A stretch of 64,000 bases of DNA from Planctomycetaceae bacterium (GTDB lineage Bacteria > Planctomycetota > Planctomycetia > Planctomycetales > Planctomycetaceae). Positions 1 through 64,000 of this stretch are shown here, piece by piece; within the stretch, counting starts at the first letter, position 1; each line of letters opens with the position of its first letter. Under the pieces are notes generated by a model, which saw only the letters and a program-made list of their open reading frames with translations, was not told the origin of the DNA and searched no databases. The position numbers and the translations under genes are program-made. The stretch lies in NCBI GenBank assembly GCA_002726205.1, contig PBSL01000041.1, forward strand, positions 1 to 64,000, read 5' to 3'.

Positions 1-299
1 GCAAAGAAGAAGCGTGGCCAGATTCGCATGATCGTTGCCCGGTCGCCGGGGTTGCTGTTCCACTGGATCCCCCGTTCGTAGAGGTGGATGTGGCTGGGGG
101 GGTCCACGCCGAAGCGGGCTCGAAAATCGGCGATCGCGTTCGCCAGCGAAGTGATCTCGACCTTGACCGCCGCCTCCTTGGTCCGCTGGATGATTCCACC
201 CAGGACGGGGATCATGACCCCGGCCAGGATACCGATGATCACGATCACGACCATGATCTCGATCAGCGTGAAGCCGCGGCGGGGCGTGTGGTAGCGCAT
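1..299 (-). CDS. Type II secretion / type IV pilus pseudopilin (GspG-like), 3' end outside window
   Basis: The first 99 residues are visible and the gene runs off the left edge. The N-terminus is a short basic leader followed by the prepilin signature GFTLIEIMVVIVIIGILAG, with cleavage expected before Phe and the conserved Glu at mature position 5. Then comes the usual hydrophobic helix and an amphipathic helix with lysines. The ATG at 299 is chosen because it gives the normal 7-9 residue leader. It lies 35 bases after the GspF-like gene and ends the secretion/pilus operon as seen here. A major pseudopilin (GspG-like) is the best guess from position after GspE-GspF; another prepilin-like protein is possible because the C-terminal calcium site is not visible. 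Confidence 0.85.
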   Translation of the reverse strand, partial: MRYHTPRRGFTLIEIMVVIVIIGILAGVMIPVLGGIIQRTKEAAVKVEITSLANAIADFRARFGVDPPSHIHLYERGIQWNSNPGDRATIMRIWPRFFF

Positions 300-334
300 C
301 GTGGGAAATTCTCCGGCGGCCCGTTGACGTGGTT

Positions 335-1582
335 TCAGGACAGCTCGTTGAGCAGTTTGACCAGGGGCATGAACAGCGCGATGACGATGAAGCCGACGAT
401 CAACCCGAGCACGACGACCATGATCGGTTCGAGCATGCTGATCAGGCCGTCGACGGCAACAGCCACCTCCTCGTCGTAGACGTCGGCCACCTTGTACATC
501 ATCGTGTCCAGGGCCCCGGTTTCCTCGCCGACATCCACCATGTTGACCACGATATCATCGACAATCCGGGCCTCGCGGAGCGGGATCGAGATCGCTTCGC
601 CCTCGCGAATCGCCGCGTGAATGTTGTCAAACGCCCTGCGAAAGACCGCGTTCCCGGCCGTGTCGCGGGCGATCGTCAGCGCCTCGAGAATCGGGACGCC
701 CGAGGAAATCAGGGTTCCCAGTGTGCGCATCGTCCGCGCAACGGTTGATTTCTGGAGGATATTGCCCAGTAGAGGGATCTTCAGCGCCAACCAGTCTGTG
801 ATGAACGCTCCCGTCTTGTTCTTCCTGATGACCTTGAGTGTCAGCCAGCACATGACCGGCGAGAGCAGCAGGACCCACCAGTAAGTGGCGAAGTAGTCAC
901 TCATGTTCAGCAGCAGGACCGTGACCTCGGGCAGCTCGACATCAAATCCCAGGAAGATCTTTTTGAACTTCGGGATGATGAAGATCATGATGCCCGAGAC
1001 GATGGCGACGGCGACGGTGATGACGGCGGCCGGGTAGATCATCGCCCCGATCACTTTTCGCTTCAGGCTCTGCGCGCGTTCCTTGAACTCGGCCAGCCGT
1101 TGCAGAATCACCTCCAGGGCACCACCGGCCTCGCCGGCCTTGACCATGTTGACATAGAGGTCATCGAAGGCCTTGGGCTGCTTGGCCATGGCCTCGGAGA
1201 GTGTGCTGCCGCCCTCGATGTCCTCGATCACGTTGGCGAGCGAGGTCTTCAGGGCGCCGGGCTTGGATTGGCCCTCGAGGATCGTGAGGCTGCGGAGGAT
1301 CGGGAGACCGGCGTCCTGCAGCGTGGAGAGCTGGCGGGTGAAGGTGCACAACTGCTTGGCCCCGACCCGGCCGATCGAAAAACCGCCCGACTTGCGTCGG
1401 CGGGCCGGTTTCTTGCCGTCCTTGCCGTCCTTTTTTTTCTTTCGACCTTCCTCGGTGATCCTGGTCACGAAGAGGTCTTTTTCACGGATCAGTGCCTGGG
1501 CGTCAGCTTCCGACTCCGCCACGATGGTGTCGGTCACTTCCACTCCCGAGTGGTCCATTGCCTCGTACTTGTAGGTCGGCAT
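335..1582 (-). CDS. Type II secretion system F / PilC family inner-membrane platform protein
   Basis: A 415-residue protein with the standard GspF/PilC plan: a short N-terminal region (YKYEAMDHSG-like start, typical of the family), then two copies of the T2SSF domain (about residues 85-210 and 290-410). Each is followed by hydrophobic segments; three membrane helices are expected (around 185-210, 235-255, 385-410). The TLQDAGLPILRSL and TLISSGVPILEAL motifs mark the starts of the two repeats. It is the platform on which GspE/PilB acts in pseudopilus or pilus assembly. A lysine-rich stretch at about residues 47-65 (KKKKDGKDGKK) lies before the first domain. It starts 6 bases after the stop of the GspE-like gene, so the two are almost surely co-translated. 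Confidence 0.95.
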   Translation of the reverse strand: MPTYKYEAMDHSGVEVTDTIVAESEADAQALIREKDLFVTRITEEGRKKKKDGKDGKKPARRRKSGGFSIGRVGAKQLCTFTRQLSTLQDAGLPILRSLTILEGQSKPGALKTSLANVIEDIEGGSTLSEAMAKQPKAFDDLYVNMVKAGEAGGALEVILQRLAEFKERAQSLKRKVIGAMIYPAAVITVAVAIVSGIMIFIIPKFKKIFLGFDVELPEVTVLLLNMSDYFATYWWVLLLSPVMCWLTLKVIRKNKTGAFITDWLALKIPLLGNILQKSTVARTMRTLGTLISSGVPILEALTIARDTAGNAVFRRAFDNIHAAIREGEAISIPLREARIVDDIVVNMVDVGEETGALDTMMYKVADVYDEEVAVAVDGLISMLEPIMVVVLGLIVGFIVIALFMPLVKLLNELS

Positions 1583-1588
1583 CGCCTG

Positions 1589-3298
1589 TTACTCCACGTC
1601 CTCGACAACGGTTTCGCGGACGACCTCGTCGATCGTCGTCAGCCCGTCGAAGATCAGTTTCAGGCCGGCTTCCCGCAGGGTGGTCATGCCCTGGGTCCGG
1701 GCCAGGTTCTTGATGTCATCGACGGAGGCGTCGCTGGTGATCATGTCGCGGATCTCGTCGGACATGTCGAGCAGCTCGTAGATCCCCACCCGTCCCTTGT
1801 AGCCCCCGTTGTTGCAGCGGGCGCAGCCCTTGCCGTAGTAGAACTTGTACTGGCGGGCCTGTTCGATCGGCAGCTGCAGCTCCATCAGCAACTCGTCGGA
1901 AGGCTCGAACTCGGTCCGGCACTCGGTGCAGATCCGGCGGACCAGCCTCTGAGCCAGGATCGCCTCGACGGTCGCCGTGATCAGAAACGGCGGCACGCCC
2001 ATGTCCCGCAACCGGGTGATGCTCGACGGCGCATCGTTGGTGTGCAGCGTGCTGAAGACCAGGTGACCGGTCAACGCGCTCTGCACGGCGATCTCGGCCG
2101 TCTCGTAGTCGCGGATTTCGCCGACGAGGATCAGGTCGGGATCGTGTCGCAGAATTGCCCGCAACACGTTGGCAAAGGTGACCTGGATGTCCGGGTTGAC
2201 CGGCACCTGGACGAGCCCGTCGATGTCGTATTCGACCGGATCCTCGGTCGTGATGATCTTGGTCTCGATGTCGTTGAGCTCGGTCAACGCGCTGTAGAGC
2301 GTTGTCGTCTTACCACTTCCGGTCGGGCCGGTGACGAGTACGATGCCGTTGGGACGCTGGATCATCACGCGGAATCGTTCGAGCGTGTGAGGATCCATGC
2401 CGATCTTGTTCAGGTCGAGCTGGACGACGGTCCGGTCGAGAATCCGGCAGACGATCGCCTCGCCGAACATCGTCGGCAACACGCTGACCCGCAGGTCGAC
2501 GGGGTTGCCGCCGACGTTGAGTTCGATGCGGCCGTCCTGGGGTAACCGCCGCTCGGCGATGTCGAGCTCGGCCATCACCTTGATCCGCGTGGTGATCGCA
2601 TTGGAGAGGTGTCGTGGCGGCGGGACCATTTCGAAGAGCACGCCGTCGGCCCGGACCCGGATCTTGAACTCGTCCTCGAACGGTTCGAAGTGGATATCGC
2701 TGGCCTGGTCCTTGATCGCCAGCAACAGGACCATGTTGACCAGCTTGCGGATCGGCGTGGAGTTGACCAGTTCGTCCTCGGAGCCGATGTCGTGCTTGCC
2801 GGACATGATGTCGAAATCTTCATCGTCAGCGGTGATCTCGTCGAGCACGTCCTCGATCGAATCCTCCCGGTCGGCGTAGTGGGTCGCAATGCCCTCCTCG
2901 ACATCCTGCATGTTCGAGACCGCGCCGCGGACATCAAAGCCGAGGAAGTTGCGGAGGTCGTCGAGTGCGGCGACGTTGTGCGGATCGCCCATCGCGACGG
3001 TCAGGACATCGTTTTTCAGCGAGACGGGAACGATCTTGTAGATCTCGGCCATCGTCTGCGGCACCAGTTCGAGAACCTTCGGCGGGATCGTCGTCTCGCG
3101 GAGATTCACGACCGGCATGCCCCATTGCTCGGCCAGTGCCTCGGTCACCTGCTCATCGGTCACCAGTTCGAGCCGGATCGCCACCTGGCCGAGCACCTCG
3201 CCGGGAGACTGTTTCTGCTCTTCGAGCACGTCCCACAACTGGTCCTCGGTCAGGTAACCGAGATCGACCAGGATCTGTCCGATTCGTCGTGTGGCCAT
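1589..3298 (-). CDS. GspE/PilB family secretion ATPase (second copy in operon)
   Basis: A 569-residue AAA-like ATPase for pseudopilus/pilus assembly. The N-terminal MshEN-type domain (about 1-150) has the IGQILVDLGYLTEDQL start. The nucleotide-binding core carries Walker A GPTGSGKTTT (about 325-334), an Asp box, Walker B LILVGEIRD, and His box STLHTNDA. A tetracysteine zinc site (CTEC and CARC, about 458-497) is typical of GspE/PilB and missing from PilT. The ATG at 3298 gives the normal family start. It is followed after 6 bases by the GspF-like gene, so it is likely the partner ATPase for that platform. It differs clearly from the PilB-like protein at 4634-6334, so the operon has two assembly ATPases. 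Confidence 0.94.
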   Translation of the reverse strand: MATRRIGQILVDLGYLTEDQLWDVLEEQKQSPGEVLGQVAIRLELVTDEQVTEALAEQWGMPVVNLRETTIPPKVLELVPQTMAEIYKIVPVSLKNDVLTVAMGDPHNVAALDDLRNFLGFDVRGAVSNMQDVEEGIATHYADREDSIEDVLDEITADDEDFDIMSGKHDIGSEDELVNSTPIRKLVNMVLLLAIKDQASDIHFEPFEDEFKIRVRADGVLFEMVPPPRHLSNAITTRIKVMAELDIAERRLPQDGRIELNVGGNPVDLRVSVLPTMFGEAIVCRILDRTVVQLDLNKIGMDPHTLERFRVMIQRPNGIVLVTGPTGSGKTTTLYSALTELNDIETKIITTEDPVEYDIDGLVQVPVNPDIQVTFANVLRAILRHDPDLILVGEIRDYETAEIAVQSALTGHLVFSTLHTNDAPSSITRLRDMGVPPFLITATVEAILAQRLVRRICTECRTEFEPSDELLMELQLPIEQARQYKFYYGKGCARCNNGGYKGRVGIYELLDMSDEIRDMITSDASVDDIKNLARTQGMTTLREAGLKLIFDGLTTIDEVVRETVVEDVE

Positions 3299-3365
3299 GG
3301 TGTGCTGTTCGACTAGGGGGGTGAGTACATCTCGTCGGGGTCAGTTGCCGACCGGTGTGTCCGGC

Positions 3366-4496
3366 CTAGTAATCGTCGTCATCATCGTCGTCGTCATCGA
3401 AGGCCGCGTCGTCCTCGATCTGGCCCTTCTCGGCGAGCATGATCTTATGTGCCAGTTCGTCGGGGAGATTGGACTTCAGGATCACTTCCCTTTTCGAGCA
3501 GAGCTTGTCTTTCCAGAGCTGGAAGAGATGGTCGTCGAGCAACTGCATGCCGTACTTGCGACCGGTCTGGATCGCCGAGTTGATCCGGAAGGTCTTGCCC
3601 TCGCGGATCAGGTTCTGGATCGCCGGCGTGAGCACCAGCAGCTCGTAGGCGGCGACACGCCCCTTGGGTTCGCGGTGCAGCAGTTGCTGGCTGAGGATAC
3701 CGATCAGGGCGGTGGAGAGCTGGACGCGAATCTGATCCTGCTGGTTGGAGGGGAAGGCGTCGATGATCCGGTTGACCGTTCCCTGGGCCCCGGTGGTGTG
3801 CAGTGTGCCGAAGACGACGTGGCCGGTCTCGGCAGCGGTGATCGCACTCTCGATCGTCTCCAGGTCGCGCATTTCACCGACCAGGATCACGTCTGGATCC
3901 ATCCGCAATGCCCGTCGCAGCGCCTCGGCAAACGAGGGCACGTCGACCCCGATCGCCCGCTGGTTGATCGTGCAGCCCTTGTGTTCGTGGTAGTACTCGA
4001 TCGGATCTTCCAGCGTGATCACGTGGTGATCCATCGTGTCGTTCATGTGGTTGATCATGCTGGCCAGCGTCGTCGTCTTGCCGCTGCCGGTCGGGCCGGT
4101 GACCAGGAACAGTCCGCGGGGACGTTCGAGCAGTTTCTGGATCGGCCCGGTGGGCAGGCCGAGTTGCTCGAAGGTCAGGAACAGGTTGGGGATCTGTCGG
4201 AGCACCATGGCGATGTCGCCACGCTGCTTGAAGACGGCCACGCGGAAACGGGCCTTGTCGCCAAAGGCAAAACCGAAGTCGGTGCCGCCCACTTCCTGCA
4301 ATTCCTGCTGGTTGCGTTCCGGGGTGATGCTCTTCATCAACCCCACCATGTCATCGGAGTCAAGCACCTTGGTCTCGAGCTGGACCATGCGGCCGTCGAG
4401 TCGGACGACGGGCGGTTGCTTGGTGGTCAGGTGCAAGTCGCTGACCTCCTCGCGGACCACCGTTTCCAGCAACTTGTCGATCTGAAGTGTCGCCAT
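3366..4496 (-). CDS. pilT: PilT-like twitching motility / pilus retraction ATPase
   Basis: A 376-residue PilT-family ATPase that would power pilus retraction. The N-terminus (MATLQIDKLLETVVREEVSDLHLTT) matches the PilT PAS-like domain. Walker A is GPTGSGKTTT, Walker B is VILVGEMRDLET, and the His box is FGTLHTTGA. The retraction-specific AIRNLIRE motif appears as AIQNLIREGK near residue 290. There is no tetracysteine zinc site, which fits PilT rather than PilB. The last 14 residues are almost all aspartate (AAFDDDDDDDDDDY), an unusual acidic tail. It sits between two GspE/PilB-type ATPase genes, 67 bases upstream of one and 137 bases downstream of the other. Confidence 0.93.
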   Translation of the reverse strand: MATLQIDKLLETVVREEVSDLHLTTKQPPVVRLDGRMVQLETKVLDSDDMVGLMKSITPERNQQELQEVGGTDFGFAFGDKARFRVAVFKQRGDIAMVLRQIPNLFLTFEQLGLPTGPIQKLLERPRGLFLVTGPTGSGKTTTLASMINHMNDTMDHHVITLEDPIEYYHEHKGCTINQRAIGVDVPSFAEALRRALRMDPDVILVGEMRDLETIESAITAAETGHVVFGTLHTTGAQGTVNRIIDAFPSNQQDQIRVQLSTALIGILSQQLLHREPKGRVAAYELLVLTPAIQNLIREGKTFRINSAIQTGRKYGMQLLDDHLFQLWKDKLCSKREVILKSNLPDELAHKIMLAEKGQIEDDAAFDDDDDDDDDY

Positions 4497-4633
4497 GGTA
4501 TTCCCTCTGCCTCGACGCCTGCCACGTCCGGTGGCGGGTTATTGTTCGCCGTGGCCTCTAGTGATTCAAGAATTCCGCCCTCCGAGGCGGTTTGGCCAAC
4601 CCGGAACGTCCAGGTTATCGGCCCCTGGATTGA

Positions 4634-6334
<1,701 letters not shown>

Positions 6335-6599
6335 GGAATTGTCTCGAAGGAGCAGCTCGGATCGTCAGCGTTTCCACGCCCGATCTTGCGGCGCAGAAAC
6401 CCTCGATTGGAATTCTGGACCGCTACCGGGGGGGTGTCAAGCAGGTGTCGGGAGACGGCCGACGGTGGGAAGACAGCGATTGTGACGTTTGGTCGGATCA
6501 GCGGTTGTGGCGATGGTGCTGATCGTCGCTGTCAGGAAGTTTGCGTTGGCTGCAGGCATCTCCTAGAATACCCCACTTCGCACCTATCGGTGCGGCAAC
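6335..6599. other. Intergenic region upstream of pilus operon and tRNA-Ala
   Basis: The space between the PilB-like start and the tRNA holds no convincing gene. It must contain the operon promoter on minus and the tRNA promoter on plus, but I could not pick out a clear -35/-10 pair. Confidence 0.4.
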
Positions 6600-6672
6600 G
6601 GGGCGGTAGCTCAGCTGGGAGAGCGCTGCGTTCGCAATGCAGAGGTCGAGGGTTCGAGTCCCTTCCGCTCCA
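6600..6672 (+). tRNA. tRNA-Ala (anticodon CGC)
   Basis: A 73-base cloverleaf can be folded by eye: acceptor GGGGCGG with CCGCTCC, D arm GCTC/GAGC, anticodon arm CTGCG/TGCAG with loop TTCGCAA, variable loop, and T arm GAGGG/CCCTT with loop TTCGAGT, discriminator A. The anticodon is CGC, reading GCG alanine codons. The third acceptor pair is G-T (G3-U70), the classic alanine identity element. The 3' CCA is not encoded, so it must be added enzymatically. Confidence 0.97.
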
Positions 6673-6753
6673 CTTGTCTGTTTTGCACGGGGTCGCGCGG
6701 CCGGGGGAAGTGGAGAATCAGCCACCGCCGACCGGTTGGCGATCCTGTCGTGT

Positions 6754-9180
6754 TCACGGCAACGGCGTTTCGCCGGGAATCCTCGTCGCGCGGTACCGCT
6801 GCCAGCAGGCCGCCAGCAGCAGGATCAGCCAGACGACGGTTGCCGTCGACGAGATGCCGAGACCGACGCGGTAGGATCGTGGCCGATACCGGAAGATCAC
6901 CTCGAAGGTTCCCGGTCCGGGGATCAGTACGCTCCGCCAGGCACCGAAGGCCGGTTCGATGTCCAGCCGGCGAGAAGAACCGCCGGTCTTCAGCGTGGCT
7001 TCCCAGCCGGGGTAATCCAGGTCGGCCAGCACCATGACCGACTCCGAGGTCGCCGTTCCGCGGATCACGACCGTTTCGCCCCGGTCCTGGATGTCGGCCA
7101 GTGGGACCGCTGTTTCCAGCATCCGGCGTCGTGCCGGTGGTGGGCGGCGAAATCGCCGCGGGTCGGAACCGGCCGTCGGCGGATTCTCTACAGGAAACAG
7201 CCAGCCGCGAGCCGAGACGACTTGTTCATCGAGTTCCCAGCGGAACCAGGTGGCGTCGGGGAGAAAGGTCGTGGCCAGATCACTGCCGAAGTACTGCCGC
7301 GTCAGCCACTCGTCGCGAATCGTCTCGGCCGGTCGAAGGGGAAAGTCCTTGTCGGTGGATTCGGAGTCGAACGAGCCGACCAGTGTCCGGATGCCGCCCA
7401 GCCGCAGGAACTCGATATCGTCGCGGTCCATGAACCGGGGAGTGTTCTGGAGCCGGATGGCCATGTCGTTCCAGCGAGTGGCCACCGGGACGGTGGCCAG
7501 TGTTCTTTTCCAGAGCCTCTCTTTTGGCGCGACCCAGTTTTCCCAGTAGCGGTCCATGTCCGGGACGCCGTCGTTGGTAAAGACCGCGATTCCCATCGCC
7601 ATCGGCGTGTTGCCCAGGCTGCCGGTGACACGTTCTCCCTTGCGTTGGGCGATGGATCCCAACACCGGGCTTTGCCTGACCGGATCGACACGGGGTTCCC
7701 AGGTCATCGCTCGCAGCAGGCCCCCGGTCCAGCCCAGGTCCAGGGCCACCCAGACCACTGCCAGCCCGATCCATCGTCGCCGGCTGGTCAGGATGCCGGC
7801 CAGGACTCCAGAAGCCAGCAGTCCCAGCACAGCGAGGTTCATTGCCAGCGGCGCCAGCCCGGGCAGCATCGTGCGGACCTGGTCGAAGACCCGAGGCAAC
7901 TTCTGGCCGGCAGCATCATCGGAAGCCGACAGTGCGATCACGACCAGTCCGCTGATGACCAGCAGCGGGACGGCCACCACGAATCTCCTGCTCCAACGTT
8001 GGATGGCGGCAAGAGACATCTCGTCGAGTCCACGGCCGGCCAGCAAGGCCCAGAACAGCCCGCTGACCACGCTCCATCGTGCCGGGGCCGCAAACCGGTC
8101 GAATCCGGGCAACGCCCGCAACAGGCCCGATCCGGGCAGGAAGCGGCCCAGGGAGAACAGCAGTCCGAGGATCAACAGGCCGCAAAGCAGCTTCACGTCT
8201 CGATCTTTTCGGCAGGCGACCATCGTCCAGAGTGCCAGTATCCACGGCAGCAGACCGACATAGCAGAGGCCCTCGCGGGAGGAACTGCGGAAAGGAACCC
8301 ACAACAGCGGCTCGGCTGACGGGTGGCCCGACAGCGATCCGGGAGCGAGATGGTTGACCAGCAGGTGAGCCGGTGGCAGCGAGTAGCTTTGCAGGTAGGC
8401 CGGGCCGCGTCCCCGCTGGTCGGCCCTTTGCAGCAGTTCGGCCGTTGGAACCAGCTGGGCCGAGGCGAGTACCAGTCCGCTGGCGATCGCCAGCACGACC
8501 AGGGCACCCCGGCCGGCCGATCGTCGGCGTTGAACGGGATCGGTCCGGACCGTGCGAATGCCGATGGCCACCGCGATGACCAGCACGATCGTCATCGTGA
8601 AGAAGGCCACCTGGAAGTGGCCGGCAAGTAACTGCAGCCCCAGTCCTCCGGCCAGAAGCACTGGCCAGGACCAGCCGCCGTGTTGCATCCATCGCCAGGT
8701 GGCCAGCACGATCAGCGGTAGCCAGCAGGCGGTGGTCCAGGCCCAGGCGTGGTCGGCCCGGGCCATGAAAAACCCCTGTCCGCAAAAGGCCAGTCCCGCC
8801 AGCAGCGCGGCGGCCCGCGACTGGCCCAGGCCACGCGCACAGCAGCAGGTCAACCAACCGGCCAGTGCCGTGTGGCCAACCAGCGAGACGACAAACGCGG
8901 TTCGGGACTCCAGCAGGCCCAGCAGCAGGCGGTGCGGCGGGTAGAGCACCCCGATCTGTCCTTCGGCAAGCAGCGGGGATCCGAAGCCGGCCAGTTCATT
9001 CCACAGCGGGACCCGGCCGGATTCGATTGCCCGGGCAACAAAGGAAAACAGCGGCAGGTCACCCAGCGTGGCCATTCCCTCGCCGGGCACCCGGCCCGCC
9101 AGCGTGCCGGGCCAGTGCCAGAGCAGCACGACCAGTAGCAGTACGGCCAACGGCCAGATCCGGTCGACGTACTGCTTCAC
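6754..9180 (-). CDS. YfhO family polytopic membrane protein
   Basis: An 808-residue protein with many hydrophobic helices from the N-terminus (starting at residue 9) to about 460, a soluble region, and a last membrane helix near 780-797. The N-terminal part (LGDLPLF...GRVPLWNELAGFGSPLLA) and the C-terminal DYPGWEA... RYRPRSYRVG segment are typical of bacterial YfhO proteins, which have a GT-C glycosyltransferase-like fold and are linked to sugar modification of envelope polymers. Substrate is not predictable here. Its ATG at 9180 overlaps the stop of the multiheme cytochrome gene by 4 bases (ATGA), so translation is probably coupled. Confidence 0.85.
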   Translation of the reverse strand: MKQYVDRIWPLAVLLLVVLLWHWPGTLAGRVPGEGMATLGDLPLFSFVARAIESGRVPLWNELAGFGSPLLAEGQIGVLYPPHRLLLGLLESRTAFVVSLVGHTALAGWLTCCCARGLGQSRAAALLAGLAFCGQGFFMARADHAWAWTTACWLPLIVLATWRWMQHGGWSWPVLLAGGLGLQLLAGHFQVAFFTMTIVLVIAVAIGIRTVRTDPVQRRRSAGRGALVVLAIASGLVLASAQLVPTAELLQRADQRGRGPAYLQSYSLPPAHLLVNHLAPGSLSGHPSAEPLLWVPFRSSSREGLCYVGLLPWILALWTMVACRKDRDVKLLCGLLILGLLFSLGRFLPGSGLLRALPGFDRFAAPARWSVVSGLFWALLAGRGLDEMSLAAIQRWSRRFVVAVPLLVISGLVVIALSASDDAAGQKLPRVFDQVRTMLPGLAPLAMNLAVLGLLASGVLAGILTSRRRWIGLAVVWVALDLGWTGGLLRAMTWEPRVDPVRQSPVLGSIAQRKGERVTGSLGNTPMAMGIAVFTNDGVPDMDRYWENWVAPKERLWKRTLATVPVATRWNDMAIRLQNTPRFMDRDDIEFLRLGGIRTLVGSFDSESTDKDFPLRPAETIRDEWLTRQYFGSDLATTFLPDATWFRWELDEQVVSARGWLFPVENPPTAGSDPRRFRRPPPARRRMLETAVPLADIQDRGETVVIRGTATSESVMVLADLDYPGWEATLKTGGSSRRLDIEPAFGAWRSVLIPGPGTFEVIFRYRPRSYRVGLGISSTATVVWLILLLAACWQRYRATRIPGETPLP

Positions 9181-10460
9181 CGGCCGGTACCCCGGCGGAC
9201 CGCCTGCTCTTTCCGCAGGACCGTGTGAATCACCTCGGGCGTCTCGAACCCGAATCGCCGGGCATCAAGGTCGCCCATCTTGTGGTACCAGAGCTCGGCG
9301 GAGATGACCAGCGGCGAGTCGGCGTCAACCGTGTTGGCGGGAACGAAGTAACGAAACGTCCGTCGTTCTCCGGGAAACAGTCGTGTGTCGGGAACCGCAT
9401 CCGCACCCGGGCTGCGGCCCCGTTCCCGTGGTCCGGGGTTTCGGCGCATGATCTGAATCCGGGGCCAGTCGGTCACCTCCTGGACCTGTCCGGCGGCGGC
9501 CGGGGGTGGCAGTTGTTCGGCGGTCGGTTCGGCGAGCGTGTACTGTCGGGGTGGGTCGTCGGCGTTGCGGAGGTTGGTATGCAGCGACAGGAAACGGAAA
9601 TGTTCTCCGCCGGGCAACCGGTGACCGACGCCCTGGGCGATGACCGAGATGCTGACGTTGATTCCCCCCGGTTGATCCTGCCAGCGGGCGTCCAGGTCGA
9701 GATCGAGAGACTGTTTGAGCATCTCGTTGTTGTAGCCACCCGGCATCAGGTGATCACCGGCGGGCATGTGGCAATTCTGACAGTTTTGTTCGCTGCCGCC
9801 GCCGCGGCGAAAGTCGAGAAATTCCTCCATGCTGACTTGCTGCAACTGGCCGTGAAACTCGTCGCCGTACTGATCGCTCTTGAAGGCAAACTGGTGGCAT
9901 CCTCCGCAGAATTCCGCGGTTTCCAGTTCCGGTGACAGCCGTAGCGGATGGGCCGCTTCTCCCTTGCTGGTGATTCGTGTTGCCAGCACTTTTCCATCCC
10001 TGACATGGCAGGTCAGGCAATCGACGCCGTTGACCAGCCATCGGGGTTGGTCGGAAAAGAGGCTGTCGAGTCCCACCGGCTCCTGGGTCGGCAGGTGCCC
10101 GGCACTGGGGTTGGTCGGCGCGTGGCAGTTGATGCACCATTGCCGACGACCCCCGATCGGCTCGATGCACTCGACGCGGAACTTCTTGTTCGTCGCGGCC
10201 GCGGCGTGGCGGCTGCCCTGCCACTGCTCGAATGCCCTGGGATGGCAGGTGCCGCACTGCTGGTTGGTCCAGGTCGATGGCGCCCGCAGGGTCAGCGGCG
10301 TGAGTCCGTGGTCGAACAGGATCGGCGTTGACGGTTTTGAGGCTTCGAGCACTCGCTGAATGCGGACCCCGGCCGTGATCACACCGACGGTCACCAGCAG
10401 GATCACCAACCCGGGCACCCACTCACTCCGGTGTCGCGCACCTGCGCTGTCGGGGTTCAT
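9177..10460 (-). CDS. Membrane-anchored pentaheme cytochrome c
   Basis: A 427-residue protein with one N-terminal membrane helix (about 15-33) and five CXXCH heme-binding motifs: CGTCH (69-73), CINCH (109-113), CLTCH, CGGCH and CQNCH, all in the first 230 residues. Extra histidines near the motifs (for example SRHAAA) could be distal ligands. The C-terminal half has no heme motif and looks like a beta-rich domain. It would be a periplasmic electron-transfer protein or redox enzyme anchored in the membrane, similar in layout to cytochrome c554-like proteins; no substrate can be given. It is divergent from the fuconate dehydratase gene and overlaps the YfhO-like gene by 4 bases. Confidence 0.88.
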   Translation of the reverse strand: MNPDSAGARHRSEWVPGLVILLVTVGVITAGVRIQRVLEASKPSTPILFDHGLTPLTLRAPSTWTNQQCGTCHPRAFEQWQGSRHAAAATNKKFRVECIEPIGGRRQWCINCHAPTNPSAGHLPTQEPVGLDSLFSDQPRWLVNGVDCLTCHVRDGKVLATRITSKGEAAHPLRLSPELETAEFCGGCHQFAFKSDQYGDEFHGQLQQVSMEEFLDFRRGGGSEQNCQNCHMPAGDHLMPGGYNNEMLKQSLDLDLDARWQDQPGGINVSISVIAQGVGHRLPGGEHFRFLSLHTNLRNADDPPRQYTLAEPTAEQLPPPAAAGQVQEVTDWPRIQIMRRNPGPRERGRSPGADAVPDTRLFPGERRTFRYFVPANTVDADSPLVISAELWYHKMGDLDARRFGFETPEVIHTVLRKEQAVRRGTGR

Positions 10461-10659
10461 CGGCCAAGCCTCGGCGTCGGGACATCGCCACCAGGCTCAT
10501 GCCCGGGGCGCGGATCTCCTTTGTCCATTCTGTGCTGCAACCGGTCCAGATTCTACCCCTTTGCCGGTCGCAGGATTTCAGTACCTGTCGCTGCTACAAT
10601 TGCCCGACGTCGTCACGGCAACCAGGATTTTGTCCCACCCATTTTTCGAACGGACCTCC

Positions 10660-11955
10660 ATGACAGCCATAACCGGTTTTTCCGTTCGCGACGTCCGGTT
10701 TCCGACATCCCGGCACCTGGATGGTTCCGATGCCATGAATCCCGACCCGGATTATTCCGCGGCGGTGGTGGTGCTGGAGACAGATTCCCGCGACGGGCTC
10801 GCCGGTCACGGCATGGCCTTCACGATCGGCCGCGGCAACGATCTGTGTTGCCGCGCGATCGAGGCCGTGGCACCCAAGGTCGTCGGGCTGACACTCGAGG
10901 AAATCACAGCTGACATGGCCGGTTACTGGCGTCGGCTGACCGGGGACAGCCAGTTGCGATGGATCGGTCCCGAGAAGGGCAGCGTTCACATGGCGACCGC
11001 CGCGGTCGTCAACGCAACCTGGGATCTCTGGGGCAAGAGCCGCGGCCTGCCGGTCTGGCAACTGGTCAGCGAATTGACGCCCGCCGAGCAGGTCGGGCTG
11101 ATCGATTTCCGTTACATCACCGATGCCCTGACGCCCGACCAGGCCCTGGAGATTCTGGAAAGGCACGCGCCGACCCGGCAGGAACGAATCGACGAGATGC
11201 TCGAACGCGGCTTCCCCTCCTACACCACGTCGGCTGGCTGGCTGGGCTATCCCGACGACAAGCTGCGACGCCTGTGCCGGGAGATGGGAGAACGGGGCTG
11301 GACGCACTTCAAGATCAAGGTCGGGGCCAGTCTCGAGGACGACATCCGCCGCTGCCGGATTGTTCGAGAGGAAATCGGTCCGGATCGACGGCTGATGCTC
11401 GATGCCAACCAGGTGTGGGATGTGCCCGACGCGATCACCTGGATGGAATCACTGGCCGAATTCGATCCGTGGTTCATCGAGGAACCGACCAGTCCCGATG
11501 ACATCCTCGGTTACGCCGCGATTGCCAGGGCCGTGGCACCGATCAAGGTGGCCGGGGGCGAGGCCTGTCAGAACCGGGTGACCTTCAAGCAGTTGATGCA
11601 GTCCGGCGGCCTGGGTGTCTGCCAGATCGACAGCTGCCGACTCGGGGGGGTCAACGAGGTACTCGCCGTGCAATTGCTGGCGGCGCAGTTCGATATTCCC
11701 GTCTGTCCGCACGCCGGGGGCGTGGGGCTGTGCGAGCACGTTCAGCACCTGGCACTGATCGATTACATCTGCATCGGTGCGTCGCTGGAAGATCGGTTGG
11801 CCGAGTACTCCGACCATCTCCACGAACATTTCATCGACGAGATCGTCATGAGAGACGGATGTTACATGCCCCCGCAGGCGGCCGGGTACAGCACCGAGAT
11901 GAAACCCGAATCGCTGGACGAGTTTGAATTTCCCGATGGGCCGGCCTGGCAATAA
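10660..11955 (+). CDS. L-fuconate dehydratase (enolase superfamily)
   Basis: A 431-residue enolase-superfamily protein closely resembling L-fuconate dehydratase / human ENOSF1. The start MTAITGFSVRDVRFPTS and DGSDAMNPDPDYSAA are characteristic of that family. The barrel carries the KIK motif (HFKIKVG), metal ligands in MLDANQVWD, FIEEPTSPDD and GGEACQNR, and the general-acid/base histidine in VCPHAGGVGLCE. The reaction would be removal of water from L-fuconate to 2-keto-3-deoxy-L-fuconate in fucose breakdown. The ATG at 10660 is chosen because upstream in-frame sequence has no family similarity. No other fucose pathway gene is adjacent, so substrate is by family only. Confidence 0.9.
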   Translation: MTAITGFSVRDVRFPTSRHLDGSDAMNPDPDYSAAVVVLETDSRDGLAGHGMAFTIGRGNDLCCRAIEAVAPKVVGLTLEEITADMAGYWRRLTGDSQLRWIGPEKGSVHMATAAVVNATWDLWGKSRGLPVWQLVSELTPAEQVGLIDFRYITDALTPDQALEILERHAPTRQERIDEMLERGFPSYTTSAGWLGYPDDKLRRLCREMGERGWTHFKIKVGASLEDDIRRCRIVREEIGPDRRLMLDANQVWDVPDAITWMESLAEFDPWFIEEPTSPDDILGYAAIARAVAPIKVAGGEACQNRVTFKQLMQSGGLGVCQIDSCRLGGVNEVLAVQLLAAQFDIPVCPHAGGVGLCEHVQHLALIDYICIGASLEDRLAEYSDHLHEHFIDEIVMRDGCYMPPQAAGYSTEMKPESLDEFEFPDGPAWQ

Positions 11956-12008
11956 TCCCCGGGTTTCCCGAGCAGGCACCAGTTGTTTCCGCAACCGGAG
12001 TGATTCCG

Positions 12009-14591
12009 ATGTCCCGTTTTCCGACGCTTCTGGTCCTGCTCACGTTGTCGGTGGCTGCTTGCGACCGTGCCCGGGCCCAGGCCCCGCCGGCTTCTGCCGG
12101 CGACCAGGCAACACCGCTGCGTACCGCCGGCGACCGGCCTGTTGATGTCCGCCATATCAAGCTCGATCTGGCTGTCGACCTGAAGGGACGTCGGATCGTC
12201 GGCACGGCAACGTTGGAACTGACCACGCTCAGGCCACTTTCGGTCATACGGCTTGACGCGGTCAACCACCAGATTGATCGTGTCCGGGGAACCCGGGGCA
12301 CTGCGAAGACCGGGGAACTGAGATTCGAGAACACCGATCGGGAACTCTTCGTGCACCTGCCGGGGGCGGCGGCGGCCGGAGAGAACTGGCGAGTCGAGGT
12401 GGACTACTCGATCACCCAGCCCATTACCGGTCTGCACTTCTTTGGTCCCAGCAAGCAGGTTCCCGACCAGCCACTGATGGCCTGGAGTCACGGCGAGCCG
12501 ATTTCCAACCGGTACTGGTTCCCGTCGCAGGATCACCCGGCCGAGCGGCAGTCCTCGGAGATCATTGCCACGGTGCCGGCCGGCATGGAGTGTCTTTCCA
12601 ACGGGCGGTTGCTCTCGCGTGAAAAACAGCCCGACGGCAAGGTGAAGTTCCACTGGAAGCAGGAAAAACCTCACGTCAGCTACCTGGTCACGCTCGTCGT
12701 TGGCAAGTTCTCGGTGACCCGCAGGAAGTGGCGGGATCGACCGGTGCTGTTCTACGTTCCGCCGGACCGGGCGGCCGACACCGAGCGGACGTTCGGACGG
12801 ACCGTCGAGATGCTTGATTTCTTCAGCGAGCGGTTCGGGATCGAGTACCCGTGGGAGAAGTACGCCCAGGTGGTGGTCGACCAGTTCACCGCCGGCGGGA
12901 TGGAGAACACCAGTGCCACGACGCTTTATCGCGGCGTGATGCACGACGACCGCGCGATTCTCGACAGCACGCCCGATCGCCTGATCGCTCACGAACTCGG
13001 CCACCAGTGGTGGGGCGACCTGGTCACCTGCCGTGACTGGAGCCACCTGTGGCTGAACGAGGGGTTTGCGACCTACAGCGAGGTGTTGTGGTACGAGCAT
13101 AAGCTGGGCAGGGACGAGGCCGATTACCTGTTGTATTCCAAGAGCGGTTCGGGCCGGTCGGGCGGGACACTGACACGACCGATCGTCGATCGCCGCTATC
13201 CCTCGCCGCGTAACATGTTCGATTCGCGGGCCTATCCCAAGGCCGGCTGGGTCCTGCACATGCTCAGGCATCGCGTTGGCGATGACGCGTTTTTTCGGGC
13301 CCTGAAACGTTGGGGGACCGTCTATTCCTACCAGGTTGCCGAGACATCGGACCTGCGAAAGATCTTCGAACGCCTGTTGGGCCATTCGCTGGAACGCTTC
13401 TTCTACGACTGGACCGAAAGGCCCGCCCACCCGGTCCTGACCGTTTCCAGCCGCTACGACGCCGACAGGAAACAGGTTCGCGTCGAGGTGACCCAGGACC
13501 AGGATGGCGAGCCCTTCGCGTTACCGTTGACTGTCTCGTTTGCCGTGCCGGGTCGATCCGAACCGGTGAGGCTGGATCTGGCGGTGACCGAGAAGCGACA
13601 ACTGGTCTTTGTGCCGGTAGCGGCGCGACCGACGCTGGTGCGAGTCGATCCCGAGTTTTCTCTGCTGGCCGAGGTGAAGGAGAAGAAGGTCCGTGGCTGG
13701 TGGGTGGCGCAGTTGAAGAACGCCCCGCGGGTGCCCGAGCGATTGCGGGCGGTGGCCCACTTCGCCCCGAGCCGCAAAACGGCCGACCGCAAGCTGCTAG
13801 TCGAGACGCTTGCCGGTGACACGTTCTACGGCGTTCGCCTGGCAGCGGCGGCAGCCCTGGGCCGCGTCGCCGACGACCTGTCGCGTGAGGCCCTGTTGGC
13901 GGCGCTGCAACAGAAGAACCCCCGCGTTCGCTCGGCCGCGGCGGCGGCACTGGGTTCGTTCAGCAAGAACGCTGCCGTGGTCAAGGTGCTCGAGACCGCC
14001 TGGGCCGATGGCGATCCGAGCTACAAGGTTGAAGCCGCGGTCCTGAGATCGCTGGCCCGGATCCGCACGCTGCCGCTGAAAACCCTGGAAGAGGCACTCG
14101 CCCGGGATTCGCATCGCGAGGCGATTCGCACGGCGGCCCTGGGGGCGTTGAGACGTCGCCAGGAGCCCCGCTCGGTCGAGATCCTGCTCGAGTGGACCGG
14201 GCCCGATCGTCCCCGGCGGTGCCGGATCGCCGCGATTGCCGCACTCGGTGAGCGAGTGATCCGGGTGGCGACACCCCCGGCGGTGGCCGCGAAGGTCATC
14301 AAACGGCTGACCGATCTGCTGCGGTCAGCGGGGCCGCGGATCCGCGCCGCGGCGTTGCAGGCGATGCGGCGGATGGGCGGGTCGGCGAAGGCGGCCGAGA
14401 AGGTGGTGGCGAGTCTGGCCGAGCACGATCCGGAGGGCCGGGTGCGGACGGCCGCCCGCGATGCGCTCAAGGCCCTGCAAAAAGAAAAGACCGCCTCGGC
14501 GGAACTGGACCGGTTGCGGGGCGAACTGGATTCGCTGCAGAAGCGGAACCGGGACCTGGCCGATCGCCTGAAGAAACTGGAAGCGAAATAA
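12009..14591 (+). CDS. M1 family metallopeptidase lipoprotein with HEAT repeats and C-terminal coiled coil
   Basis: An 860-residue protein. A hydrophobic leader ending in the lipobox VAAC suggests a lipoprotein. An M1 aminopeptidase-like N-domain (about 30-240) is followed by the catalytic domain with GGMEN (about 297) and the zinc site HELGHQWWGD (H328, E329, H332) plus NEGF Glu351. The catalytic-tyrosine region (RAYPKAGWVLHML) is present. From about 560 onward there are HEAT-like helical repeats (alanine-rich, DRKLLVETLAGD...), and the last 40 residues (LDRLRGELDSLQKRN) form a coiled coil. ATG 12009 is preferred over the GTG at 12000 because GGAG lies 8 bases before it. The HEAT/coiled-coil tail suggests it binds a partner. 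Confidence 0.88.
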   Translation: MSRFPTLLVLLTLSVAACDRARAQAPPASAGDQATPLRTAGDRPVDVRHIKLDLAVDLKGRRIVGTATLELTTLRPLSVIRLDAVNHQIDRVRGTRGTAKTGELRFENTDRELFVHLPGAAAAGENWRVEVDYSITQPITGLHFFGPSKQVPDQPLMAWSHGEPISNRYWFPSQDHPAERQSSEIIATVPAGMECLSNGRLLSREKQPDGKVKFHWKQEKPHVSYLVTLVVGKFSVTRRKWRDRPVLFYVPPDRAADTERTFGRTVEMLDFFSERFGIEYPWEKYAQVVVDQFTAGGMENTSATTLYRGVMHDDRAILDSTPDRLIAHELGHQWWGDLVTCRDWSHLWLNEGFATYSEVLWYEHKLGRDEADYLLYSKSGSGRSGGTLTRPIVDRRYPSPRNMFDSRAYPKAGWVLHMLRHRVGDDAFFRALKRWGTVYSYQVAETSDLRKIFERLLGHSLERFFYDWTERPAHPVLTVSSRYDADRKQVRVEVTQDQDGEPFALPLTVSFAVPGRSEPVRLDLAVTEKRQLVFVPVAARPTLVRVDPEFSLLAEVKEKKVRGWWVAQLKNAPRVPERLRAVAHFAPSRKTADRKLLVETLAGDTFYGVRLAAAAALGRVADDLSREALLAALQQKNPRVRSAAAAALGSFSKNAAVVKVLETAWADGDPSYKVEAAVLRSLARIRTLPLKTLEEALARDSHREAIRTAALGALRRRQEPRSVEILLEWTGPDRPRRCRIAAIAALGERVIRVATPPAVAAKVIKRLTDLLRSAGPRIRAAALQAMRRMGGSAKAAEKVVASLAEHDPEGRVRTAARDALKALQKEKTASAELDRLRGELDSLQKRNRDLADRLKKLEAK

Positions 14592-14607
14592 CACGCCCCG
14601 GCTGCCG

Positions 14608-15621
14608 CTAGCCTTTCTTGACCTTCTCGGTCATCCGACTGATCCGTACCACACCGTCGTAGTGCGCAGTGGCCAGGTGGAGACGATCAGGCGAGAGGTG
14701 CAGGTCGCGGGCCGAGTCCTTCATCTTGATCTGGTGGAACTCGTTGGCCTCGCCTTTTTTCCAGAAGTAGAGGAAGCCGCCACCGGGCCCACCGGCCGCA
14801 CCAATCGTGACACCGGCCGGGTGCAACGCCAGTCCCCAGGCCACCGCCTTGGGCTTGGCCTTGGCCACGTGCTTGGCCGTCTCCTTGCCGCTCTTCCAGT
14901 CGAAGATCACCACCGACGGGTTGCCGACGCAGGCGAACGCGTTGGTGACGTTGGTGATCCCGCTGACGGCCAGTTGCTTGCCGTCGTCGCTGAAGTCGAT
15001 CGCGCGGATGCCGCCGATGTCGGCCTTGAAGCCACCGTCGTACTTGTAGAGTGACTTGGCCTGGTAGCGGCGCCCCGGCTTGCCGCTGGCCGTCTCCCAC
15101 TCGAACAGGTGGCACTTCAGGTCACCACTGATCAGCCGGCTGCCGTCGGGGTGAAACGCCACGTTGTAGACGTGGTGCTGGTGGCCCGGCATTGTCCGCA
15201 CCGGCGAACCGTCGGCCATTTTCCAGAGCTTGACCAGCTTGTCGTTGCCGACACTGGCCAGCAATGTGCCATCGGGGCTGACGGCGATGGCACGGACCCA
15301 CCCCCGATGTGCCTCGATGCTGCGCAGCGGTTTGGGCGTGTCGGCGGCGGTCGACCACCAGACCAGCCGGCCGTCGAAACCGGCGGTGATCACCTGGCTG
15401 CCGTCTGGCGAGAAGGCGATCCCGCGGACCCAGGCGTCGGTTCCCTGCAGGGCGACCTTCTTGTTCTGCTTCATGTCCCACCGCCAGACCTGATAGTCCT
15501 GGGCCCCGTAGAACACGTACCGTCCCGACGGGTCGAACCGGCAGGAAATCAACGGGTTGCCGTGCTTGAGTTCCTGGACAACGTGGGTCTTGGTGGCGTT
15601 GAAGCCGGCGGGGACTGCCAT
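14608..15621 (-). CDS. WD40 repeat protein (cytoplasmic, one propeller)
   Basis: A 337-residue protein with about seven WD40 blades. Clear ones include GIAFSPDGSQVITAGFDGRLVWW, split here as AFSPDG...DGRLVWW, and AVSPDG...NDKLVKLW. No signal peptide is seen, so a cytoplasmic scaffold role is likely. It begins 159 bases from the divergent cytochrome gene at 15781 and ends 16 bases from the convergent M1 peptidase gene. Binding partner unknown. Confidence 0.85.
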   Translation of the reverse strand: MAVPAGFNATKTHVVQELKHGNPLISCRFDPSGRYVFYGAQDYQVWRWDMKQNKKVALQGTDAWVRGIAFSPDGSQVITAGFDGRLVWWSTAADTPKPLRSIEAHRGWVRAIAVSPDGTLLASVGNDKLVKLWKMADGSPVRTMPGHQHHVYNVAFHPDGSRLISGDLKCHLFEWETASGKPGRRYQAKSLYKYDGGFKADIGGIRAIDFSDDGKQLAVSGITNVTNAFACVGNPSVVIFDWKSGKETAKHVAKAKPKAVAWGLALHPAGVTIGAAGGPGGGFLYFWKKGEANEFHQIKMKDSARDLHLSPDRLHLATAHYDGVVRISRMTEKVKKG

Positions 15622-15768
15622 GGGGACTGCACGCTCGAGGATGTCGGGGTGGAGACTCCATTGTCACCGTGTTGCCGGGGAGGATCAACACAGGATTCCA
15701 GCGGCAGGGGACGGCCGTGACCGTGGAGCCGCCAGACAAGGCGATTTCGCTCCACCGACACAGTCCGT

Positions 15769-15774
15769 TATAAT
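15769..15774 (+). promoter_or_regulatory. Candidate -10 box giving a leaderless mRNA
   Basis: A perfect TATAAT ends 6 bases before the ATG at 15781, so transcription would start at or within a base or two of the start codon. No Shine-Dalgarno sequence is present in the short gap (GCCGAT). The upstream -35 region (TTCGCT around 15746-15751, 17-base spacing) is weak. Confidence 0.5.
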
Positions 15775-15780
15775 GCCGAT

Positions 15781-18700
15781 ATGAAACGCATCACCCTTGC
15801 CCTGCTGATCCTGGGGACCGCATCGGCGGCCCTGGCTGCTGATCCACCGACGAGGTTCTCGGCAGCCCAGCTCGAGCACTTCGAGAAGGCAATCCGTCCG
15901 CTGCTTGTGAAACGATGTTTCAGCTGTCACAGCGACCGGGCCAAGAAGCTCAAGGCCGGGTTGAAACTCGACACCCGCCAGCGGGCGTTGACCGGCGGTG
16001 ACACCGGTGCCGCGCTGGTGCCCGGGAGTCCCGACAAGAGCCTGCTGGTCCAGGCGATCCGCTACGACGGTGATTACAAGATGCCCCCGGCCGGGAAGCT
16101 GCCGCCGGAGGAGATCCGCTTGCTGACCGAGTGGGTTCGTGGAGGCGCGGCCTGGCCGGCCGGAGGTGACTCCAGGGCCGCTGGTCCCGATGCCCGGTTT
16201 GATCTCCAGACCCGCCGCAAGGCGCACTGGGCCTGGCAGCAGGTCCGGGTCGTTCCGCCGGTCGACTTGCCCGAGGGAACAGCTGCCGAGGTGGCGGCGT
16301 GGCCGACGTCGATGATCGACCGCTATATCCTCGAAAAACTCGTTGCCGAGAAACTGGCTCCGGCCGGCGATGCCCAAAGAACGACGTGGCTCAGGCGAAT
16401 CACCTACGACCTGACCGGGCTGCCTTCGACCCCGGGGGAACTCGATGCTTTTCTCGGCGACAAGACCGCCGGGGCTTTCGAGCGGGTGGCCGACCGGTTG
16501 CTGGCCAGCAAGAGGTTTGGCGAGCACTGGGCGCGGCACTGGCTGGACCTGGTTCGCTTTGCCGAGTCGCGGGGCCACGAGTCGGACTTCGTGACACCCA
16601 ATGCCTGGGAGTACAGGGACTACGTCATCCGGGCATTGAATGCCGATGTGCCCTATGACCTGTTCGTCGTCGAGCACATTGCCGGCGACCTGCTGCCTCG
16701 TCCTCGTCGCCATCCCGAGCAGGGATTCGGCGAGTCGGTGCTGGGGACCGGCTTCTGGTTCCTCGGCGAGTGGTGCCATTCGCCGGTGGATATCCGCCAG
16801 GACGAGTCCGACCGGCATGACAACATGCTCGATGTCTTCGGCAAGACCTTCCTGGGACTGACGATTGGGTGCGCCCGTTGTCATGAACACAAGTTCGATG
16901 CGATCTCGCAGGAGGACTACTATGCCCTGACCGGGTACCTCCGCAGTTCCGGTTTCCGGCTGGTCCGCTACGAGACGATTGATCACAACCGCAAGGTTGC
17001 CCGTCAACTGGCCAAGTTTCGCAGGCAGGCCCACTACCGCTTGCTCGAGGCGGTGCTGGCGGGGGTGACGCCCGGCCTGGTCGATTTCCCTGCCTACCTG
17101 CTGGCCGCTCACGGTGTGATCGCAAAGGCAAAGACCGGCGATGGCGAGGCCCTGATTGCTGCGGCGAATGCCCGCAAGCTGGATGTTTCCCGGTTGAAGC
17201 GCCTGATTGTCCACCTGGCGGCGGCCGAGAAGAACCCCGACGATCTGCTGCACGCCTGGGCTCTGCTTTCTCGAAAAGCCGTGCAGCCGACACCCGCCGC
17301 CGTCGGTGCCGTGCTCGACCCGCTCAGAAAGGCGTGGACCGCGAGACGTTCTGCCGCAGCGGCGGCGGTTGGCAACGCGCGGGTGCTTGTTGACTTCAAC
17401 GCCTTGTCAGGTCGCCGCTGGCGGCAGGATGGAGCCTCGTTCCGTACCGGCCCGGTCCGGCCCGGCGACCTGGTGACAACCCAGAACCCGGCACGACCGA
17501 TTGCCTCGGTCCGTACCCGGGGCGGGGCGGCCTGGGATGCGGCGTTTTCCGGACTCACGTTGACCGGGGGAACCGAGAATGAAAACGGGCGGCTCAGCGG
17601 CTGGGTCCGCGGGGGGCGGACGTTCCGCACGCCGACCTTCGCGTTGAAGACCGGTCGGCTGTGGTACCTGGTGGCCGGCGGCGGCCACTCGTTTGCGTCG
17701 GTCGATTCTCACCGCCTGCTGCACGGTCCGCTGCACGGCGAAACCGTTCATGCCTGGGACGCGGGAAACAGCCGGCCCCGCTGGGTCGGGCACAACCTGT
17801 CCCGCTTTGCCGGCCACCGGATTCACCTGGAGTTTTCGCCCCGGGGAGACAAGCCGCTGGAGTTGTACCAGGTGGTCGAGTCGGATCGGCCACCGGCGGA
17901 TCCCTTTGGTGCGGACATGATCGAGGCGCTGGCGAGTCGTCTGGACGCGAAACACGTGACCACCATCGATCAGGCCGCTGCCGCCACGGCCGCGATGATG
18001 AAAGCCGCCATCGCCTGGTCGGAGGAACCTGCGCCGACGCAGGCAACGGCCCAGTCGGCCGTTCTCGATTGGCTGGTACGGCACGTGTCGCTGATGGCGG
18101 CCAATCCCCGGGCGTCGGAGGCCAGGGTGGCGCGGGCTTGCGAGGCGTTGATTGCCGGGGAGAAGCGGCTGAAGGCACAGGTGAAAAAATCGTCGCGTCT
18201 GGCGATGGCGATGTGGGATGGGTCGGCGGAAAATGAACAGCTGTTCATTCGGGGCAGCCACCGGCGACGAGGCAAGACGATCCCGCGACGGTTGCTGACG
18301 GCCCTGGGCGGTCAGGTGACCAAGGCGACTGAACCCGGCAGTGGTCGCCTTGGCCTGGCGGTCTCGATGGTCGATTCGAAGAACCCGCTGGTGGCCCGGG
18401 TCATGGTCAACCGACTCTGGCATCACCTCTTTGGTCGAGGACTGGTTGCCACCGTCGACAATTTCGGTGTCCAGGGTGGCCGACCCTCGCATCCGAAACT
18501 GCTCGATTGGCTCGCCGACCGATTCGTCCGCAATCGCTGGAAGATCAAGTCGATGATCCGGCTGATGGTCCTGTCGCGGACCTACCGGATGTCGAGCCAG
18601 GCCGGTCGGGAAGCCCTGGCGGCTGATCCTGCCAACAACTGGCTGCACAGCATGAGAATGCGGCGGTTGTCGGGCGAGGCCATTCGCGACGCGATGCTGA

Positions 18701-19221
18701 AGATCTCCGGTCGCCTCGATTCGGCTTACCTGGGCAAGAGTGTGCCGGTTTATCTTTCCGAGCACATGATCGGTCGGGGACGACCCAAGAGCGGGCCGAT
18801 GGACGGGAAGGGACGCCGCACGATCTACATCGGTGTTCGCCGCAACTTCCTTTCACCGCTGATGCTCGCCTTCGACACGCCCCAGCCCTTCTCCACGGTT
18901 GGACGTCGCACCCGTTCGAATGTGCCGGCGCAGGCGTTGATCCTGATGAACGACCCGTTCGTGATCTCTCAATCCAAGGCGTGGGCCCGGCGGTTGCTGG
19001 ATCGCAAGGGCCTGGACACCTCCGAACGCATCAACGTGGCCTACCGGGAGGCCTTCGGTCATCGGCCCGATGACAAGGAACGTGCAGTAGCGCGGGGATT
19101 CCTGCTCGAGCAGGGTCGGCGTTACGGACTGACCGATGATCGGGGCGAGACCGACCCGAAGACCTGGAGCGACCTGTGCCATGTGATGTTCAACGCCAAG
19201 GAGTTCATTTTCATCAATTGA
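15781..19221 (+). CDS. Planctomycete cytochrome-like DUF1549/DUF1553 protein
   Basis: An 1146-residue exported protein with signal peptide (ends near residue 20), a PSCyt1 cytochrome-like domain with CFSCH at 46-50, then DUF1549 (about 165-375) ending in a second CXXCH, GCARCHEHKFD. A long middle section (about 380-850), partly beta-sandwich-like, separates it from DUF1553 (about 855-1120). Function of the family is not established; these proteins are linked by genome context to polysaccharide use. The next gene, 93 bases downstream, is a DUF1501 protein, the usual partner. The ATG has no ribosome-binding site and a TATAAT just upstream. Confidence 0.93.
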   Translation: MKRITLALLILGTASAALAADPPTRFSAAQLEHFEKAIRPLLVKRCFSCHSDRAKKLKAGLKLDTRQRALTGGDTGAALVPGSPDKSLLVQAIRYDGDYKMPPAGKLPPEEIRLLTEWVRGGAAWPAGGDSRAAGPDARFDLQTRRKAHWAWQQVRVVPPVDLPEGTAAEVAAWPTSMIDRYILEKLVAEKLAPAGDAQRTTWLRRITYDLTGLPSTPGELDAFLGDKTAGAFERVADRLLASKRFGEHWARHWLDLVRFAESRGHESDFVTPNAWEYRDYVIRALNADVPYDLFVVEHIAGDLLPRPRRHPEQGFGESVLGTGFWFLGEWCHSPVDIRQDESDRHDNMLDVFGKTFLGLTIGCARCHEHKFDAISQEDYYALTGYLRSSGFRLVRYETIDHNRKVARQLAKFRRQAHYRLLEAVLAGVTPGLVDFPAYLLAAHGVIAKAKTGDGEALIAAANARKLDVSRLKRLIVHLAAAEKNPDDLLHAWALLSRKAVQPTPAAVGAVLDPLRKAWTARRSAAAAAVGNARVLVDFNALSGRRWRQDGASFRTGPVRPGDLVTTQNPARPIASVRTRGGAAWDAAFSGLTLTGGTENENGRLSGWVRGGRTFRTPTFALKTGRLWYLVAGGGHSFASVDSHRLLHGPLHGETVHAWDAGNSRPRWVGHNLSRFAGHRIHLEFSPRGDKPLELYQVVESDRPPADPFGADMIEALASRLDAKHVTTIDQAAAATAAMMKAAIAWSEEPAPTQATAQSAVLDWLVRHVSLMAANPRASEARVARACEALIAGEKRLKAQVKKSSRLAMAMWDGSAENEQLFIRGSHRRRGKTIPRRLLTALGGQVTKATEPGSGRLGLAVSMVDSKNPLVARVMVNRLWHHLFGRGLVATVDNFGVQGGRPSHPKLLDWLADRFVRNRWKIKSMIRLMVLSRTYRMSSQAGREALAADPANNWLHSMRMRRLSGEAIRDAMLKISGRLDSAYLGKSVPVYLSEHMIGRGRPKSGPMDGKGRRTIYIGVRRNFLSPLMLAFDTPQPFSTVGRRTRSNVPAQALILMNDPFVISQSKAWARRLLDRKGLDTSERINVAYREAFGHRPDDKERAVARGFLLEQGRRYGLTDDRGETDPKTWSDLCHVMFNAKEFIFIN

Positions 19222-19314
19222 TCGTCGTGTCGCAGCCTGGCCGATGAAACTGAGGACGACGGTCAAACCCGCAGGAGATGTTTCCGTGATCCTGATCCAA
19301 GGACCTGCAGCAAG

Positions 19315-20745
19315 ATGAACCATTGTCACCGATTCCTGCCGCGTCCGATGACGCGACGCGAGATGTTGATGCAGGCCGCCCAGGGATTTGGCGGCGTGGC
19401 CCTGGCCGGAATGCTGGCGGCCGAAACGGCCAGGGCGGCCGGGACACACCTGGTTGCCAGGGAAACGCACTTCCCGGCCAGGGCCAAGCGGGTCATTTTC
19501 CTGTACATGGACGGGGGACCGTCGCAGGTCGATTCGTTCGATCCCAAGCCGGCACTGGCAAAGTTCAACGGGCAGGATCCGCACCGGGTCTTCAAGGTCG
19601 AGCCCACGCAGTTCAACAACATCGGCAAGGTGCTGCAGTCGCCCTGGAAGTTCAAGCGGTACGGCCAAAGCGGTCTGCCGATCAGTGACCTGTTCCCGAC
19701 GATCGGTCGCGACTGTGCCGATGACCTGTGCGTGATTCGCTCGATGGTGGCCCTGTTCTCCGAGCACACCAACGCCAACTACCTGTTGCACACCGGCAGC
19801 GGGTTGCAGGGGCGACCGGCACATGGATCGTGGGTCTCCTACGGCCTGGGCAACGAGTGCCAGAACCTGCCGGCCTACGTGGTACTCAACGGCGGCCTGA
19901 TTCCTTCCGGCGGCCTCGACAACTTCGGCAGCGGGTTTCTTCCCGCGACCTACCAGGGCTCGGTGTTTCGGCCGGGAAAGAACCCCGTGGCGAACATCAA
20001 CCCGCTGGAATCCAGGCCCGGATTGCAGGCGGCGAAACTCGAGTTGATGAGAAAACTCGATCGCACGTTGCTGGGCCGCATCGGCAGTGTTGACCAGGTG
20101 GAAAGCGCGATCGCCAACTACGAACTGGCCGCACGGATGCAACTGGCGGTGCCCGAATTGATGGACCTGCGGGACGAGACAAAAGCGACCCAGCAGCTTT
20201 ACGGCATGGACGATTCGTTTGCCAATACCCGCAAGTACGGGCAGTTGTGCCTGGTCGCCCGGCGGATGGTCGAACGCGGTGTACGGTTCATCGAGTTGAC
20301 CTGCACCGGCGGGAACGGGGACCGCTGGGATCAGCACTCCGGACTGGCCGACGGTCACACCAAGAACGCCCGGGCGATCGATCGGCCGGTTGCCGGGCTG
20401 ATCCGCGACCTGAAGCAACGCGGGCTGCTTGATGAGACCCTGGTCGTGTGGTGCGGCGAGTTCGGACGAACCCCGTTTGCCCAGGGGCGCAATGGCCGCG
20501 ATCACAACCCGTTTGGGTTCTCGATCTGGATGGCCGGTGGCGGTGTGCGCGGCGGCCACGTTCACGGGGCCACCGACGATTTCGGTTACCACGCGGTGCA
20601 GGACAAAGTCGAGATCCACGACCTGCACGCGACGATGTTGCACCTGTTGGGGATGGACCACAAGCGGCTGACCTATCGCTTCTCGAGCCGCGACATGCGG
20701 CTGACCGACGTTCACGGCCGGGTGGTGCCCGAGTTGCTCAGCTAG
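19315..20745 (+). CDS. DUF1501 Tat-exported protein
   Basis: A 476-residue DUF1501 protein. The N-terminus has a Tat-type signal (TRREMLMQAA followed by a hydrophobic stretch to about residue 41). The body has the DUF1501 hallmarks: VIFLYMDGGPSQVDSFDPKP, GSWVSYGLG, ETLVVWCGEFGRTPFAQ, GRDHNPFGFSIWMAGGGV, and DLHATMLHLLG. The fold is related to the alkaline phosphatase/sulfatase superfamily, but an activity is unproven. It follows the DUF1549/DUF1553 gene on the same strand, and both are probably exported. Confidence 0.94.
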   Translation: MNHCHRFLPRPMTRREMLMQAAQGFGGVALAGMLAAETARAAGTHLVARETHFPARAKRVIFLYMDGGPSQVDSFDPKPALAKFNGQDPHRVFKVEPTQFNNIGKVLQSPWKFKRYGQSGLPISDLFPTIGRDCADDLCVIRSMVALFSEHTNANYLLHTGSGLQGRPAHGSWVSYGLGNECQNLPAYVVLNGGLIPSGGLDNFGSGFLPATYQGSVFRPGKNPVANINPLESRPGLQAAKLELMRKLDRTLLGRIGSVDQVESAIANYELAARMQLAVPELMDLRDETKATQQLYGMDDSFANTRKYGQLCLVARRMVERGVRFIELTCTGGNGDRWDQHSGLADGHTKNARAIDRPVAGLIRDLKQRGLLDETLVVWCGEFGRTPFAQGRNGRDHNPFGFSIWMAGGGVRGGHVHGATDDFGYHAVQDKVEIHDLHATMLHLLGMDHKRLTYRFSSRDMRLTDVHGRVVPELLS

Positions 20746-20798
20746 TCGTCCTAGGGCGTTGTCCGCTCCGCCGTCACTCACAGGCCTGGCGACTGTGG

Positions 20799-22244
20799 CT
20801 AGGCAATCAAGGCGTCGATGACATTACCAGCCACGTCGGTCAGGCGGAAGTCGCGGCCGTTGAAGCGGTAGGTCAGCTGCTTGTGATCGAAGCCCATCAG
20901 CTTCAGGATCGTGGCGTGCAGGTCGTGGGCGTTGACTCGGTCCTCGACCGCCTTGTACCCGAACGTATCGCTGGCACCGTACTGCGTGCCACCCTTCACA
21001 CCGCCACCGGCCATCCATGTCGTGAATGCGTTGGGGTTGTGGTCTCGGCCCTTGGCACCCTGCGAGTCGGATGTCCGGCCGAACTCGCCGCCGTAGATGA
21101 TCAGCGTGTCATCGAGCAGTCCTCGCTGTTTCAGGTCATCGAGCAGGGCGCCGGTCGGCTGGTCGACCGAGCGGGCACACATGCCGTGGTTGACGCTGAT
21201 GTCGCTGTGCGCATCCCAGGGGACGTCGTTGACTCCACCGCCGGGCGTCTTGGCGACGTCGGCAAAGACCTGGACGAACCGTACGCCTCGTTCGATCAGC
21301 CGGCGGGCGATCAGGCACTGGCGTCCGTAGTCCTTGGACTCCTTTCGGTTCAGGCCGTACGCCTCCTGCGTCTGCTTCGTCTCTCGCCCGACGTCAAACG
21401 CCTCGGGAGCCGCCACCTGCATCCGGTAGGCCAACTCGAATGACTCGAGCCGTGCGGCCAGGTCGCGGTCGAAGGGACGCGTTTTGGCGTGTCGGCTGTT
21501 GGCTGCTCGCAACGCATCCAGCAGCGTCCGCTGTTGAGGGTCGGTCAACTCGCCGGAGCGTTGCAGGTTGTTGATCGGCTTGGCCTGTCGGGGATCCAGC
21601 GCCGTGGCCTGGTAGACACTGGGCAGGAACCCCGAGCTCCAGACCGGGTCACCGCCGCGAGGCTTCTTGCCGTGCATCACGACGTAGGCCGGCAGATTGG
21701 TGTTTTCGCTGCCCAGCCCGTAGGTCAGCCAGCTGCCCAGGCTGGGGAATCCCTGGCGGATGAATCCGGAGTTAAGCTCGAGTATCGCGGGGGTGTGGTT
21801 GTTCGAACGCGAGAAGCACGAGTAGATGAAGGCGATGTCGTCGGCGTGGCGTGAGATGTTCGGGAAGATCTCCGAAATCCACGAACCGCTCTCGCCGTGC
21901 TGCTTGAACTTGAACGGCGACTTCAGGCACTTGCCGCTGGTGGTGAAGAACCCGGTCTTGGGGTCGGCCCCGTCAAGCGACTGCCCGTTCCGCTTCTGCA
22001 ACTCGGGCTTGTAGTCGAAGGTGTCGACCTGTGAGGGGCTGCCGGTCTGGAACAGCCAGATCACCGCTTTGGCCTTCGGCATGAAGTGCGAATGCGTCGG
22101 GGCCAGTGGGTTCGTCGACGATTCGTCAGCCAGCAGGCCCTCGGAATGCAGGAGGCCCGTCAGTGCGACCGAACCGAAACCCAGGCCGGCCGACTCGAGA
22201 AAGTGGCGACGGGAGGCGAGGTTGAAACCGGGAACGTGTTGCAT
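20799..22244 (-). CDS. DUF1501 Tat-exported protein
   Basis: A 481-residue DUF1501 protein, paralogous to the one ending at 20745. Tat-like signal: SRRHFLESAGLGFGSVALTGLL. Hallmarks: VIWLFQTGSPSQVDTFDYKP, GSWLTYGLGSENTNLPAYVV, GGEFGRTSDSQG, GRDHNPNAFTTWMAGGGV and DLHATILKLMG. It is the second gene of a minus-strand pair, 58 bases after the cytochrome-like gene. Its 3' end faces that of the other DUF1501 gene across 53 bases. Confidence 0.94.
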   Translation of the reverse strand: MQHVPGFNLASRRHFLESAGLGFGSVALTGLLHSEGLLADESSTNPLAPTHSHFMPKAKAVIWLFQTGSPSQVDTFDYKPELQKRNGQSLDGADPKTGFFTTSGKCLKSPFKFKQHGESGSWISEIFPNISRHADDIAFIYSCFSRSNNHTPAILELNSGFIRQGFPSLGSWLTYGLGSENTNLPAYVVMHGKKPRGGDPVWSSGFLPSVYQATALDPRQAKPINNLQRSGELTDPQQRTLLDALRAANSRHAKTRPFDRDLAARLESFELAYRMQVAAPEAFDVGRETKQTQEAYGLNRKESKDYGRQCLIARRLIERGVRFVQVFADVAKTPGGGVNDVPWDAHSDISVNHGMCARSVDQPTGALLDDLKQRGLLDDTLIIYGGEFGRTSDSQGAKGRDHNPNAFTTWMAGGGVKGGTQYGASDTFGYKAVEDRVNAHDLHATILKLMGFDHKQLTYRFNGRDFRLTDVAGNVIDALIA

Positions 22245-22302
22245 GGTGAATGTCCTCGGGCTCCGGGATGGAACCGGTCCTGTTCCTGTGTTGCCAGGTC
22301 AC

Positions 22303-25281
22303 TCAGTCGACGTAAACGAACTCGTTGCTGCAGAACAGTAGCTGACAGAAATCGCGGACGGCCAGTTCCTCGGCGTTCGCCTGGCCCTTCCGCGAAGCGG
22401 TCTGCGACTTGATGAAGGTCAGCATGGTTTCTTTTTCACTCGAATCGGGTGCCCGCGCCAACGCCAACCTGTAGGCCGAGGTCACGGCATTCTCGAGTGA
22501 CGTCTTTGCATCGGGTCGCACCCGCTTGGCGAAGCCACCGGAGAGTTCGCGGATAAAGGGCGAGTTGAGCATTGCCAGGGCCTGGGGAGCCACGGTGCTT
22601 TCGTTCCGCTTCCCCACGCCCTGCATCGCGTCGGGGGCATCAAACAGCTGCAGGATCGGGGTCAGCTGGCCACGTTTGACGGTCAGGTAAACGCTGCGGC
22701 GGTTGGATTTCTGGTCGAGTGACCCCTTGCCGAACATGTTTTTCTGGAGTCGACCGCTGATGTCCAGTAGCGAATCACGGATCAGCTCGGCCTCGAGCCG
22801 TCGTGCTCCGCGACGCCACCACAACCGGTTATCCGGATCGATTTTTTCGGCGTCAGCCGAGCGGCCGTTGGCCTGCATCCAGGTGTGGCTGGCCAGCACC
22901 AGGCGGTGGATGTGCTTCAGCTTCCAGTCACCGCGGATCAGTTCTCCGGCGAGCCAATCGAGCAGCCTGGGATGCGTGGGTCGTTCGCCACGTGTCCCGA
23001 AGTCACTGGGAGTGGTAACCAGTCCGCGGCCAAAGTGGTACTGCCAGATCCGGTTGACGATCACTCGTGCCAGCAGGTGTCCGGCTCCGTTGTCGACATC
23101 GGTCAGCCATCCCGCCGCGGCGATCCGCGGCTTGACCGGCGACTTCTTGTCAGTGCTGTTGAGCCAGTGCCGGTCGTTGGCCCTGGCATTGATCAGCACC
23201 CGCAGGAACCCGGCGGGTGCCTCGCCCTGCTTGTTGTCGGCGTTGCCGCGAGCCAGGAAGTAGACCTTGAAGGTGTCGCCGCCGAACTGGTAACTGGTGC
23301 CCTTGACCTTGGCCGAGTAGACCGGCGTCATTTGCGGCTTGGGCTGGGTTTTGCGGTGAACCGCGACGGCGGCGTCCAGGGGGATCCACTCCTCGTCGGT
23401 CGTGCGATACCAGTTGCGAACGGCCGTCTTCTGCTTGGTGTTCCACTTCGCCGCCGGGACCTTCCAGGCCGCGACAACATCCTTGGCCACTTGGCCGCCG
23501 ACCAGGCGGAAGAAGAAGCCCGACACGCCGCCGGCGTTGACGACCTTGATCAACAGCTCGTTGCGACCGGCTGCGAGCGTGGCCTTGACCTTGTGCTGGT
23601 CGGCCTTCACTCCTCCCATGGTCTTCTTGTTGAGGATCTGGGTGCCGTTGAGAAATGCCTTGATGGCGTCGTCGCCACCGAAAGCGAATTCGACTGGCAG
23701 GGCCGAGGGCGAATCGATGATGCGGACCAGGTAGTTGGCGGCGTTGTTTCCGGAGAGCGTGTTGTGGATCTTACCGTCGGTCCAGGTCGGCTGGACCTGC
23801 CAACCCACGGCACCGTCTCGGAAGATCTGGCCGAGGTTGACTCGTTTGCCGGCTGTCGCTTCGGGTCCGGCGGCGGTGTCGTAGGCCTTGTTGAAATCGG
23901 CAGCAGGAAACGGGCCGGCGTGGTGCCAGTGTCCCAGAGTCGGGACGGGCGGCTCGGGAGGTCGACGGGACAGCCAGGCGGCGAACCGGACCGACAGTCG
24001 GGCCTTCTCCCAGGTCGCCACCGCGTCGGTCAGCGGTTTCAGGGCGGCGGTGTACTTGGCGGTGGCTGCCTGGAAGGCCTCGGGGTTGAGGTTCAGGCTG
24101 GTGTCGCCGAAACCGACCTCCTTAAAACAGCTCACGAATCGGTAGTAATCACTTTGTGGCAGCGGATCGTACTTGTGGCTGTGGCACCGCGCACAACCAA
24201 CAGTCAGGCCCAGCAGGCTGGTGCCGAGGGTTCCGACGATGTCGTCGAGCTGTTCGTAACGGCTCCGCTCGCGTTCCTTCTGGGTCTGTTGAGTCGTGAA
24301 GGGGCCGGCGACCAGGAACCCGGTAGCGGCGACCGCGTTCAGCGCGGTACGGGCCTGGGGATTCGTCTTCGCGCCGGTCATCGCCAGCAGGTCACCGGCG
24401 ATCTGCAGGCGGACGAACCGGTCATAGGGCATGTCCTGGTTCAGGGCTCGGATGACGAAGTCGCGATACTGGTAGGCACTGGCCCGGTCCTTGTCGAACG
24501 CGTACCCGTTGCTCTCGGCAAACCGCACCAGGTCGAGCCAGTGGCGGCCCCAGCGTTCACCGTAGTGCTGGCTGGCCAGCAGCCGGTTGATTTCGCCGGC
24601 CCACGCGGCCTCGAAGTCCTGCTCGGCCTCGCCCAGGAACCTCTGCTGGTCATCGGGGCTGGGAGGCAGACCGACCAGGTCGAAGTAAAGCCGCCGCAAC
24701 AGCGTCAACGGCGTAGCCCGGAGGTTCGGCCGCAATCCCTTGGCCTGCTGTGCGGCACGGACAAATCGGTCGATATCTGTGCGAACCGTCTCGCCCCTGT
24801 CGAAGGCCGGCGGCTTGACATCGGCGAGTGGCCGGAATGACCAGTGCGTCTTTCCCGCCTCGATGTCGATGGACTGGGTGGCCACCACCTTTCCGTCCCG
24901 AGGGTCGGGGGCTCCCAGCTGGATCCACTTCTCGAAGTCGGCAACGATCGAAGCGGGCAGTTTTGCCTTGGGGGGCATCTCGAGCCCGTCGTGCTTCAGG
25001 GCCGCCAGCAGCAGGCTCTTGTTGGGTTGCCCCGGCACCACCGCCGGTGCCGTCTCGCCTCCCTTGCGAATCCCGGAACGCGTATCGACCTGGAGCCCAC
25101 CCTTGAGCATCTTGGTTGCCGCGGCCTTGGCCGAGTGACACTGGTAGCAATGTCGGACCAGCACCGGTCGGATCTTCGATTCGAAGAAACCCAGTCCCTT
25201 GCGGTCGGCGGCTGGTTTGTCGGCGGCCAACGTCGGAGCGACCAGGAGCAGAGCGACGAGTGCGGGGCGGATGGATGGCAT
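22303..25281 (-). CDS. Planctomycete cytochrome-like DUF1549/DUF1553 protein
   Basis: A 992-residue exported protein: signal peptide ending at about residue 20, PSCyt1 domain with CYQCH at 45-49, DUF1549 (about 150-370) with GCARCHSHKYD, a beta-sandwich segment at about 450-600 (FGGDDAIKAFLNG, PA14-like or sugar-binding-like), and DUF1553 (about 700-960). Same architecture as the 15781-19221 gene, but with a shorter middle region. It is transcribed first, followed by its DUF1501 partner. Function unproven; probably periplasmic and linked to carbohydrate use. Confidence 0.93.
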   Translation of the reverse strand: MPSIRPALVALLLVAPTLAADKPAADRKGLGFFESKIRPVLVRHCYQCHSAKAAATKMLKGGLQVDTRSGIRKGGETAPAVVPGQPNKSLLLAALKHDGLEMPPKAKLPASIVADFEKWIQLGAPDPRDGKVVATQSIDIEAGKTHWSFRPLADVKPPAFDRGETVRTDIDRFVRAAQQAKGLRPNLRATPLTLLRRLYFDLVGLPPSPDDQQRFLGEAEQDFEAAWAGEINRLLASQHYGERWGRHWLDLVRFAESNGYAFDKDRASAYQYRDFVIRALNQDMPYDRFVRLQIAGDLLAMTGAKTNPQARTALNAVAATGFLVAGPFTTQQTQKERERSRYEQLDDIVGTLGTSLLGLTVGCARCHSHKYDPLPQSDYYRFVSCFKEVGFGDTSLNLNPEAFQAATAKYTAALKPLTDAVATWEKARLSVRFAAWLSRRPPEPPVPTLGHWHHAGPFPAADFNKAYDTAAGPEATAGKRVNLGQIFRDGAVGWQVQPTWTDGKIHNTLSGNNAANYLVRIIDSPSALPVEFAFGGDDAIKAFLNGTQILNKKTMGGVKADQHKVKATLAAGRNELLIKVVNAGGVSGFFFRLVGGQVAKDVVAAWKVPAAKWNTKQKTAVRNWYRTTDEEWIPLDAAVAVHRKTQPKPQMTPVYSAKVKGTSYQFGGDTFKVYFLARGNADNKQGEAPAGFLRVLINARANDRHWLNSTDKKSPVKPRIAAAGWLTDVDNGAGHLLARVIVNRIWQYHFGRGLVTTPSDFGTRGERPTHPRLLDWLAGELIRGDWKLKHIHRLVLASHTWMQANGRSADAEKIDPDNRLWWRRGARRLEAELIRDSLLDISGRLQKNMFGKGSLDQKSNRRSVYLTVKRGQLTPILQLFDAPDAMQGVGKRNESTVAPQALAMLNSPFIRELSGGFAKRVRPDAKTSLENAVTSAYRLALARAPDSSEKETMLTFIKSQTASRKGQANAEELAVRDFCQLLFCSNEFVYVD

Positions 25282-25399
25282 CCGGGGTCTCCTCGGCTGG
25301 AGGCATGGGAGGGCGGTCGTCGGATGGCAAAACCATCCGGGGGCGTTCCATTCTAACCGACGAACGACCGCAAGGGGACCGAGAACATCCGGCCGCTGG

Positions 25400-26161
25400 T
25401 CATCGGTTCCAGGGGTTCTTCAACGGTGAGAGGCCGATCTTGCCGACCAGTTTCACCAGCGAGCGACGCAGCCAGCCCGCCTTGCTGATCCGCACCTCCA
25501 TGCCCAACGCTCCCGGACCCTTCATCGGTGTCAGTACCAGGGCGTTGCGTGTCAGGCCGGCTTCGACGACGAACTGTCTGACCTCGTCAGCAGTGAACTT
25601 CTCGTCCATCCGCGCCGGTTCGATCCCCTGCTCGGCCCGCAACCGGTTGAATTCGGCCAGGCTCTCCGGCGCGGGGTCGCGTCGCGGTTCATGGATGATG
25701 GCCACGCCACCCCGTTTCAACAGTCGGAAGATCTCGCGAAATGCCCGGGGAGGGTCAGCCCAGTGGTGGATTGTCGATCGACTGATGATCAGGTCGGCCG
25801 ATTCGTCGGGCTGGGGCATGTCGTGAACATCACTTTGCTCGATCGTGATCCGCTCGCTCAGGCTGGCCTCCTGAATCGTCTGTCGAGCCTGCTCGACCAT
25901 GTCATCGAAGAAATCCGTTCCGACCAGTTCGACCGCTTGCAACTCCGGATGCTCGGCAATCTTCAACAGCAACCGCGCCGTGCCGGTCCCGATGTCCAGC
26001 AGGCAACGCTGGCCGCGACCCATCAACCGGTATTCCTGCAGCAAACGGCGAATGATGCCGTCGTCGTAGGTCGAGACGGCCGCGGTCGTGTAACGGTCGT
26101 AGTCGGCTGCCGAGTAGTGAACCGGCATGTTCTTCTGTTGCATGATCGCTGCGGTTGCCAT
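25400..26161 (-). CDS. Class I SAM-dependent methyltransferase
   Basis: A protein of about 253 residues with a Rossmann-type methyltransferase core: motif I LLDIGTGTARLLLKI, acidic loop VGTDFFDDM, motif around SDVHDMPQPDESADLIISRS, and the post-core RLLKRGGVAIIHEPRR. The family is the UbiE/Methyltransf_11 type; substrate cannot be told. The ATG at 26161 (MATAAIMQQ) is chosen since the longer frame starts at a TTG at 26218 with an unlikely N-terminus; an ATG 18 bases downstream is another option. It lies between two export-type genes on the same strand, with no evident functional link. Confidence 0.82.
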   Translation of the reverse strand: MATAAIMQQKNMPVHYSAADYDRYTTAAVSTYDDGIIRRLLQEYRLMGRGQRCLLDIGTGTARLLLKIAEHPELQAVELVGTDFFDDMVEQARQTIQEASLSERITIEQSDVHDMPQPDESADLIISRSTIHHWADPPRAFREIFRLLKRGGVAIIHEPRRDPAPESLAEFNRLRAEQGIEPARMDEKFTADEVRQFVVEAGLTRNALVLTPMKGPGALGMEVRISKAGWLRRSLVKLVGKIGLSPLKNPWNR

Positions 26162-26255
26162 CTGAGAAGAGCGGGTGAAGCGAGTGGTGAGGGTAATGTA
26201 GTCACCACCCGTTCTCAAGGATCGGTTTTCGCGGCCGCAGTCCCGGCGGTTACGA

Positions 26256-27593
26256 TTAGACCTCGGGCAACCACGGGTGCTTGTCGACGATGTACTGCGG
26301 TCGGCCCGAGAGATCCTGGAGCTTCATCGCGGCCGGGTCGAGGTCGAGGTTGCGGTAGAGGGTCGCGAAAACCTCACCGAAGTGCACTGGCCTGTCCTGG
26401 GGCACCGAACCGGTCCGGTCGGTTGATCCGATGACCTGGCCAGTCCGCATCCCGCCGCCGGCGATCAGGCCGCCACCGACCTGCGGCCAGTGGTCGCGAC
26501 CGGCGGTCTTGTTGATCCGTGGCGTCCGGCCGAACTCGCCCCAGGCCACCACCGACACGTCGTCACCCAGGCCGCGTTCGTACAGGTCGGCGATCAACGT
26601 TGCCAGGCCGCGATCGAACAGCGGCAGGTGCGTGTTTCTGGCCGTGGTGTGGTTGTTGCTGTGGAAATCCCAGCGGCCGAAGTTCAGCGTGACCACCCGG
26701 GCTCCCGCCTCGACCAGTCGACGTGCCAGCAGGAAGTGTTCGAGATTTCTTGGCGCGCCATCACCAAAGTTCTTCGGGTCTCCCTTGCCGTAGCGTTCGC
26801 GGACGGCCCGGTCTTCCTTGGACAGGTCCAGGGCGTCGGCCAGTCGGCTGGAGGTCAGGATGTCCAGCGCCTGTCGGTTGAGGTCATCGAGACCGGCCAG
26901 CGAGGCGTCGTTGCTGTGGGTTCGGCGAAATCCGTCCAGCGACGACAACAACTGCTTGCGGTTGCCGAGCCGGTCGAGCGTGATGCCATTGAGTTTCATG
27001 TTGGCCCGCGAGGGGCCCGACGGCCGGAAGGCCGAGCGGCCGATGCCGAGAAATCCCGGATGGCCCGGCGACCCGTAGGGCGGGTGACCGGTGTTGGGAG
27101 AAAGTCCGACGAAGGGGGGGACCGACGCGTTGGTTCCTCCCTGCAGGAACGACACCACCGATCCCATTGACGGCCAACCGCCGGGAGGCTGGTTGCGGAA
27201 GCTGCGGCCGGTGTAGCAGATGAACGAATCGTGTGACCCGTTGGGTGATCCGTAGAGACTGCGCAGCGGGATGCACTTGTCCATCACCCGGGCCAGCATC
27301 GGCATGTGTTCACAGATCTGGATGCCGGGGACGTTCGTGTCGATCGGGCGAAAGGGGCCGCGAATTCCGCTGGGCGCGTTCATCTTCAGGTCGTACATGT
27401 CCTGGTGCGGCGGGGCGCCGCACATGTAGATCATGATGACGGCCTTGTGAGATCCCCGGATCCCCGCCCGTTGTTCGGCACGCAAGAGGTCCGGCAGGGT
27501 CAGGCCGCCCATGCCCAGTGCGCCGATCTTCAACGCATCACGACGCGTCACGCCGTCGCACAATCGGCCACCGTGTCCACTGATTGTCAGCAT
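26256..27593 (-). CDS. DUF1501 Tat-exported protein (no adjacent cytochrome partner)
   Basis: A 445-residue DUF1501 protein. Tat-like signal TRRDALKIGALGMGGLTLPDLL. Hallmarks: VIMIYMCGAPPHQDMYDLK, GWPSMGSVVSFLQG, VSVVAWGEFGRTPRINK, AGRDHWPQVGGGLIAGGGM. It is a more divergent version than the other two. It lacks a DUF1549/DUF1553 gene beside it; neighbours are a methyltransferase and, divergently, EF-G. Confidence 0.92.
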   Translation of the reverse strand: MLTISGHGGRLCDGVTRRDALKIGALGMGGLTLPDLLRAEQRAGIRGSHKAVIMIYMCGAPPHQDMYDLKMNAPSGIRGPFRPIDTNVPGIQICEHMPMLARVMDKCIPLRSLYGSPNGSHDSFICYTGRSFRNQPPGGWPSMGSVVSFLQGGTNASVPPFVGLSPNTGHPPYGSPGHPGFLGIGRSAFRPSGPSRANMKLNGITLDRLGNRKQLLSSLDGFRRTHSNDASLAGLDDLNRQALDILTSSRLADALDLSKEDRAVRERYGKGDPKNFGDGAPRNLEHFLLARRLVEAGARVVTLNFGRWDFHSNNHTTARNTHLPLFDRGLATLIADLYERGLGDDVSVVAWGEFGRTPRINKTAGRDHWPQVGGGLIAGGGMRTGQVIGSTDRTGSVPQDRPVHFGEVFATLYRNLDLDPAAMKLQDLSGRPQYIVDKHPWLPEV

Positions 27594-28241
27594 CAGAGGG
27601 CTCCTGCCTGGTCAAGAAAACGAGTTCTCGTTTTACTTCATCGACAGACCCACGACCACCCCGTCCCCTTTTCGTCTGAATCCCCCACTCGTCTTTCCTT
27701 GACCATGTCAGGGAAAATCGCGTTCAAGGCCTTCCCTCCTGACGGCTGATCGCTTATACCGGATCGCTTGCTGCTGACCCGCGTTTGTCCCGGGGGTTCC
27801 GTATGGGGTTCCGGGACGTGGTCATTGGACGACCGGGGCTTGCTCAACGATTGGCGGACGCGACAGGCACGGTTTTTCCTCCCTGGCTTCACGAGAACGA
27901 AACCCGGAATTTCCTCATCCCGGTCCCGGCAAATGGTCGAGACTGACCGATGGTGAACCAGGGTAAAAACAACGGTCGATTCGCCATGATGACTCTCTTT
28001 CCCCTCCGGCCACGTCACGCCATTGTGGCCTGACCTCAACCGCATCCCTTCGGGGTTTGCTTTGCGGTGTTGAGGTCTTTGAGGTGTCCCGCTCCTGGGT
28101 CGCGGTATTTTCGCGATTCGCCGAAAACGGTTGGCTGTTTTCCTCGAGTGGGTTGTTCAGCGGAAAGAGAGGCAGAGAAGTTCTCGAGAGTTTATTTCGG
28201 TCAGGTGTTCACGCGTCCCCGTAAGACAAGAGACAGGTTCG
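27594..28241. other. Intergenic region between divergent DUF1501 and EF-G genes
   Basis: About 650 bases with no supported gene; an open frame at 27638-28045 on minus has no signal of coding and no known domain. The only clear structure is the stem-loop at 28032-28077. Confidence 0.5.
28032..28077 (+). promoter_or_regulatory. Stem-loop in the EF-G 5' region
   Basis: GACCTCAAC (28032-28040) pairs with the complementary GTTGAGGTC end (28069-28077), followed inward by CGCA/TGCG after a 2-base bulge, and capped by a small CCC-TTCG-GGG hairpin (28046-28055). It lies about 165 bases before the EF-G start and could be a leader structure or attenuator. Confidence 0.45.
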
Positions 28242-30443
28242 ATGAGTTCCCACAGGCTTCGCAACATTGGTATTTCCGCCCATATCGATTCGGGCAAGAC
28301 GACGCTCAGCGAGCGGATTCTCTTTTACGCGGGCCGGTTGCACAGGATGGAGGAGGTGCACGACGGGGGTGGTGCGACGATGGACCACATGGACCTCGAA
28401 AAGGAACGGGGCATCACGATCACCAGTGCGGCGACCCAGGTCGAGTGGGACCAGCACAGGATCAACCTGATCGACACGCCCGGCCACGTGGATTTCACTG
28501 TCGAGGTGGAACGCAGCCTGAGGGTGCTCGATGGGGCCATCCTCGTGCTTTGCGGCGTCGGCGGCGTCCAGTCGCAATCGTTGACGGTGGATCGCCAGAT
28601 CAAGCGCTACGGTGTTCCCCGGCTGGTTTTCATCAACAAGCTCGACCGCACCGGTGCCGACCCGGTTCGTGTTTGCCAGGAAGTTCGCGACAAGTTGGGC
28701 GTCGATGCATTGATGATGCAACTGCCAATCGGGTTGGCCAGTGACCTGGCCGGCGTGATCGACCTGGTCGCCATGCAGGCGATTTATTTCGACGGCGAGA
28801 ACGGCCAGGACCTCCGTTGCGAGGAGATTCCCGAGGAGATGCTCGAGGAAGCCAGGTTGGCCCGAACCGAGATGCTCGAGTCTCTCTCGATGTACGACGA
28901 CGAGTTGATGGAAGTGTGCCTGGCAGACCAGGAGCCGCCCGAGCCGTTGATTCACCGTGTCGTTCGTAACGCGGTCCGGAGTCTCGAGATCGCTCCGGTG
29001 TTCCTGGGTTCGGCCTACCGCAACAAGGGGGTTCAGCCGTTGCTGGATGCCGTGGTGGAGTACCTGCCATCGCCGGAACATCGAGAGATCACCGCCGATG
29101 CGTTTGTGAGCCAAAAACGCGAGGCGGCAGCGGCCGACAAGACGGCTGACGAAACCGACGGCGACGGGACCGGGGAATCCAGTGAACAGGACGGGACAGC
29201 GGTCGACGATTCGCGGATCGTGCTGACGTCCGATCCCGGGGACCCGCTCGTGGCGATGACATTCAAGATCGTTGACGATGCCTTCGGGCAGTTGACCTTC
29301 ACCCGGATCTACCAGGGAACGATGGAACGGGGTGAGATCTATTTCAACCAGCGGACCGGGCGGAAAGAACGCTTCAGCCGTATCTTTCGGATGCACGCCG
29401 ACAAACGTGAGGAGGTCGAACGGGCCACGGCCGGCGATATCGTCGCGGTGATGGGAATCGAGGCGGCCAGTGGTGACACCTACGCCTCCGAGAGAGAGTA
29501 CTGCACGCTGGAGGGGATGTTTGTTCCCGAGCCGGTGATCGGGATCGCCGTTCGTGCCCGGGACCGGGTCGACGAGGACCGGTTGACAAAGGCCCTGCAA
29601 CGGTTTCGCCGTGAGGATCCGACCTTCCGGGTGATGACCGACCCGGAGACCAAGGAGATCGTGATTGCCGGGATGGGCGAACTGCACCTCTCGGTGTATC
29701 TCGAGCGAATCCGCCGCGAGTACAAGGTTGGTGTCGAGTCGGGGGCGCCGAAGGTGGCCTACCGTGAATCGCCGACCCGGGCCGCGGAATTCAATTACAA
29801 GCACCGCAAGCAAACCGGCGGGTCAGGACAGTACGCTCACATCATCGGCCGGCTCGAGGTCTTTGCCGGAACCGATACCGATCCATTTGAATTCGAGGAC
29901 AATGTTGTCGGTGGCCGGATTCCCCGGCAGTTTATTCCCTCGGTCGAAAAGGGATTTCGGCAGTGTCTCGAGCAGGGTCCGGTGGCGCGGTTCCCGGTGA
30001 TCGGGGTCCGTGTCGAACTCGACGATGGCTCCTACCACGACGTGGACAGCAGCGACAAGGCATTCCAGACCGCGGCCGCCGCATGTTTCCGTGAAAATTT
30101 CCGGAAAATGAAGCCAGTACTGCTCGAGCCGATCATGAGCATCGAGATCGAGTGTCCGCGTTCTTTCCAGGGATCGATTTCCGGGGATCTCAACAGTCGC
30201 CGGGGCCTGATCGGCTCCAGCAACATGGTCGATGATGTCGTGACGATCCAGGCCCAGGTGCCGCTGTCGGAGACCTTCGGTTACGCAACCGATCTCCGCA
30301 GCCTCTCGCAGGGCCAGGCCACGTTCACGATGGAACTGCACAGTTACCGTCGCGTGCCGACGAAGTTGCAGGAAGAGATCGTGGCTGATCGTCGCGAGGC
30401 CCAGCAGTCCGGAGCCGGTATCCAGTACAGCGCGTCGGTCTGA
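28242..30443 (+). CDS. Elongation factor G, mtEFG1/spdEFG1-like
   Basis: A 733-residue translational GTPase. G motifs: AHIDSGKTT (P-loop), RGITI switch, DTPGH, NKLD. The wording of the G domain (YAGRLHRMEEVHDGGGATMDHMDLEKERGIT, SLTVDRQIKRYGVP) resembles the mitochondrial EF-G1 type and the spdEFG1 group of planctomycetes and spirochaetes rather than E. coli FusA. Domains II-V follow, ending SRRGLIGSS...LSQGQATFTMELHSY. An acidic insert of about 30 residues (about 292-325) sits between the G domain and domain II. The ATG at 28242 begins MSSHRLRNIG. No ribosomal operon is adjacent. Confidence 0.93.
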   Translation: MSSHRLRNIGISAHIDSGKTTLSERILFYAGRLHRMEEVHDGGGATMDHMDLEKERGITITSAATQVEWDQHRINLIDTPGHVDFTVEVERSLRVLDGAILVLCGVGGVQSQSLTVDRQIKRYGVPRLVFINKLDRTGADPVRVCQEVRDKLGVDALMMQLPIGLASDLAGVIDLVAMQAIYFDGENGQDLRCEEIPEEMLEEARLARTEMLESLSMYDDELMEVCLADQEPPEPLIHRVVRNAVRSLEIAPVFLGSAYRNKGVQPLLDAVVEYLPSPEHREITADAFVSQKREAAAADKTADETDGDGTGESSEQDGTAVDDSRIVLTSDPGDPLVAMTFKIVDDAFGQLTFTRIYQGTMERGEIYFNQRTGRKERFSRIFRMHADKREEVERATAGDIVAVMGIEAASGDTYASEREYCTLEGMFVPEPVIGIAVRARDRVDEDRLTKALQRFRREDPTFRVMTDPETKEIVIAGMGELHLSVYLERIRREYKVGVESGAPKVAYRESPTRAAEFNYKHRKQTGGSGQYAHIIGRLEVFAGTDTDPFEFEDNVVGGRIPRQFIPSVEKGFRQCLEQGPVARFPVIGVRVELDDGSYHDVDSSDKAFQTAAAACFRENFRKMKPVLLEPIMSIEIECPRSFQGSISGDLNSRRGLIGSSNMVDDVVTIQAQVPLSETFGYATDLRSLSQGQATFTMELHSYRRVPTKLQEEIVADRREAQQSGAGIQYSASV

Positions 30444-30581
30444 AGCGGTTCCGCTCGCTCCTAGGACGCCGGTCGGATTCCCTTGCACCATCATCAGCCG
30501 CAGGCTCGGCAGCCACGGCTCCGCGCGTGTATCATTGCGGTCACGACACCGAGCCCCTGCATCATCCTGGAGAGCCACCCG

Positions 30582-31322
30582 ATGAGAAACTTGATCGCCG
30601 TTTTCGCCGTTGCCGTCGTTTGCGTGAGTGGTTTCCTGACGGCCGCTGACAAGAAACCCGGCAAAGCCGCTGCCGGTTTGAAGCGTGCGTTCATCAACGG
30701 CGTCGGGCCCGGTTGGAAAACGCTTTCACTGGACGACTTCCAGAACGTCAACTGCGCCAAAGAGACCTGGACCCAGAAGGGGGGCACGATCTTCTGCACC
30801 GGTCGACCGGTGGGCGTGGCCAAGTCGAAGACGACGTACAAGAACTTCGAACTGGTCGTCGAGTGGCGGCACATGAAGTCGGCGGGCAACTCGGGCGTGT
30901 TTCTCTGGGCGGTCGAGAAGTCTTTTGCCGGACTCAAACCCGGCCAGCTTCCCAAGGGTGGTATCGAGGTCCAGGTTCTCGACCTGGGCTACGAGACCCG
31001 CTTCGAAAAGAAAAACGGCAAGAAGCCCAACTGGTTCACGAGCCACGGGGACGTCTTTCCCGTCGGGACCAGTGACATGAAGCCCTTTCCACCGGCAGCA
31101 CCCAACGGCAAGCGGAGTTTTCCTTCGAAACGGCTCGTCAAAGGTGTTGGCGTGTGGAACCACTACTACGTGCGGGCAATCAACGGCGAGGTCCGCCTGT
31201 GGGTCAATGGCGAGGAGGTCTCCGGGGGACACGACTGCCGTCCGGCCGACGGGTTCCTGGCGCTGGAGAGCGAGGGGTCCCCGGTCGAGTTCCGCAACCT
31301 GCGAATTCGCCGGTTGCCGTAA
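30582..31322 (+). CDS. DUF1080 (3-keto-disaccharide hydrolase family) exported protein
   Basis: A 246-residue protein with a signal peptide (residues 1-22, ending LTAAD). The body has the DUF1080 jelly-roll signature: FELVVEWRHMKSAGNSGVFLW, GGIEVQVLDLGYE, and a C-terminal FLALESEGSPVEFRNLRIR. Some members of this family act on 3-keto-disaccharides or bind carbohydrates, so a periplasmic hydrolase or binding role is likely; the precise substrate is not known. The ATG at 30582 is preceded by GGAGAG. It lies 138 bases after EF-G and ends 17 bases from the convergent fusion gene. Confidence 0.88.
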   Translation: MRNLIAVFAVAVVCVSGFLTAADKKPGKAAAGLKRAFINGVGPGWKTLSLDDFQNVNCAKETWTQKGGTIFCTGRPVGVAKSKTTYKNFELVVEWRHMKSAGNSGVFLWAVEKSFAGLKPGQLPKGGIEVQVLDLGYETRFEKKNGKKPNWFTSHGDVFPVGTSDMKPFPPAAPNGKRSFPSKRLVKGVGVWNHYYVRAINGEVRLWVNGEEVSGGHDCRPADGFLALESEGSPVEFRNLRIRRLP

Positions 31323-31339
31323 CGGCCCGACGGTTCACT

Positions 31340-33892
31340 CTAGAGGTTCAGGTGGCGTGTCGACCGCAACCAGGCCTCGATCACCCGTGGTCCGACCCGG
31401 TGGCCAGGCCAGTCGGGCTTGTTGTCGGTTCGCCACCTGACGTAGCCGGCGGTTGTCGGCGGGTCCGCCAGTTTCAGTTGCACGTGCAGTGGGAAACGGG
31501 TGCGGAAGGGCCTGGCCGCACCGGAGCGTTTTGTCGCGAGGCGGGCTCCGGCGGTGATTCGCGGACGGGTGAGTCCGGGTGAGTCGAGTTCGATTTTTCC
31601 GTCCGATCGGCGCCGCTTGACCGAGACGGTGACCACGTCCTTGCCGAGCCAGTCGTGGGCTTCGCGACAGAGTCCGTCACAGCCGGTGGCCATCAGGATC
31701 GGGACGCCGTGGTCGTGTCCGGCGACGATCGCGTAGGCGGCCAGTTCACCGGCCTCTCGGCCATTGAAGCGGTAGACGCGTCGCCGGGCACTGCTCCAGG
31801 TGTGTGGCAGGATCGAATCGACCGCTCCCTCCCGTGCGTGAAACCCGACCAGCAGCACGCCGGCAAAGGTCGCATCCAGTCCGTGAAGCAGCGGCCCGCC
31901 GGAAGCAATCAGGCGGGCCCGTGGATCAAGTCGGTCACGGATCACGTTGCGGTCACGAAACCCGTCGTCCTTGACCACGACCTCGGTCGCTCCCGCCGCG
32001 AAGCAACCCCGGACGGCGGCGTTGACGTCATCGGTGAGCAGTTCCCGGAAGCCTCGCAGTCGCGGACTGTCTGGCTTCAGGTGGCGGGCCCAGTACTCGT
32101 TGACCATGGTGGGCCCCTCACTGTCGACGGCGATATAGATCTTCAGGCTGTCCGGACGGGCTGCGGCGCGTTTCCGGGGAGTGGTCGACTTGACGGTGAT
32201 CTCGAGTTCTTCCATGAAGGGGTCGTGATCCCGCTGGCGGGCATTGGCCAGGGTCAGGCCCAGCAGGTTGTCCCCGCGAAACGGCGGGCAGGCGGCCAGG
32301 TCGATTTCGAATCGACGACCGGGAAGTCCACCACGAAGTTTTCCCACCGGGAAGGAACGGACCCGGTCGGCGGCGACACGGCGGCCGTTGATATCGATCC
32401 GGAGCGAATCCGCATCGACGGCGTGGTAGACCCAGAACCGCAACCGTCCCGCCAGGGTCTCGCCTCCCCGTCCATCGGCCATCCGGAACGGGTACACCAG
32501 CCGCTTGCCGACCCGTTTCTTCGAGAACACCAGTGTCGGGTTGTTCTTCTGTCCCAGCGGACTGGAACCCTCGTCGTACCACGGATAGTTCCTCACCGGA
32601 GGTTTCCGGGACGAGATCCCCTTGCCCATCGGCAGGAATCGGTAGGTCCGGGGTCCGGCCCAGACACGGTCGGGGCTGCCGACGGCATGGGTCCAGGCCT
32701 CGATCCGCTTTCTCTGCTCCGGAGACGCGGTCACCTCGCGGCCAAAATGAATCCCGACGTTCCAGAACGAGATGCTGTCGGCCCCGAAGGTGTAGAAGTT
32801 GGCCGCCGCTCCGCGGGCCTCGGCGGTGTTGAGCAGCATGCTGACGTAGCCGGGCGACTGCTTCTTGGACTGGGCGGTTCCCCGGTCCCGCGGGATCGGG
32901 GGCCCGGCCGAGATCGCGCCGATCATGTTGCCCATGGTCACGATCGTGTCGACGCCTGCTGGCCGGGTGAACCTGGCGAATTCATCGATGGGCAATTGTG
33001 GGTCGGTATTGTTCCAGGTCGAGACAACGACGAAATCGATCCAGCCGTTCTTGACCCAGGTCTGGATGTCGACGCCGGCCAGCCAGCAGGTGTGCAATGA
33101 TTCCGGCACCCGGACGCCCAGGGTCAACCGCTTGCCGTTCTTCCGCTTGCGCCCGGATGCATCCATCATGCGACGGATCCGCTCGACGTAGCGGGTCATG
33201 ATCGGGGCTTTCTCGCGACCCTTGTCGCGGGGAAAGTGCTTGGCCCAGCGGACGAAGTTCAACTCGAGTCCGTCAACCGGATAGTCGGTGACAATCTCTT
33301 TCATGATCTTCATCCGGTGATTGCGGACGGCGGCGATCGAGTAGTCCAGGGCGGTTTCATTGGTTCGGCCGTCGGGTTGCTTGATGACGTACTCGGGGTG
33401 ATCGATCGCAAACTGGGGGCAGAGTTCGTCGAAGGTGTTGAGTCGGTGGTGGTGTGTGTCGCTCATCCGGATCGCGGCCAGGACTTCCTTGCCCCTGGAT
33501 TGCATGTGCTCGGTGACCAGCCGCAGTGCATCGGTGCCCTGTTGCTTGAGGGAGTGCATGGCCCTGACGTACTTGTGGTCGGTCGTCTTCAGCCGCGCTC
33601 CGTATTCCTCGCCGGCTTTCGTGTCGTAAAAGCAGATGTCGGGCGTGCAGGCCAGGAAGACGAATGTCGAGAACGGCACGGCGGCCGATTCTCGGTCGAG
33701 CCACGCCTTGATGTAGGGAGCCGGGTCTTTGGCGGGCGCCTCGGCCAGCACCTGGGCATCGTCGTTGAAGACCGTTCGCGGTTGTTTTCGTGGCGGAGCG
33801 GCTGCCGTCGATGCAGGCGCCACGGCGGCGATGGCCAGGCTGATGCCAAGAACGACTTGTCCTGGCAGGCGAAAGTACCGATCAGAGATCAT
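31340..33892 (-). CDS. Fusion: glycoside hydrolase-like barrel plus M55 D-aminopeptidase-like domain
   Basis: An 850-residue exported protein (signal peptide to about residue 32). Residues 40-420 look like a glycosidase-type TIM barrel (DGLELNFVRWAKHF, LGVRVPES, WIDFVVVSTWNN). A beta-sandwich follows (about 450-575). Residues about 584-830 match DppA-type M55 peptidases: D590/E592 in IAVDSEGPTM, H685 in GFHARE, a histidine in ILPHTWSS, and a Glu in AGELAAYAIVAGHDHGVPIL. The usual DppA metal histidine (NDSHS) is replaced (KDDGF). Start ATG 33892 follows the pectate-lyase-like gene by 40 bases. Confidence 0.8.
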   Translation of the reverse strand: MISDRYFRLPGQVVLGISLAIAAVAPASTAAAPPRKQPRTVFNDDAQVLAEAPAKDPAPYIKAWLDRESAAVPFSTFVFLACTPDICFYDTKAGEEYGARLKTTDHKYVRAMHSLKQQGTDALRLVTEHMQSRGKEVLAAIRMSDTHHHRLNTFDELCPQFAIDHPEYVIKQPDGRTNETALDYSIAAVRNHRMKIMKEIVTDYPVDGLELNFVRWAKHFPRDKGREKAPIMTRYVERIRRMMDASGRKRKNGKRLTLGVRVPESLHTCWLAGVDIQTWVKNGWIDFVVVSTWNNTDPQLPIDEFARFTRPAGVDTIVTMGNMIGAISAGPPIPRDRGTAQSKKQSPGYVSMLLNTAEARGAAANFYTFGADSISFWNVGIHFGREVTASPEQRKRIEAWTHAVGSPDRVWAGPRTYRFLPMGKGISSRKPPVRNYPWYDEGSSPLGQKNNPTLVFSKKRVGKRLVYPFRMADGRGGETLAGRLRFWVYHAVDADSLRIDINGRRVAADRVRSFPVGKLRGGLPGRRFEIDLAACPPFRGDNLLGLTLANARQRDHDPFMEELEITVKSTTPRKRAAARPDSLKIYIAVDSEGPTMVNEYWARHLKPDSPRLRGFRELLTDDVNAAVRGCFAAGATEVVVKDDGFRDRNVIRDRLDPRARLIASGGPLLHGLDATFAGVLLVGFHAREGAVDSILPHTWSSARRRVYRFNGREAGELAAYAIVAGHDHGVPILMATGCDGLCREAHDWLGKDVVTVSVKRRRSDGKIELDSPGLTRPRITAGARLATKRSGAARPFRTRFPLHVQLKLADPPTTAGYVRWRTDNKPDWPGHRVGPRVIEAWLRSTRHLNL

Positions 33893-33932
33893 GTTGCTAC
33901 TCGTTTCCGGAGATGCCCGTCCGGCGGACGGC

Positions 33933-35084
33933 CTACCTGTTTCCAGCCGCCGGTGGTCCCAGGCGGTCCCGGGGGTCGACGACTTCGTTGCGGCGGCCGG
34001 TATGACCGGTCCGACGACGGACTTCGCGAATGATTCGTTGTTCATCGGCATCGCGGACCCGCGGCCCGACTTTCTGCAGAACCAGTTCGTAGGCCTGCCC
34101 GGCCGATTGGGAAACAACCGGCGGCGCGGGAAACGGCCTGGCGGCCTGGAGCGACCTGTCCGCCGGGAACTGCCGGCCGGCCTGGACGGCCGTCAGCGGA
34201 TTTTCCTTGCCGGTCCTCGTGAACGGGGTGACGTTGCCGGCGACGAAGATCCGGGGTCCGGCCGTCTTGTCGCTGAGCCAGATCACTCCACCGCCTCCCG
34301 ATTCCGCACCGGCAATCACCGTGCAGCCGACCACGTTGGCTTTCGCTCCGTGGGTGAGCTTGGTGGCATTGCTGCCCCCTTTCCAGTTGTAGATCACGTT
34401 GTTGACCAGGTCGAAGGTTCCACCGGAGAGCAGCGGGTTGCGGTCGCCGTTGTGGGCGAACAGGCAGTGGTGCACGGTGAAACGGGTGTTGTTGCGACCA
34501 CAGAGCCAGCCCATGCTGTGTTGCCCCTTGGCGTGGTCGCCGTGGACCTGTCCCTCGGCGATCAATGTCCACTGGCAGGTCAGATCCCTGACGCGGCCCC
34601 AGGTATCGAGATTTTCGTCGGTGGCCCACATCAGCGAACAGTGATCGATCAGTATCCGGGCGTTGTTGCCGTTGAAGAGCAACCCGTCACCGTTGGCTCC
34701 GCCGGTCGTGGCCCGGACCCTGAGGTGCCTGAGGATGATGTCGCTGCTGTCGCCCAGAAACCAGATACCGTGGTTGGTCACGGTGACTCCACTGCCGGGT
34801 GCCGTCGAACCGTCGACGGTCACACGTCCATGACGGACCTGGATCGGTTTCTTGAGCTTGATCGGTCCGGCGATCGAGAAGCCGATGATCCGCGGTCCTG
34901 ACACCGCCAGTGCCGCTCGTAGTGAACCGGGACCCGAGTCTGCCAGCGTCGTGACCTGGATCGATCGCCCGCCCTGTCCTCCCCGAGAACCGGCACCAAA
35001 ACCCTCGGGCTTCTCAGCAGCCGGTAAGAAAGACACAAGATGGCAGAGCAGTCCGATCGCCATGCAGACGGAGATTCGCGTCAT
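33933..35084 (-). CDS. Pectate lyase-like right-handed beta-helix protein
   Basis: A 383-residue exported protein (signal peptide MTRISVCMAIGLLCHLVSFLPA). The body is a right-handed parallel beta-helix of the pectate-lyase type: VTTLADSGPGSLRAAL, VDGSTAPGSGVTVTN, ILRHLRVRATTGGANGDGLLF, ILIDHCSLMWATDENLDTWG, and VHHCLFAHNGDRNPLLSGG. This family breaks pectate or related polyuronates by elimination; the catalytic Arg and Ca-binding Asp residues are plausible but not checked. It is between the DUF1592 cytochrome gene (25 bases away) and the GH/M55 fusion. Confidence 0.85.
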   Translation of the reverse strand: MTRISVCMAIGLLCHLVSFLPAAEKPEGFGAGSRGGQGGRSIQVTTLADSGPGSLRAALAVSGPRIIGFSIAGPIKLKKPIQVRHGRVTVDGSTAPGSGVTVTNHGIWFLGDSSDIILRHLRVRATTGGANGDGLLFNGNNARILIDHCSLMWATDENLDTWGRVRDLTCQWTLIAEGQVHGDHAKGQHSMGWLCGRNNTRFTVHHCLFAHNGDRNPLLSGGTFDLVNNVIYNWKGGSNATKLTHGAKANVVGCTVIAGAESGGGGVIWLSDKTAGPRIFVAGNVTPFTRTGKENPLTAVQAGRQFPADRSLQAARPFPAPPVVSQSAGQAYELVLQKVGPRVRDADEQRIIREVRRRTGHTGRRNEVVDPRDRLGPPAAGNR

Positions 35085-35108
35085 GACAGATCCTTCCTCG
35101 GTGGATGC

Positions 35109-37574
35109 TTACTTGTCGTCGCGCTGCGAATCCGGTGTTGTTGGACGCGTTCGACCCGCCGTCCCGGCACGGCGTGGATTTTCGCCGGTTGCCGCTGGCG
35201 CGATGAACCGGTCGCTGGCGACGACAAGCCGGATCAGCTCCTGGAACTTCCCATCCCGCTGTCGCGCCAGGCCGATCAACTTGTCGATCCCAGGTCGGTC
35301 GGCGGCGGCGACGGGTGCTCCGGTGGCGTAGACCAGCAGTTTTTCGACCAGGCAACCGAGAAACCGGTCCCGGTCCTTGAGCAACAGTTTCTTCAGGTCG
35401 AGGATGCCGTCGAGTGGTTGGCCGTTTTCGAGTGTCCCGGACGTATCGATCGGTCGTCGGTTGTCATAGCGCGGCCGCCACTGTCCGGTGGGATCAAAGT
35501 GTTCGAGTGCGAATCCCAGCGGGTCGATTTTCTGGTGGCAGCCCAAACAGCCCGCGTTGGTCCGGTGTTTCGCCAGTTGTTCGCGAATCGTGGTGGCACC
35601 ACGGGTATCGGGTTCCAGGTCGGGAACGCCCTGTGGAGGCGGTGCCGCGGATTCGCCCATCAGGTTGTTGAGGATCCAGACACCGCGGACGACCGGCGAG
35701 GTCACGGTGCCATTCGACGTCAGTGTCAGCACACTGGCGTGTCCCAGCACGCCACCCCGATTTTCCGCCGGATCGAGCAGGACCCGCCGGAACTCGGACC
35801 CCTCGACATTCTTGATCCCGTAGTGCTGGGCCAGTCTCTGGTTGAGGAAGGTGAAGTCGGCGTCGAGGAAATGGGCAACGTCGAGGTCGTGCTTGAGGAT
35901 GTGCGAGAAGAACCGGCGTGTTTCCTCCCGCATCGCCGTCTCGAGATTTCCTCGATAGTAATTCCGGAACCGCTTGGGGTCGGGAGGCATGCTGCCGAGT
36001 TGATCCAGCCCGAGCCACTGTCCGGTGAAGTTGTTGACGAACGCCTCGCAGCGAGGGTCTCCCAGCAGCCGTGTCATCTGTGCGGCGCGGACCGTCCCCC
36101 GGTGCAGTTGGCCTTTCGCGGCGAGTTCGAGCAACTCCGCATCGGGCATGCTGCTCCAGAGAAAATACGACAGCCGGTTGGCGATGGCGAATTCATCGAG
36201 CGGTCCCCCGCGGGTTCTCAGGTAGAGAAAACCCGGTGAACACAGCACGGCCTGCAACGACGACTTGATTGCCTGTTCGAACGTGTCGCCCCGGTCCCTG
36301 AGACGGTCATAGAGTGCCAGGAAGGGTTGGACCTCGGTCGAGGTCACCGGCCGACGGAATGCCCGGGTGGTGAAATTCTCCAGGGTCTGTTCGACGTAGT
36401 GGTGATCCTCGGAAGCTACCCGGCGGCCGAAGATTTTTTCGTGTCCCGGCAGGGGCCAGCGATCGTAGAGTGGTCCTTCGACTTCCATCCAGAACACGCG
36501 GAGTTGCGGGCCATCGTAGTTGGCCATGATCGGGGCCCGGTTCTGCCGGGCCTCCCGGCCAAACCGCTTCTTGACCAGGTTCTTGAAAGAACCACGGTGC
36601 CCGTTGGGGAAAGAGACGATCGGCACCTGGCCGGCTTCAAAGCGAGCCCGGACGGTAAACGTCTGTGGCTGGTTGTCGGGCACGTCGAAGGTCCCGATCG
36701 TTCGTCGAGAACCTGCCTCGGCCGTCTTGCCCGGCGGTCCCACGCGAATCAGCACCCGCACTGGTCCATCGATCGCGCCGACGCCCTTGAAGTCGGAGTG
36801 CAGGGCCGTTGCGTGGACCCGGATCAGGTATTCTCCCTGGGCCAGCCGCGGGGCGTCTTTCGATCCGGGTCGAAACTGTTGAAACCCGTCACCGGTGGCG
36901 GTGACGATCTTGACGTATTCATCGGTGCGGTAGACCGGTCGCGTTGCCTCGCGCGGAAGAATCCGATAGACGCGGACTTTCGGTTGAGGACCGAACTTTA
37001 CCGCGCGGTCGATCGCGTCTGCCGAGGCCCGCAGGGCCTCGCGGAGCAGGGCCGGCGAGAAGACCAGTGCCGCGCCGACAGTGTCGAACCCCTCGGCCGT
37101 GTCGTCGGCCGGGAAACCCGCGGCCGGATCATAGGAGGTGTCGATCAGTAGCAGGTCACGGAGCGTGTTGTTGTACTCGCGTCGGTTCAGCCGTCTCACG
37201 GCATCGTTCCGCTCGGCTTTTAACCCGTCGAAGGCCTCCAGCCGCCCGGTGATCCAGCGAGTCATCTCGCGGAGGGCTGCCGGGTCGGGCCGGGGCCGTT
37301 TGCGGGGAGGCATCTTTCCGGTGGTGAGCTGGTCAAGAATCGCCCGCCACGTCCGGGCGGTCGCCGCTTGCGAGAAGTCTGGCCCCAGCGTGTCGAAACG
37401 ATGTTTCCCGGATTGCTTCTTCGCGCCGTGACAGGCCAGGCAGTGTTGTGACAGGAAACGGCTGACCTTCTTGGGCGGAACCGCTTCGGCGGCCGACGCG
37501 TTGCTTGCCAGGAGCGTGCACAACAGCGCCACTGCGAGGAAAACGTGCGAAGCGATCTGTCGTCGCTGTCTCAT
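35109..37574 (-). CDS. Planctomycete cytochrome-like DUF1587/1592/1588/1595/1585 protein
   Basis: An 821-residue exported protein. Signal peptide to about residue 29; a CXXCH (CLACHGAKKQSG, 45-49) in the N-terminal cytochrome-like domain; DUF1587 (RLNRREYNNTLRDLL, about 140); DUF1595 and DUF1592 (FAIANRLSYFLWSSMPD, DFTFLNQRLAQHYGI); DUF1588 with a second CXXCH (CLGCHQKIDPLGFALEHFD), and DUF1585 at the C-terminus. This architecture pairs with DUF1552 proteins, and the DUF1552 gene is immediately upstream (11 bases). ATG 37574 is chosen since it yields a proper signal peptide; longer frames do not. Confidence 0.92.
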   Translation of the reverse strand: MRQRRQIASHVFLAVALLCTLLASNASAAEAVPPKKVSRFLSQHCLACHGAKKQSGKHRFDTLGPDFSQAATARTWRAILDQLTTGKMPPRKRPRPDPAALREMTRWITGRLEAFDGLKAERNDAVRRLNRREYNNTLRDLLLIDTSYDPAAGFPADDTAEGFDTVGAALVFSPALLREALRASADAIDRAVKFGPQPKVRVYRILPREATRPVYRTDEYVKIVTATGDGFQQFRPGSKDAPRLAQGEYLIRVHATALHSDFKGVGAIDGPVRVLIRVGPPGKTAEAGSRRTIGTFDVPDNQPQTFTVRARFEAGQVPIVSFPNGHRGSFKNLVKKRFGREARQNRAPIMANYDGPQLRVFWMEVEGPLYDRWPLPGHEKIFGRRVASEDHHYVEQTLENFTTRAFRRPVTSTEVQPFLALYDRLRDRGDTFEQAIKSSLQAVLCSPGFLYLRTRGGPLDEFAIANRLSYFLWSSMPDAELLELAAKGQLHRGTVRAAQMTRLLGDPRCEAFVNNFTGQWLGLDQLGSMPPDPKRFRNYYRGNLETAMREETRRFFSHILKHDLDVAHFLDADFTFLNQRLAQHYGIKNVEGSEFRRVLLDPAENRGGVLGHASVLTLTSNGTVTSPVVRGVWILNNLMGESAAPPPQGVPDLEPDTRGATTIREQLAKHRTNAGCLGCHQKIDPLGFALEHFDPTGQWRPRYDNRRPIDTSGTLENGQPLDGILDLKKLLLKDRDRFLGCLVEKLLVYATGAPVAAADRPGIDKLIGLARQRDGKFQELIRLVVASDRFIAPAATGENPRRAGTAGRTRPTTPDSQRDDK

Positions 37575-37585
37575 GGGACCGGCTC

Positions 37586-38854
37586 TCACGCGAAACCCGT
37601 CAGCGTTCCCGTCGCGGTGCTGAAGGAATCGGTTTCGATTCCCAGTTGCTGCAGCATGCTGACGTAGAGGTTGCACAGCGGGATCTTGCCGGGTGGGAAC
37701 TTCAGCGAACGGCCGTGCTGGAAACCACCGCCGGCGACCAGGACCGGCAGGTTGCGGTTGGAGTGACTGCTGGCATTTCCCATGCCGCTGCCGAAGTAGA
37801 CGATCGTGTTATCCAGCAGCGTGCCGTCACCCTCGGAAACCGCCGCCAACTGGTCCAGGAACCGTGCCAGCGCCCGCGTGTATTCGATCTCGATCAACTT
37901 CAACTGCTTGATCTTTGCGGGATCCTGGCCGTGGTGACTCAGCGAGTGATATCCGTCCCCGACGCCGTCGATCTGGAAGCGGCCGTTTCCGCCGGGAATG
38001 TGCAGCGAGGCGATGCGGGTCGAGTCTGTCTGCAGGGCAAGGGTCATCAAGTCAAACATCAGCTTCATGATGGCCAGTCGTTTGTCCTGGCCATTGTTGG
38101 ATTTGTTTGTCCCGGGAAATTCCTGCTGCGGCTTGGGCTGGTTGAGCCAGTGCCCGGCCCGTTTCAGACGCCGTTCGGTTTCGTTGATCGCGTTGAGATA
38201 CTCGCGGAAGCGATGGCGGTCGTTGTGTCCGAGTGTCCGGTCGATCTGCCGTGCACTGGCCAGGACCGCGTCGAGGATACTGCCGCGGGTGTCCAGTTCA
38301 CGGCGTTGCCGGGACTTTTCGTCGGTCGAGGTCTGTCGGAACAGGTGGTCAAAGAGGACCTGGGGATTGCCGATCCCTCGCAACTTCACACCGTAACGGT
38401 TCCAGGACCAGCTGCTGCCACCGCCGACGTCAAGCGACAGCGACGCGAACCGGGTTTCGGAACCGATCCGGTCGGCGGCGTACTGGTCGAGCGAATACAT
38501 GCCGCCGCGCTGAAAGCTGAAACGCACGCCGGTCAGGAAGGCCTGCACACCCTTGTGGCCGCCCCCCACACCGTGGTCGAGTCCCTCGACGACCGACCAG
38601 TGACGTCGGCTGTTCTTCAACGGGGTCAGCAACTCGGTCAACGCGAAGTCGTTCCCGGTTTTCGCGGGGAAAAATGCCGGCGCGTGGACACCGTAGGACG
38701 AGCCGATGCAGACCAGCCGACGTGGCGACTGTCGGGGTGATGGTTCCGCAGCGGTTGTCCGGGGACAGGTCGCCTCCAACAGCGGCAGCGCCAGCGTGAC
38801 GCCGGTGCCGCGAAGAAACGTGCGGCGGTCGAGTTTCCAGGTCGGTGACGGCAT
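37586..38854 (-). CDS. DUF1552 Tat-exported protein
   Basis: A 422-residue DUF1552 protein. Tat-like leader: LDRRTFLRGTGVTLALPLLEA. DUF1552 signatures include RLVCIGSSYGVHAPAFFP, SVVEGLDHGVGGGHKG, SLDQYAADRIGSETRF, and DNTIVYFGSGMGNASSHSNRNLPVLVAGGGF. It is the first gene of a minus-strand operon with the DUF1592 cytochrome, pectate lyase-like, and GH/M55 genes. The family has no proven function but resembles DUF1501. Confidence 0.93.
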   Translation of the reverse strand: MPSPTWKLDRRTFLRGTGVTLALPLLEATCPRTTAAEPSPRQSPRRLVCIGSSYGVHAPAFFPAKTGNDFALTELLTPLKNSRRHWSVVEGLDHGVGGGHKGVQAFLTGVRFSFQRGGMYSLDQYAADRIGSETRFASLSLDVGGGSSWSWNRYGVKLRGIGNPQVLFDHLFRQTSTDEKSRQRRELDTRGSILDAVLASARQIDRTLGHNDRHRFREYLNAINETERRLKRAGHWLNQPKPQQEFPGTNKSNNGQDKRLAIMKLMFDLMTLALQTDSTRIASLHIPGGNGRFQIDGVGDGYHSLSHHGQDPAKIKQLKLIEIEYTRALARFLDQLAAVSEGDGTLLDNTIVYFGSGMGNASSHSNRNLPVLVAGGGFQHGRSLKFPPGKIPLCNLYVSMLQQLGIETDSFSTATGTLTGFA

Positions 38855-39017
38855 GATGTTCTCGTGAGCTGTCTATCTTCTCATCATACCCTGCCGGACA
38901 GACGGCATGGAACCCGCGGCACGTCGGGTGTTGACATGCCCACGGTGAACGGGTGCGATGAGTCTTCGATGACAGGTTCCGGGTTTCCGGTGAACGAAGC
39001 ACAGGGAGAGATGTCAG

Positions 39018-40628
39018 ATGCTGTTGGGCTATGTCAGTGACGAACGGTACGTGGCGCTGCACGATGTGGCCGTGCTGTTTGAGGGGGAAGGTGAGCCCCA
39101 GCAGGTTCGGTCCCGTGCCGATGGTTCGATCGTTGCCGATCTGGAACCCGGGGACTACCGGGTGACGTTGAGAAAAGACGGGTACACCGCCAAGCGGTCG
39201 TCGCTGACGTGGCCGGTCGGGGAACCGGTGCAGTTTCGGCTGTTGAGTAACAAGCTGGTCGGCTACATGTGGCCCAAGTGGGTCCGTGCGGGCGAGAAGT
39301 CCGAGTACCGTGTACACGCTGTCGAATCGTATCGACTCGACCTGTTTCGTTACGGTTGGGACAAGGAGCACGTGCAAACGATCGGCTGGTTCGATGAACA
39401 CGGTCCATTGGCCACCGCCCAGGTGACTCCCGATGGCGACTACACGCAGACGGGGATCCGCTTCAACAGCCAGGGCTACAGCAACAACCCCCACCATCGA
39501 CAGTACGTCATCGCTCCTGAACGCTCAGGCCTGTACTACCTGCATGCCCGGACGGTCTCCGACGACTTCTTCACATTCCCCTGGATCGTCGCGCCGGCTC
39601 AACCGGAAAGTGACATCGCCGTGCTGGCGGCCAACATCAACTGGAACTGCTACAACAACTTCGGGGGCCGCAGCAACTACATTCATCCCCAGCGATTGCC
39701 CGCCACGCCGACGGTCAATGCCCGCCAGGACCTGTTGCGGTACACCAGCGACATCCACATGCAGTTCGCGGTCGAGGATTATAATCCCCTGTCTTTCGAC
39801 CGTCCCGAGTTGTTCAACCATATTCCCGAGCGGACGCGAATCGACGATCCCCTGGAAGGTCGTTCCGAGTGCCACGTGTTGCCCGCCGAGTGGCGTTTGT
39901 TCGGATGGCTCGAGCGTGAAGGTTTTGCCTACGACCTCTACGCCGAGACCCAGTTTCACTTTGGCCAGCTCGACCTCGACAAGTACAAGCTGCTCATCAT
40001 CAGTGCACATCCGGAATACTGGTCGCAGGAAATGTACTTTCGCTTGAAGGAGTGGGTCTTCGAGCGGGGTGGCCAGCTGATGTACCTCGGTGGCAACGGG
40101 TTGAACTGCGCGGTGGAATTTCTCGACGAATCGAGAATCACCGTCAGGAACAGTTCCCAGGGAGGCAGTTCCAGTGACATGGCCAAGATCGGCAAGGAAA
40201 GCCGTTTCGACGTCTATTACGAGTCGGAGGCGAGTTTGCTGGGCGTTCGTTGCACCGAGGAGGGCATCATGACCGGGGCACCGTACCGGGCGGTCGATTC
40301 CTCGCACTGGGTGTTTGCCGGTACCGGCCTCTCTGATGGTGACATTTTCGGTGAGAAATGCCTGCACATGAGATGTTTCGGCGGTGCCTCGGGGCACGAG
40401 ACCGACAAGATGTCTCCGAATTCTCCCGAGGGGACCGTGTTGCTGGCCCGGGGCCTGAATCCCGACGAGGGAGGTGCCGAGATCGTCTACCATGAAACCG
40501 ACAGCGGCGGCGCCGTGTTTTCGGTCGGTTCGATCAGCTACCCCTGTTCGTTGCCGGTCGACGGGAACATCTCGACGATCACCCGTAATGTCGTCGAGCA
40601 GTTTCTGGACCGGGCGAAAATGTCCTGA
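39018..40628 (+). CDS. N,N-dimethylformamidase large-subunit-like protein
   Basis: A 536-residue protein. An N-terminal beta-sandwich (about 1-75, DGSIVADLEPGDYRVTLRKDGY, like carboxypeptidase regulatory domains) is followed by a region like the catalytic subunit of DMFase: NWNCYNNFGGRSNY, ISAHPEYWSQEMY, YLGGNGLNC. DMFase is an iron amidohydrolase with a separate small subunit, which is not visible here. GGGAGAG lies 7 bases before the ATG at 39018, and no signal peptide is present, so it is cytoplasmic. It may act on a different amide or a related bond. Downstream genes on plus are a cupin, a PQQ-type propeller and an esterase. Confidence 0.8.
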   Translation: MLLGYVSDERYVALHDVAVLFEGEGEPQQVRSRADGSIVADLEPGDYRVTLRKDGYTAKRSSLTWPVGEPVQFRLLSNKLVGYMWPKWVRAGEKSEYRVHAVESYRLDLFRYGWDKEHVQTIGWFDEHGPLATAQVTPDGDYTQTGIRFNSQGYSNNPHHRQYVIAPERSGLYYLHARTVSDDFFTFPWIVAPAQPESDIAVLAANINWNCYNNFGGRSNYIHPQRLPATPTVNARQDLLRYTSDIHMQFAVEDYNPLSFDRPELFNHIPERTRIDDPLEGRSECHVLPAEWRLFGWLEREGFAYDLYAETQFHFGQLDLDKYKLLIISAHPEYWSQEMYFRLKEWVFERGGQLMYLGGNGLNCAVEFLDESRITVRNSSQGGSSSDMAKIGKESRFDVYYESEASLLGVRCTEEGIMTGAPYRAVDSSHWVFAGTGLSDGDIFGEKCLHMRCFGGASGHETDKMSPNSPEGTVLLARGLNPDEGGAEIVYHETDSGGAVFSVGSISYPCSLPVDGNISTITRNVVEQFLDRAKMS

Positions 40629-40722
40629 CCGATTGTTCGCGTCGGCTGTCGATGGCGGTTTGACTTTGACCAGCGGTACAATTCACGCCTCAGGACCCCT
40701 TCAACAACAGGACGAGGACAGG

Positions 40723-41097
40723 ATGATGACGGGACTCGCGATTCAGACGGCCGGAGCGTACGTAGGCGAACTCCCCGATATGCCGATCGAACCTTCGTGG
40801 ATCATCGAAGGGGCACCGACGGCGCGGGGAACCGTGCTGGTCCAGTCGGCCGACAAGCTGCTCTCCAGCGGACTCTGGAGCTGCACGGCGGGGAGGTTCC
40901 GCTGGGAATTTTCCTGGGACGAGTTCGTGCACGTCCTCGAAGGTGAAGCGACGATCACCGAGGAGGGAGGCGAAAGCTACACCTTGCGGGCCGGTGACAC
41001 GGCACACTTCCCGCTGGGACTTTCGACCCAGTGGCATGTGCCGGAGTACGTCCGCAAGGCCTTCACGCTTCGTACTCCCGAACCGTTCGAGCTCTGA
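40723..41097 (+). CDS. Small cupin domain protein (cupin_3-like)
   Basis: A 124-residue single-domain cupin. The signature is GLWSCTAGRFRWEFSWDEFVHVLEGEATITEEGG followed by TLRAGDTAHFPLG; it resembles DUF861/EutQ-like cupin_3 proteins. The cupin metal residues are partly seen (E and H in EFVHVLEGE). Possible role: sugar isomerase, small-molecule binding or regulation. A GAGG sequence 10 bases before ATG 40723 supports the start. It is followed by the PQQ-type gene after 33 bases, likely an operon. Confidence 0.85.
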   Translation: MMTGLAIQTAGAYVGELPDMPIEPSWIIEGAPTARGTVLVQSADKLLSSGLWSCTAGRFRWEFSWDEFVHVLEGEATITEEGGESYTLRAGDTAHFPLGLSTQWHVPEYVRKAFTLRTPEPFEL

Positions 41098-41130
41098 TCC
41101 AACGCGTCTGAGCGAACCTGGAGCGATCCG

Positions 41131-42414
41131 ATGCACCGCCAGCAAAGACACTGTCGTACCAGCACCGGCCTTTCCCTGCTGCTGGTCCTGCTGCTTGCCT
41201 GGCCGTCGGCCGCGGCCGACTGGCCGAGATTCCGTGGTAGCGCCGGGATCGGGGTTTCTGCCGAGACGAAGGTTCCGACCAGCTGGAGCGATACGACCAA
41301 CTTGAAGTGGAAGCTGGCATTGCCCGGGAAGGGGTTTTCCAGCCCGATCATCGTGGGCAACAAGGTGCTGGTGACCTGTTACTCGGGGCAGGCCAACGCG
41401 TTGCGACCCAGCGACAGCCTGAAACGGCACCTGGTCTGTGTCGATCGCCAGCAGGGCAAGGTGGTTTGGAGCAAGGCCGTGGCGTCGGCGGTCCGCGAAA
41501 GCCGCGGTGCGTCATTTGGTACCCAGCACGGGTTTGCTTCCCATACGCCCGTCAGCGACGGGGAACGGGTCTACGTGTTGTTCGGCAAGACCGGTGTGCT
41601 GGTGTTTGATCTCGAGGGAAAGCTGGCCTGGAAGGCCGCCGTCGGAACCGGGGCCTCGAGGTTCGGCTCGGCTGCCAGCCCGATCGTCTACAAGAACCTG
41701 CTGATCGTGGCGGCGAGTGCCGAGAGCAAGTCGATCTGGGCGTTCGATCGCAAGACCGGCAAACCGGTCTGGAAAAACGATTCGACCAACCTCGGTCTTG
41801 ATCGCAGCTATGCGACGCCGGTGATCGCCAAGAACGCGATGGGCCGAGACGAGCTGGTGTTATCGGTCACCTACGAGACGTGGAGCCTGGATCCGGCGAC
41901 GGGGAAGTTGAACTGGTATGCCGAGACCGAGGTCGATACGAACGCGTGTCCGAGCGTGGTTGTCCACGAGAACGTGGCTTACGTGATCGGTGGTCGCAGC
42001 CCCGGTGGCCGAGCCGCGATCCGGTTGGGAGGAAGCGGCGACGTCACCAAGACGCACGTCCTCTGGTCCAAGACGGGTGGTTCCTACGTGGCCTCACCGG
42101 TCTTCCACGGCGGACACCTCTACTGGCTCAACGACCGTGGCATCGCCTTCTGCGTCGATGCCAAGTCCGGCGAGGAAGTCCTGAAAAAACGGGTCGGTGG
42201 CCAGTTCTATGCCTCGATGCTGCTGCTGAACAACCAGTTGGTCGCGGTGAGTCGATTCGGAGGAACACGCATCCTGGAGGCCTCTCCCAAGATGACCCAG
42301 GTGGCTCTCAACAAGCTCTCCGACACCAGCGACTTCAGCGGGAGTCCGGCGATTGCCGACGGCCAGATGATCCTGCGTTCCGACGAATTTCTGTATTGCA
42401 TCGAGGGAAAATAG
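41131..42414 (+). CDS. PQQ-binding-like beta-propeller exported protein
   Basis: A 427-residue protein with a signal peptide (ends around AAADWPRF, residue 29) and a PQQ-like (BamB-type) beta-propeller: DWPRFRGSAGIGVSAET, VCVDRQQGKVVWSKA, VFDLEGKLAWKAAVG, AFDRKTGKPVWKN, DPATGKLNWYAE, VDAKSGEEVLKK. The repeated W-rich blade ends are typical. This family in planctomycetes is often an exported scaffold protein; there is no evidence for quinone binding. It is between the cupin and the esterase. Confidence 0.9.
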   Translation: MHRQQRHCRTSTGLSLLLVLLLAWPSAAADWPRFRGSAGIGVSAETKVPTSWSDTTNLKWKLALPGKGFSSPIIVGNKVLVTCYSGQANALRPSDSLKRHLVCVDRQQGKVVWSKAVASAVRESRGASFGTQHGFASHTPVSDGERVYVLFGKTGVLVFDLEGKLAWKAAVGTGASRFGSAASPIVYKNLLIVAASAESKSIWAFDRKTGKPVWKNDSTNLGLDRSYATPVIAKNAMGRDELVLSVTYETWSLDPATGKLNWYAETEVDTNACPSVVVHENVAYVIGGRSPGGRAAIRLGGSGDVTKTHVLWSKTGGSYVASPVFHGGHLYWLNDRGIAFCVDAKSGEEVLKKRVGGQFYASMLLLNNQLVAVSRFGGTRILEASPKMTQVALNKLSDTSDFSGSPAIADGQMILRSDEFLYCIEGK

Positions 42415-42448
42415 GGCAGACGCAGACGGCAGTTGGGGGGACGAAACG

Positions 42449-43426
42449 ATGAACCTGAGGGTGGGCCGACGACGTTTCCTGGGAACGGCAGCTGCGGCCG
42501 CGGTGTCGGCTGTGGGTTCCGGGGCCCTGGCGGCCAGGCCCGGGCAGACCATGAAGACACACACGTACAAGACGGCCGGAAAGCTGGCCATCAAGCTCGA
42601 CGTGTATCGGCCGGACAAGAGTGGCCGGTTGCCGTTGGCGGTCTGGATCCACGGGGGGGCCTTGATCAACGGTCACCGCGAGGGAATTTCGAGGCGGGTC
42701 CGCGACGACCTGCTCGGTGCCGGCTTTGCCCTGGCATCGATCGATTACCGGTTGGCCCCGGAAACCCAGCTGCCGCAGGTGATCGAGGACGTCGAGGACT
42801 CGTTCGGTTGGCTGCGTGAGCATGCCGATGACCTGCAGGTCCGATCCGACCGGATCGCCGTGCTGGGTGGTTCGGCGGGAGGCTACCTGACGCTGACGGC
42901 CGGTTTTCGTGTCAAGCCGCGACCGGCCTGCCTGGTCCCCTTCTGGGGTTACGGTGACCTGGTCGGTGACTGGTACAGCCGACCCAGCAAGCATGCCCGG
43001 CACAACAAGGTCAAGTTCACCGCCGGGCACGCCCGGAAACAGGTGGCCGGAGCACCTGTTTCCGACTCCCGGCAGCGAAAGGGCAAGGGGGGTGACTTCT
43101 ACAACTGGTGCCGGCAAACCGGTCGCTGGCCGCTGGAGGTCTCGGGTTGGGACCCCCACGAGCAGCCCGAGAAGTTCTATCCCTTCATGCCAGTCAAGAA
43201 CGTGACGAAGGACTTTCCGCCGACGCTGATGATCCACGGTACCGCCGATACCGATGTTCCCTACGAGCAGTCGGTGATGATGCAGCGGGAATTCGCCAGG
43301 CACGGTGTCGTGCACCGGCTGGTGACGATCAAGAACGGTGAGCACGGCCTGGGGGGCGGTGATCCGCAGGCTATCGACAACGCTTACAAGGAGGCCCTGG
43401 CCTTCGTCAAGAAGCACGCCGGCTAG
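42449..43426 (+). CDS. Tat-exported alpha/beta hydrolase (esterase/lipase family)
   Basis: A 325-residue alpha/beta hydrolase. Leader GRRRFLGTAAAAAVSAVGS is Tat-like. HGGA oxyanion-hole motif (WIHGGALING, near residue 68), nucleophile elbow GGSAGG (about 141-146, Ser), acid Asp in HGTADTDVPYEQS, and a His in NGEHGLGGG. This is the hormone-sensitive-lipase/BD-FAE-like group, probably acting on acetylated or feruloylated glycans outside the cytoplasm. It ends by sharing a CTAG with the stop of the convergent sulfatase gene. Confidence 0.88.
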   Translation: MNLRVGRRRFLGTAAAAAVSAVGSGALAARPGQTMKTHTYKTAGKLAIKLDVYRPDKSGRLPLAVWIHGGALINGHREGISRRVRDDLLGAGFALASIDYRLAPETQLPQVIEDVEDSFGWLREHADDLQVRSDRIAVLGGSAGGYLTLTAGFRVKPRPACLVPFWGYGDLVGDWYSRPSKHARHNKVKFTAGHARKQVAGAPVSDSRQRKGKGGDFYNWCRQTGRWPLEVSGWDPHEQPEKFYPFMPVKNVTKDFPPTLMIHGTADTDVPYEQSVMMQREFARHGVVHRLVTIKNGEHGLGGGDPQAIDNAYKEALAFVKKHAG

Positions 43427-44814
43427 GTTGCGGCCGGCTTTTTCTTCTTCCGGCCCTTCTTCCGCCGCCGGGCCTGGTGGTCGAGTGCTTCCCGTTCGGT
43501 CTGCTGCCCCCGGTCGCCCTGGGCCTTCATCCAGCGTTGCAGTCGTGCCTTGAGCCGGGCCTTGACCGCGGCCAGTTTCGGATCAGCGGCGAGGTTGTGC
43601 CACTCGTGAGGATCGGTCGCGATGTCATAGAGTTCCTCGGCCGGTCGTTGCCGGTACCGCCTGACTTTCTCGCGGGCGTCGCTGTCACCTCCGCGGGCCT
43701 TTGCTTCCCAGGACCGGAAGATCGAGGATTTCATGCAGACGTTGCGGAAGGGGACGTCGGGAGTCAGGTTGACGATCAACTTGTAGCGATCCGAGCGGAC
43801 GCTGCGGATGCCGAAGTGCTCGGACCCGTTGATGATGCCACGGGTGGTCATCAGTCCGAAAACGTGCTGCTTGTGCGCGTCGCGTTTTCCCTGCAGCACC
43901 GGCAGGAAGCTGCGTCCGTCCAGTTCCTTCGGCGGGGAGACCCCGGCGGCATCGAGGAACGTGGGCAGAACATCGACATATTCGATCATCGCGTCGCTGG
44001 TTGTCCCCGGCTTGATCTGGCCCGGCCAACGGGCGATGCACGCACTTTGCAGTCCCGTGTCGTAGCAGGTCCACTTGCCGAACGGGAAACTCGATCCCTG
44101 TTCGCTGACAACCAGTACCAGCGTGTTCTCGGCCAGCCCGTGCTTCTCGAGCAGGTCCAGGCAACGGCCGACCTGGCCGTCGAAGTAGGTGATCTCGGCC
44201 AGGTAGGCCACCATCTGCTTGCGGGTTTCGGGGGTGTCGACGAAGTAGGGTGGCAACTTCACTTTCGCCGGGTCGTATCGCGAGCGATCGCCCTTGTTCC
44301 AGGGAGAGTGCGGTTCGTTGGAGCAGGCGAACAGGCAGAAGCGAGTCCCCTCGGAGCCGGCCTGGGCCAGCAGCGTGTCGATGGCCTGGAAGTCGGGGTT
44401 CTTCTTGCCCGAGTATTCGAAAGGGAACACTGTCCGCGGTGCGATGTGAGTTTTCCCCGACAGCGCCACCCGGTAACCGTGCGGTTTCAGGTAGTGCACG
44501 ACGCTGCGGGTTCCGGCTTTCGCGAACGCGTGGTTGGGATAGGCGCCGCTTTTGACCGGGTACAGGCCGGTGTAGATGTTGTGCCGCGTGGGCGAGCACA
44601 TCGGTGCGGCCTGGAAGCAGCGGGTCAGCCGCATGCCCTGGGTGGCCAGCCGATCGATGTTCGGCGTGTGGGCCTGTCCGCCGTAACAACCGATGTCACG
44701 GAAAGTGCAGTCGTCGGCAATGATGAACAGCAGGTTGGGTCCTGCCGGTGCCGCAACCGTCGGTGCCGTCGCTGCAACCAGCAGCAGGGAGGACAGTGCC
44801 AGGTTTCGGGACAG
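43423..44814 (-). CDS. Sulfatase with apparent CTG start
   Basis: A protein of about 463 residues, family S1 sulfatase. Metal-binding FIIADDC (about 34-40); formylglycine site MCSPTR (Cys73, standard CXPXR); KTHIAP; C-terminal Lys/Arg-rich tail (RRRKKGRKKKK). The internal ATG at 44634 would delete the metal-binding N-terminus. Upstream in this frame there is no ATG, GTG or TTG back into the redoxin gene. A CTG at 44814 has AGGGAGAG just before it and starts a good signal peptide (LALSSLLLVAATAPTVAA). So CTG is the most likely start. It follows the redoxin stop by 10 bases. Confidence 0.8.
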   Translation of the reverse strand: MSRNLALSSLLLVAATAPTVAAPAGPNLLFIIADDCTFRDIGCYGGQAHTPNIDRLATQGMRLTRCFQAAPMCSPTRHNIYTGLYPVKSGAYPNHAFAKAGTRSVVHYLKPHGYRVALSGKTHIAPRTVFPFEYSGKKNPDFQAIDTLLAQAGSEGTRFCLFACSNEPHSPWNKGDRSRYDPAKVKLPPYFVDTPETRKQMVAYLAEITYFDGQVGRCLDLLEKHGLAENTLVLVVSEQGSSFPFGKWTCYDTGLQSACIARWPGQIKPGTTSDAMIEYVDVLPTFLDAAGVSPPKELDGRSFLPVLQGKRDAHKQHVFGLMTTRGIINGSEHFGIRSVRSDRYKLIVNLTPDVPFRNVCMKSSIFRSWEAKARGGDSDAREKVRRYRQRPAEELYDIATDPHEWHNLAADPKLAAVKARLKARLQRWMKAQGDRGQQTEREALDHQARRRKKGRKKKKPAAT

Positions 44815-44824
44815 GGGTCTCTCC

Positions 44825-45463
44825 CTACTTTGGTTTTGTCGTGGACTTCTTTTTTCGTTTCCGCCGTTTCCGCTCGAAGCGGATCTGGCATCCGAACGCG
44901 ATGGTCTCTTTTGTCGGGACCTTCTTGCCGGCCAGGACCGCGGCGATGGCGTCGTCGAGGTAACGCTTGCTGACTTTCTTCGGGCTGGGGTTGTTGTCCA
45001 TCGAACCCATGTAGACGATTTTTCTCTGCTTGTTGAGAACGAAGAACTCGGGTGTGAACAGGGCCCCGAATTCGCGGGCGATTTTCTGGCTGCCGTCGAA
45101 CAGGTAGGGGAAGGCGAATCCCTTGGTCTTGGCCCGCTTTTTCATCTCCGGCAGGGCGTCCTGGGTCACCTTGTTGACGTTGATCGCGACCAGGGCGACA
45201 TTTCGCGAGGCAAATTTCTTGTGGAAGGCGATCAGCCGATCCTCGTAGTCGACCGCGTAGGGACAGCTGTTGCACGTGAAGACGACGACGACAACGTCCC
45301 TGTTTTTCAGGTCGTCAAGCGAGTGCAGCTTGCCATCCGTTCCGGGCAGCTTCTTCCAGGCCGGCGAAGGGTCCCCGATCTTGCGGACGGGGTTGAATTC
45401 GCCGGCGGGAGTCCGAGCCGAAGAAAGGCAGAGGATCAGCAAGGCGATCGAGAGCGTCCTCAT
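44825..45463 (-). CDS. Exported thioredoxin-like / AhpC-TSA family protein
   Basis: A 212-residue exported protein (signal peptide MRTLSIALLILCLSSARTPA). It has a thioredoxin fold: GDPSPAWKKLPGTDGKLHSLDD, then VVVVFTCNSCPYAVDYEDR with the redox Cys pair CNSC, and FGALFTPEFFVLNKQRKIVYMGSMDNN containing the cis-proline. This is the planctomycete redoxin type often seen near cytochromes. The C-terminus is a lysine/arginine-rich tail. It lies between the MFS and sulfatase genes on minus. Confidence 0.88.
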   Translation of the reverse strand: MRTLSIALLILCLSSARTPAGEFNPVRKIGDPSPAWKKLPGTDGKLHSLDDLKNRDVVVVVFTCNSCPYAVDYEDRLIAFHKKFASRNVALVAINVNKVTQDALPEMKKRAKTKGFAFPYLFDGSQKIAREFGALFTPEFFVLNKQRKIVYMGSMDNNPSPKKVSKRYLDDAIAAVLAGKKVPTKETIAFGCQIRFERKRRKRKKKSTTKPK

Positions 45464-45533
45464 GGTCGAGCGTGTCCTGGTTCTTGTGGAGTGGAGAGAA
45501 GAATCCGCCACGGTGATTGGCCACGACGTTAAG

Positions 45534-46877
45534 TTAGACGACCGGCTGGTCTGATGCCACCAGGCCCCGTGGGTCCAGGAACATCCAGGCCACGGCTGCC
45601 ACGGCGTAGATGCCGACAAACAGCAGAAGAACCGGTTCCCATTGGCCGGTTGAAACGGCCATCCAGGCGACGGCCATCGGGCAGACCGCGGCGCCCATGT
45701 TGCCCACCATGTTCATCACGCCGTAGACCTGCTCGGTATGTTCACCCGCCTTGTCGATCGCCGTGGCACTCGAGGGAGGACCGGCCAGCGTCCCGCAGAA
45801 GGTTCCCAGCGAAATCAACGCCACGGCACCGACGGCGTCCGCGACGAAATAGGCCGCTCCAATGCAGGCGGCACACGTGGCCAGTGCCAGCACGGAGGTC
45901 AGTTGCCGGCTGATCCGTTTGCTGCCGGTTTTTTTCCAGAGAAAATCAACCAGCAGGCCACTGGCGACACAGCCGACCACGACCGACAGCAATGGCAGGG
46001 CCGTCAACAGGCCCGATTCACCGGTTGTCACGTTCCGTGTCTCCCGCAGGTACTTGGGGAACCACGTGGAAAAGAAAATGTAACCGGCTCCACGGCAAAA
46101 CTGCTGTGCGTAAAGTGGCAGCATGCCCGGGTGAACCGCGGTGACGATCCAGGATGTTCCCGCCGAACGGGAAGGCCGTTCGGGGCTCGAACGTCGAATC
46201 AACTCGCGTTCGACCGTGTTCACTCCCGGGTGTTCCTCGGGCTGGTTTCGGAACCAGAGATAAAACCAGGCGACAAAGGGCAGGCCGGGCAGGGCGAACA
46301 GGACAAAAACCCATTGCCAGGGGATGGCCGGCGTCGTCAGCCAGCCGGTCGTGATGCCCTCGATGGCATAGCCGGTGACGGCCGATCCCAGTGCCCCGCC
46401 GATTGACATGAAACTGCCCATCAGTCCAACCGCCAGGGCCCAGCGGGTGGCGGGCATCCAGTGACGGATCATTCCTGCCGAGCAGGGAAAGATCCCGGCC
46501 TGGGCAATCCCAAAACCCACCTGCAGTGCGATCAGCGACCAGGCCCCGCCGACGAAATAGAAGGCGGCACAAAAAAACGACCAGATCGTGGCGTAGATCG
46601 ACAGCATGGCGCGGGGGCCAAAGTGGTTTCCCAGCCATCCGGCCGGGACTTGCGCCAGCGAGTAGGCCAGGAAAAAAGCGGTCATGGCCCAGCCCATCTG
46701 GATCTCGTCGATTTCCAGGTCCGCCTGCACATGCTCGGACGCCACGCCCAGGCAGTTGCGGCCCATGTAGGCAATCGTGGCCGCCAGGCAGATGGCGGTC
46801 ATGACCACGTAACGCTTCCGGCTGGGCAGTTGCCGTGGATCGGGTGAAGGGAATTCCTCCACTTGCGGGTTGGCCAT
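45534..46877 (-). CDS. MFS transporter (anion:cation symporter type)
   Basis: A 447-residue protein with about 12 membrane helices. MFS signature GWLGNHFGPRAMLSIYAT (loop 2-3), and MGRNCLGVAS early in helix 1, suggest the ACS family that includes hexuronate/tartrate carriers. The ATG at 46877 overlaps the stop of the upstream unknown gene by one base (TGATG), so the two are translationally coupled. Direction (import or export) cannot be told, but context with a biosynthetic-looking fusion suggests export. Confidence 0.9.
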   Translation of the reverse strand: MANPQVEEFPSPDPRQLPSRKRYVVMTAICLAATIAYMGRNCLGVASEHVQADLEIDEIQMGWAMTAFFLAYSLAQVPAGWLGNHFGPRAMLSIYATIWSFFCAAFYFVGGAWSLIALQVGFGIAQAGIFPCSAGMIRHWMPATRWALAVGLMGSFMSIGGALGSAVTGYAIEGITTGWLTTPAIPWQWVFVLFALPGLPFVAWFYLWFRNQPEEHPGVNTVERELIRRSSPERPSRSAGTSWIVTAVHPGMLPLYAQQFCRGAGYIFFSTWFPKYLRETRNVTTGESGLLTALPLLSVVVGCVASGLLVDFLWKKTGSKRISRQLTSVLALATCAACIGAAYFVADAVGAVALISLGTFCGTLAGPPSSATAIDKAGEHTEQVYGVMNMVGNMGAAVCPMAVAWMAVSTGQWEPVLLLFVGIYAVAAVAWMFLDPRGLVASDQPVV

Positions 46878-47824
46878 CAAGATGTTCCCGGCTGGTCGGT
46901 TTCAAGTTTTGCGGAGCGATCGTCGGGCGTCACAGCCGGTTCGGATTTCGTGGTCGCCCGCTTCCTGTTGGCCAGGTACGCGTGGAGCGATTCGACGGCC
47001 AGTCCGTGCAGCATCAGTCGGTGTGCGGCTCCCAGGACCGATTCGGGCACGATCGGATGCCGGTTGTTGACCAGTCCCAGGAACCTGTGATCACCGATCA
47101 GTTGCGTGGCGTAGATCGAGATCGTCTCGTCCAGTTGCAGGGAATTGCAGGCACGCCAGAAGTCACTGTCGGTCAGCAGCAACTGGTACAGCGGCGTGTA
47201 GATCTCGATGGCCGACTCGAGATCCAGGAAATTAAACCACCCGTTGGGCATTTCCTCGATGGGGAATGCCCCGTCGGTGATACAACTGAAATCCAGTTCG
47301 TCGATGGGCTGCAGGTCCAGCCCCTGCTCGTTGAGTTGCCTGTTGATGTTGATGATGAAGTTGTAGATGTTCAGGTCGTGTTGCAGGAACACATTGTCCC
47401 TGAGGTCGGCCAGTTTCAGCGGTTGCAGCGGTGTCAACTCGATGTCGACCCCTCGGGTGTTGCTGGCCACGAACGCCAGCACTTCCGAGGCGATGTGGAA
47501 GTGCCGCATGATCAGCCAGTTGGCCTGGGGCGAAACGAACCACTTCATTCCCACGTGGATCAGGCGGTGCAGCAGCCACGACGAGGCCGACTTGGGCAGG
47601 ATCGTCTTGGGGATCGTCAACAGCATCAGCGTCAGGTGAGATGCCGGCCTGATGAAGGGGAGGAGGAACTGTCGCGAGCGCGAGGCCACGTCGCGGAGGA
47701 AGGCGGCCTTGGACTCCCTGTTGAGCGGGATGCTCGCGTCGACGTACAACGCGAACCACGGGTCGGGATTGAGGGGATCGTGCTGCGTGTCCTCGAGGTG
47801 CTGGATGGCGTTGGATCGACTCAT
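46877..47824 (-). CDS. Unrecognised protein, helical, co-operonic with KAS III-oxidase fusion
   Basis: A 315-residue protein I do not recognise. It has no signal peptide and is mainly helical. Two hydrophobic segments (around 58-75 and 80-95) are moderate. Histidine- and acid-rich segments include MRHFHIASEVLAFVASN, FLQHDLNIYNF, and ELDFSCITDGAF. These could bind metal, but this is only inference. The C-terminus is a polar tail. It starts one base after the KAS III fusion stop and ends overlapping the MFS start by one base, so all three are coupled. Confidence 0.75.
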   Translation of the reverse strand: MSRSNAIQHLEDTQHDPLNPDPWFALYVDASIPLNRESKAAFLRDVASRSRQFLLPFIRPASHLTLMLLTIPKTILPKSASSWLLHRLIHVGMKWFVSPQANWLIMRHFHIASEVLAFVASNTRGVDIELTPLQPLKLADLRDNVFLQHDLNIYNFIININRQLNEQGLDLQPIDELDFSCITDGAFPIEEMPNGWFNFLDLESAIEIYTPLYQLLLTDSDFWRACNSLQLDETISIYATQLIGDHRFLGLVNNRHPIVPESVLGAAHRLMLHGLAVESLHAYLANRKRATTKSEPAVTPDDRSAKLETDQPGTS

Positions 47825-47825
47825 G

Positions 47826-49706
47826 TCAGAAGTTCCCCAGTTCTTCCAGTTGCAGCAGATACAGCCGCGCGGTGACCTTGGCTGTCTTGACCACGTTCTC
47901 GACCACCTCGGGTGTCAGTATGCCTGATTGGACTGCCTGGTCCAGTCGCTGGAAGTGGATGTCATCGCTCTCGGAGTGGTACGTCAGGAAGGTCACCTGC
48001 GAGTCATCCAGGTCGAGTTGCTCCTTGATCATCACCGCCCACCGCCGGGCCACCCGGCGGCCCAGGCCCTCGATGATGAACATGGCGCCGATCAGGTCAA
48101 ATGGATTCTCTCGGCTTGCTCGCCCGAGAACGAATTCCGACAGGGCGGTGCTGCCGATGTTTTTTTCCCCCGACTGGATATCCTCCAGGCGACCGCCAAC
48201 CGAAACATAGTTCTGTTCGAGCATCTCGAAGTCACGATGCTCGTCGCTGGAATGACCGATGAATGCCGAGCGGATCGGGAAGTTCTCGGTGGTCAGGTTC
48301 GAGGCCGCACGGGAAATCCATCGCGAACCGTCGATGACCTGTTGGCGGAGATTGAAGAGCAGTTCCTGGTAGTCCTTCAGCCGCAACTTCCCCTCCCACA
48401 TCTTCCGGACGATCGGTACCTGATTGAGCCTGTTCTCGAAGTCGGTCCAGACGTGCGACAACTGGCGAACCAGGGATTCCTCGAGCTCCGAACCGCTGGT
48501 CTTGATGTCCGGCGGGATGATTTCCTGGTCCGCCGCGGCCGGCCGGGCCGGGATGGAAACCGGTTCGGCCGGCGTGCCGACGACGGTGAATTGCATGTAG
48601 CCAAACAGGAAACGGCCGCTCTCGGGCACGATGCAAAAGAGTGTTTGCCCGGGTTCGAGTTGGCCGCTGTAGAAAAGCTCCTCGATCATCAGGAAGGGCG
48701 AAGCCGATCCGACGTTGCCCTTGGTGTAGAGATTGGTGAAGACACGATCGAGGGGGATTCTCAGGCCGCCACGGCAAAACAGTTCGTAGGCCTGTTCGCG
48801 AAAGACGTGAGACGAGTAGTGGGTCACGTACCAGTCGATATCCCGGGGATTCAGCAGGCCCTCGTCGACGAGGTCAAAGACGCCGTTGACCGTCAACCGC
48901 ACGACGTCGTCGAGCATCTGGATGTTCTGGCGAAGATTGATGGCGCCGGCTGCCGTGGCCGACTGGCAGTCGTCGTAATCCAGCCAGCCGCGTACCGGGT
49001 TCGCGGCCACCTCGTCCTTGGTCCCGACATACATGCAGGGTGGAAACTGGCTGGCGTAGGACTTGAGCTTGATCCAGTCCAGGCGAAGCGAGAGCCCGTG
49101 ATCGGCCGGTTGGTCCTGCAACAGGAAGGCGCCGGCACCATCGGAGAGCATCCAGCGGAGAAACTCCGTTTCGAAGGGCAACGTCTTCTTGTCACCGAAT
49201 CCCTGGGCCTCGTAGCGACTGGCCTTGAACAGCCGGCTGGGTAACTCGCTGGCGACGCAGGCTGCGGCTGTTACCCGTCCCGATTCGACCATGGCGGCCG
49301 CGTGACGCAGGGCGGCCACCCCGCTGGCACAGATTCCATGCAGTGTGGCAATTTCACACGGTGGCATGTCCAGTTCGCCATGGACCATGCTGGCAAATCC
49401 GGGCAGCGGCGTGTCGCCCTGCGACGTGGCTGCCACCAGCAGTTGGACCTCGTCCAGGTCGCAGTCGCTGCGATCGACGGCCGTCCTGATGGCCTCGGAT
49501 GCCATCCCCGCATTGGAGATCGTGGTTTGCTGGTTGCGGTCAATTGCGTAGTGTCGCGAGCGGATTCCGTTTTGACGCAACACCCGTTCGCGGGCTCGCG
49601 AATCCTTGCCGCCGATTCGACCGAGATAATCCTCCATGTCATCATTGGAGATGGGTTCGCCGGGAAGAAACACCCCGGCAGAAGTGACGTAGCATGCTGG
49701 AGACAC
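47826..49706 (-). CDS. KAS III-like condensing enzyme fused to heme-oxygenase-like di-iron oxidase domain
   Basis: About 626 residues. N-domain (1-400) is a 3-oxoacyl-ACP synthase III-like fold: GVFLPGEPISNDDME, Cys126 in GICASGVAAL, His296 in VTHYSSHVF, Asn331 in GNVGSASPF, the Cys-His-Asn triad of the family. After a Pro/Ala linker, residues about 430-626 are an all-helical domain: HSSDEHRDFEML (E489), E546 in IIEGLG, and HSESDDIH (H577, D581, H584), which matches the HxxxDxxH third-helix motif of heme-oxygenase-like di-iron oxidases such as CADD. GTG 49706 preceded by AGGGA is chosen; GTG 49775 is the alternative. Confidence 0.8.
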   Translation of the reverse strand: MSPACYVTSAGVFLPGEPISNDDMEDYLGRIGGKDSRARERVLRQNGIRSRHYAIDRNQQTTISNAGMASEAIRTAVDRSDCDLDEVQLLVAATSQGDTPLPGFASMVHGELDMPPCEIATLHGICASGVAALRHAAAMVESGRVTAAACVASELPSRLFKASRYEAQGFGDKKTLPFETEFLRWMLSDGAGAFLLQDQPADHGLSLRLDWIKLKSYASQFPPCMYVGTKDEVAANPVRGWLDYDDCQSATAAGAINLRQNIQMLDDVVRLTVNGVFDLVDEGLLNPRDIDWYVTHYSSHVFREQAYELFCRGGLRIPLDRVFTNLYTKGNVGSASPFLMIEELFYSGQLEPGQTLFCIVPESGRFLFGYMQFTVVGTPAEPVSIPARPAAADQEIIPPDIKTSGSELEESLVRQLSHVWTDFENRLNQVPIVRKMWEGKLRLKDYQELLFNLRQQVIDGSRWISRAASNLTTENFPIRSAFIGHSSDEHRDFEMLEQNYVSVGGRLEDIQSGEKNIGSTALSEFVLGRASRENPFDLIGAMFIIEGLGRRVARRWAVMIKEQLDLDDSQVTFLTYHSESDDIHFQRLDQAVQSGILTPEVVENVVKTAKVTARLYLLQLEELGNF

Positions 49707-49839
49707 CCGGCGTTCCCTGGCTTCGAGGAAAAAACTGACAATCGTTTCGGCGGGAAATCTCCGAAGATCACACACCCGAATCCTGATTCTACGATGGATT
49801 GTCGCCGGAATGGCCCGATTCCTGGTTTGGGGCCAGTAA

Positions 49840-51318
49840 CTAGAGATTCATTGCCGTTTCGATCTCGGGGTCGAGTGGCGGAGGTGGCGAGGCGATCGAG
49901 ACGACGTAGAAGACCGTCAGCGATGCGAGCAATGCGAGCGCTCCGTTATAGAACAGGTGGGGCAATGTAACCGAGAAGACCTGCAGGCCGACGTTCAGAA
50001 CGAGGCTGACGATGATCGCGAGGTTGGCCGCCAGCGGGGTGGCCCGCTTCCAGTTGAACCCGATCGCCACGGTTGGCACGATCGCCCCGGCAAACACGCT
50101 CCAGCCGATTGCCCCCAGCAGTGCCACCATCTTGCCGCTGGCCAGGGCGACACAGGCGGCGACGGCGGCGATGATCACCGTGGCCGTGCGGGCCCAGAGC
50201 AGTTCGTTCCCGAGCGAACGGCCTCGGCAGGCACGCGGGATGTCATGGACAACCGCAGCCGCACCGATATTCAGGAAACTGTCGGCCGTCGACATGATCG
50301 CCGCCAGCAGCCCGGCAAAAACGACGCCGGCCAGGACCGGATGCGTGTAGGTCTTGAGAAATTCCGGCGAGGCCAGGTCGGCCTCGGCCAGCGGCGGATG
50401 CAGTCCCTCGATCACCAGGGTCCTCATGCACAACCCGATACTGATCCAGAGCAGGGCCGAGAGCAAGAACCCGATCACGGCGATCGGGAACATCCCCTTC
50501 ACCTCATCGAGCCGGCGGGTCATCATCAGCTTGGTGACAATGTGAGGCTGTCCGCTCAGGCCAAGGACAAACACGAAATACCAGGAGAGGCAGCCGACGA
50601 TTCCACGGGTTCCCCACGGGGACATCGCCTCGGGGTCGTCGGCCAGGATCGAGGCCGTCATTTCTCCAAGGCCTCCATCAACCGTCGCGACTGCGGTGGC
50701 CACCACGAGCAACGCCGCGACAACCATGATGATTCCCTGGATCAGGTCGGTATAAACCGACGCGATGATGCCTCCCGTGACGCAATAGAAAACAAGCACG
50801 GCACTGCTGATCGCCATGCAGACGCCCAGCGGCAGTGTTCCGATTGTCGCGACATCGGCCAGGACGCTTTGCAGGACCATCGCCATCGCGAGGATCTGGG
50901 TGCCGAGGTAGCCGAGGACACCCAGAAGGATCGCAACGGCCGTCAGCAACCCGGTCGAGGGGCTGTTGTAGCGGGCGACCACGGCGTCGGGCAGAGAGAT
51001 CGGCCTGGTCACCTCGGCGACAAGCCTCAGTCGCTTGCCGAGCAGGTAGAACATCACGCAGTAGCCCAGTGGCGTCGAGACGATCATCCAGAATGTCCCG
51101 GCACCAATCGTGTAGACCAGACCCGGTCCTCCCACGAACCCCCAGCCGCTCATCGTGCTGGAAAAAATCGCCACGCTGGCCACGATGAATCCCAGGTGGC
51201 GGCCGGCCATGAAAAAGTCGTCGGCCGAGCGCGTCCGCCGCATCGCCCACAGGCCGACCACGATGCACAGCAGCATGTAGCCGACGATGAAAGCCAGGAC
51301 GATTTGCGAGCGATCCAT
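49840..51318 (-). CDS. Sodium:solute symporter family transporter
   Basis: A 492-residue SSS/SLC5-type protein with about 13 helices. The N-terminus MDRSQIVLAFIVGYMLL and RRTRSADDFFMAGRHLG are typical, as is the motif GWGFVGGPGLVYTIG in helix 2-3 and the GGIIASVYTDLIQGIIM region. The substrate is not predictable from sequence. The small membrane protein upstream (31 bases before) is probably co-transcribed. Downstream, a 133-base gap leads to the KAS III fusion. Confidence 0.9.
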   Translation of the reverse strand: MDRSQIVLAFIVGYMLLCIVVGLWAMRRTRSADDFFMAGRHLGFIVASVAIFSSTMSGWGFVGGPGLVYTIGAGTFWMIVSTPLGYCVMFYLLGKRLRLVAEVTRPISLPDAVVARYNSPSTGLLTAVAILLGVLGYLGTQILAMAMVLQSVLADVATIGTLPLGVCMAISSAVLVFYCVTGGIIASVYTDLIQGIIMVVAALLVVATAVATVDGGLGEMTASILADDPEAMSPWGTRGIVGCLSWYFVFVLGLSGQPHIVTKLMMTRRLDEVKGMFPIAVIGFLLSALLWISIGLCMRTLVIEGLHPPLAEADLASPEFLKTYTHPVLAGVVFAGLLAAIMSTADSFLNIGAAAVVHDIPRACRGRSLGNELLWARTATVIIAAVAACVALASGKMVALLGAIGWSVFAGAIVPTVAIGFNWKRATPLAANLAIIVSLVLNVGLQVFSVTLPHLFYNGALALLASLTVFYVVSIASPPPPLDPEIETAMNL

Positions 51319-51349
51319 GATCGTCGGTTGGTCCGGAAAGTGAGCGGGG

Positions 51350-51874
51350 CTAGCCGGGTCGGTCGGTCAGCCGGTCGAAACCCGAGGCCGTCGCCTCGGT
51401 GACGATCCGTTGGCGAAAGAAAAACACGTAGAGCCCCACGAACAGAAACGGGGCCAGGCCCATGCCGTAGAGTTGCCAGGCCGTGCCGGGTGGGAATCCG
51501 GCAAAGAAGGTGGTCGCGGTTGGATCGGAGAGTTGTTGGCGGTAGCTCCAGCACATGGCCGTGAAGATCACCTCGAGGACGAGAGTGGCTGCCAACAGCA
51601 GTCGACCCAGGCGGTCGGTCCACCGTGACTGGCTTCCCCAGATCATCAACACACCGACAACGGCGATCATCGTGACGCCAAACAGCCAGCTCCATGTCAA
51701 CGTGTCCGCGTGTCGCTGCAGGCCGGTGTCGCCCTGCTCCATCCCGGGGACCCGGGCGTGAGCGATCGAGAAACCGGCCTCCGGCTCCGGTGACACCAGA
51801 ATCCCCAGCGTGGTCACCCACAGGGCGATCAACAGCAGCAGGGGCAGTCGGTCGATCGTGACGGGCTCGCTCAT
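51350..51874 (-). CDS. Small membrane protein upstream of the symporter
   Basis: A 174-residue protein with about four membrane helices (near 10-28, 62-82, 89-108, 132-152). No known family is recognised. It starts the transcription unit with the sodium:solute symporter, 31 bases apart. It might be an accessory subunit of the symporter, by analogy with other two-gene symporter systems; this is inference only. Confidence 0.75.
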   Translation of the reverse strand: MSEPVTIDRLPLLLLIALWVTTLGILVSPEPEAGFSIAHARVPGMEQGDTGLQRHADTLTWSWLFGVTMIAVVGVLMIWGSQSRWTDRLGRLLLAATLVLEVIFTAMCWSYRQQLSDPTATTFFAGFPPGTAWQLYGMGLAPFLFVGLYVFFFRQRIVTEATASGFDRLTDRPG

Positions 51875-52026
51875 GGTCGGGCATGATAACAGCCACGATC
51901 GGTGGCGTCAGGCAGGGGCTTTTGACCGATCGACTCGCTCGACCGCGGCCGCAAGTTTGTCCATGATGGTGCGAACATTTCCCCGCGACGGGTTTTTCCG
52001 AGCCATTCCACCAACGGCAGGCACTC

Positions 52027-52764
52027 ATGGTTGATCAACAGGTCCTCGAAGAACTGAAGAAGTACGACACCCCCTCGATCACCAACGTGGTGGCCACCTA
52101 TCCCGACCACCCGCTTTGCCTGGGCCTGTACAACCCGTGGAGCGAGAACTGGTACACCGACCAGACGATTCACTGCATGTATCCGGAACTGGGTGCCCTG
52201 TGTGGCTACGCGGTCACCTGCGTGTTCGGTCTGCCCGACCCCGGTTACTCGCGACTGACCTTCATGGATATTGTCGATGCACTGGACGACTCGCCCCGGC
52301 CGACGGTCCTGGCACTCGAGCAGAAATTTCCTCCGGAAATCGCCGGCAGGGTCGGATTGGCCGGTGGCAACATGACCGCCGCGATGCAGGCGCTGGGCTG
52401 TGTCGGCTGCATTTCGAACGGGCCGTCCCGCGACATCGACGAGATCCGGCCGATGAAGTTCCAGTACCTGCTCAGCGGGATCACTCCCGGGCACGGGGCC
52501 CAGGCGGTTCACTCGGTCAATACCCCGGTCCACATCGCCGGAATGGACGTGGCGCCGGGCGAGATCATCCACATGGACGAGAACGGGGCGTGCAAGTTTC
52601 CCGCGGATCGGGCCGCGGAAGTGCTGGCCAACGTCAAGGCACTGCTGGAAGAAGAGGGCGACCGGATCGGGAAACTCCAGAAGGCGACCACCGCCGCTGA
52701 AATCCGGGCGATATTTGGTGGCAAGGGTTATGCCGCCGGAGACGAGCCGGACTCAGAATCCTAG
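52027..52764 (+). CDS. RraA-like family protein
   Basis: A 245-residue protein of the RraA/4-hydroxy-4-methyl-2-oxoglutarate aldolase family. Start LKKYDTPSITNVVA is typical. The central motif GGNMTAAMQALGCVGCISNGPSRDIDEI contains the phosphate/metal-binding GN and RD. It is divergently placed relative to the small membrane protein. Function may be aldolase or decarboxylase on oxo-acids; RNase E regulation is unlikely in such a setting. Confidence 0.85.
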   Translation: MVDQQVLEELKKYDTPSITNVVATYPDHPLCLGLYNPWSENWYTDQTIHCMYPELGALCGYAVTCVFGLPDPGYSRLTFMDIVDALDDSPRPTVLALEQKFPPEIAGRVGLAGGNMTAAMQALGCVGCISNGPSRDIDEIRPMKFQYLLSGITPGHGAQAVHSVNTPVHIAGMDVAPGEIIHMDENGACKFPADRAAEVLANVKALLEEEGDRIGKLQKATTAAEIRAIFGGKGYAAGDEPDSES

Positions 52765-52817
52765 CCACGAATCCGGCGCCAACACCGCAGCCAACACCGC
52801 AGCCAACCGGACCCGGT

Positions 52818-54782
52818 TCAACGCGATCGGGTCGACGTCCAGCCTCCGATCGTGATGTCATCAACGGCCAGGGTGCCGACAAACCGCTTGGCGCCGCTGA
52901 ACCACAGGCCGGTCGCCGTGCGGGATTTCGCGTCTTTTCCGGCACCGGCGAACGCGAACCAGTCGGTGCGTTTCTTGCCACGACCTCGGTGCTGGGCAAC
53001 GCCATCGATCTTGAAGCGGAACCGCCTTGTCGTTGGATCGATCTCGAATTCCAGGAACATCCACTGTTTCAGCGGGCCGAAGAGGTCCCGGTTGTCCTTG
53101 CCGGACACGCTCATGCCCACCATGCGGTGCCCTCCCTGTTCCCAGGCCGAACAACTGACCGAAAACAGTGGGGCGACGCCGAAGCTGGCCGAGTCGATTG
53201 CTTCGGGGAAGTCGCAGGCCAGCCAGAAGCTGAGATAGTAGGGCCGATCGTGCCGGATCCCCGACAGCGGCAGTGATGCTCCTCGCGTTCCTCCCGGGGA
53301 ACTGTCGAGGATGCGGGCATGCCGACCGCCGCTGGTCGTCTTGCCCGACAGGCCGTGGCGCCCCTTGCGAATCATGTAGTTCGGTCGTTCCTTGATCCCG
53401 CTCCAGCGTGTCCGGGTCGATGGGTCGAGTAATCCGACAAGCGATTCATCGGTCCGGTACGGTTCCCGCTCGAAATCGACCTGCACGCGGACATTGTCCG
53501 ACCGTGGCTTGTAAGCTGCTGCCGGCCGGTGGAGTTGATCGGCCGTGGGCGGCCGGCCTCCCGATCGCACCTGCCTGGTCGCCGGTCCGGACAACGCATC
53601 GTCGAGATCGACGTGGCCGCCCGACGGGCCGGCCACCGCCGCCAGGCTGTACAACAGTGCAAAGACATTCTTGACGGTCCGGCTTGTTGACCAGGTGGTC
53701 TGCTCGACTCGACCCGTCTCCGAGAAGTGTCCTCGTCCCTCCGCTTCGATCTTGCCACCCCCGATGAACGTGTTTTTCCGGAAGTGAATGTGGCTGGCCG
53801 GGCAGGTGACCTCTTCCCAGGAGAATCCGCGGCGATTGGCCGAGAACAGGTTGTTCTCCAACAGCATCTCTCGAAAACCGCCCGGACCGCCGCGCTTGAT
53901 GCGGGCGATCATCCCGCAGTTCAGGACGGTGTTGTTTCGCCAGGTGTTGTTGCTGCCCGAGTAGATCTCCCAGGCCAGCGTGTTTTCGAACAGCAGGTTG
54001 TTCTCGAAGCGATTGTTCGAACCCGAACGGTTGCTCATGGCTTCGGCTCCCGAGCAGCGGAACACCACGTTGTTTCGGATCGTGTTACTGCTGCCCTTGC
54101 CCTCGATGCCGTCGATGCAGTCGTAGATGATGTTGTGTTCCACCAGCGTGGGGCAGTACAGCTGGATCGCGGTGTTGTTGCCGGGCCGGTTGCCGCGACG
54201 AAACACGTTGTTGCGGATGACGGTTCCGCGGAAGGCCATTTCCCGCCCATTCTGGCTGACCTTGATACATGAACTGGAGCCATGGCCGGTCCAGTCTTCG
54301 AACAGGCAGTGTTGGATCCGGTTGTCCCGGTGATCACCGGTCTGGCGAATCCAGATCCCTTTGCAGGCAAACTTGCGGCCGAATTCACGAAAGCGGCATC
54401 GTCGCAGGGTGTTTCGTTTGCCGTAGATGTTGACGATGGCGCCGCCGTTCTGACCCGACCAGCTCAATCCATCGACAACCGTGTCGTTGCACTTCAGGGT
54501 CAACCGTCCTGTGAGTGTCAGTTGGCCCGGCCTGGCTGCAGACAGCGTGATCCGGTCACGCGTGACCGTGACATCCTCGTCGGATGACCCCGCAGCCACA
54601 ACGATCCGGTCTCCGGAAACAGCCAGGGCCAGTGCCGCGGAAATCGTCGCCCGGGGGCTTGCCTTGTCGCCGTTTCCGCTGTCGTCACCACGGCGGGGAT
54701 CCACGTGAATCGTCCGGGCCCACAGTGGATCGCAGACAATCATCGAGAAACTTGCGATGACGATCAGCGGGATCGCCTTCAT
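52818..54782 (-). CDS. Exported right-handed beta-helix protein with jelly-roll C-domain
   Basis: A 654-residue exported protein (signal peptide MKAIPLIVIASFSMIVCDPLWA). Residues about 25-390 are a right-handed parallel beta-helix with N-ladder repeats (NTIRNNVVF, NNRFENNLLFEN, NNTWRNNTVLNCG). The C-terminal ~200 residues (YYLSFWLACDF, SFGVAPLFSV, FEIDPTTRRFRFKIDG, LAVDDITIGGW) look like a concanavalin/LamG-type jelly-roll. It could be a polysaccharide lyase or carbohydrate-binding protein. The ATG overlaps the zinc-ribbon gene stop by 4 bases. Confidence 0.85.
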   Translation of the reverse strand: MKAIPLIVIASFSMIVCDPLWARTIHVDPRRGDDSGNGDKASPRATISAALALAVSGDRIVVAAGSSDEDVTVTRDRITLSAARPGQLTLTGRLTLKCNDTVVDGLSWSGQNGGAIVNIYGKRNTLRRCRFREFGRKFACKGIWIRQTGDHRDNRIQHCLFEDWTGHGSSSCIKVSQNGREMAFRGTVIRNNVFRRGNRPGNNTAIQLYCPTLVEHNIIYDCIDGIEGKGSSNTIRNNVVFRCSGAEAMSNRSGSNNRFENNLLFENTLAWEIYSGSNNTWRNNTVLNCGMIARIKRGGPGGFREMLLENNLFSANRRGFSWEEVTCPASHIHFRKNTFIGGGKIEAEGRGHFSETGRVEQTTWSTSRTVKNVFALLYSLAAVAGPSGGHVDLDDALSGPATRQVRSGGRPPTADQLHRPAAAYKPRSDNVRVQVDFEREPYRTDESLVGLLDPSTRTRWSGIKERPNYMIRKGRHGLSGKTTSGGRHARILDSSPGGTRGASLPLSGIRHDRPYYLSFWLACDFPEAIDSASFGVAPLFSVSCSAWEQGGHRMVGMSVSGKDNRDLFGPLKQWMFLEFEIDPTTRRFRFKIDGVAQHRGRGKKRTDWFAFAGAGKDAKSRTATGLWFSGAKRFVGTLAVDDITIGGWTSTRSR

Positions 54783-55084
54783 ATACCCGCCGAGGGACGT
54801 ACCCGGGCGGCAAATGAATGACCACAACCGCAGACTTTCTTCCGGACATGCTGCAATGTCTTGCACTTTGGGCAGACCTTCTGCCACGGCTTGGCACTGC
54901 CGGCCGACTTCACGGTTTTTCTTGCCCGGCTATCCGGCCTGCTTCGTTTCACTCGCTTTTCGTCAGCCTGTTGCACCGCGCATTGGGGATGGACTCCGGC
55001 AATTGAATAGCTGACTTCGCCACAGACCGGGCAGCGTTCATGTTCTCGATGCGAAATCAGCGGCGGCGGTTTTTTGTGAGGCAT
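54779..55084 (-). CDS. Small zinc-ribbon-like protein
   Basis: A 101-residue protein with two cysteine clusters: CPVC and PQC in the N-terminal part, and CPKC...CGCG in the C-terminal part, giving likely zinc sites. The middle is basic (KRVKRSRPDSRARKTVK), and could bind nucleic acid. It starts 56 bases after the helicase gene and overlaps the next gene by ATGA. Not a known named family to me. Confidence 0.7.
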   Translation of the reverse strand: MPHKKPPPLISHREHERCPVCGEVSYSIAGVHPQCAVQQADEKRVKRSRPDSRARKTVKSAGSAKPWQKVCPKCKTLQHVRKKVCGCGHSFAARVRPSAGI

Positions 55085-55140
55085 CGGCGAAGGGCTTTCT
55101 ATTTCTTGAAGCGTGAGAACTCGAGGCGACGAAGCCTCCC

Positions 55141-56652
55141 TCAGATCACTCGCACATTCTTGGCGCAGGGTCCTTTTGGTCCTTGTCCGACACTGTAGGA
55201 GACCCGTTGTCCCACGTTCAGTTCCTCAAAACGCATTCCCTCCACCGACGAACTGTGGAAGAACATGTCTTTCCCGGTTCCATTCTCGATAAAACCGAAT
55301 CCCTTGCCGGTGATTCGTTTGATCGTGCCTTCCGAGATGCGTGTTGTCCACGGTTTCCCTTTTCGTTGCCGCCTCTGTTTGGGACTGCCTTGCCGGGTCG
55401 GTGTGCCGGTTGAATGAGCCGGGGTGGGCCGCTGGGCATTCGAGTTGTTCGCGGCCTGTTGTTGCGATGCGCCGTTTTGCCGGCCCTCGCTTGATGGCCC
55501 GGGCAGTTCCTTGGCGACCGGAACCTTCTGGCCGATCAACCGCTCGATCGCCTGCAATTCTCGGCGTTCGCGGGCACAGCAGAAGGTCAGCGCAACCCCC
55601 TCTGCTCCAGCACGACCCGTGCGACCGATCCGATGAACGTAGCTCTCTGGTTCGACCGGGATATCGAAGTTCACGACGTGCGTGATTCCATCGATGTCAA
55701 TTCCCCGTGCGGCAACATCTGTCGCAACCAGTACCCGCACCTGCTTGCGTCGGAATGCTTCCAGCGCCCGCTGCCGGGCGTTTTGCGACTTGTTGCCGTG
55801 AATCGCGGTGGCCTGGATCCCATGTTTGACGAGTTGCCTGGCAAGCACGTTCGCGCCGCGTTTGGTCCTGGTGAACACCAGGGCCTGCTCAACATCAGCT
55901 GACCTCAGGGTGCTTCGCAGCAACTCCTGCTTGCCACTGCGTTCGACGAAAAACACCCGCTGCTCGATTTTATCGACGGTGGTGGATTTCGGAGTGACGT
56001 TGACACTGACCGGGTTCTTCAGCAGCTGCTTCGAGAGTTCGATGATCTTCGGCGGCAGGGTGGCCGAAAAGAACAGCGATTGCCGTTGCTCGGGCAGGTG
56101 ACGAATGACCCGCTTGATATCCGGCAGGAAGCCCATGTCGAGCATCCTGTCGGCCTCGTCGAGCACAAACATCTCGAGGTTCTCCAGTTCGATGTGCCCC
56201 TGGTTCATCAGGTCGAGTAGCCGGCCCGGGGTGGCGACGAGAACGTGTGCTCCCCGGTTCAAGGCTTTCACCTGGTTCCCCTGGCTCACCCCGCCATAGA
56301 CCAGTGCATGGCGAAGCCGGAGATGCCTGCCGTATGTCGCAAAGCTCTCCCCGATCTGGATTGCCAACTCTCGCGTGGGGGCCAACACCAGCACAAAGGG
56401 GCGATTGGGCAAGGCCTTGCGGTTTCGTTCTCCCAGCCGGTTAAGGATTGGCAAGGCAAACGCGGCCGTCTTGCCCGTCCCGGTCTGGGCACAGCCCAGC
56501 ACATCACGTTCTTGCAGCGCGGCGGGAATCGTCTGTGACTGGATCGGGGTCGGTGTTTCGTATTTTTCATCAAGCAGTGCCTGTCGCAACGGCGCGATCA
56601 GGTCAAGTTCTTCAAAGCTCTTCAATGGTCTTTCCTGAAAACAGAGTGTCAT
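55141..56652 (-). CDS. DEAD-box RNA helicase with C-terminal cold-shock domain
   Basis: A 503-residue RhlE-like DEAD-box helicase. Q motif PTPIQSQTIP, Walker A AQTGTGKT, DEAD in VLDEADRMLDMGFLP, SAT, and HRIGRTGRAG are all present. After a linker of Ser/Asn/Gln/Pro, the C-terminal ~64 residues form a cold-shock domain (GTIKRITGKGFGFIENG, RNP1 KGFGFI; DMFFHSSS RNP2). ATG 56652 is chosen (MTLCFQERPLKSFEELD). It would unwind RNA structures, perhaps at low temperature. It heads a minus-strand operon with the zinc-ribbon and beta-helix genes. Confidence 0.92.
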   Translation of the reverse strand: MTLCFQERPLKSFEELDLIAPLRQALLDEKYETPTPIQSQTIPAALQERDVLGCAQTGTGKTAAFALPILNRLGERNRKALPNRPFVLVLAPTRELAIQIGESFATYGRHLRLRHALVYGGVSQGNQVKALNRGAHVLVATPGRLLDLMNQGHIELENLEMFVLDEADRMLDMGFLPDIKRVIRHLPEQRQSLFFSATLPPKIIELSKQLLKNPVSVNVTPKSTTVDKIEQRVFFVERSGKQELLRSTLRSADVEQALVFTRTKRGANVLARQLVKHGIQATAIHGNKSQNARQRALEAFRRKQVRVLVATDVAARGIDIDGITHVVNFDIPVEPESYVHRIGRTGRAGAEGVALTFCCARERRELQAIERLIGQKVPVAKELPGPSSEGRQNGASQQQAANNSNAQRPTPAHSTGTPTRQGSPKQRRQRKGKPWTTRISEGTIKRITGKGFGFIENGTGKDMFFHSSSVEGMRFEELNVGQRVSYSVGQGPKGPCAKNVRVI

Positions 56653-57375
56653 GAAAATCCGCGTGCCGGGACGGACCCGGTCTTCACGGTTCTTCAAATC
56701 GGAGGATGAGTGCGATCAACGACGACGTGGTCGTCCATTTCGCCCGACAGCAAACGGCGGGTGTGGAAACAGACGAGACGGCTCGCCAACTCCCCGGGTG
56801 TTCGCCCAGGTGCAGCAGGTGAGACCGGTCCCATCAAGAAGCAAACGCCGCTTCAACGAGAATCCCGGGCAAACAAGAAAGTCCCAGGTTTCGATGCGCC
56901 CACTATGACGCCGGCGGCTTTCCAGAGCGGCTCACTCGACCGATGGTTGGCAGCAGAATTGTACGGCGAAGATGCCGACATTGGATTGAACGGAGTTGAA
57001 AGAGGATCCAGCTCTGCCAGAAAACCCCGCCTGGTCGGAAAACGCCCCCATTCACATGGACAGCGTTACTCGCTTGCTTCCGACCGCGTCGACTCGTCTT
57101 TCCCGTAGGAAATCAGAAGTCTCAGGAAAGCATAGCTTCTGGCGTTGGTTTCGCCAAGGCTCGGGTCCCACGTGGCGCGAGTTGACGGCGACTTTGATCG
57201 GGGACTGACCGGCCTGCTTGAACCGTCGGGATCCTCTGGTGAGACTGGGAGCTGATGCGGCAATCTGCATCTTTGCGAAGCCATCGGATGACCAGCCATC
57301 CAGAAACATGAGAGTTCCCAGGTCAAAGGGCATTTTGTGTGTGATCTTTGCTGTGCCGACAACCGGAAACCCGCG
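56653..57375. other. Intergenic region between divergent helicase and WD40 genes
   Basis: About 720 bases without a supported gene. Frames such as 56710-57108 look non-coding (Ser/Arg-rich and no domain). It must hold the promoters for both neighbours and could contain a long 5' leader of the helicase mRNA; I see no definite motif. Confidence 0.45.
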
Positions 57376-59262
57376 ATGAAGGCACTGGTCGTGTTGCTGC
57401 TGATCACGTGGATGGTCGGTTGCCCGGCCGGGCCGCCGGTTCAGCCCGTGGTACCCGATGGTGCCCACGTCCCCCGGGCACTGCTGACACTGAAAGAAGA
57501 AGGCCGGACCTACAGCGTGGCGTTTAGCCCCGACGGTCGGCGGCTGGCCTCGACCAGCCAGGCCGGGACAGTGAAGGTCTGGGAGGCATCCACCGGCAAA
57601 CAACTGCTCGCGCTGGAAGGAGACGGCGACTGGGTTCGCAGCGTGGCGTTCAGTCCCGACGGCAAGTGGCTGGCCTCGGCCAGCCATGACGATGCGGTGA
57701 AACTGTGGGACGCGGTCACCGGCCGGGAATTGCTCAGGCTGAAAGGACACACCGCTGCCGTGCCCCGCGTGACGTTTCATCCGGATGGAACACGGCTGGC
57801 CTCGGCGAGTCTTGACAGGACGATCAGGGTCTGGGACACGGCCACCGGCGAGGAACTGCTCACACTGAAAGGGCACACCGGCCCGGTCAACGGTGTGGCC
57901 TTCAGTCCCGACGGCAAGCAACTGGCCTCGGCCAGCCGGGACGGGACGCTGAGGTTGTGGGAGACCTCCGGCGGCCGACAACTGCTCACGCTCAACGGGC
58001 ACGTCGGCACCGTGACGGCCGTAGCGTTCGAACCCGGCGGCAAACGCCTGGCCTCGGCCGGTAATGACAACACGGTCCGGCTGTGGGAGGTGGCCACGGG
58101 CCGGCAGGTCCTCTTGATGGAAGGACACGCCGACTGGGTTCGCAGCGTGGCGTTCAGTCCCGATGGCCGGCAATTGGCCTCGGCCGGCAATGACGGCAGC
58201 GTGAAGTTGTGGGAGGCTTCAAGCGGTAAACAACTGCTCTCGCTGGAAGAACACACCGACTGGATTCTCGGCGTGACCTTCAGTGCCGACGGCAGGCGGT
58301 TGGCCTCGGCCAGTTACGACGCAACGGTCAAGGTCTGGAAGGTCAGCCAGGGGCAGCGGTCACTCACACTGCCGGGACACGTCGGCGGCGTCTCCGGTGT
58401 GACATTCACGCCCGACGGCACACGCCTGGCCTCAGCAAGTCTCGACGGAACAGTCAAGGTCTGGGACGCGGTCACCGGCCGGCAGCAACGGACCTTCCGG
58501 GGTCATTCGGGTGCTGTCCACGACGTGGCGTTCAGCCCCGGCGGCAAGCGATTGGCCTCGGCGAGTCTCGACAGGACAATCAAGGTCTGGGAAACGGCCA
58601 CCGACAAGGCCCCGTTGACCATCGAGGGCCACGCCGGCATCGTTTTCAGCGTGGCATTCAGCCACGACGGCCGCCGACTGGCCTCGGCCGGTGATGACAC
58701 GGCGGTGAAGCTCTGGGATGCGTCCACCGGGAAAGAGCAACTCTCCCTGAAAGGTCATGCCGGCGTTGTTTTCAGCGTGGCGTTTGACCCCGGCGGCCAG
58801 CGACTGGCTTCGGCCGGTGAGGACGCGACAGTCAGGGTCTGGGACGCGTCGTCCGGAAAAGAGGTCCTTATCCTGAAAGGGCACACCGCCCCGGTCGAAA
58901 GTGTCACGTTCAGTCCCGATGGCAAGCGGCTGGCCTCGGCCGGTGACGACACGACGATCAGGGTCTGGGAAGTGTCGACCGGGAAAGAGGTTCTCGCGCT
59001 GAAAGGACACACCACCGCGGTCTACTCGGTGGCATTCAGTCCCGACGGCAAGTGGCTGGCCTCGGCCGGTCTCGACAAGACGATCAGGGTCTGGGAGCTG
59101 GCCGGCGGCGAAGAACGCCTGGTCTTGAAAGGACACACCACCGCGGTCTACTCGGTGGCATTCAGCCCCGACGGCGAGCGGTTGGCTTCGGCCAGTCTCG
59201 ACAAGACCGTCAGGCTCTGGGACGTGTCGTTGGCCAAGTCGAACCAACTCTCCCGGCAATAG
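57376..59262 (+). CDS. WD40 repeat lipoprotein with 14 blades
   Basis: A 628-residue protein. Signal MKALVVLLLITWMVGC ends with a lipobox (MVGC), so a lipoprotein. The rest is 14 WD40 repeats of exactly 42 residues: LAS(A/T)S/G...VKLW/IRVW each 126 bases apart from 57544 to 59182. Two seven-bladed propellers would fit. Adjacent repeats are nearly identical (GHTTAVYSVAFSPDG in the last two). It faces the envelope or periplasm and would bind partners. The ATG at 57376 is chosen for the lipoprotein signal. Confidence 0.92.
   Translation: MKALVVLLLITWMVGCPAGPPVQPVVPDGAHVPRALLTLKEEGRTYSVAFSPDGRRLASTSQAGTVKVWEASTGKQLLALEGDGDWVRSVAFSPDGKWLASASHDDAVKLWDAVTGRELLRLKGHTAAVPRVTFHPDGTRLASASLDRTIRVWDTATGEELLTLKGHTGPVNGVAFSPDGKQLASASRDGTLRLWETSGGRQLLTLNGHVGTVTAVAFEPGGKRLASAGNDNTVRLWEVATGRQVLLMEGHADWVRSVAFSPDGRQLASAGNDGSVKLWEASSGKQLLSLEEHTDWILGVTFSADGRRLASASYDATVKVWKVSQGQRSLTLPGHVGGVSGVTFTPDGTRLASASLDGTVKVWDAVTGRQQRTFRGHSGAVHDVAFSPGGKRLASASLDRTIKVWETATDKAPLTIEGHAGIVFSVAFSHDGRRLASAGDDTAVKLWDASTGKEQLSLKGHAGVVFSVAFDPGGQRLASAGEDATVRVWDASSGKEVLILKGHTAPVESVTFSPDGKRLASAGDDTTIRVWEVSTGKEVLALKGHTTAVYSVAFSPDGKWLASAGLDKTIRVWELAGGEERLVLKGHTTAVYSVAFSPDGERLASASLDKTVRLWDVSLAKSNQLSRQ
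57469..59232 (+). repeat. Tandem 126-base WD40-encoding repeats (14 copies)
   Basis: The Leu-Ala-Ser codons recur exactly every 126 bases from 57544 to 59182, with no insertion or deletion in 14 units. This strict spacing and the similarity of neighbouring units point to growth by in-frame duplication. Confidence 0.85.
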
Positions 59263-59293
59263 GCAACAAGCCGATCCTGCCCCGGGGTATTGT

Positions 59294-59319
59294 CCCGGTG
59301 CCGACAGCCCGGCACCGGG
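59294..59319 (+). terminator. Hairpin terminator between convergent genes
   Basis: A 10-base perfect stem, CCCGGTGCCG (59294-59303) with CGGCACCGGG (59310-59319), loop ACAGCC, placed 32 bases after the WD40 stop and 43 bases from the DUF898 stop. The T-tract is weak (GGTTTGT), so it may work in both directions or only help termination. Confidence 0.6.
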
Positions 59320-59361
59320 CGGTTTGTCACGTCAGCAAGTGGTGCGAAGCGCCGGGTTCTC

Positions 59362-60360
59362 TCAGGCGTCGACAACCTCGAGGTGATCTGTCTGGAACTT
59401 GATCAGGTTGACACTGAACCAGAAGGAATAGATCCCGAGGGTGACTATCGACAGGATGAGGCCCACGAGGTGGATCCCAAAGAGCTCGCCCCCGGTCCCG
59501 TTGAAGTTGACCCGAAAACGACTGCCGTTCTGGGTTGAGACCTCGGTGTTGCCGTAGGTGAACTTCATCAGATTCACCTGGAACCAGAACTGGTAGATGC
59601 CCAGGGTGACGATCGTCAGAAGGTAACCGACGATGAATGTCACGAACAGATCTCCGCCGGTTCCGGTGAATTTCAATGTCAGGGCCTTGGAGCCGTCGAC
59701 CGAGATGACCGTGTTGTTGTAGAAGAAGCCGATGATCTTGCAGATGAACCACGGGGAATAGATACCAACCGTCACGATTGTCAGGAGCATCCCGACAAAC
59801 ACCTCGCCGAAGAGTTGACCGCCGGTTCCTGTAAACGTGGCTTTGACCGGCCTGCCGTCGGGTGTTTTCGCGTCCGAGTTCTCGACGAAGAACTTGAACA
59901 TGTTGACGTAGTACCAGAATCCGTAGATGCCCAGGGTGATGATCGTCAGGAGCCAACCGATGATCAGATCCACGAACAGCTTGCCCCCCGTCCCGCTGAA
60001 CGAGAACGTGACGGTGTTGCCCTGGCGGTCGTTGAGGTTGGTGTGGCGGCTGTTCCATCGGGTCATTCGACAGATGAACCAGGGCGAATACAGTCCGAAG
60101 GTCACGATCGTCAGGATCAACCCGATGAACGTTTCGCTCAACAATCCGCCGCCGGTTCCTGTAAACTGAAAACTACAGGGCACGCCGATCGCGGCTTGGC
60201 CACTGCTTGCCGGTTGCGGTGCCTCCGCGGCGGCTGCCGGACTCGCCGAGGGAATTACCAGGGCCTGGCCGCAGGCGGGGCATTGAACACTCTTGCCGGC
60301 CTGTTGATCCTCGGTCTTCAGACTTTTTCCACAACCATGGCAGTCAAATTGGATAACCAT
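59362..60360 (-). CDS. DUF898 (YjgN-like) membrane protein with N-terminal zinc ribbon and five repeats
   Basis: A 332-residue protein. The N-terminus has a zinc ribbon (CHGC...CPAC, about 7-31), an Ala/Pro linker, then five copies of a unit like FTGTGG-LF-VG-LTIVTLGIYxFWF (starting near residues 66, 118, 171, 221, 274). Each unit has one hydrophobic helix. DUF898 repeats have been described in YjgN-like membrane proteins of unknown function. It is divergent from the TAXI gene; no partner gene is obvious. Confidence 0.88.
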   Translation of the reverse strand: MVIQFDCHGCGKSLKTEDQQAGKSVQCPACGQALVIPSASPAAAAEAPQPASSGQAAIGVPCSFQFTGTGGGLLSETFIGLILTIVTFGLYSPWFICRMTRWNSRHTNLNDRQGNTVTFSFSGTGGKLFVDLIIGWLLTIITLGIYGFWYYVNMFKFFVENSDAKTPDGRPVKATFTGTGGQLFGEVFVGMLLTIVTVGIYSPWFICKIIGFFYNNTVISVDGSKALTLKFTGTGGDLFVTFIVGYLLTIVTLGIYQFWFQVNLMKFTYGNTEVSTQNGSRFRVNFNGTGGELFGIHLVGLILSIVTLGIYSFWFSVNLIKFQTDHLEVVDA

Positions 60361-60596
60361 TGTTTTCTCTTCAAGACACGGTGACCTGTTCAGGGTGATC
60401 CCAAACCGGGCTTTGTTTCCGCCTGATTCCGCAGCCTTCTAGCATGTCGAAGCTGTTTGCGTCCATCCTGAAACTCGTCGGGCAAGGTCCTGAATGTGGC
60501 GGCCTTCGTCGGAGGACATGAATCAAGACCCGTGTTGGACCTCGATGTCGATAGGATCAAGCAGATTTGTGAATAACTGGTTTCGGATTGTCTCTC

Positions 60597-61952
60597 ATGC
60601 ATGAATCGACGCTGAAGAAGCTGCGTTTCCTGCCTGTCGTTGCCGCCGTACTCGTGGCCGTGGTGATCTGGTGGAACTTGCGGGCCGCTTCCAACCAGGT
60701 CCGGTTGGTATTCTCCACGGGTTCGGAAGTCGGCCTGTATCACCGCCTGGCGTCCCAGATGAGGGACGTTATCGAGGCCAACCATCCCGATATTCTCGTG
60801 CAGTTGATCCAGAGTGCCGGCAGCAACGAGAACATCACGCGGATTGATCGCGGTCAGGCCCAGCTCGCGCTGGTACAAAACGACGCCAGGGGCGGAAATT
60901 CGGTCCACAGCCTGGCTTCGCTGTACCCCGAGGTGTTGCACCTGCTGTGTCGCGCCGATGCGAACGTCGCGTCGTTGTCCGACCTGTCGGGCCGCCGCAT
61001 CGGTGTCGGTGCGGTTGGCAGCGGGACCGAACAGGTCGCGACCAATCTGCTGCAGTTTGCCGGTGTGACTCTCGAGAAAGGCCAGGTCCGGCACGGAGCG
61101 TTTGGCGAGGCGGTCAATCAGCTGAAGGCCAAAAAAATCGATGCCGCTTTTGTCCTGACCGGCCTCGGTGCCGAGATCATCCGGCATGCGTTGGCAGACG
61201 GCCAGCTGGAACTTGCGCCCATTCAAATTCAGCCCGACGACAGCACCGATCCGGAAGTCATCAGCCGTACACTCACCGCGGGGTTCCAGGTTCACTACCC
61301 GTACGCCTCGTCCCACACCATTCCACTGATGGCCTACAATGGGCGGCCCGTCTCGCCGGTGCCGTCGTTGAGCGTACAGGCCGTGCTGGTCTGCCAGGAG
61401 GACGTTGACGCGGAGATCATCGAACGGATCACCCGGACACTGTTCAAGCAACGTGCCGTGCTTTCCCAGAAAGAAACGGCCTTCACCCATCTTGATGAAC
61501 AGGGCGCCCAGCTCGGGCTGCAGTTCCCGTTGCATCAAGGGGCCGAGAATTTCTATCGGCGCAAGGAGCCGGGATTCCTCAACCAGCACGCCGAGACGAT
61601 GGGATTTGTCCTGACGCTGGCATTGCTCTCCTGGAGCGTCATCGTCTGGTTCCAGCGCTGGTATCTGCAACGCCGCAAGAACCGTGTCGACACGTACTAC
61701 AAGGCGATCGACGAGGTGATTATCCGCCTGCCCGATATCACCCGGTTCGAGGAACTCGTGGAACTGGAGTCCGAGCTGACCCGGATCGACCGCCGGGCTT
61801 CTGACGAGTTGATCCAGGAAAAACTTGCTGCCGACGAGTCCTACGTCATCTACCAGAACATGCTCAACGGTTGTCGATCGATGCTGCAGCAGGCCCGCGA
61901 CCGGCTTCCGGATTCCCCGGAAACAACACCGGATCGTCAACCCGCCGGATAG
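60597..61952 (+). CDS. TAXI family solute-binding protein, membrane-anchored
   Basis: A 451-residue protein. An N-terminal helix (about 11-28) leads into a TAXI/NMT1-type binding domain: VFSTGSEVGLYHRLA, IQSAGSNENITRIDRGQAQLALVQND, GRRIGVGAVGSGTEQVA. A second membrane helix at about 340-360 is followed by a ~90-residue charged tail with likely coiled coil. No TRAP transporter permease genes are adjacent, so it may be a sensor-type or orphan protein. ATG 60597 is preferred over TTG 60588. Confidence 0.85.
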   Translation: MHESTLKKLRFLPVVAAVLVAVVIWWNLRAASNQVRLVFSTGSEVGLYHRLASQMRDVIEANHPDILVQLIQSAGSNENITRIDRGQAQLALVQNDARGGNSVHSLASLYPEVLHLLCRADANVASLSDLSGRRIGVGAVGSGTEQVATNLLQFAGVTLEKGQVRHGAFGEAVNQLKAKKIDAAFVLTGLGAEIIRHALADGQLELAPIQIQPDDSTDPEVISRTLTAGFQVHYPYASSHTIPLMAYNGRPVSPVPSLSVQAVLVCQEDVDAEIIERITRTLFKQRAVLSQKETAFTHLDEQGAQLGLQFPLHQGAENFYRRKEPGFLNQHAETMGFVLTLALLSWSVIVWFQRWYLQRRKNRVDTYYKAIDEVIIRLPDITRFEELVELESELTRIDRRASDELIQEKLAADESYVIYQNMLNGCRSMLQQARDRLPDSPETTPDRQPAG

Positions 61953-62003
61953 ACGCAATCAACCCCCGATCGTTGTTCCACAGGAAAATACCGAGGACTC
62001 CTC

Positions 62004-63629
62004 ATGCGGTTGTTGGTCCTGGCACTTTTGCCGTTGGTCGTGACGTGTAGCGCCCCGGCGGCCGAGCGTCCCAATATCGTCCTGATCATGGCCGACGACC
62101 TGGGTTTTTCCGACATCGGTTGTTACGGCAGCGAGATCAACACGCCACACCTGGATGCGCTGGCCGCTGGTGGTTTGCGGTTCACGCAGTTCTACAACAC
62201 GGCAAAGTGCCACTCCTCTCGCGTGTCGCTTCTGACCGGTCTCTACTGTGACCAGGCGGGTGGGGCTCGTCTGAGCCGTGGAACGACGATCGCCGAGGTG
62301 CTGGGGCGGGCGGGGTACTTTACCGCCATGGTCGGCAAGTGGCATCTTGACCAGCAACCGACCGACTTCGGGTTCCAGCGCTACTGGGGCCATCTCTCCG
62401 GCGCCACGAACTTCTTCACCGGAGACAACACGTTTCGGCTGAACGGGAAAAAATGGCAGGTCCCCGTGACACTCAATGGCCGACCCTTCTACACCACCCA
62501 CGCCGTGAGCGACTTTGCGTTGAAGTTCCTTGACGAGGCGACTGCAGCCGGGAACCCGTTCTTGCTCTACGTTGCCTTCAATGCCCCGCACTATCCGCTG
62601 CAGGCTCCCGAACAGGCGGTACGGAAATACGATGGTCGCTACGACCGTGGCTGGGATCAGTTGCGACGCGAGCGGCATCGCCGTCAGATCGAATCGGGCC
62701 TGCTGCCGGCTCGCTGGAAGCTCAGCCCTCGACCTCCGCACATTCCCGCCTGGAACAGTCTCGACGAGAAGCAGCGGCAGTGGGAAGCGGACCGGATGGA
62801 GGTGTTCGCGGCAATGGTCGATCTGCTGGACCAGAACGTGGGACGGCTCGTGGCCGGCTTGAAGCAGAAGGGCATCTTCGACAACACGCTGATCCTGTTT
62901 TGTTCCGACAACGGAGCCTGTCCGTTCGAACGTACCCGGGGCCGCTACAAGAAGCCGTGGGACCCCAGGTCCTACTGGACCTACGATGCCAGTTGGGCCC
63001 ACGTCGGCAACACGCCCTTTCGTCTCTACAAACAGAACCAGCACGAGGGGGGGATTTCTTCTCCACTGATCGCCCACTGGCCGAAAGGGCTGAAACCCCA
63101 ACCCGGATCCGTCACCCGTCAACCGGGCCACCTGGTCGACCTGATGGCGACCTTCGTCGATGTGACAGCGGCCGAGTACCCTCGCCGCATCGGCACCCGG
63201 CAGATCGATCCTCTGCAGGGTCGGTCGTTGCTGCCGGTTCTTCGAGGTGCCACCCGGCAGCCGCACCCGACACTGTATTTTCACTTCGGTACGGATCGCG
63301 CCCTCAGGCAGGGACCGTGGAAACTCGTCTCCGCCAAACGCGGTCGCTGGGAACTCTACAACCTCGACGCGGACCGCACGGAACTCCACGACCTGTCGGC
63401 CCAACAGCCCAAGCGGGTGGCTTCGATGTCCGGAGAGTGGTTCCGGATCGCCCGCGACGTCGATCGTCTCGGCCGCCGCGGGCTGGCTCCGGTCCGCGAG
63501 AGGCTCTCCCCGCTCAATTTTCGCCGGGACACCAGTTCAGGATCCGCTGCCACCCGCAAGGCGAACAAGAAAAAGCGGAAGGCAAGAAAGAAAACGGACA
63601 AGAAGTCACCGGAAAGGCAGCGACCATGA
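62004..63629 (+). CDS. Sulfatase with atypical C-x-S-x-R active-site motif
   Basis: A 541-residue S1-family sulfatase with a signal peptide (ends near AERPN, residue 21). Metal ligands MADDLGFSDIG (D31, D32). The expected formylglycine site reads C69-H-S-S-R73, then VSLLTG; position 3 is Ser, not the usual Pro or Ala. Further motifs MVGKWHLD and LFCSDNGACPFE are standard. The C-terminus is Lys/Arg-rich. GAGG lies before the ATG at 62004. Its stop overlaps the next gene by 4 bases. Confidence 0.88.
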   Translation: MRLLVLALLPLVVTCSAPAAERPNIVLIMADDLGFSDIGCYGSEINTPHLDALAAGGLRFTQFYNTAKCHSSRVSLLTGLYCDQAGGARLSRGTTIAEVLGRAGYFTAMVGKWHLDQQPTDFGFQRYWGHLSGATNFFTGDNTFRLNGKKWQVPVTLNGRPFYTTHAVSDFALKFLDEATAAGNPFLLYVAFNAPHYPLQAPEQAVRKYDGRYDRGWDQLRRERHRRQIESGLLPARWKLSPRPPHIPAWNSLDEKQRQWEADRMEVFAAMVDLLDQNVGRLVAGLKQKGIFDNTLILFCSDNGACPFERTRGRYKKPWDPRSYWTYDASWAHVGNTPFRLYKQNQHEGGISSPLIAHWPKGLKPQPGSVTRQPGHLVDLMATFVDVTAAEYPRRIGTRQIDPLQGRSLLPVLRGATRQPHPTLYFHFGTDRALRQGPWKLVSAKRGRWELYNLDADRTELHDLSAQQPKRVASMSGEWFRIARDVDRLGRRGLAPVRERLSPLNFRRDTSSGSAATRKANKKKRKARKKTDKKSPERQRP

Positions 63630-64000
63630 AACCATCGACATTTGCGATCATCCTCGGCGTGGTGATCCTGATGCTGTCGCCTGTCGGGATCCTGTTTCCT
63701 CGCGGTTATCTCGACGGCCTCCGGGAGTTTGCCAACGCCGGTCCGCTGGTTCATTGTGTGATGGTCAGCTGGGCCGTGATGGCGGCCTTGCTGCTGTATC
63801 AACCACGTTCCAGCGAGGCATTCGAAGAGCGCTGCATCCGGTTTTTCGCATGGTTGATATTGATCAAGTGCCTGGTCCTTTTCTGGCGGCCGGATGTCAT
63901 GATCTGGTTCGTCGACAACCTTCCTCTCGGGCTGATCCGATGGGGATCCATCGCCGATGCTGCTTTCGGTCTCTGGATGTTCTGGATGGCAAGAAAACTG
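63626..64000 (+). CDS. Small membrane protein, 3' end outside window
   Basis: Starts with ATG 63626, overlapping the sulfatase stop (ATGA). The first 125 residues contain about four hydrophobic segments (5-20, 36-56, 72-88, 106-120). No family is recognised. Co-translated with the sulfatase; the gene runs off the right edge. Confidence 0.7.
   Translation, partial: MKPSTFAIILGVVILMLSPVGILFPRGYLDGLREFANAGPLVHCVMVSWAVMAALLLYQPRSSEAFEERCIRFFAWLILIKCLVLFWRPDVMIWFVDNLPLGLIRWGSIADAAFGLWMFWMARKL

Follow-up and report, generated by a model that had tools for sequence, protein, structure and literature searches.

A ketosynthase fused to a di-iron oxidase-like domain and accompanied by a DUF6999 protein: a candidate ring-lipid biosynthesis module in Planctomycetota and other bacteria

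The locus described here lies in a 64,000-nucleotide stretch of contig PBSL01000041.1 (referred to throughout as the window, meaning the whole of the DNA analysed) from a Planctomycetaceae bacterium whose assembly, GCA_002726205.1, comprises 4.86 Mb in 76 contigs. Three genes follow one another on the minus strand (Table 1), encoding respectively a fusion of a ketosynthase with a heme-oxygenase-like di-iron domain, a DUF6999 protein and an MFS carrier. A single base (47825) separates the first gene from the second, while the second and third share one (46877); this spacing had been reported in the initial annotation, the coordinates and reading frames of which also proved correct on re-checking. 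The fusion could alternatively start at a GTG further upstream, at 49775, which would give 649 aa, but its homologues begin near 49706. The linker between the two domains varies in length among homologues, and in the predicted model the stretch 381–393 is of low confidence. No acyl-carrier gene is present in the window unit. Downstream of the fusion, at window positions 36000-38854, lies a pair of genes (HXXSHH/DUF1552 plus DUF1592-type) that also occurs downstream of a related fusion (L009:4223-7728; homologous loci are given L numbers), which is probably a coincidence of common families.

Table 1 Features of the locus (positions in the window) and, in the last row, of an accessory gene at related loci
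Feature	Position	Strand	Extent	Basis or remarks
Fusion gene	49706->47826	minus	626 aa from GTG	
Ketosynthase domain, StlD/DarB-like	48579..49706	minus	fusion residues 1-376	catalytic Cys126, His296, Asn331
Linker	48501..48578	minus	fusion residues ~377-402	model pLDDT and alignment gaps
Heme-oxygenase-like di-iron domain (predicted) and stop	47826..48500	minus	fusion residues 403-626	PF14518, 3dde, residue invariance
DUF6999 protein, conserved partner	47824..46877	minus	315 aa	PF22523, linkage, distant alignment
MFS carrier	46877..45534	minus	447 aa from ATG at 46877	PF07690
Membrane protein at related loci	L003:12748-13332; L009:3497-4069; L010:12783-13340; L019:9877-10434; L025:14433-14990		~186 aa	

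The N-terminal domain is a thiolase-fold ketosynthase. It had been described as KAS III-like with a Cys126-His296-Asn331 triad, and comparison with FabH and OleA had been proposed; the class was right, and all three residues sit on the catalytic positions of StlD (His296 corresponding to StlD His302, the residue mutated in 5gk2) and are invariant in the aligned fusions, but the description was too general, since the domain is far nearer to StlD than to FabH or OleA both in sequence and in structure. The closest solved relative by sequence is StlD (PDB 5gk0; E 1e-83, 37% identity, full-length alignment), the best match to FabH being at about 1e-15 and that to OleA at about 3e-3, while comparison of the predicted structure with StlD gives Z 45.4 (rmsd 2.5 Å, 367 residues aligned), as against Z of about 34–35 for FabH, OleA and PqsD. 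Curated models give 402 bits for NF005293 (StlD/DarB subfamily; E 2e-120, cut-off 450 bits), 348 bits for NF053539 (DarB; cut-off 550 bits) and at most 75 bits for those of FabH type. The domain is thus a close StlD/DarB relative that falls outside formal family membership by curated cut-offs, and for this reason its product may differ from that of the family. In short, it resembles StlD and DarB in fold, in its Cys-His-Asn residues and in full-length alignment, and differs in carrying an oxidase, in scoring below both cut-offs and in having no detected DarA homologue in company (see below). These relatives make 2,5-dialkyl-cyclohexane-1,3-diones that are normally aromatised by DarA (DarB being named a cyclase and DarA an aromatase; PMC3949708), so that a dialkyl-cyclohexanedione ring, and not a chain of FabH or OleA type, is the intermediate to be expected here. 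The closest unfused ketosynthase (48% identity) is that of Paenibacillus dokdonensis (L020:10013-11164), beside which neither DUF6999 nor an oxidase was seen.

The C-terminal domain matches PF14518 with 35.4 bits (cut-off 28.9), as do 14 of the 15 members tested, and a profile built from 15 sequences of the domain finds just one solved structure, 3dde (E 4e-8), a heme-oxygenase-fold protein annotated as TENA/THI-4; the TENA family PF03070 gave no match in a profile search of the source genome. The model is all-helical across this domain (in a structure search with the full-length model, ketosynthases took up the hits), and the candidate ligands are E489, D492, E546, H577, D581 and H584, of which E489, E546 and the H577/D581/H584 group are carried on predicted helices 473–502, 535–551 and 568–592 respectively. 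Five of these (E489, E546, H577, D581 and H584) had been singled out already, and they are invariant in all 17 aligned fusions, as are D492, H485 and H490; these 17 share 57–70% identity, were drawn from 84,980 species genomes and include near-identical MAGs (L003–L005; L010 and L018). The split Pseudoalteromonas protein described below agrees with them at the ligand columns, and the helix-1 DEHRDF and helix-3 HxxxDxxH motifs recur in fusions that are more distant or were found later (L047, L048, L049 and L054). The likeness of the domain to CADD is one of motif spacing.

In the initial annotation the partner of E489 in the first metal pair was left as either H490 or D492. Alignment with 3dde sets E489 opposite E84 and D492 opposite H87 and continues without gaps through to E546, which favours D492; if helix 473–502 is regular, residues 485, 489 and 492 would lie on one face and 490 off it. 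The pair is therefore best read, from these alignments, as E489-x2-D492. The residue that is usually His would then be Asp in every homologue read, whereas stand-alone Acidobacteriota proteins of the heme-oxygenase-like di-iron oxidase (HDO) superfamily mostly have His at or near this position. One of the closest of these by profile, L077, has H-x3-E-x2-H where the fusion has H485-x3-E489-x2-D492, in each case 54 residues before the helix-2 Glu; the alignment program put gaps at this site, so that equating D492 with the His position is a best reading, not a proof. The Asp suggests a 2His/4carboxylate site, although H485 or H490 could stand in as a third His ligand, and with D492 in place of the usual His the chemistry of the oxidase may be altered. 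The HDO ligand sets that have been described are 3H/3C and 3H/4C (PMC13108848). The domain is thus like the HDOs (UndA, CADD, SznF; PF14518) in its helix-1 Glu, helix-2 Glu, HxxxDxxH motif and spacings, and unlike them in having D492 for the helix-1 His and a tethered ketosynthase.

The 315-residue protein had been put forward, without a family name, as a possible third enzyme, with a profile search as the way to check it. Such a search identifies it as DUF6999 (PF22523; 387 bits, cut-off 27), and by its linkage to the fusion it behaves as a dedicated pathway partner. Seven residues (R107, H108, H149, D150, D232, H273 and E278, forming the pattern R-H / H-D / D / H-x4-E) are kept in 15 DUF6999 sequences down to 16% identity, together with P56, A225 and L284, and in the predicted model (pLDDT 79, pTM 0.78) the conserved residues are placed on four different helices; the set is suggestive of a metal-binding or catalytic site. 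A fold search (Foldseek) returned nothing below E 1, a profile search against the PDB gave no match, and no mention of the family was found in openly licensed literature. A second structure comparison pointed to GPCR-like helix bundles, but with a best Z of 4.8 and mixed hits this was set aside as background. Elsewhere, a 40-residue piece of DUF6999 (L057, G308:C9:214439-214558), possibly a remnant, has no ketosynthase or oxidase match in the surrounding 17 kb.

Fusion and DUF6999 are also linked at related loci. In all, 20 further fusions were found; they come from Planctomycetota, Verrucomicrobiota and Acidobacteriota, and near-identical MAGs account for several of them. Those reached by way of the DUF6999 family are from Acidobacteriota and Planctomycetota, and several matches of that search repeat loci already found. 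Cultured carriers include Limnoglobus roseus and Bryocella elongata. Wherever the contig is long enough to show it, the fusion is accompanied by DUF6999, which adjoins it in most cases; a desaturase gene is inserted between the two in L016 and L017, while DUF6999 is cut by the contig end in L008 and the contig of L018 stops before it. At L006:11881-12823 DUF6999 lies in two frames beside an intact fusion (a frameshift or an assembly error). On plasmid pTHAF3_a of Pseudoalteromonas sp. THAF3 the parts of the unit are separate genes, in the order membrane protein, ketosynthase, “iron-containing redox enzyme” and DUF6999-like, and counting this split version the unit spans four bacterial phyla. 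A survey of neighbourhoods for the trio seen in the window shows that the pair recurs and that the MFS gene stands beside no other fusion examined, so that the conserved unit consists of two genes, not three. The initial annotation would have counted homologues lacking the residues and the partner genes against its reading; in fact the residues are invariant and DUF6999 is linked wherever this could be tested.

Other genes accompany the unit less regularly. A fatty-acid desaturase lies inside or beside it in seven loci (L003–L006, L012, L016 and L017), and a His-rich membrane protein of about 186 aa occurs in L003–L005, L009, L010, L019 and L025. The latter has as invariants C29H30R31, E36, H47, H81E82xxA85H86, E102xH104xH106 and E172E173. 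It matches no Pfam family above cut-off, and the members tested have no NCBIfam match; it may be a membrane metal oxygenase, so far undescribed, that belongs with the fusion/DUF6999 unit. It was rejected as a core part, being missing from 12 of 13 fusion genomes, the source genome included.

The distribution of DUF6999 is patchy. Among 170 genomes of the order to which the window belongs, 7 have a match, 6 of them above cut-off; for Acidobacteriota the figure is 5 of 297 and for Verrucomicrobiota 1 of 195. Among 14 control genomes only Caulobacter vibrioides has a match, and it also matches PF14518 and the StlD/DarB model (the latter match may be to FabH). A tree built from the ketosynthase domains places the window gene together with one from Verrucomicrobiota (95/86 support) and not with other Planctomycetota, which suggests lateral transfer; the same tree gives no branching order for the deeper lineages (L049, L025, L047/L048, L020, L026 and the Bacteroidota DarB group). 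The three most distant DUF6999 relatives (L051, L052 and L053) have StlD/DarB-like ketosynthases next to them or close by, and no oxidase was seen there (L051 being cut by a contig end). Ketosynthase plus DUF6999 thus seems to be the older association, to which the oxidase would have been added as one of several oxygenases. The planctomycete locus L053 (6816-12620) contains an StlD/DarB-like ketosynthase, a flavin monooxygenase, a P450 and a DUF6999-like gene, followed by a convergent fatty-acid hydroxylase, and is a further candidate for an oxidised-ring cluster, here with no di-iron domain.

In Chitinophaga pinensis darA and darB jointly yield a dialkylresorcinol (PMC3992019). A Bacteroidota locus (L021) shows the published order darA-B-D-E: its flavodoxin-like gene is followed by DarB, then by a small unknown and a BtrH-like gene. 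The darA-like gene of this locus, recognised from its place in the order and from a weak match to flavodoxin, was taken as a proxy for DarA. Homologues of this proxy were found in both DarB control genomes but in none of 13 fusion genomes, and genes of DarD/E type do not occur among the neighbours conserved with the fusion. The unit thus resembles the DarA-DarB systems of flexirubin-type pigments in pairing a cyclising ketosynthase with a constant partner that would be expected to work on the ring, and differs from them in that the partner is DUF6999 together with the oxidase domain, not a flavodoxin-like DarA. A different aromatase could be encoded elsewhere in the genome. The simplest reading of the missing DarA proxy is nevertheless that the tethered di-iron domain carries out the oxidation of the ring, DUF6999 being needed either way.

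From the domains, residues, conservation, linkage and missing DarA homologues we infer the following scheme of substrates, reaction, metal content and product. By homology, the ketosynthase would join a 3-oxoacyl and an alpha,beta-unsaturated acyl thioester (Claisen, Michael) to give a 2,5-dialkyl-cyclohexane-1,3-dione, possibly still carboxylated; the tethered di-iron domain would then oxidise this ring with O2 in place of the DarA aromatase, most likely by aromatising dehydrogenation or by hydroxylation, and so yield a dialkylresorcinol or something quinone-like. DUF6999 would perhaps be another metal-dependent enzyme, or else serve as the cyclase/decarboxylase, and the desaturases or His-rich membrane protein beside some homologues might adjust the chains. 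That fusion and DUF6999 form a compact ring-lipid biosynthesis module, in which the di-iron domain replaces DarA, is put forward tentatively as the reading we favour, stopping a little short of calling it probable. It had been proposed earlier that the fusion makes and then oxidises an acyl product; the two-domain condensing/oxidase-like enzyme, its conserved residues and the link to DUF6999 bear this out in part, but the MFS protein as exporter is not supported and the expected intermediate is a ring instead of a chain.

The main rival to ring oxidation is desaturation of a chain before condensation, the di-iron domain producing from an acyl thioester the Michael partner of the ketosynthase and the product being an ordinary dialkyl-cyclohexanedione or resorcinol. 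A fusion would channel the enoyl product to the ketosynthase, and accessory desaturases do occur beside some homologues. Classical DarB pathways, however, obtain their enoyl thioesters from fatty-acid synthesis, and if the same holds here a dedicated oxidase is not needed; the missing DarA homologues are also left unexplained, and we regard this scheme as rather unlikely. The ketosynthase might instead be a non-cyclising head-to-head enzyme (OleA- or PpyS-like), with the oxidase cleaving or modifying a linear or pyrone product to give a ketone, alkene or hydroxylated pyrone. OleA does belong to the same thiolase-fold superfamily (Z ~34), and UndA-type HDOs cleave C-C bonds (PMC13108848), but with StlD ahead of both OleA and FabH (Z 45 against ~34; E 1e-83 for StlD) this seems improbable. 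It is more doubtful still that the di-iron domain is no two-metal oxidase at all, and is a mononuclear iron domain or a non-redox one that binds or positions the product. Such a role would fit D492 at the helix-1 His position of 3dde and of stand-alone relatives such as L077, and one mononuclear HDO variant is known (PMC13108848); that variant, however, lost helix-3 ligands and not the helix-1 His, ferritin-like di-iron enzymes work with 2His/4carboxylate sites (PMC13108848 and general knowledge), and the invariance of E546 and H577-x3-D581-x2-H584 over large distances argues for metal chemistry. Finally, the three-gene operon of the initial annotation, which would make, oxidise and (through the MFS carrier) export a product, is very unlikely. 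The one-base gap and one-base overlap imply co-translation in the source genome, but nothing matching the MFS gene occurs in the loci of fusion relatives examined, and its best NCBIfam model, TIGR00893 (221 bits, short of the cut-off of 395), describes the D-galactonate (organic-anion) transporter subfamily, that is, a sugar-acid uptake carrier.

Functions are known for about a dozen HDOs out of a predicted total of at least 10,000, and the 2026 review of the superfamily ties no HDO to a ketosynthase and makes no mention of ketosynthases, polyketides or fused enzymes (PMC13108848). No description of the fusion architecture was found in the open literature, which here means openly licensed papers, so that it may be described elsewhere; nor was there any account of an “iron-containing redox enzyme” with a ketosynthase gene cluster, searches by family name giving papers that were unrelated by title. 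Both domains are recognisable, and what calls for explanation is how they are combined, the Asp that replaces His and the DUF6999 partner. A bolder claim, which we regard as unlikely, is that Planctomycetota, Verrucomicrobiota and Acidobacteriota make dialkyl-aromatic or quinone-like lipids by a new route that depends on O2, in which a cyclising ketosynthase and a 2His/4carboxylate heme-oxygenase-like di-iron oxidase work within one chain, and that DUF6999 is a new class of metal-dependent partner enzyme, found with StlD/DarB-like ketosynthases even where the oxidase is not. The fusion and its travelling partner gene point to an undescribed oxidised ring-lipid pathway. If the proposed function is right, the partner domain within the fusion would name the substrate of the oxidase, there would be an alternative to aromatisation by DarA, DUF6999 would acquire its first functional setting, and a lipid class of phyla that are hard to study would become testable by simple expression.
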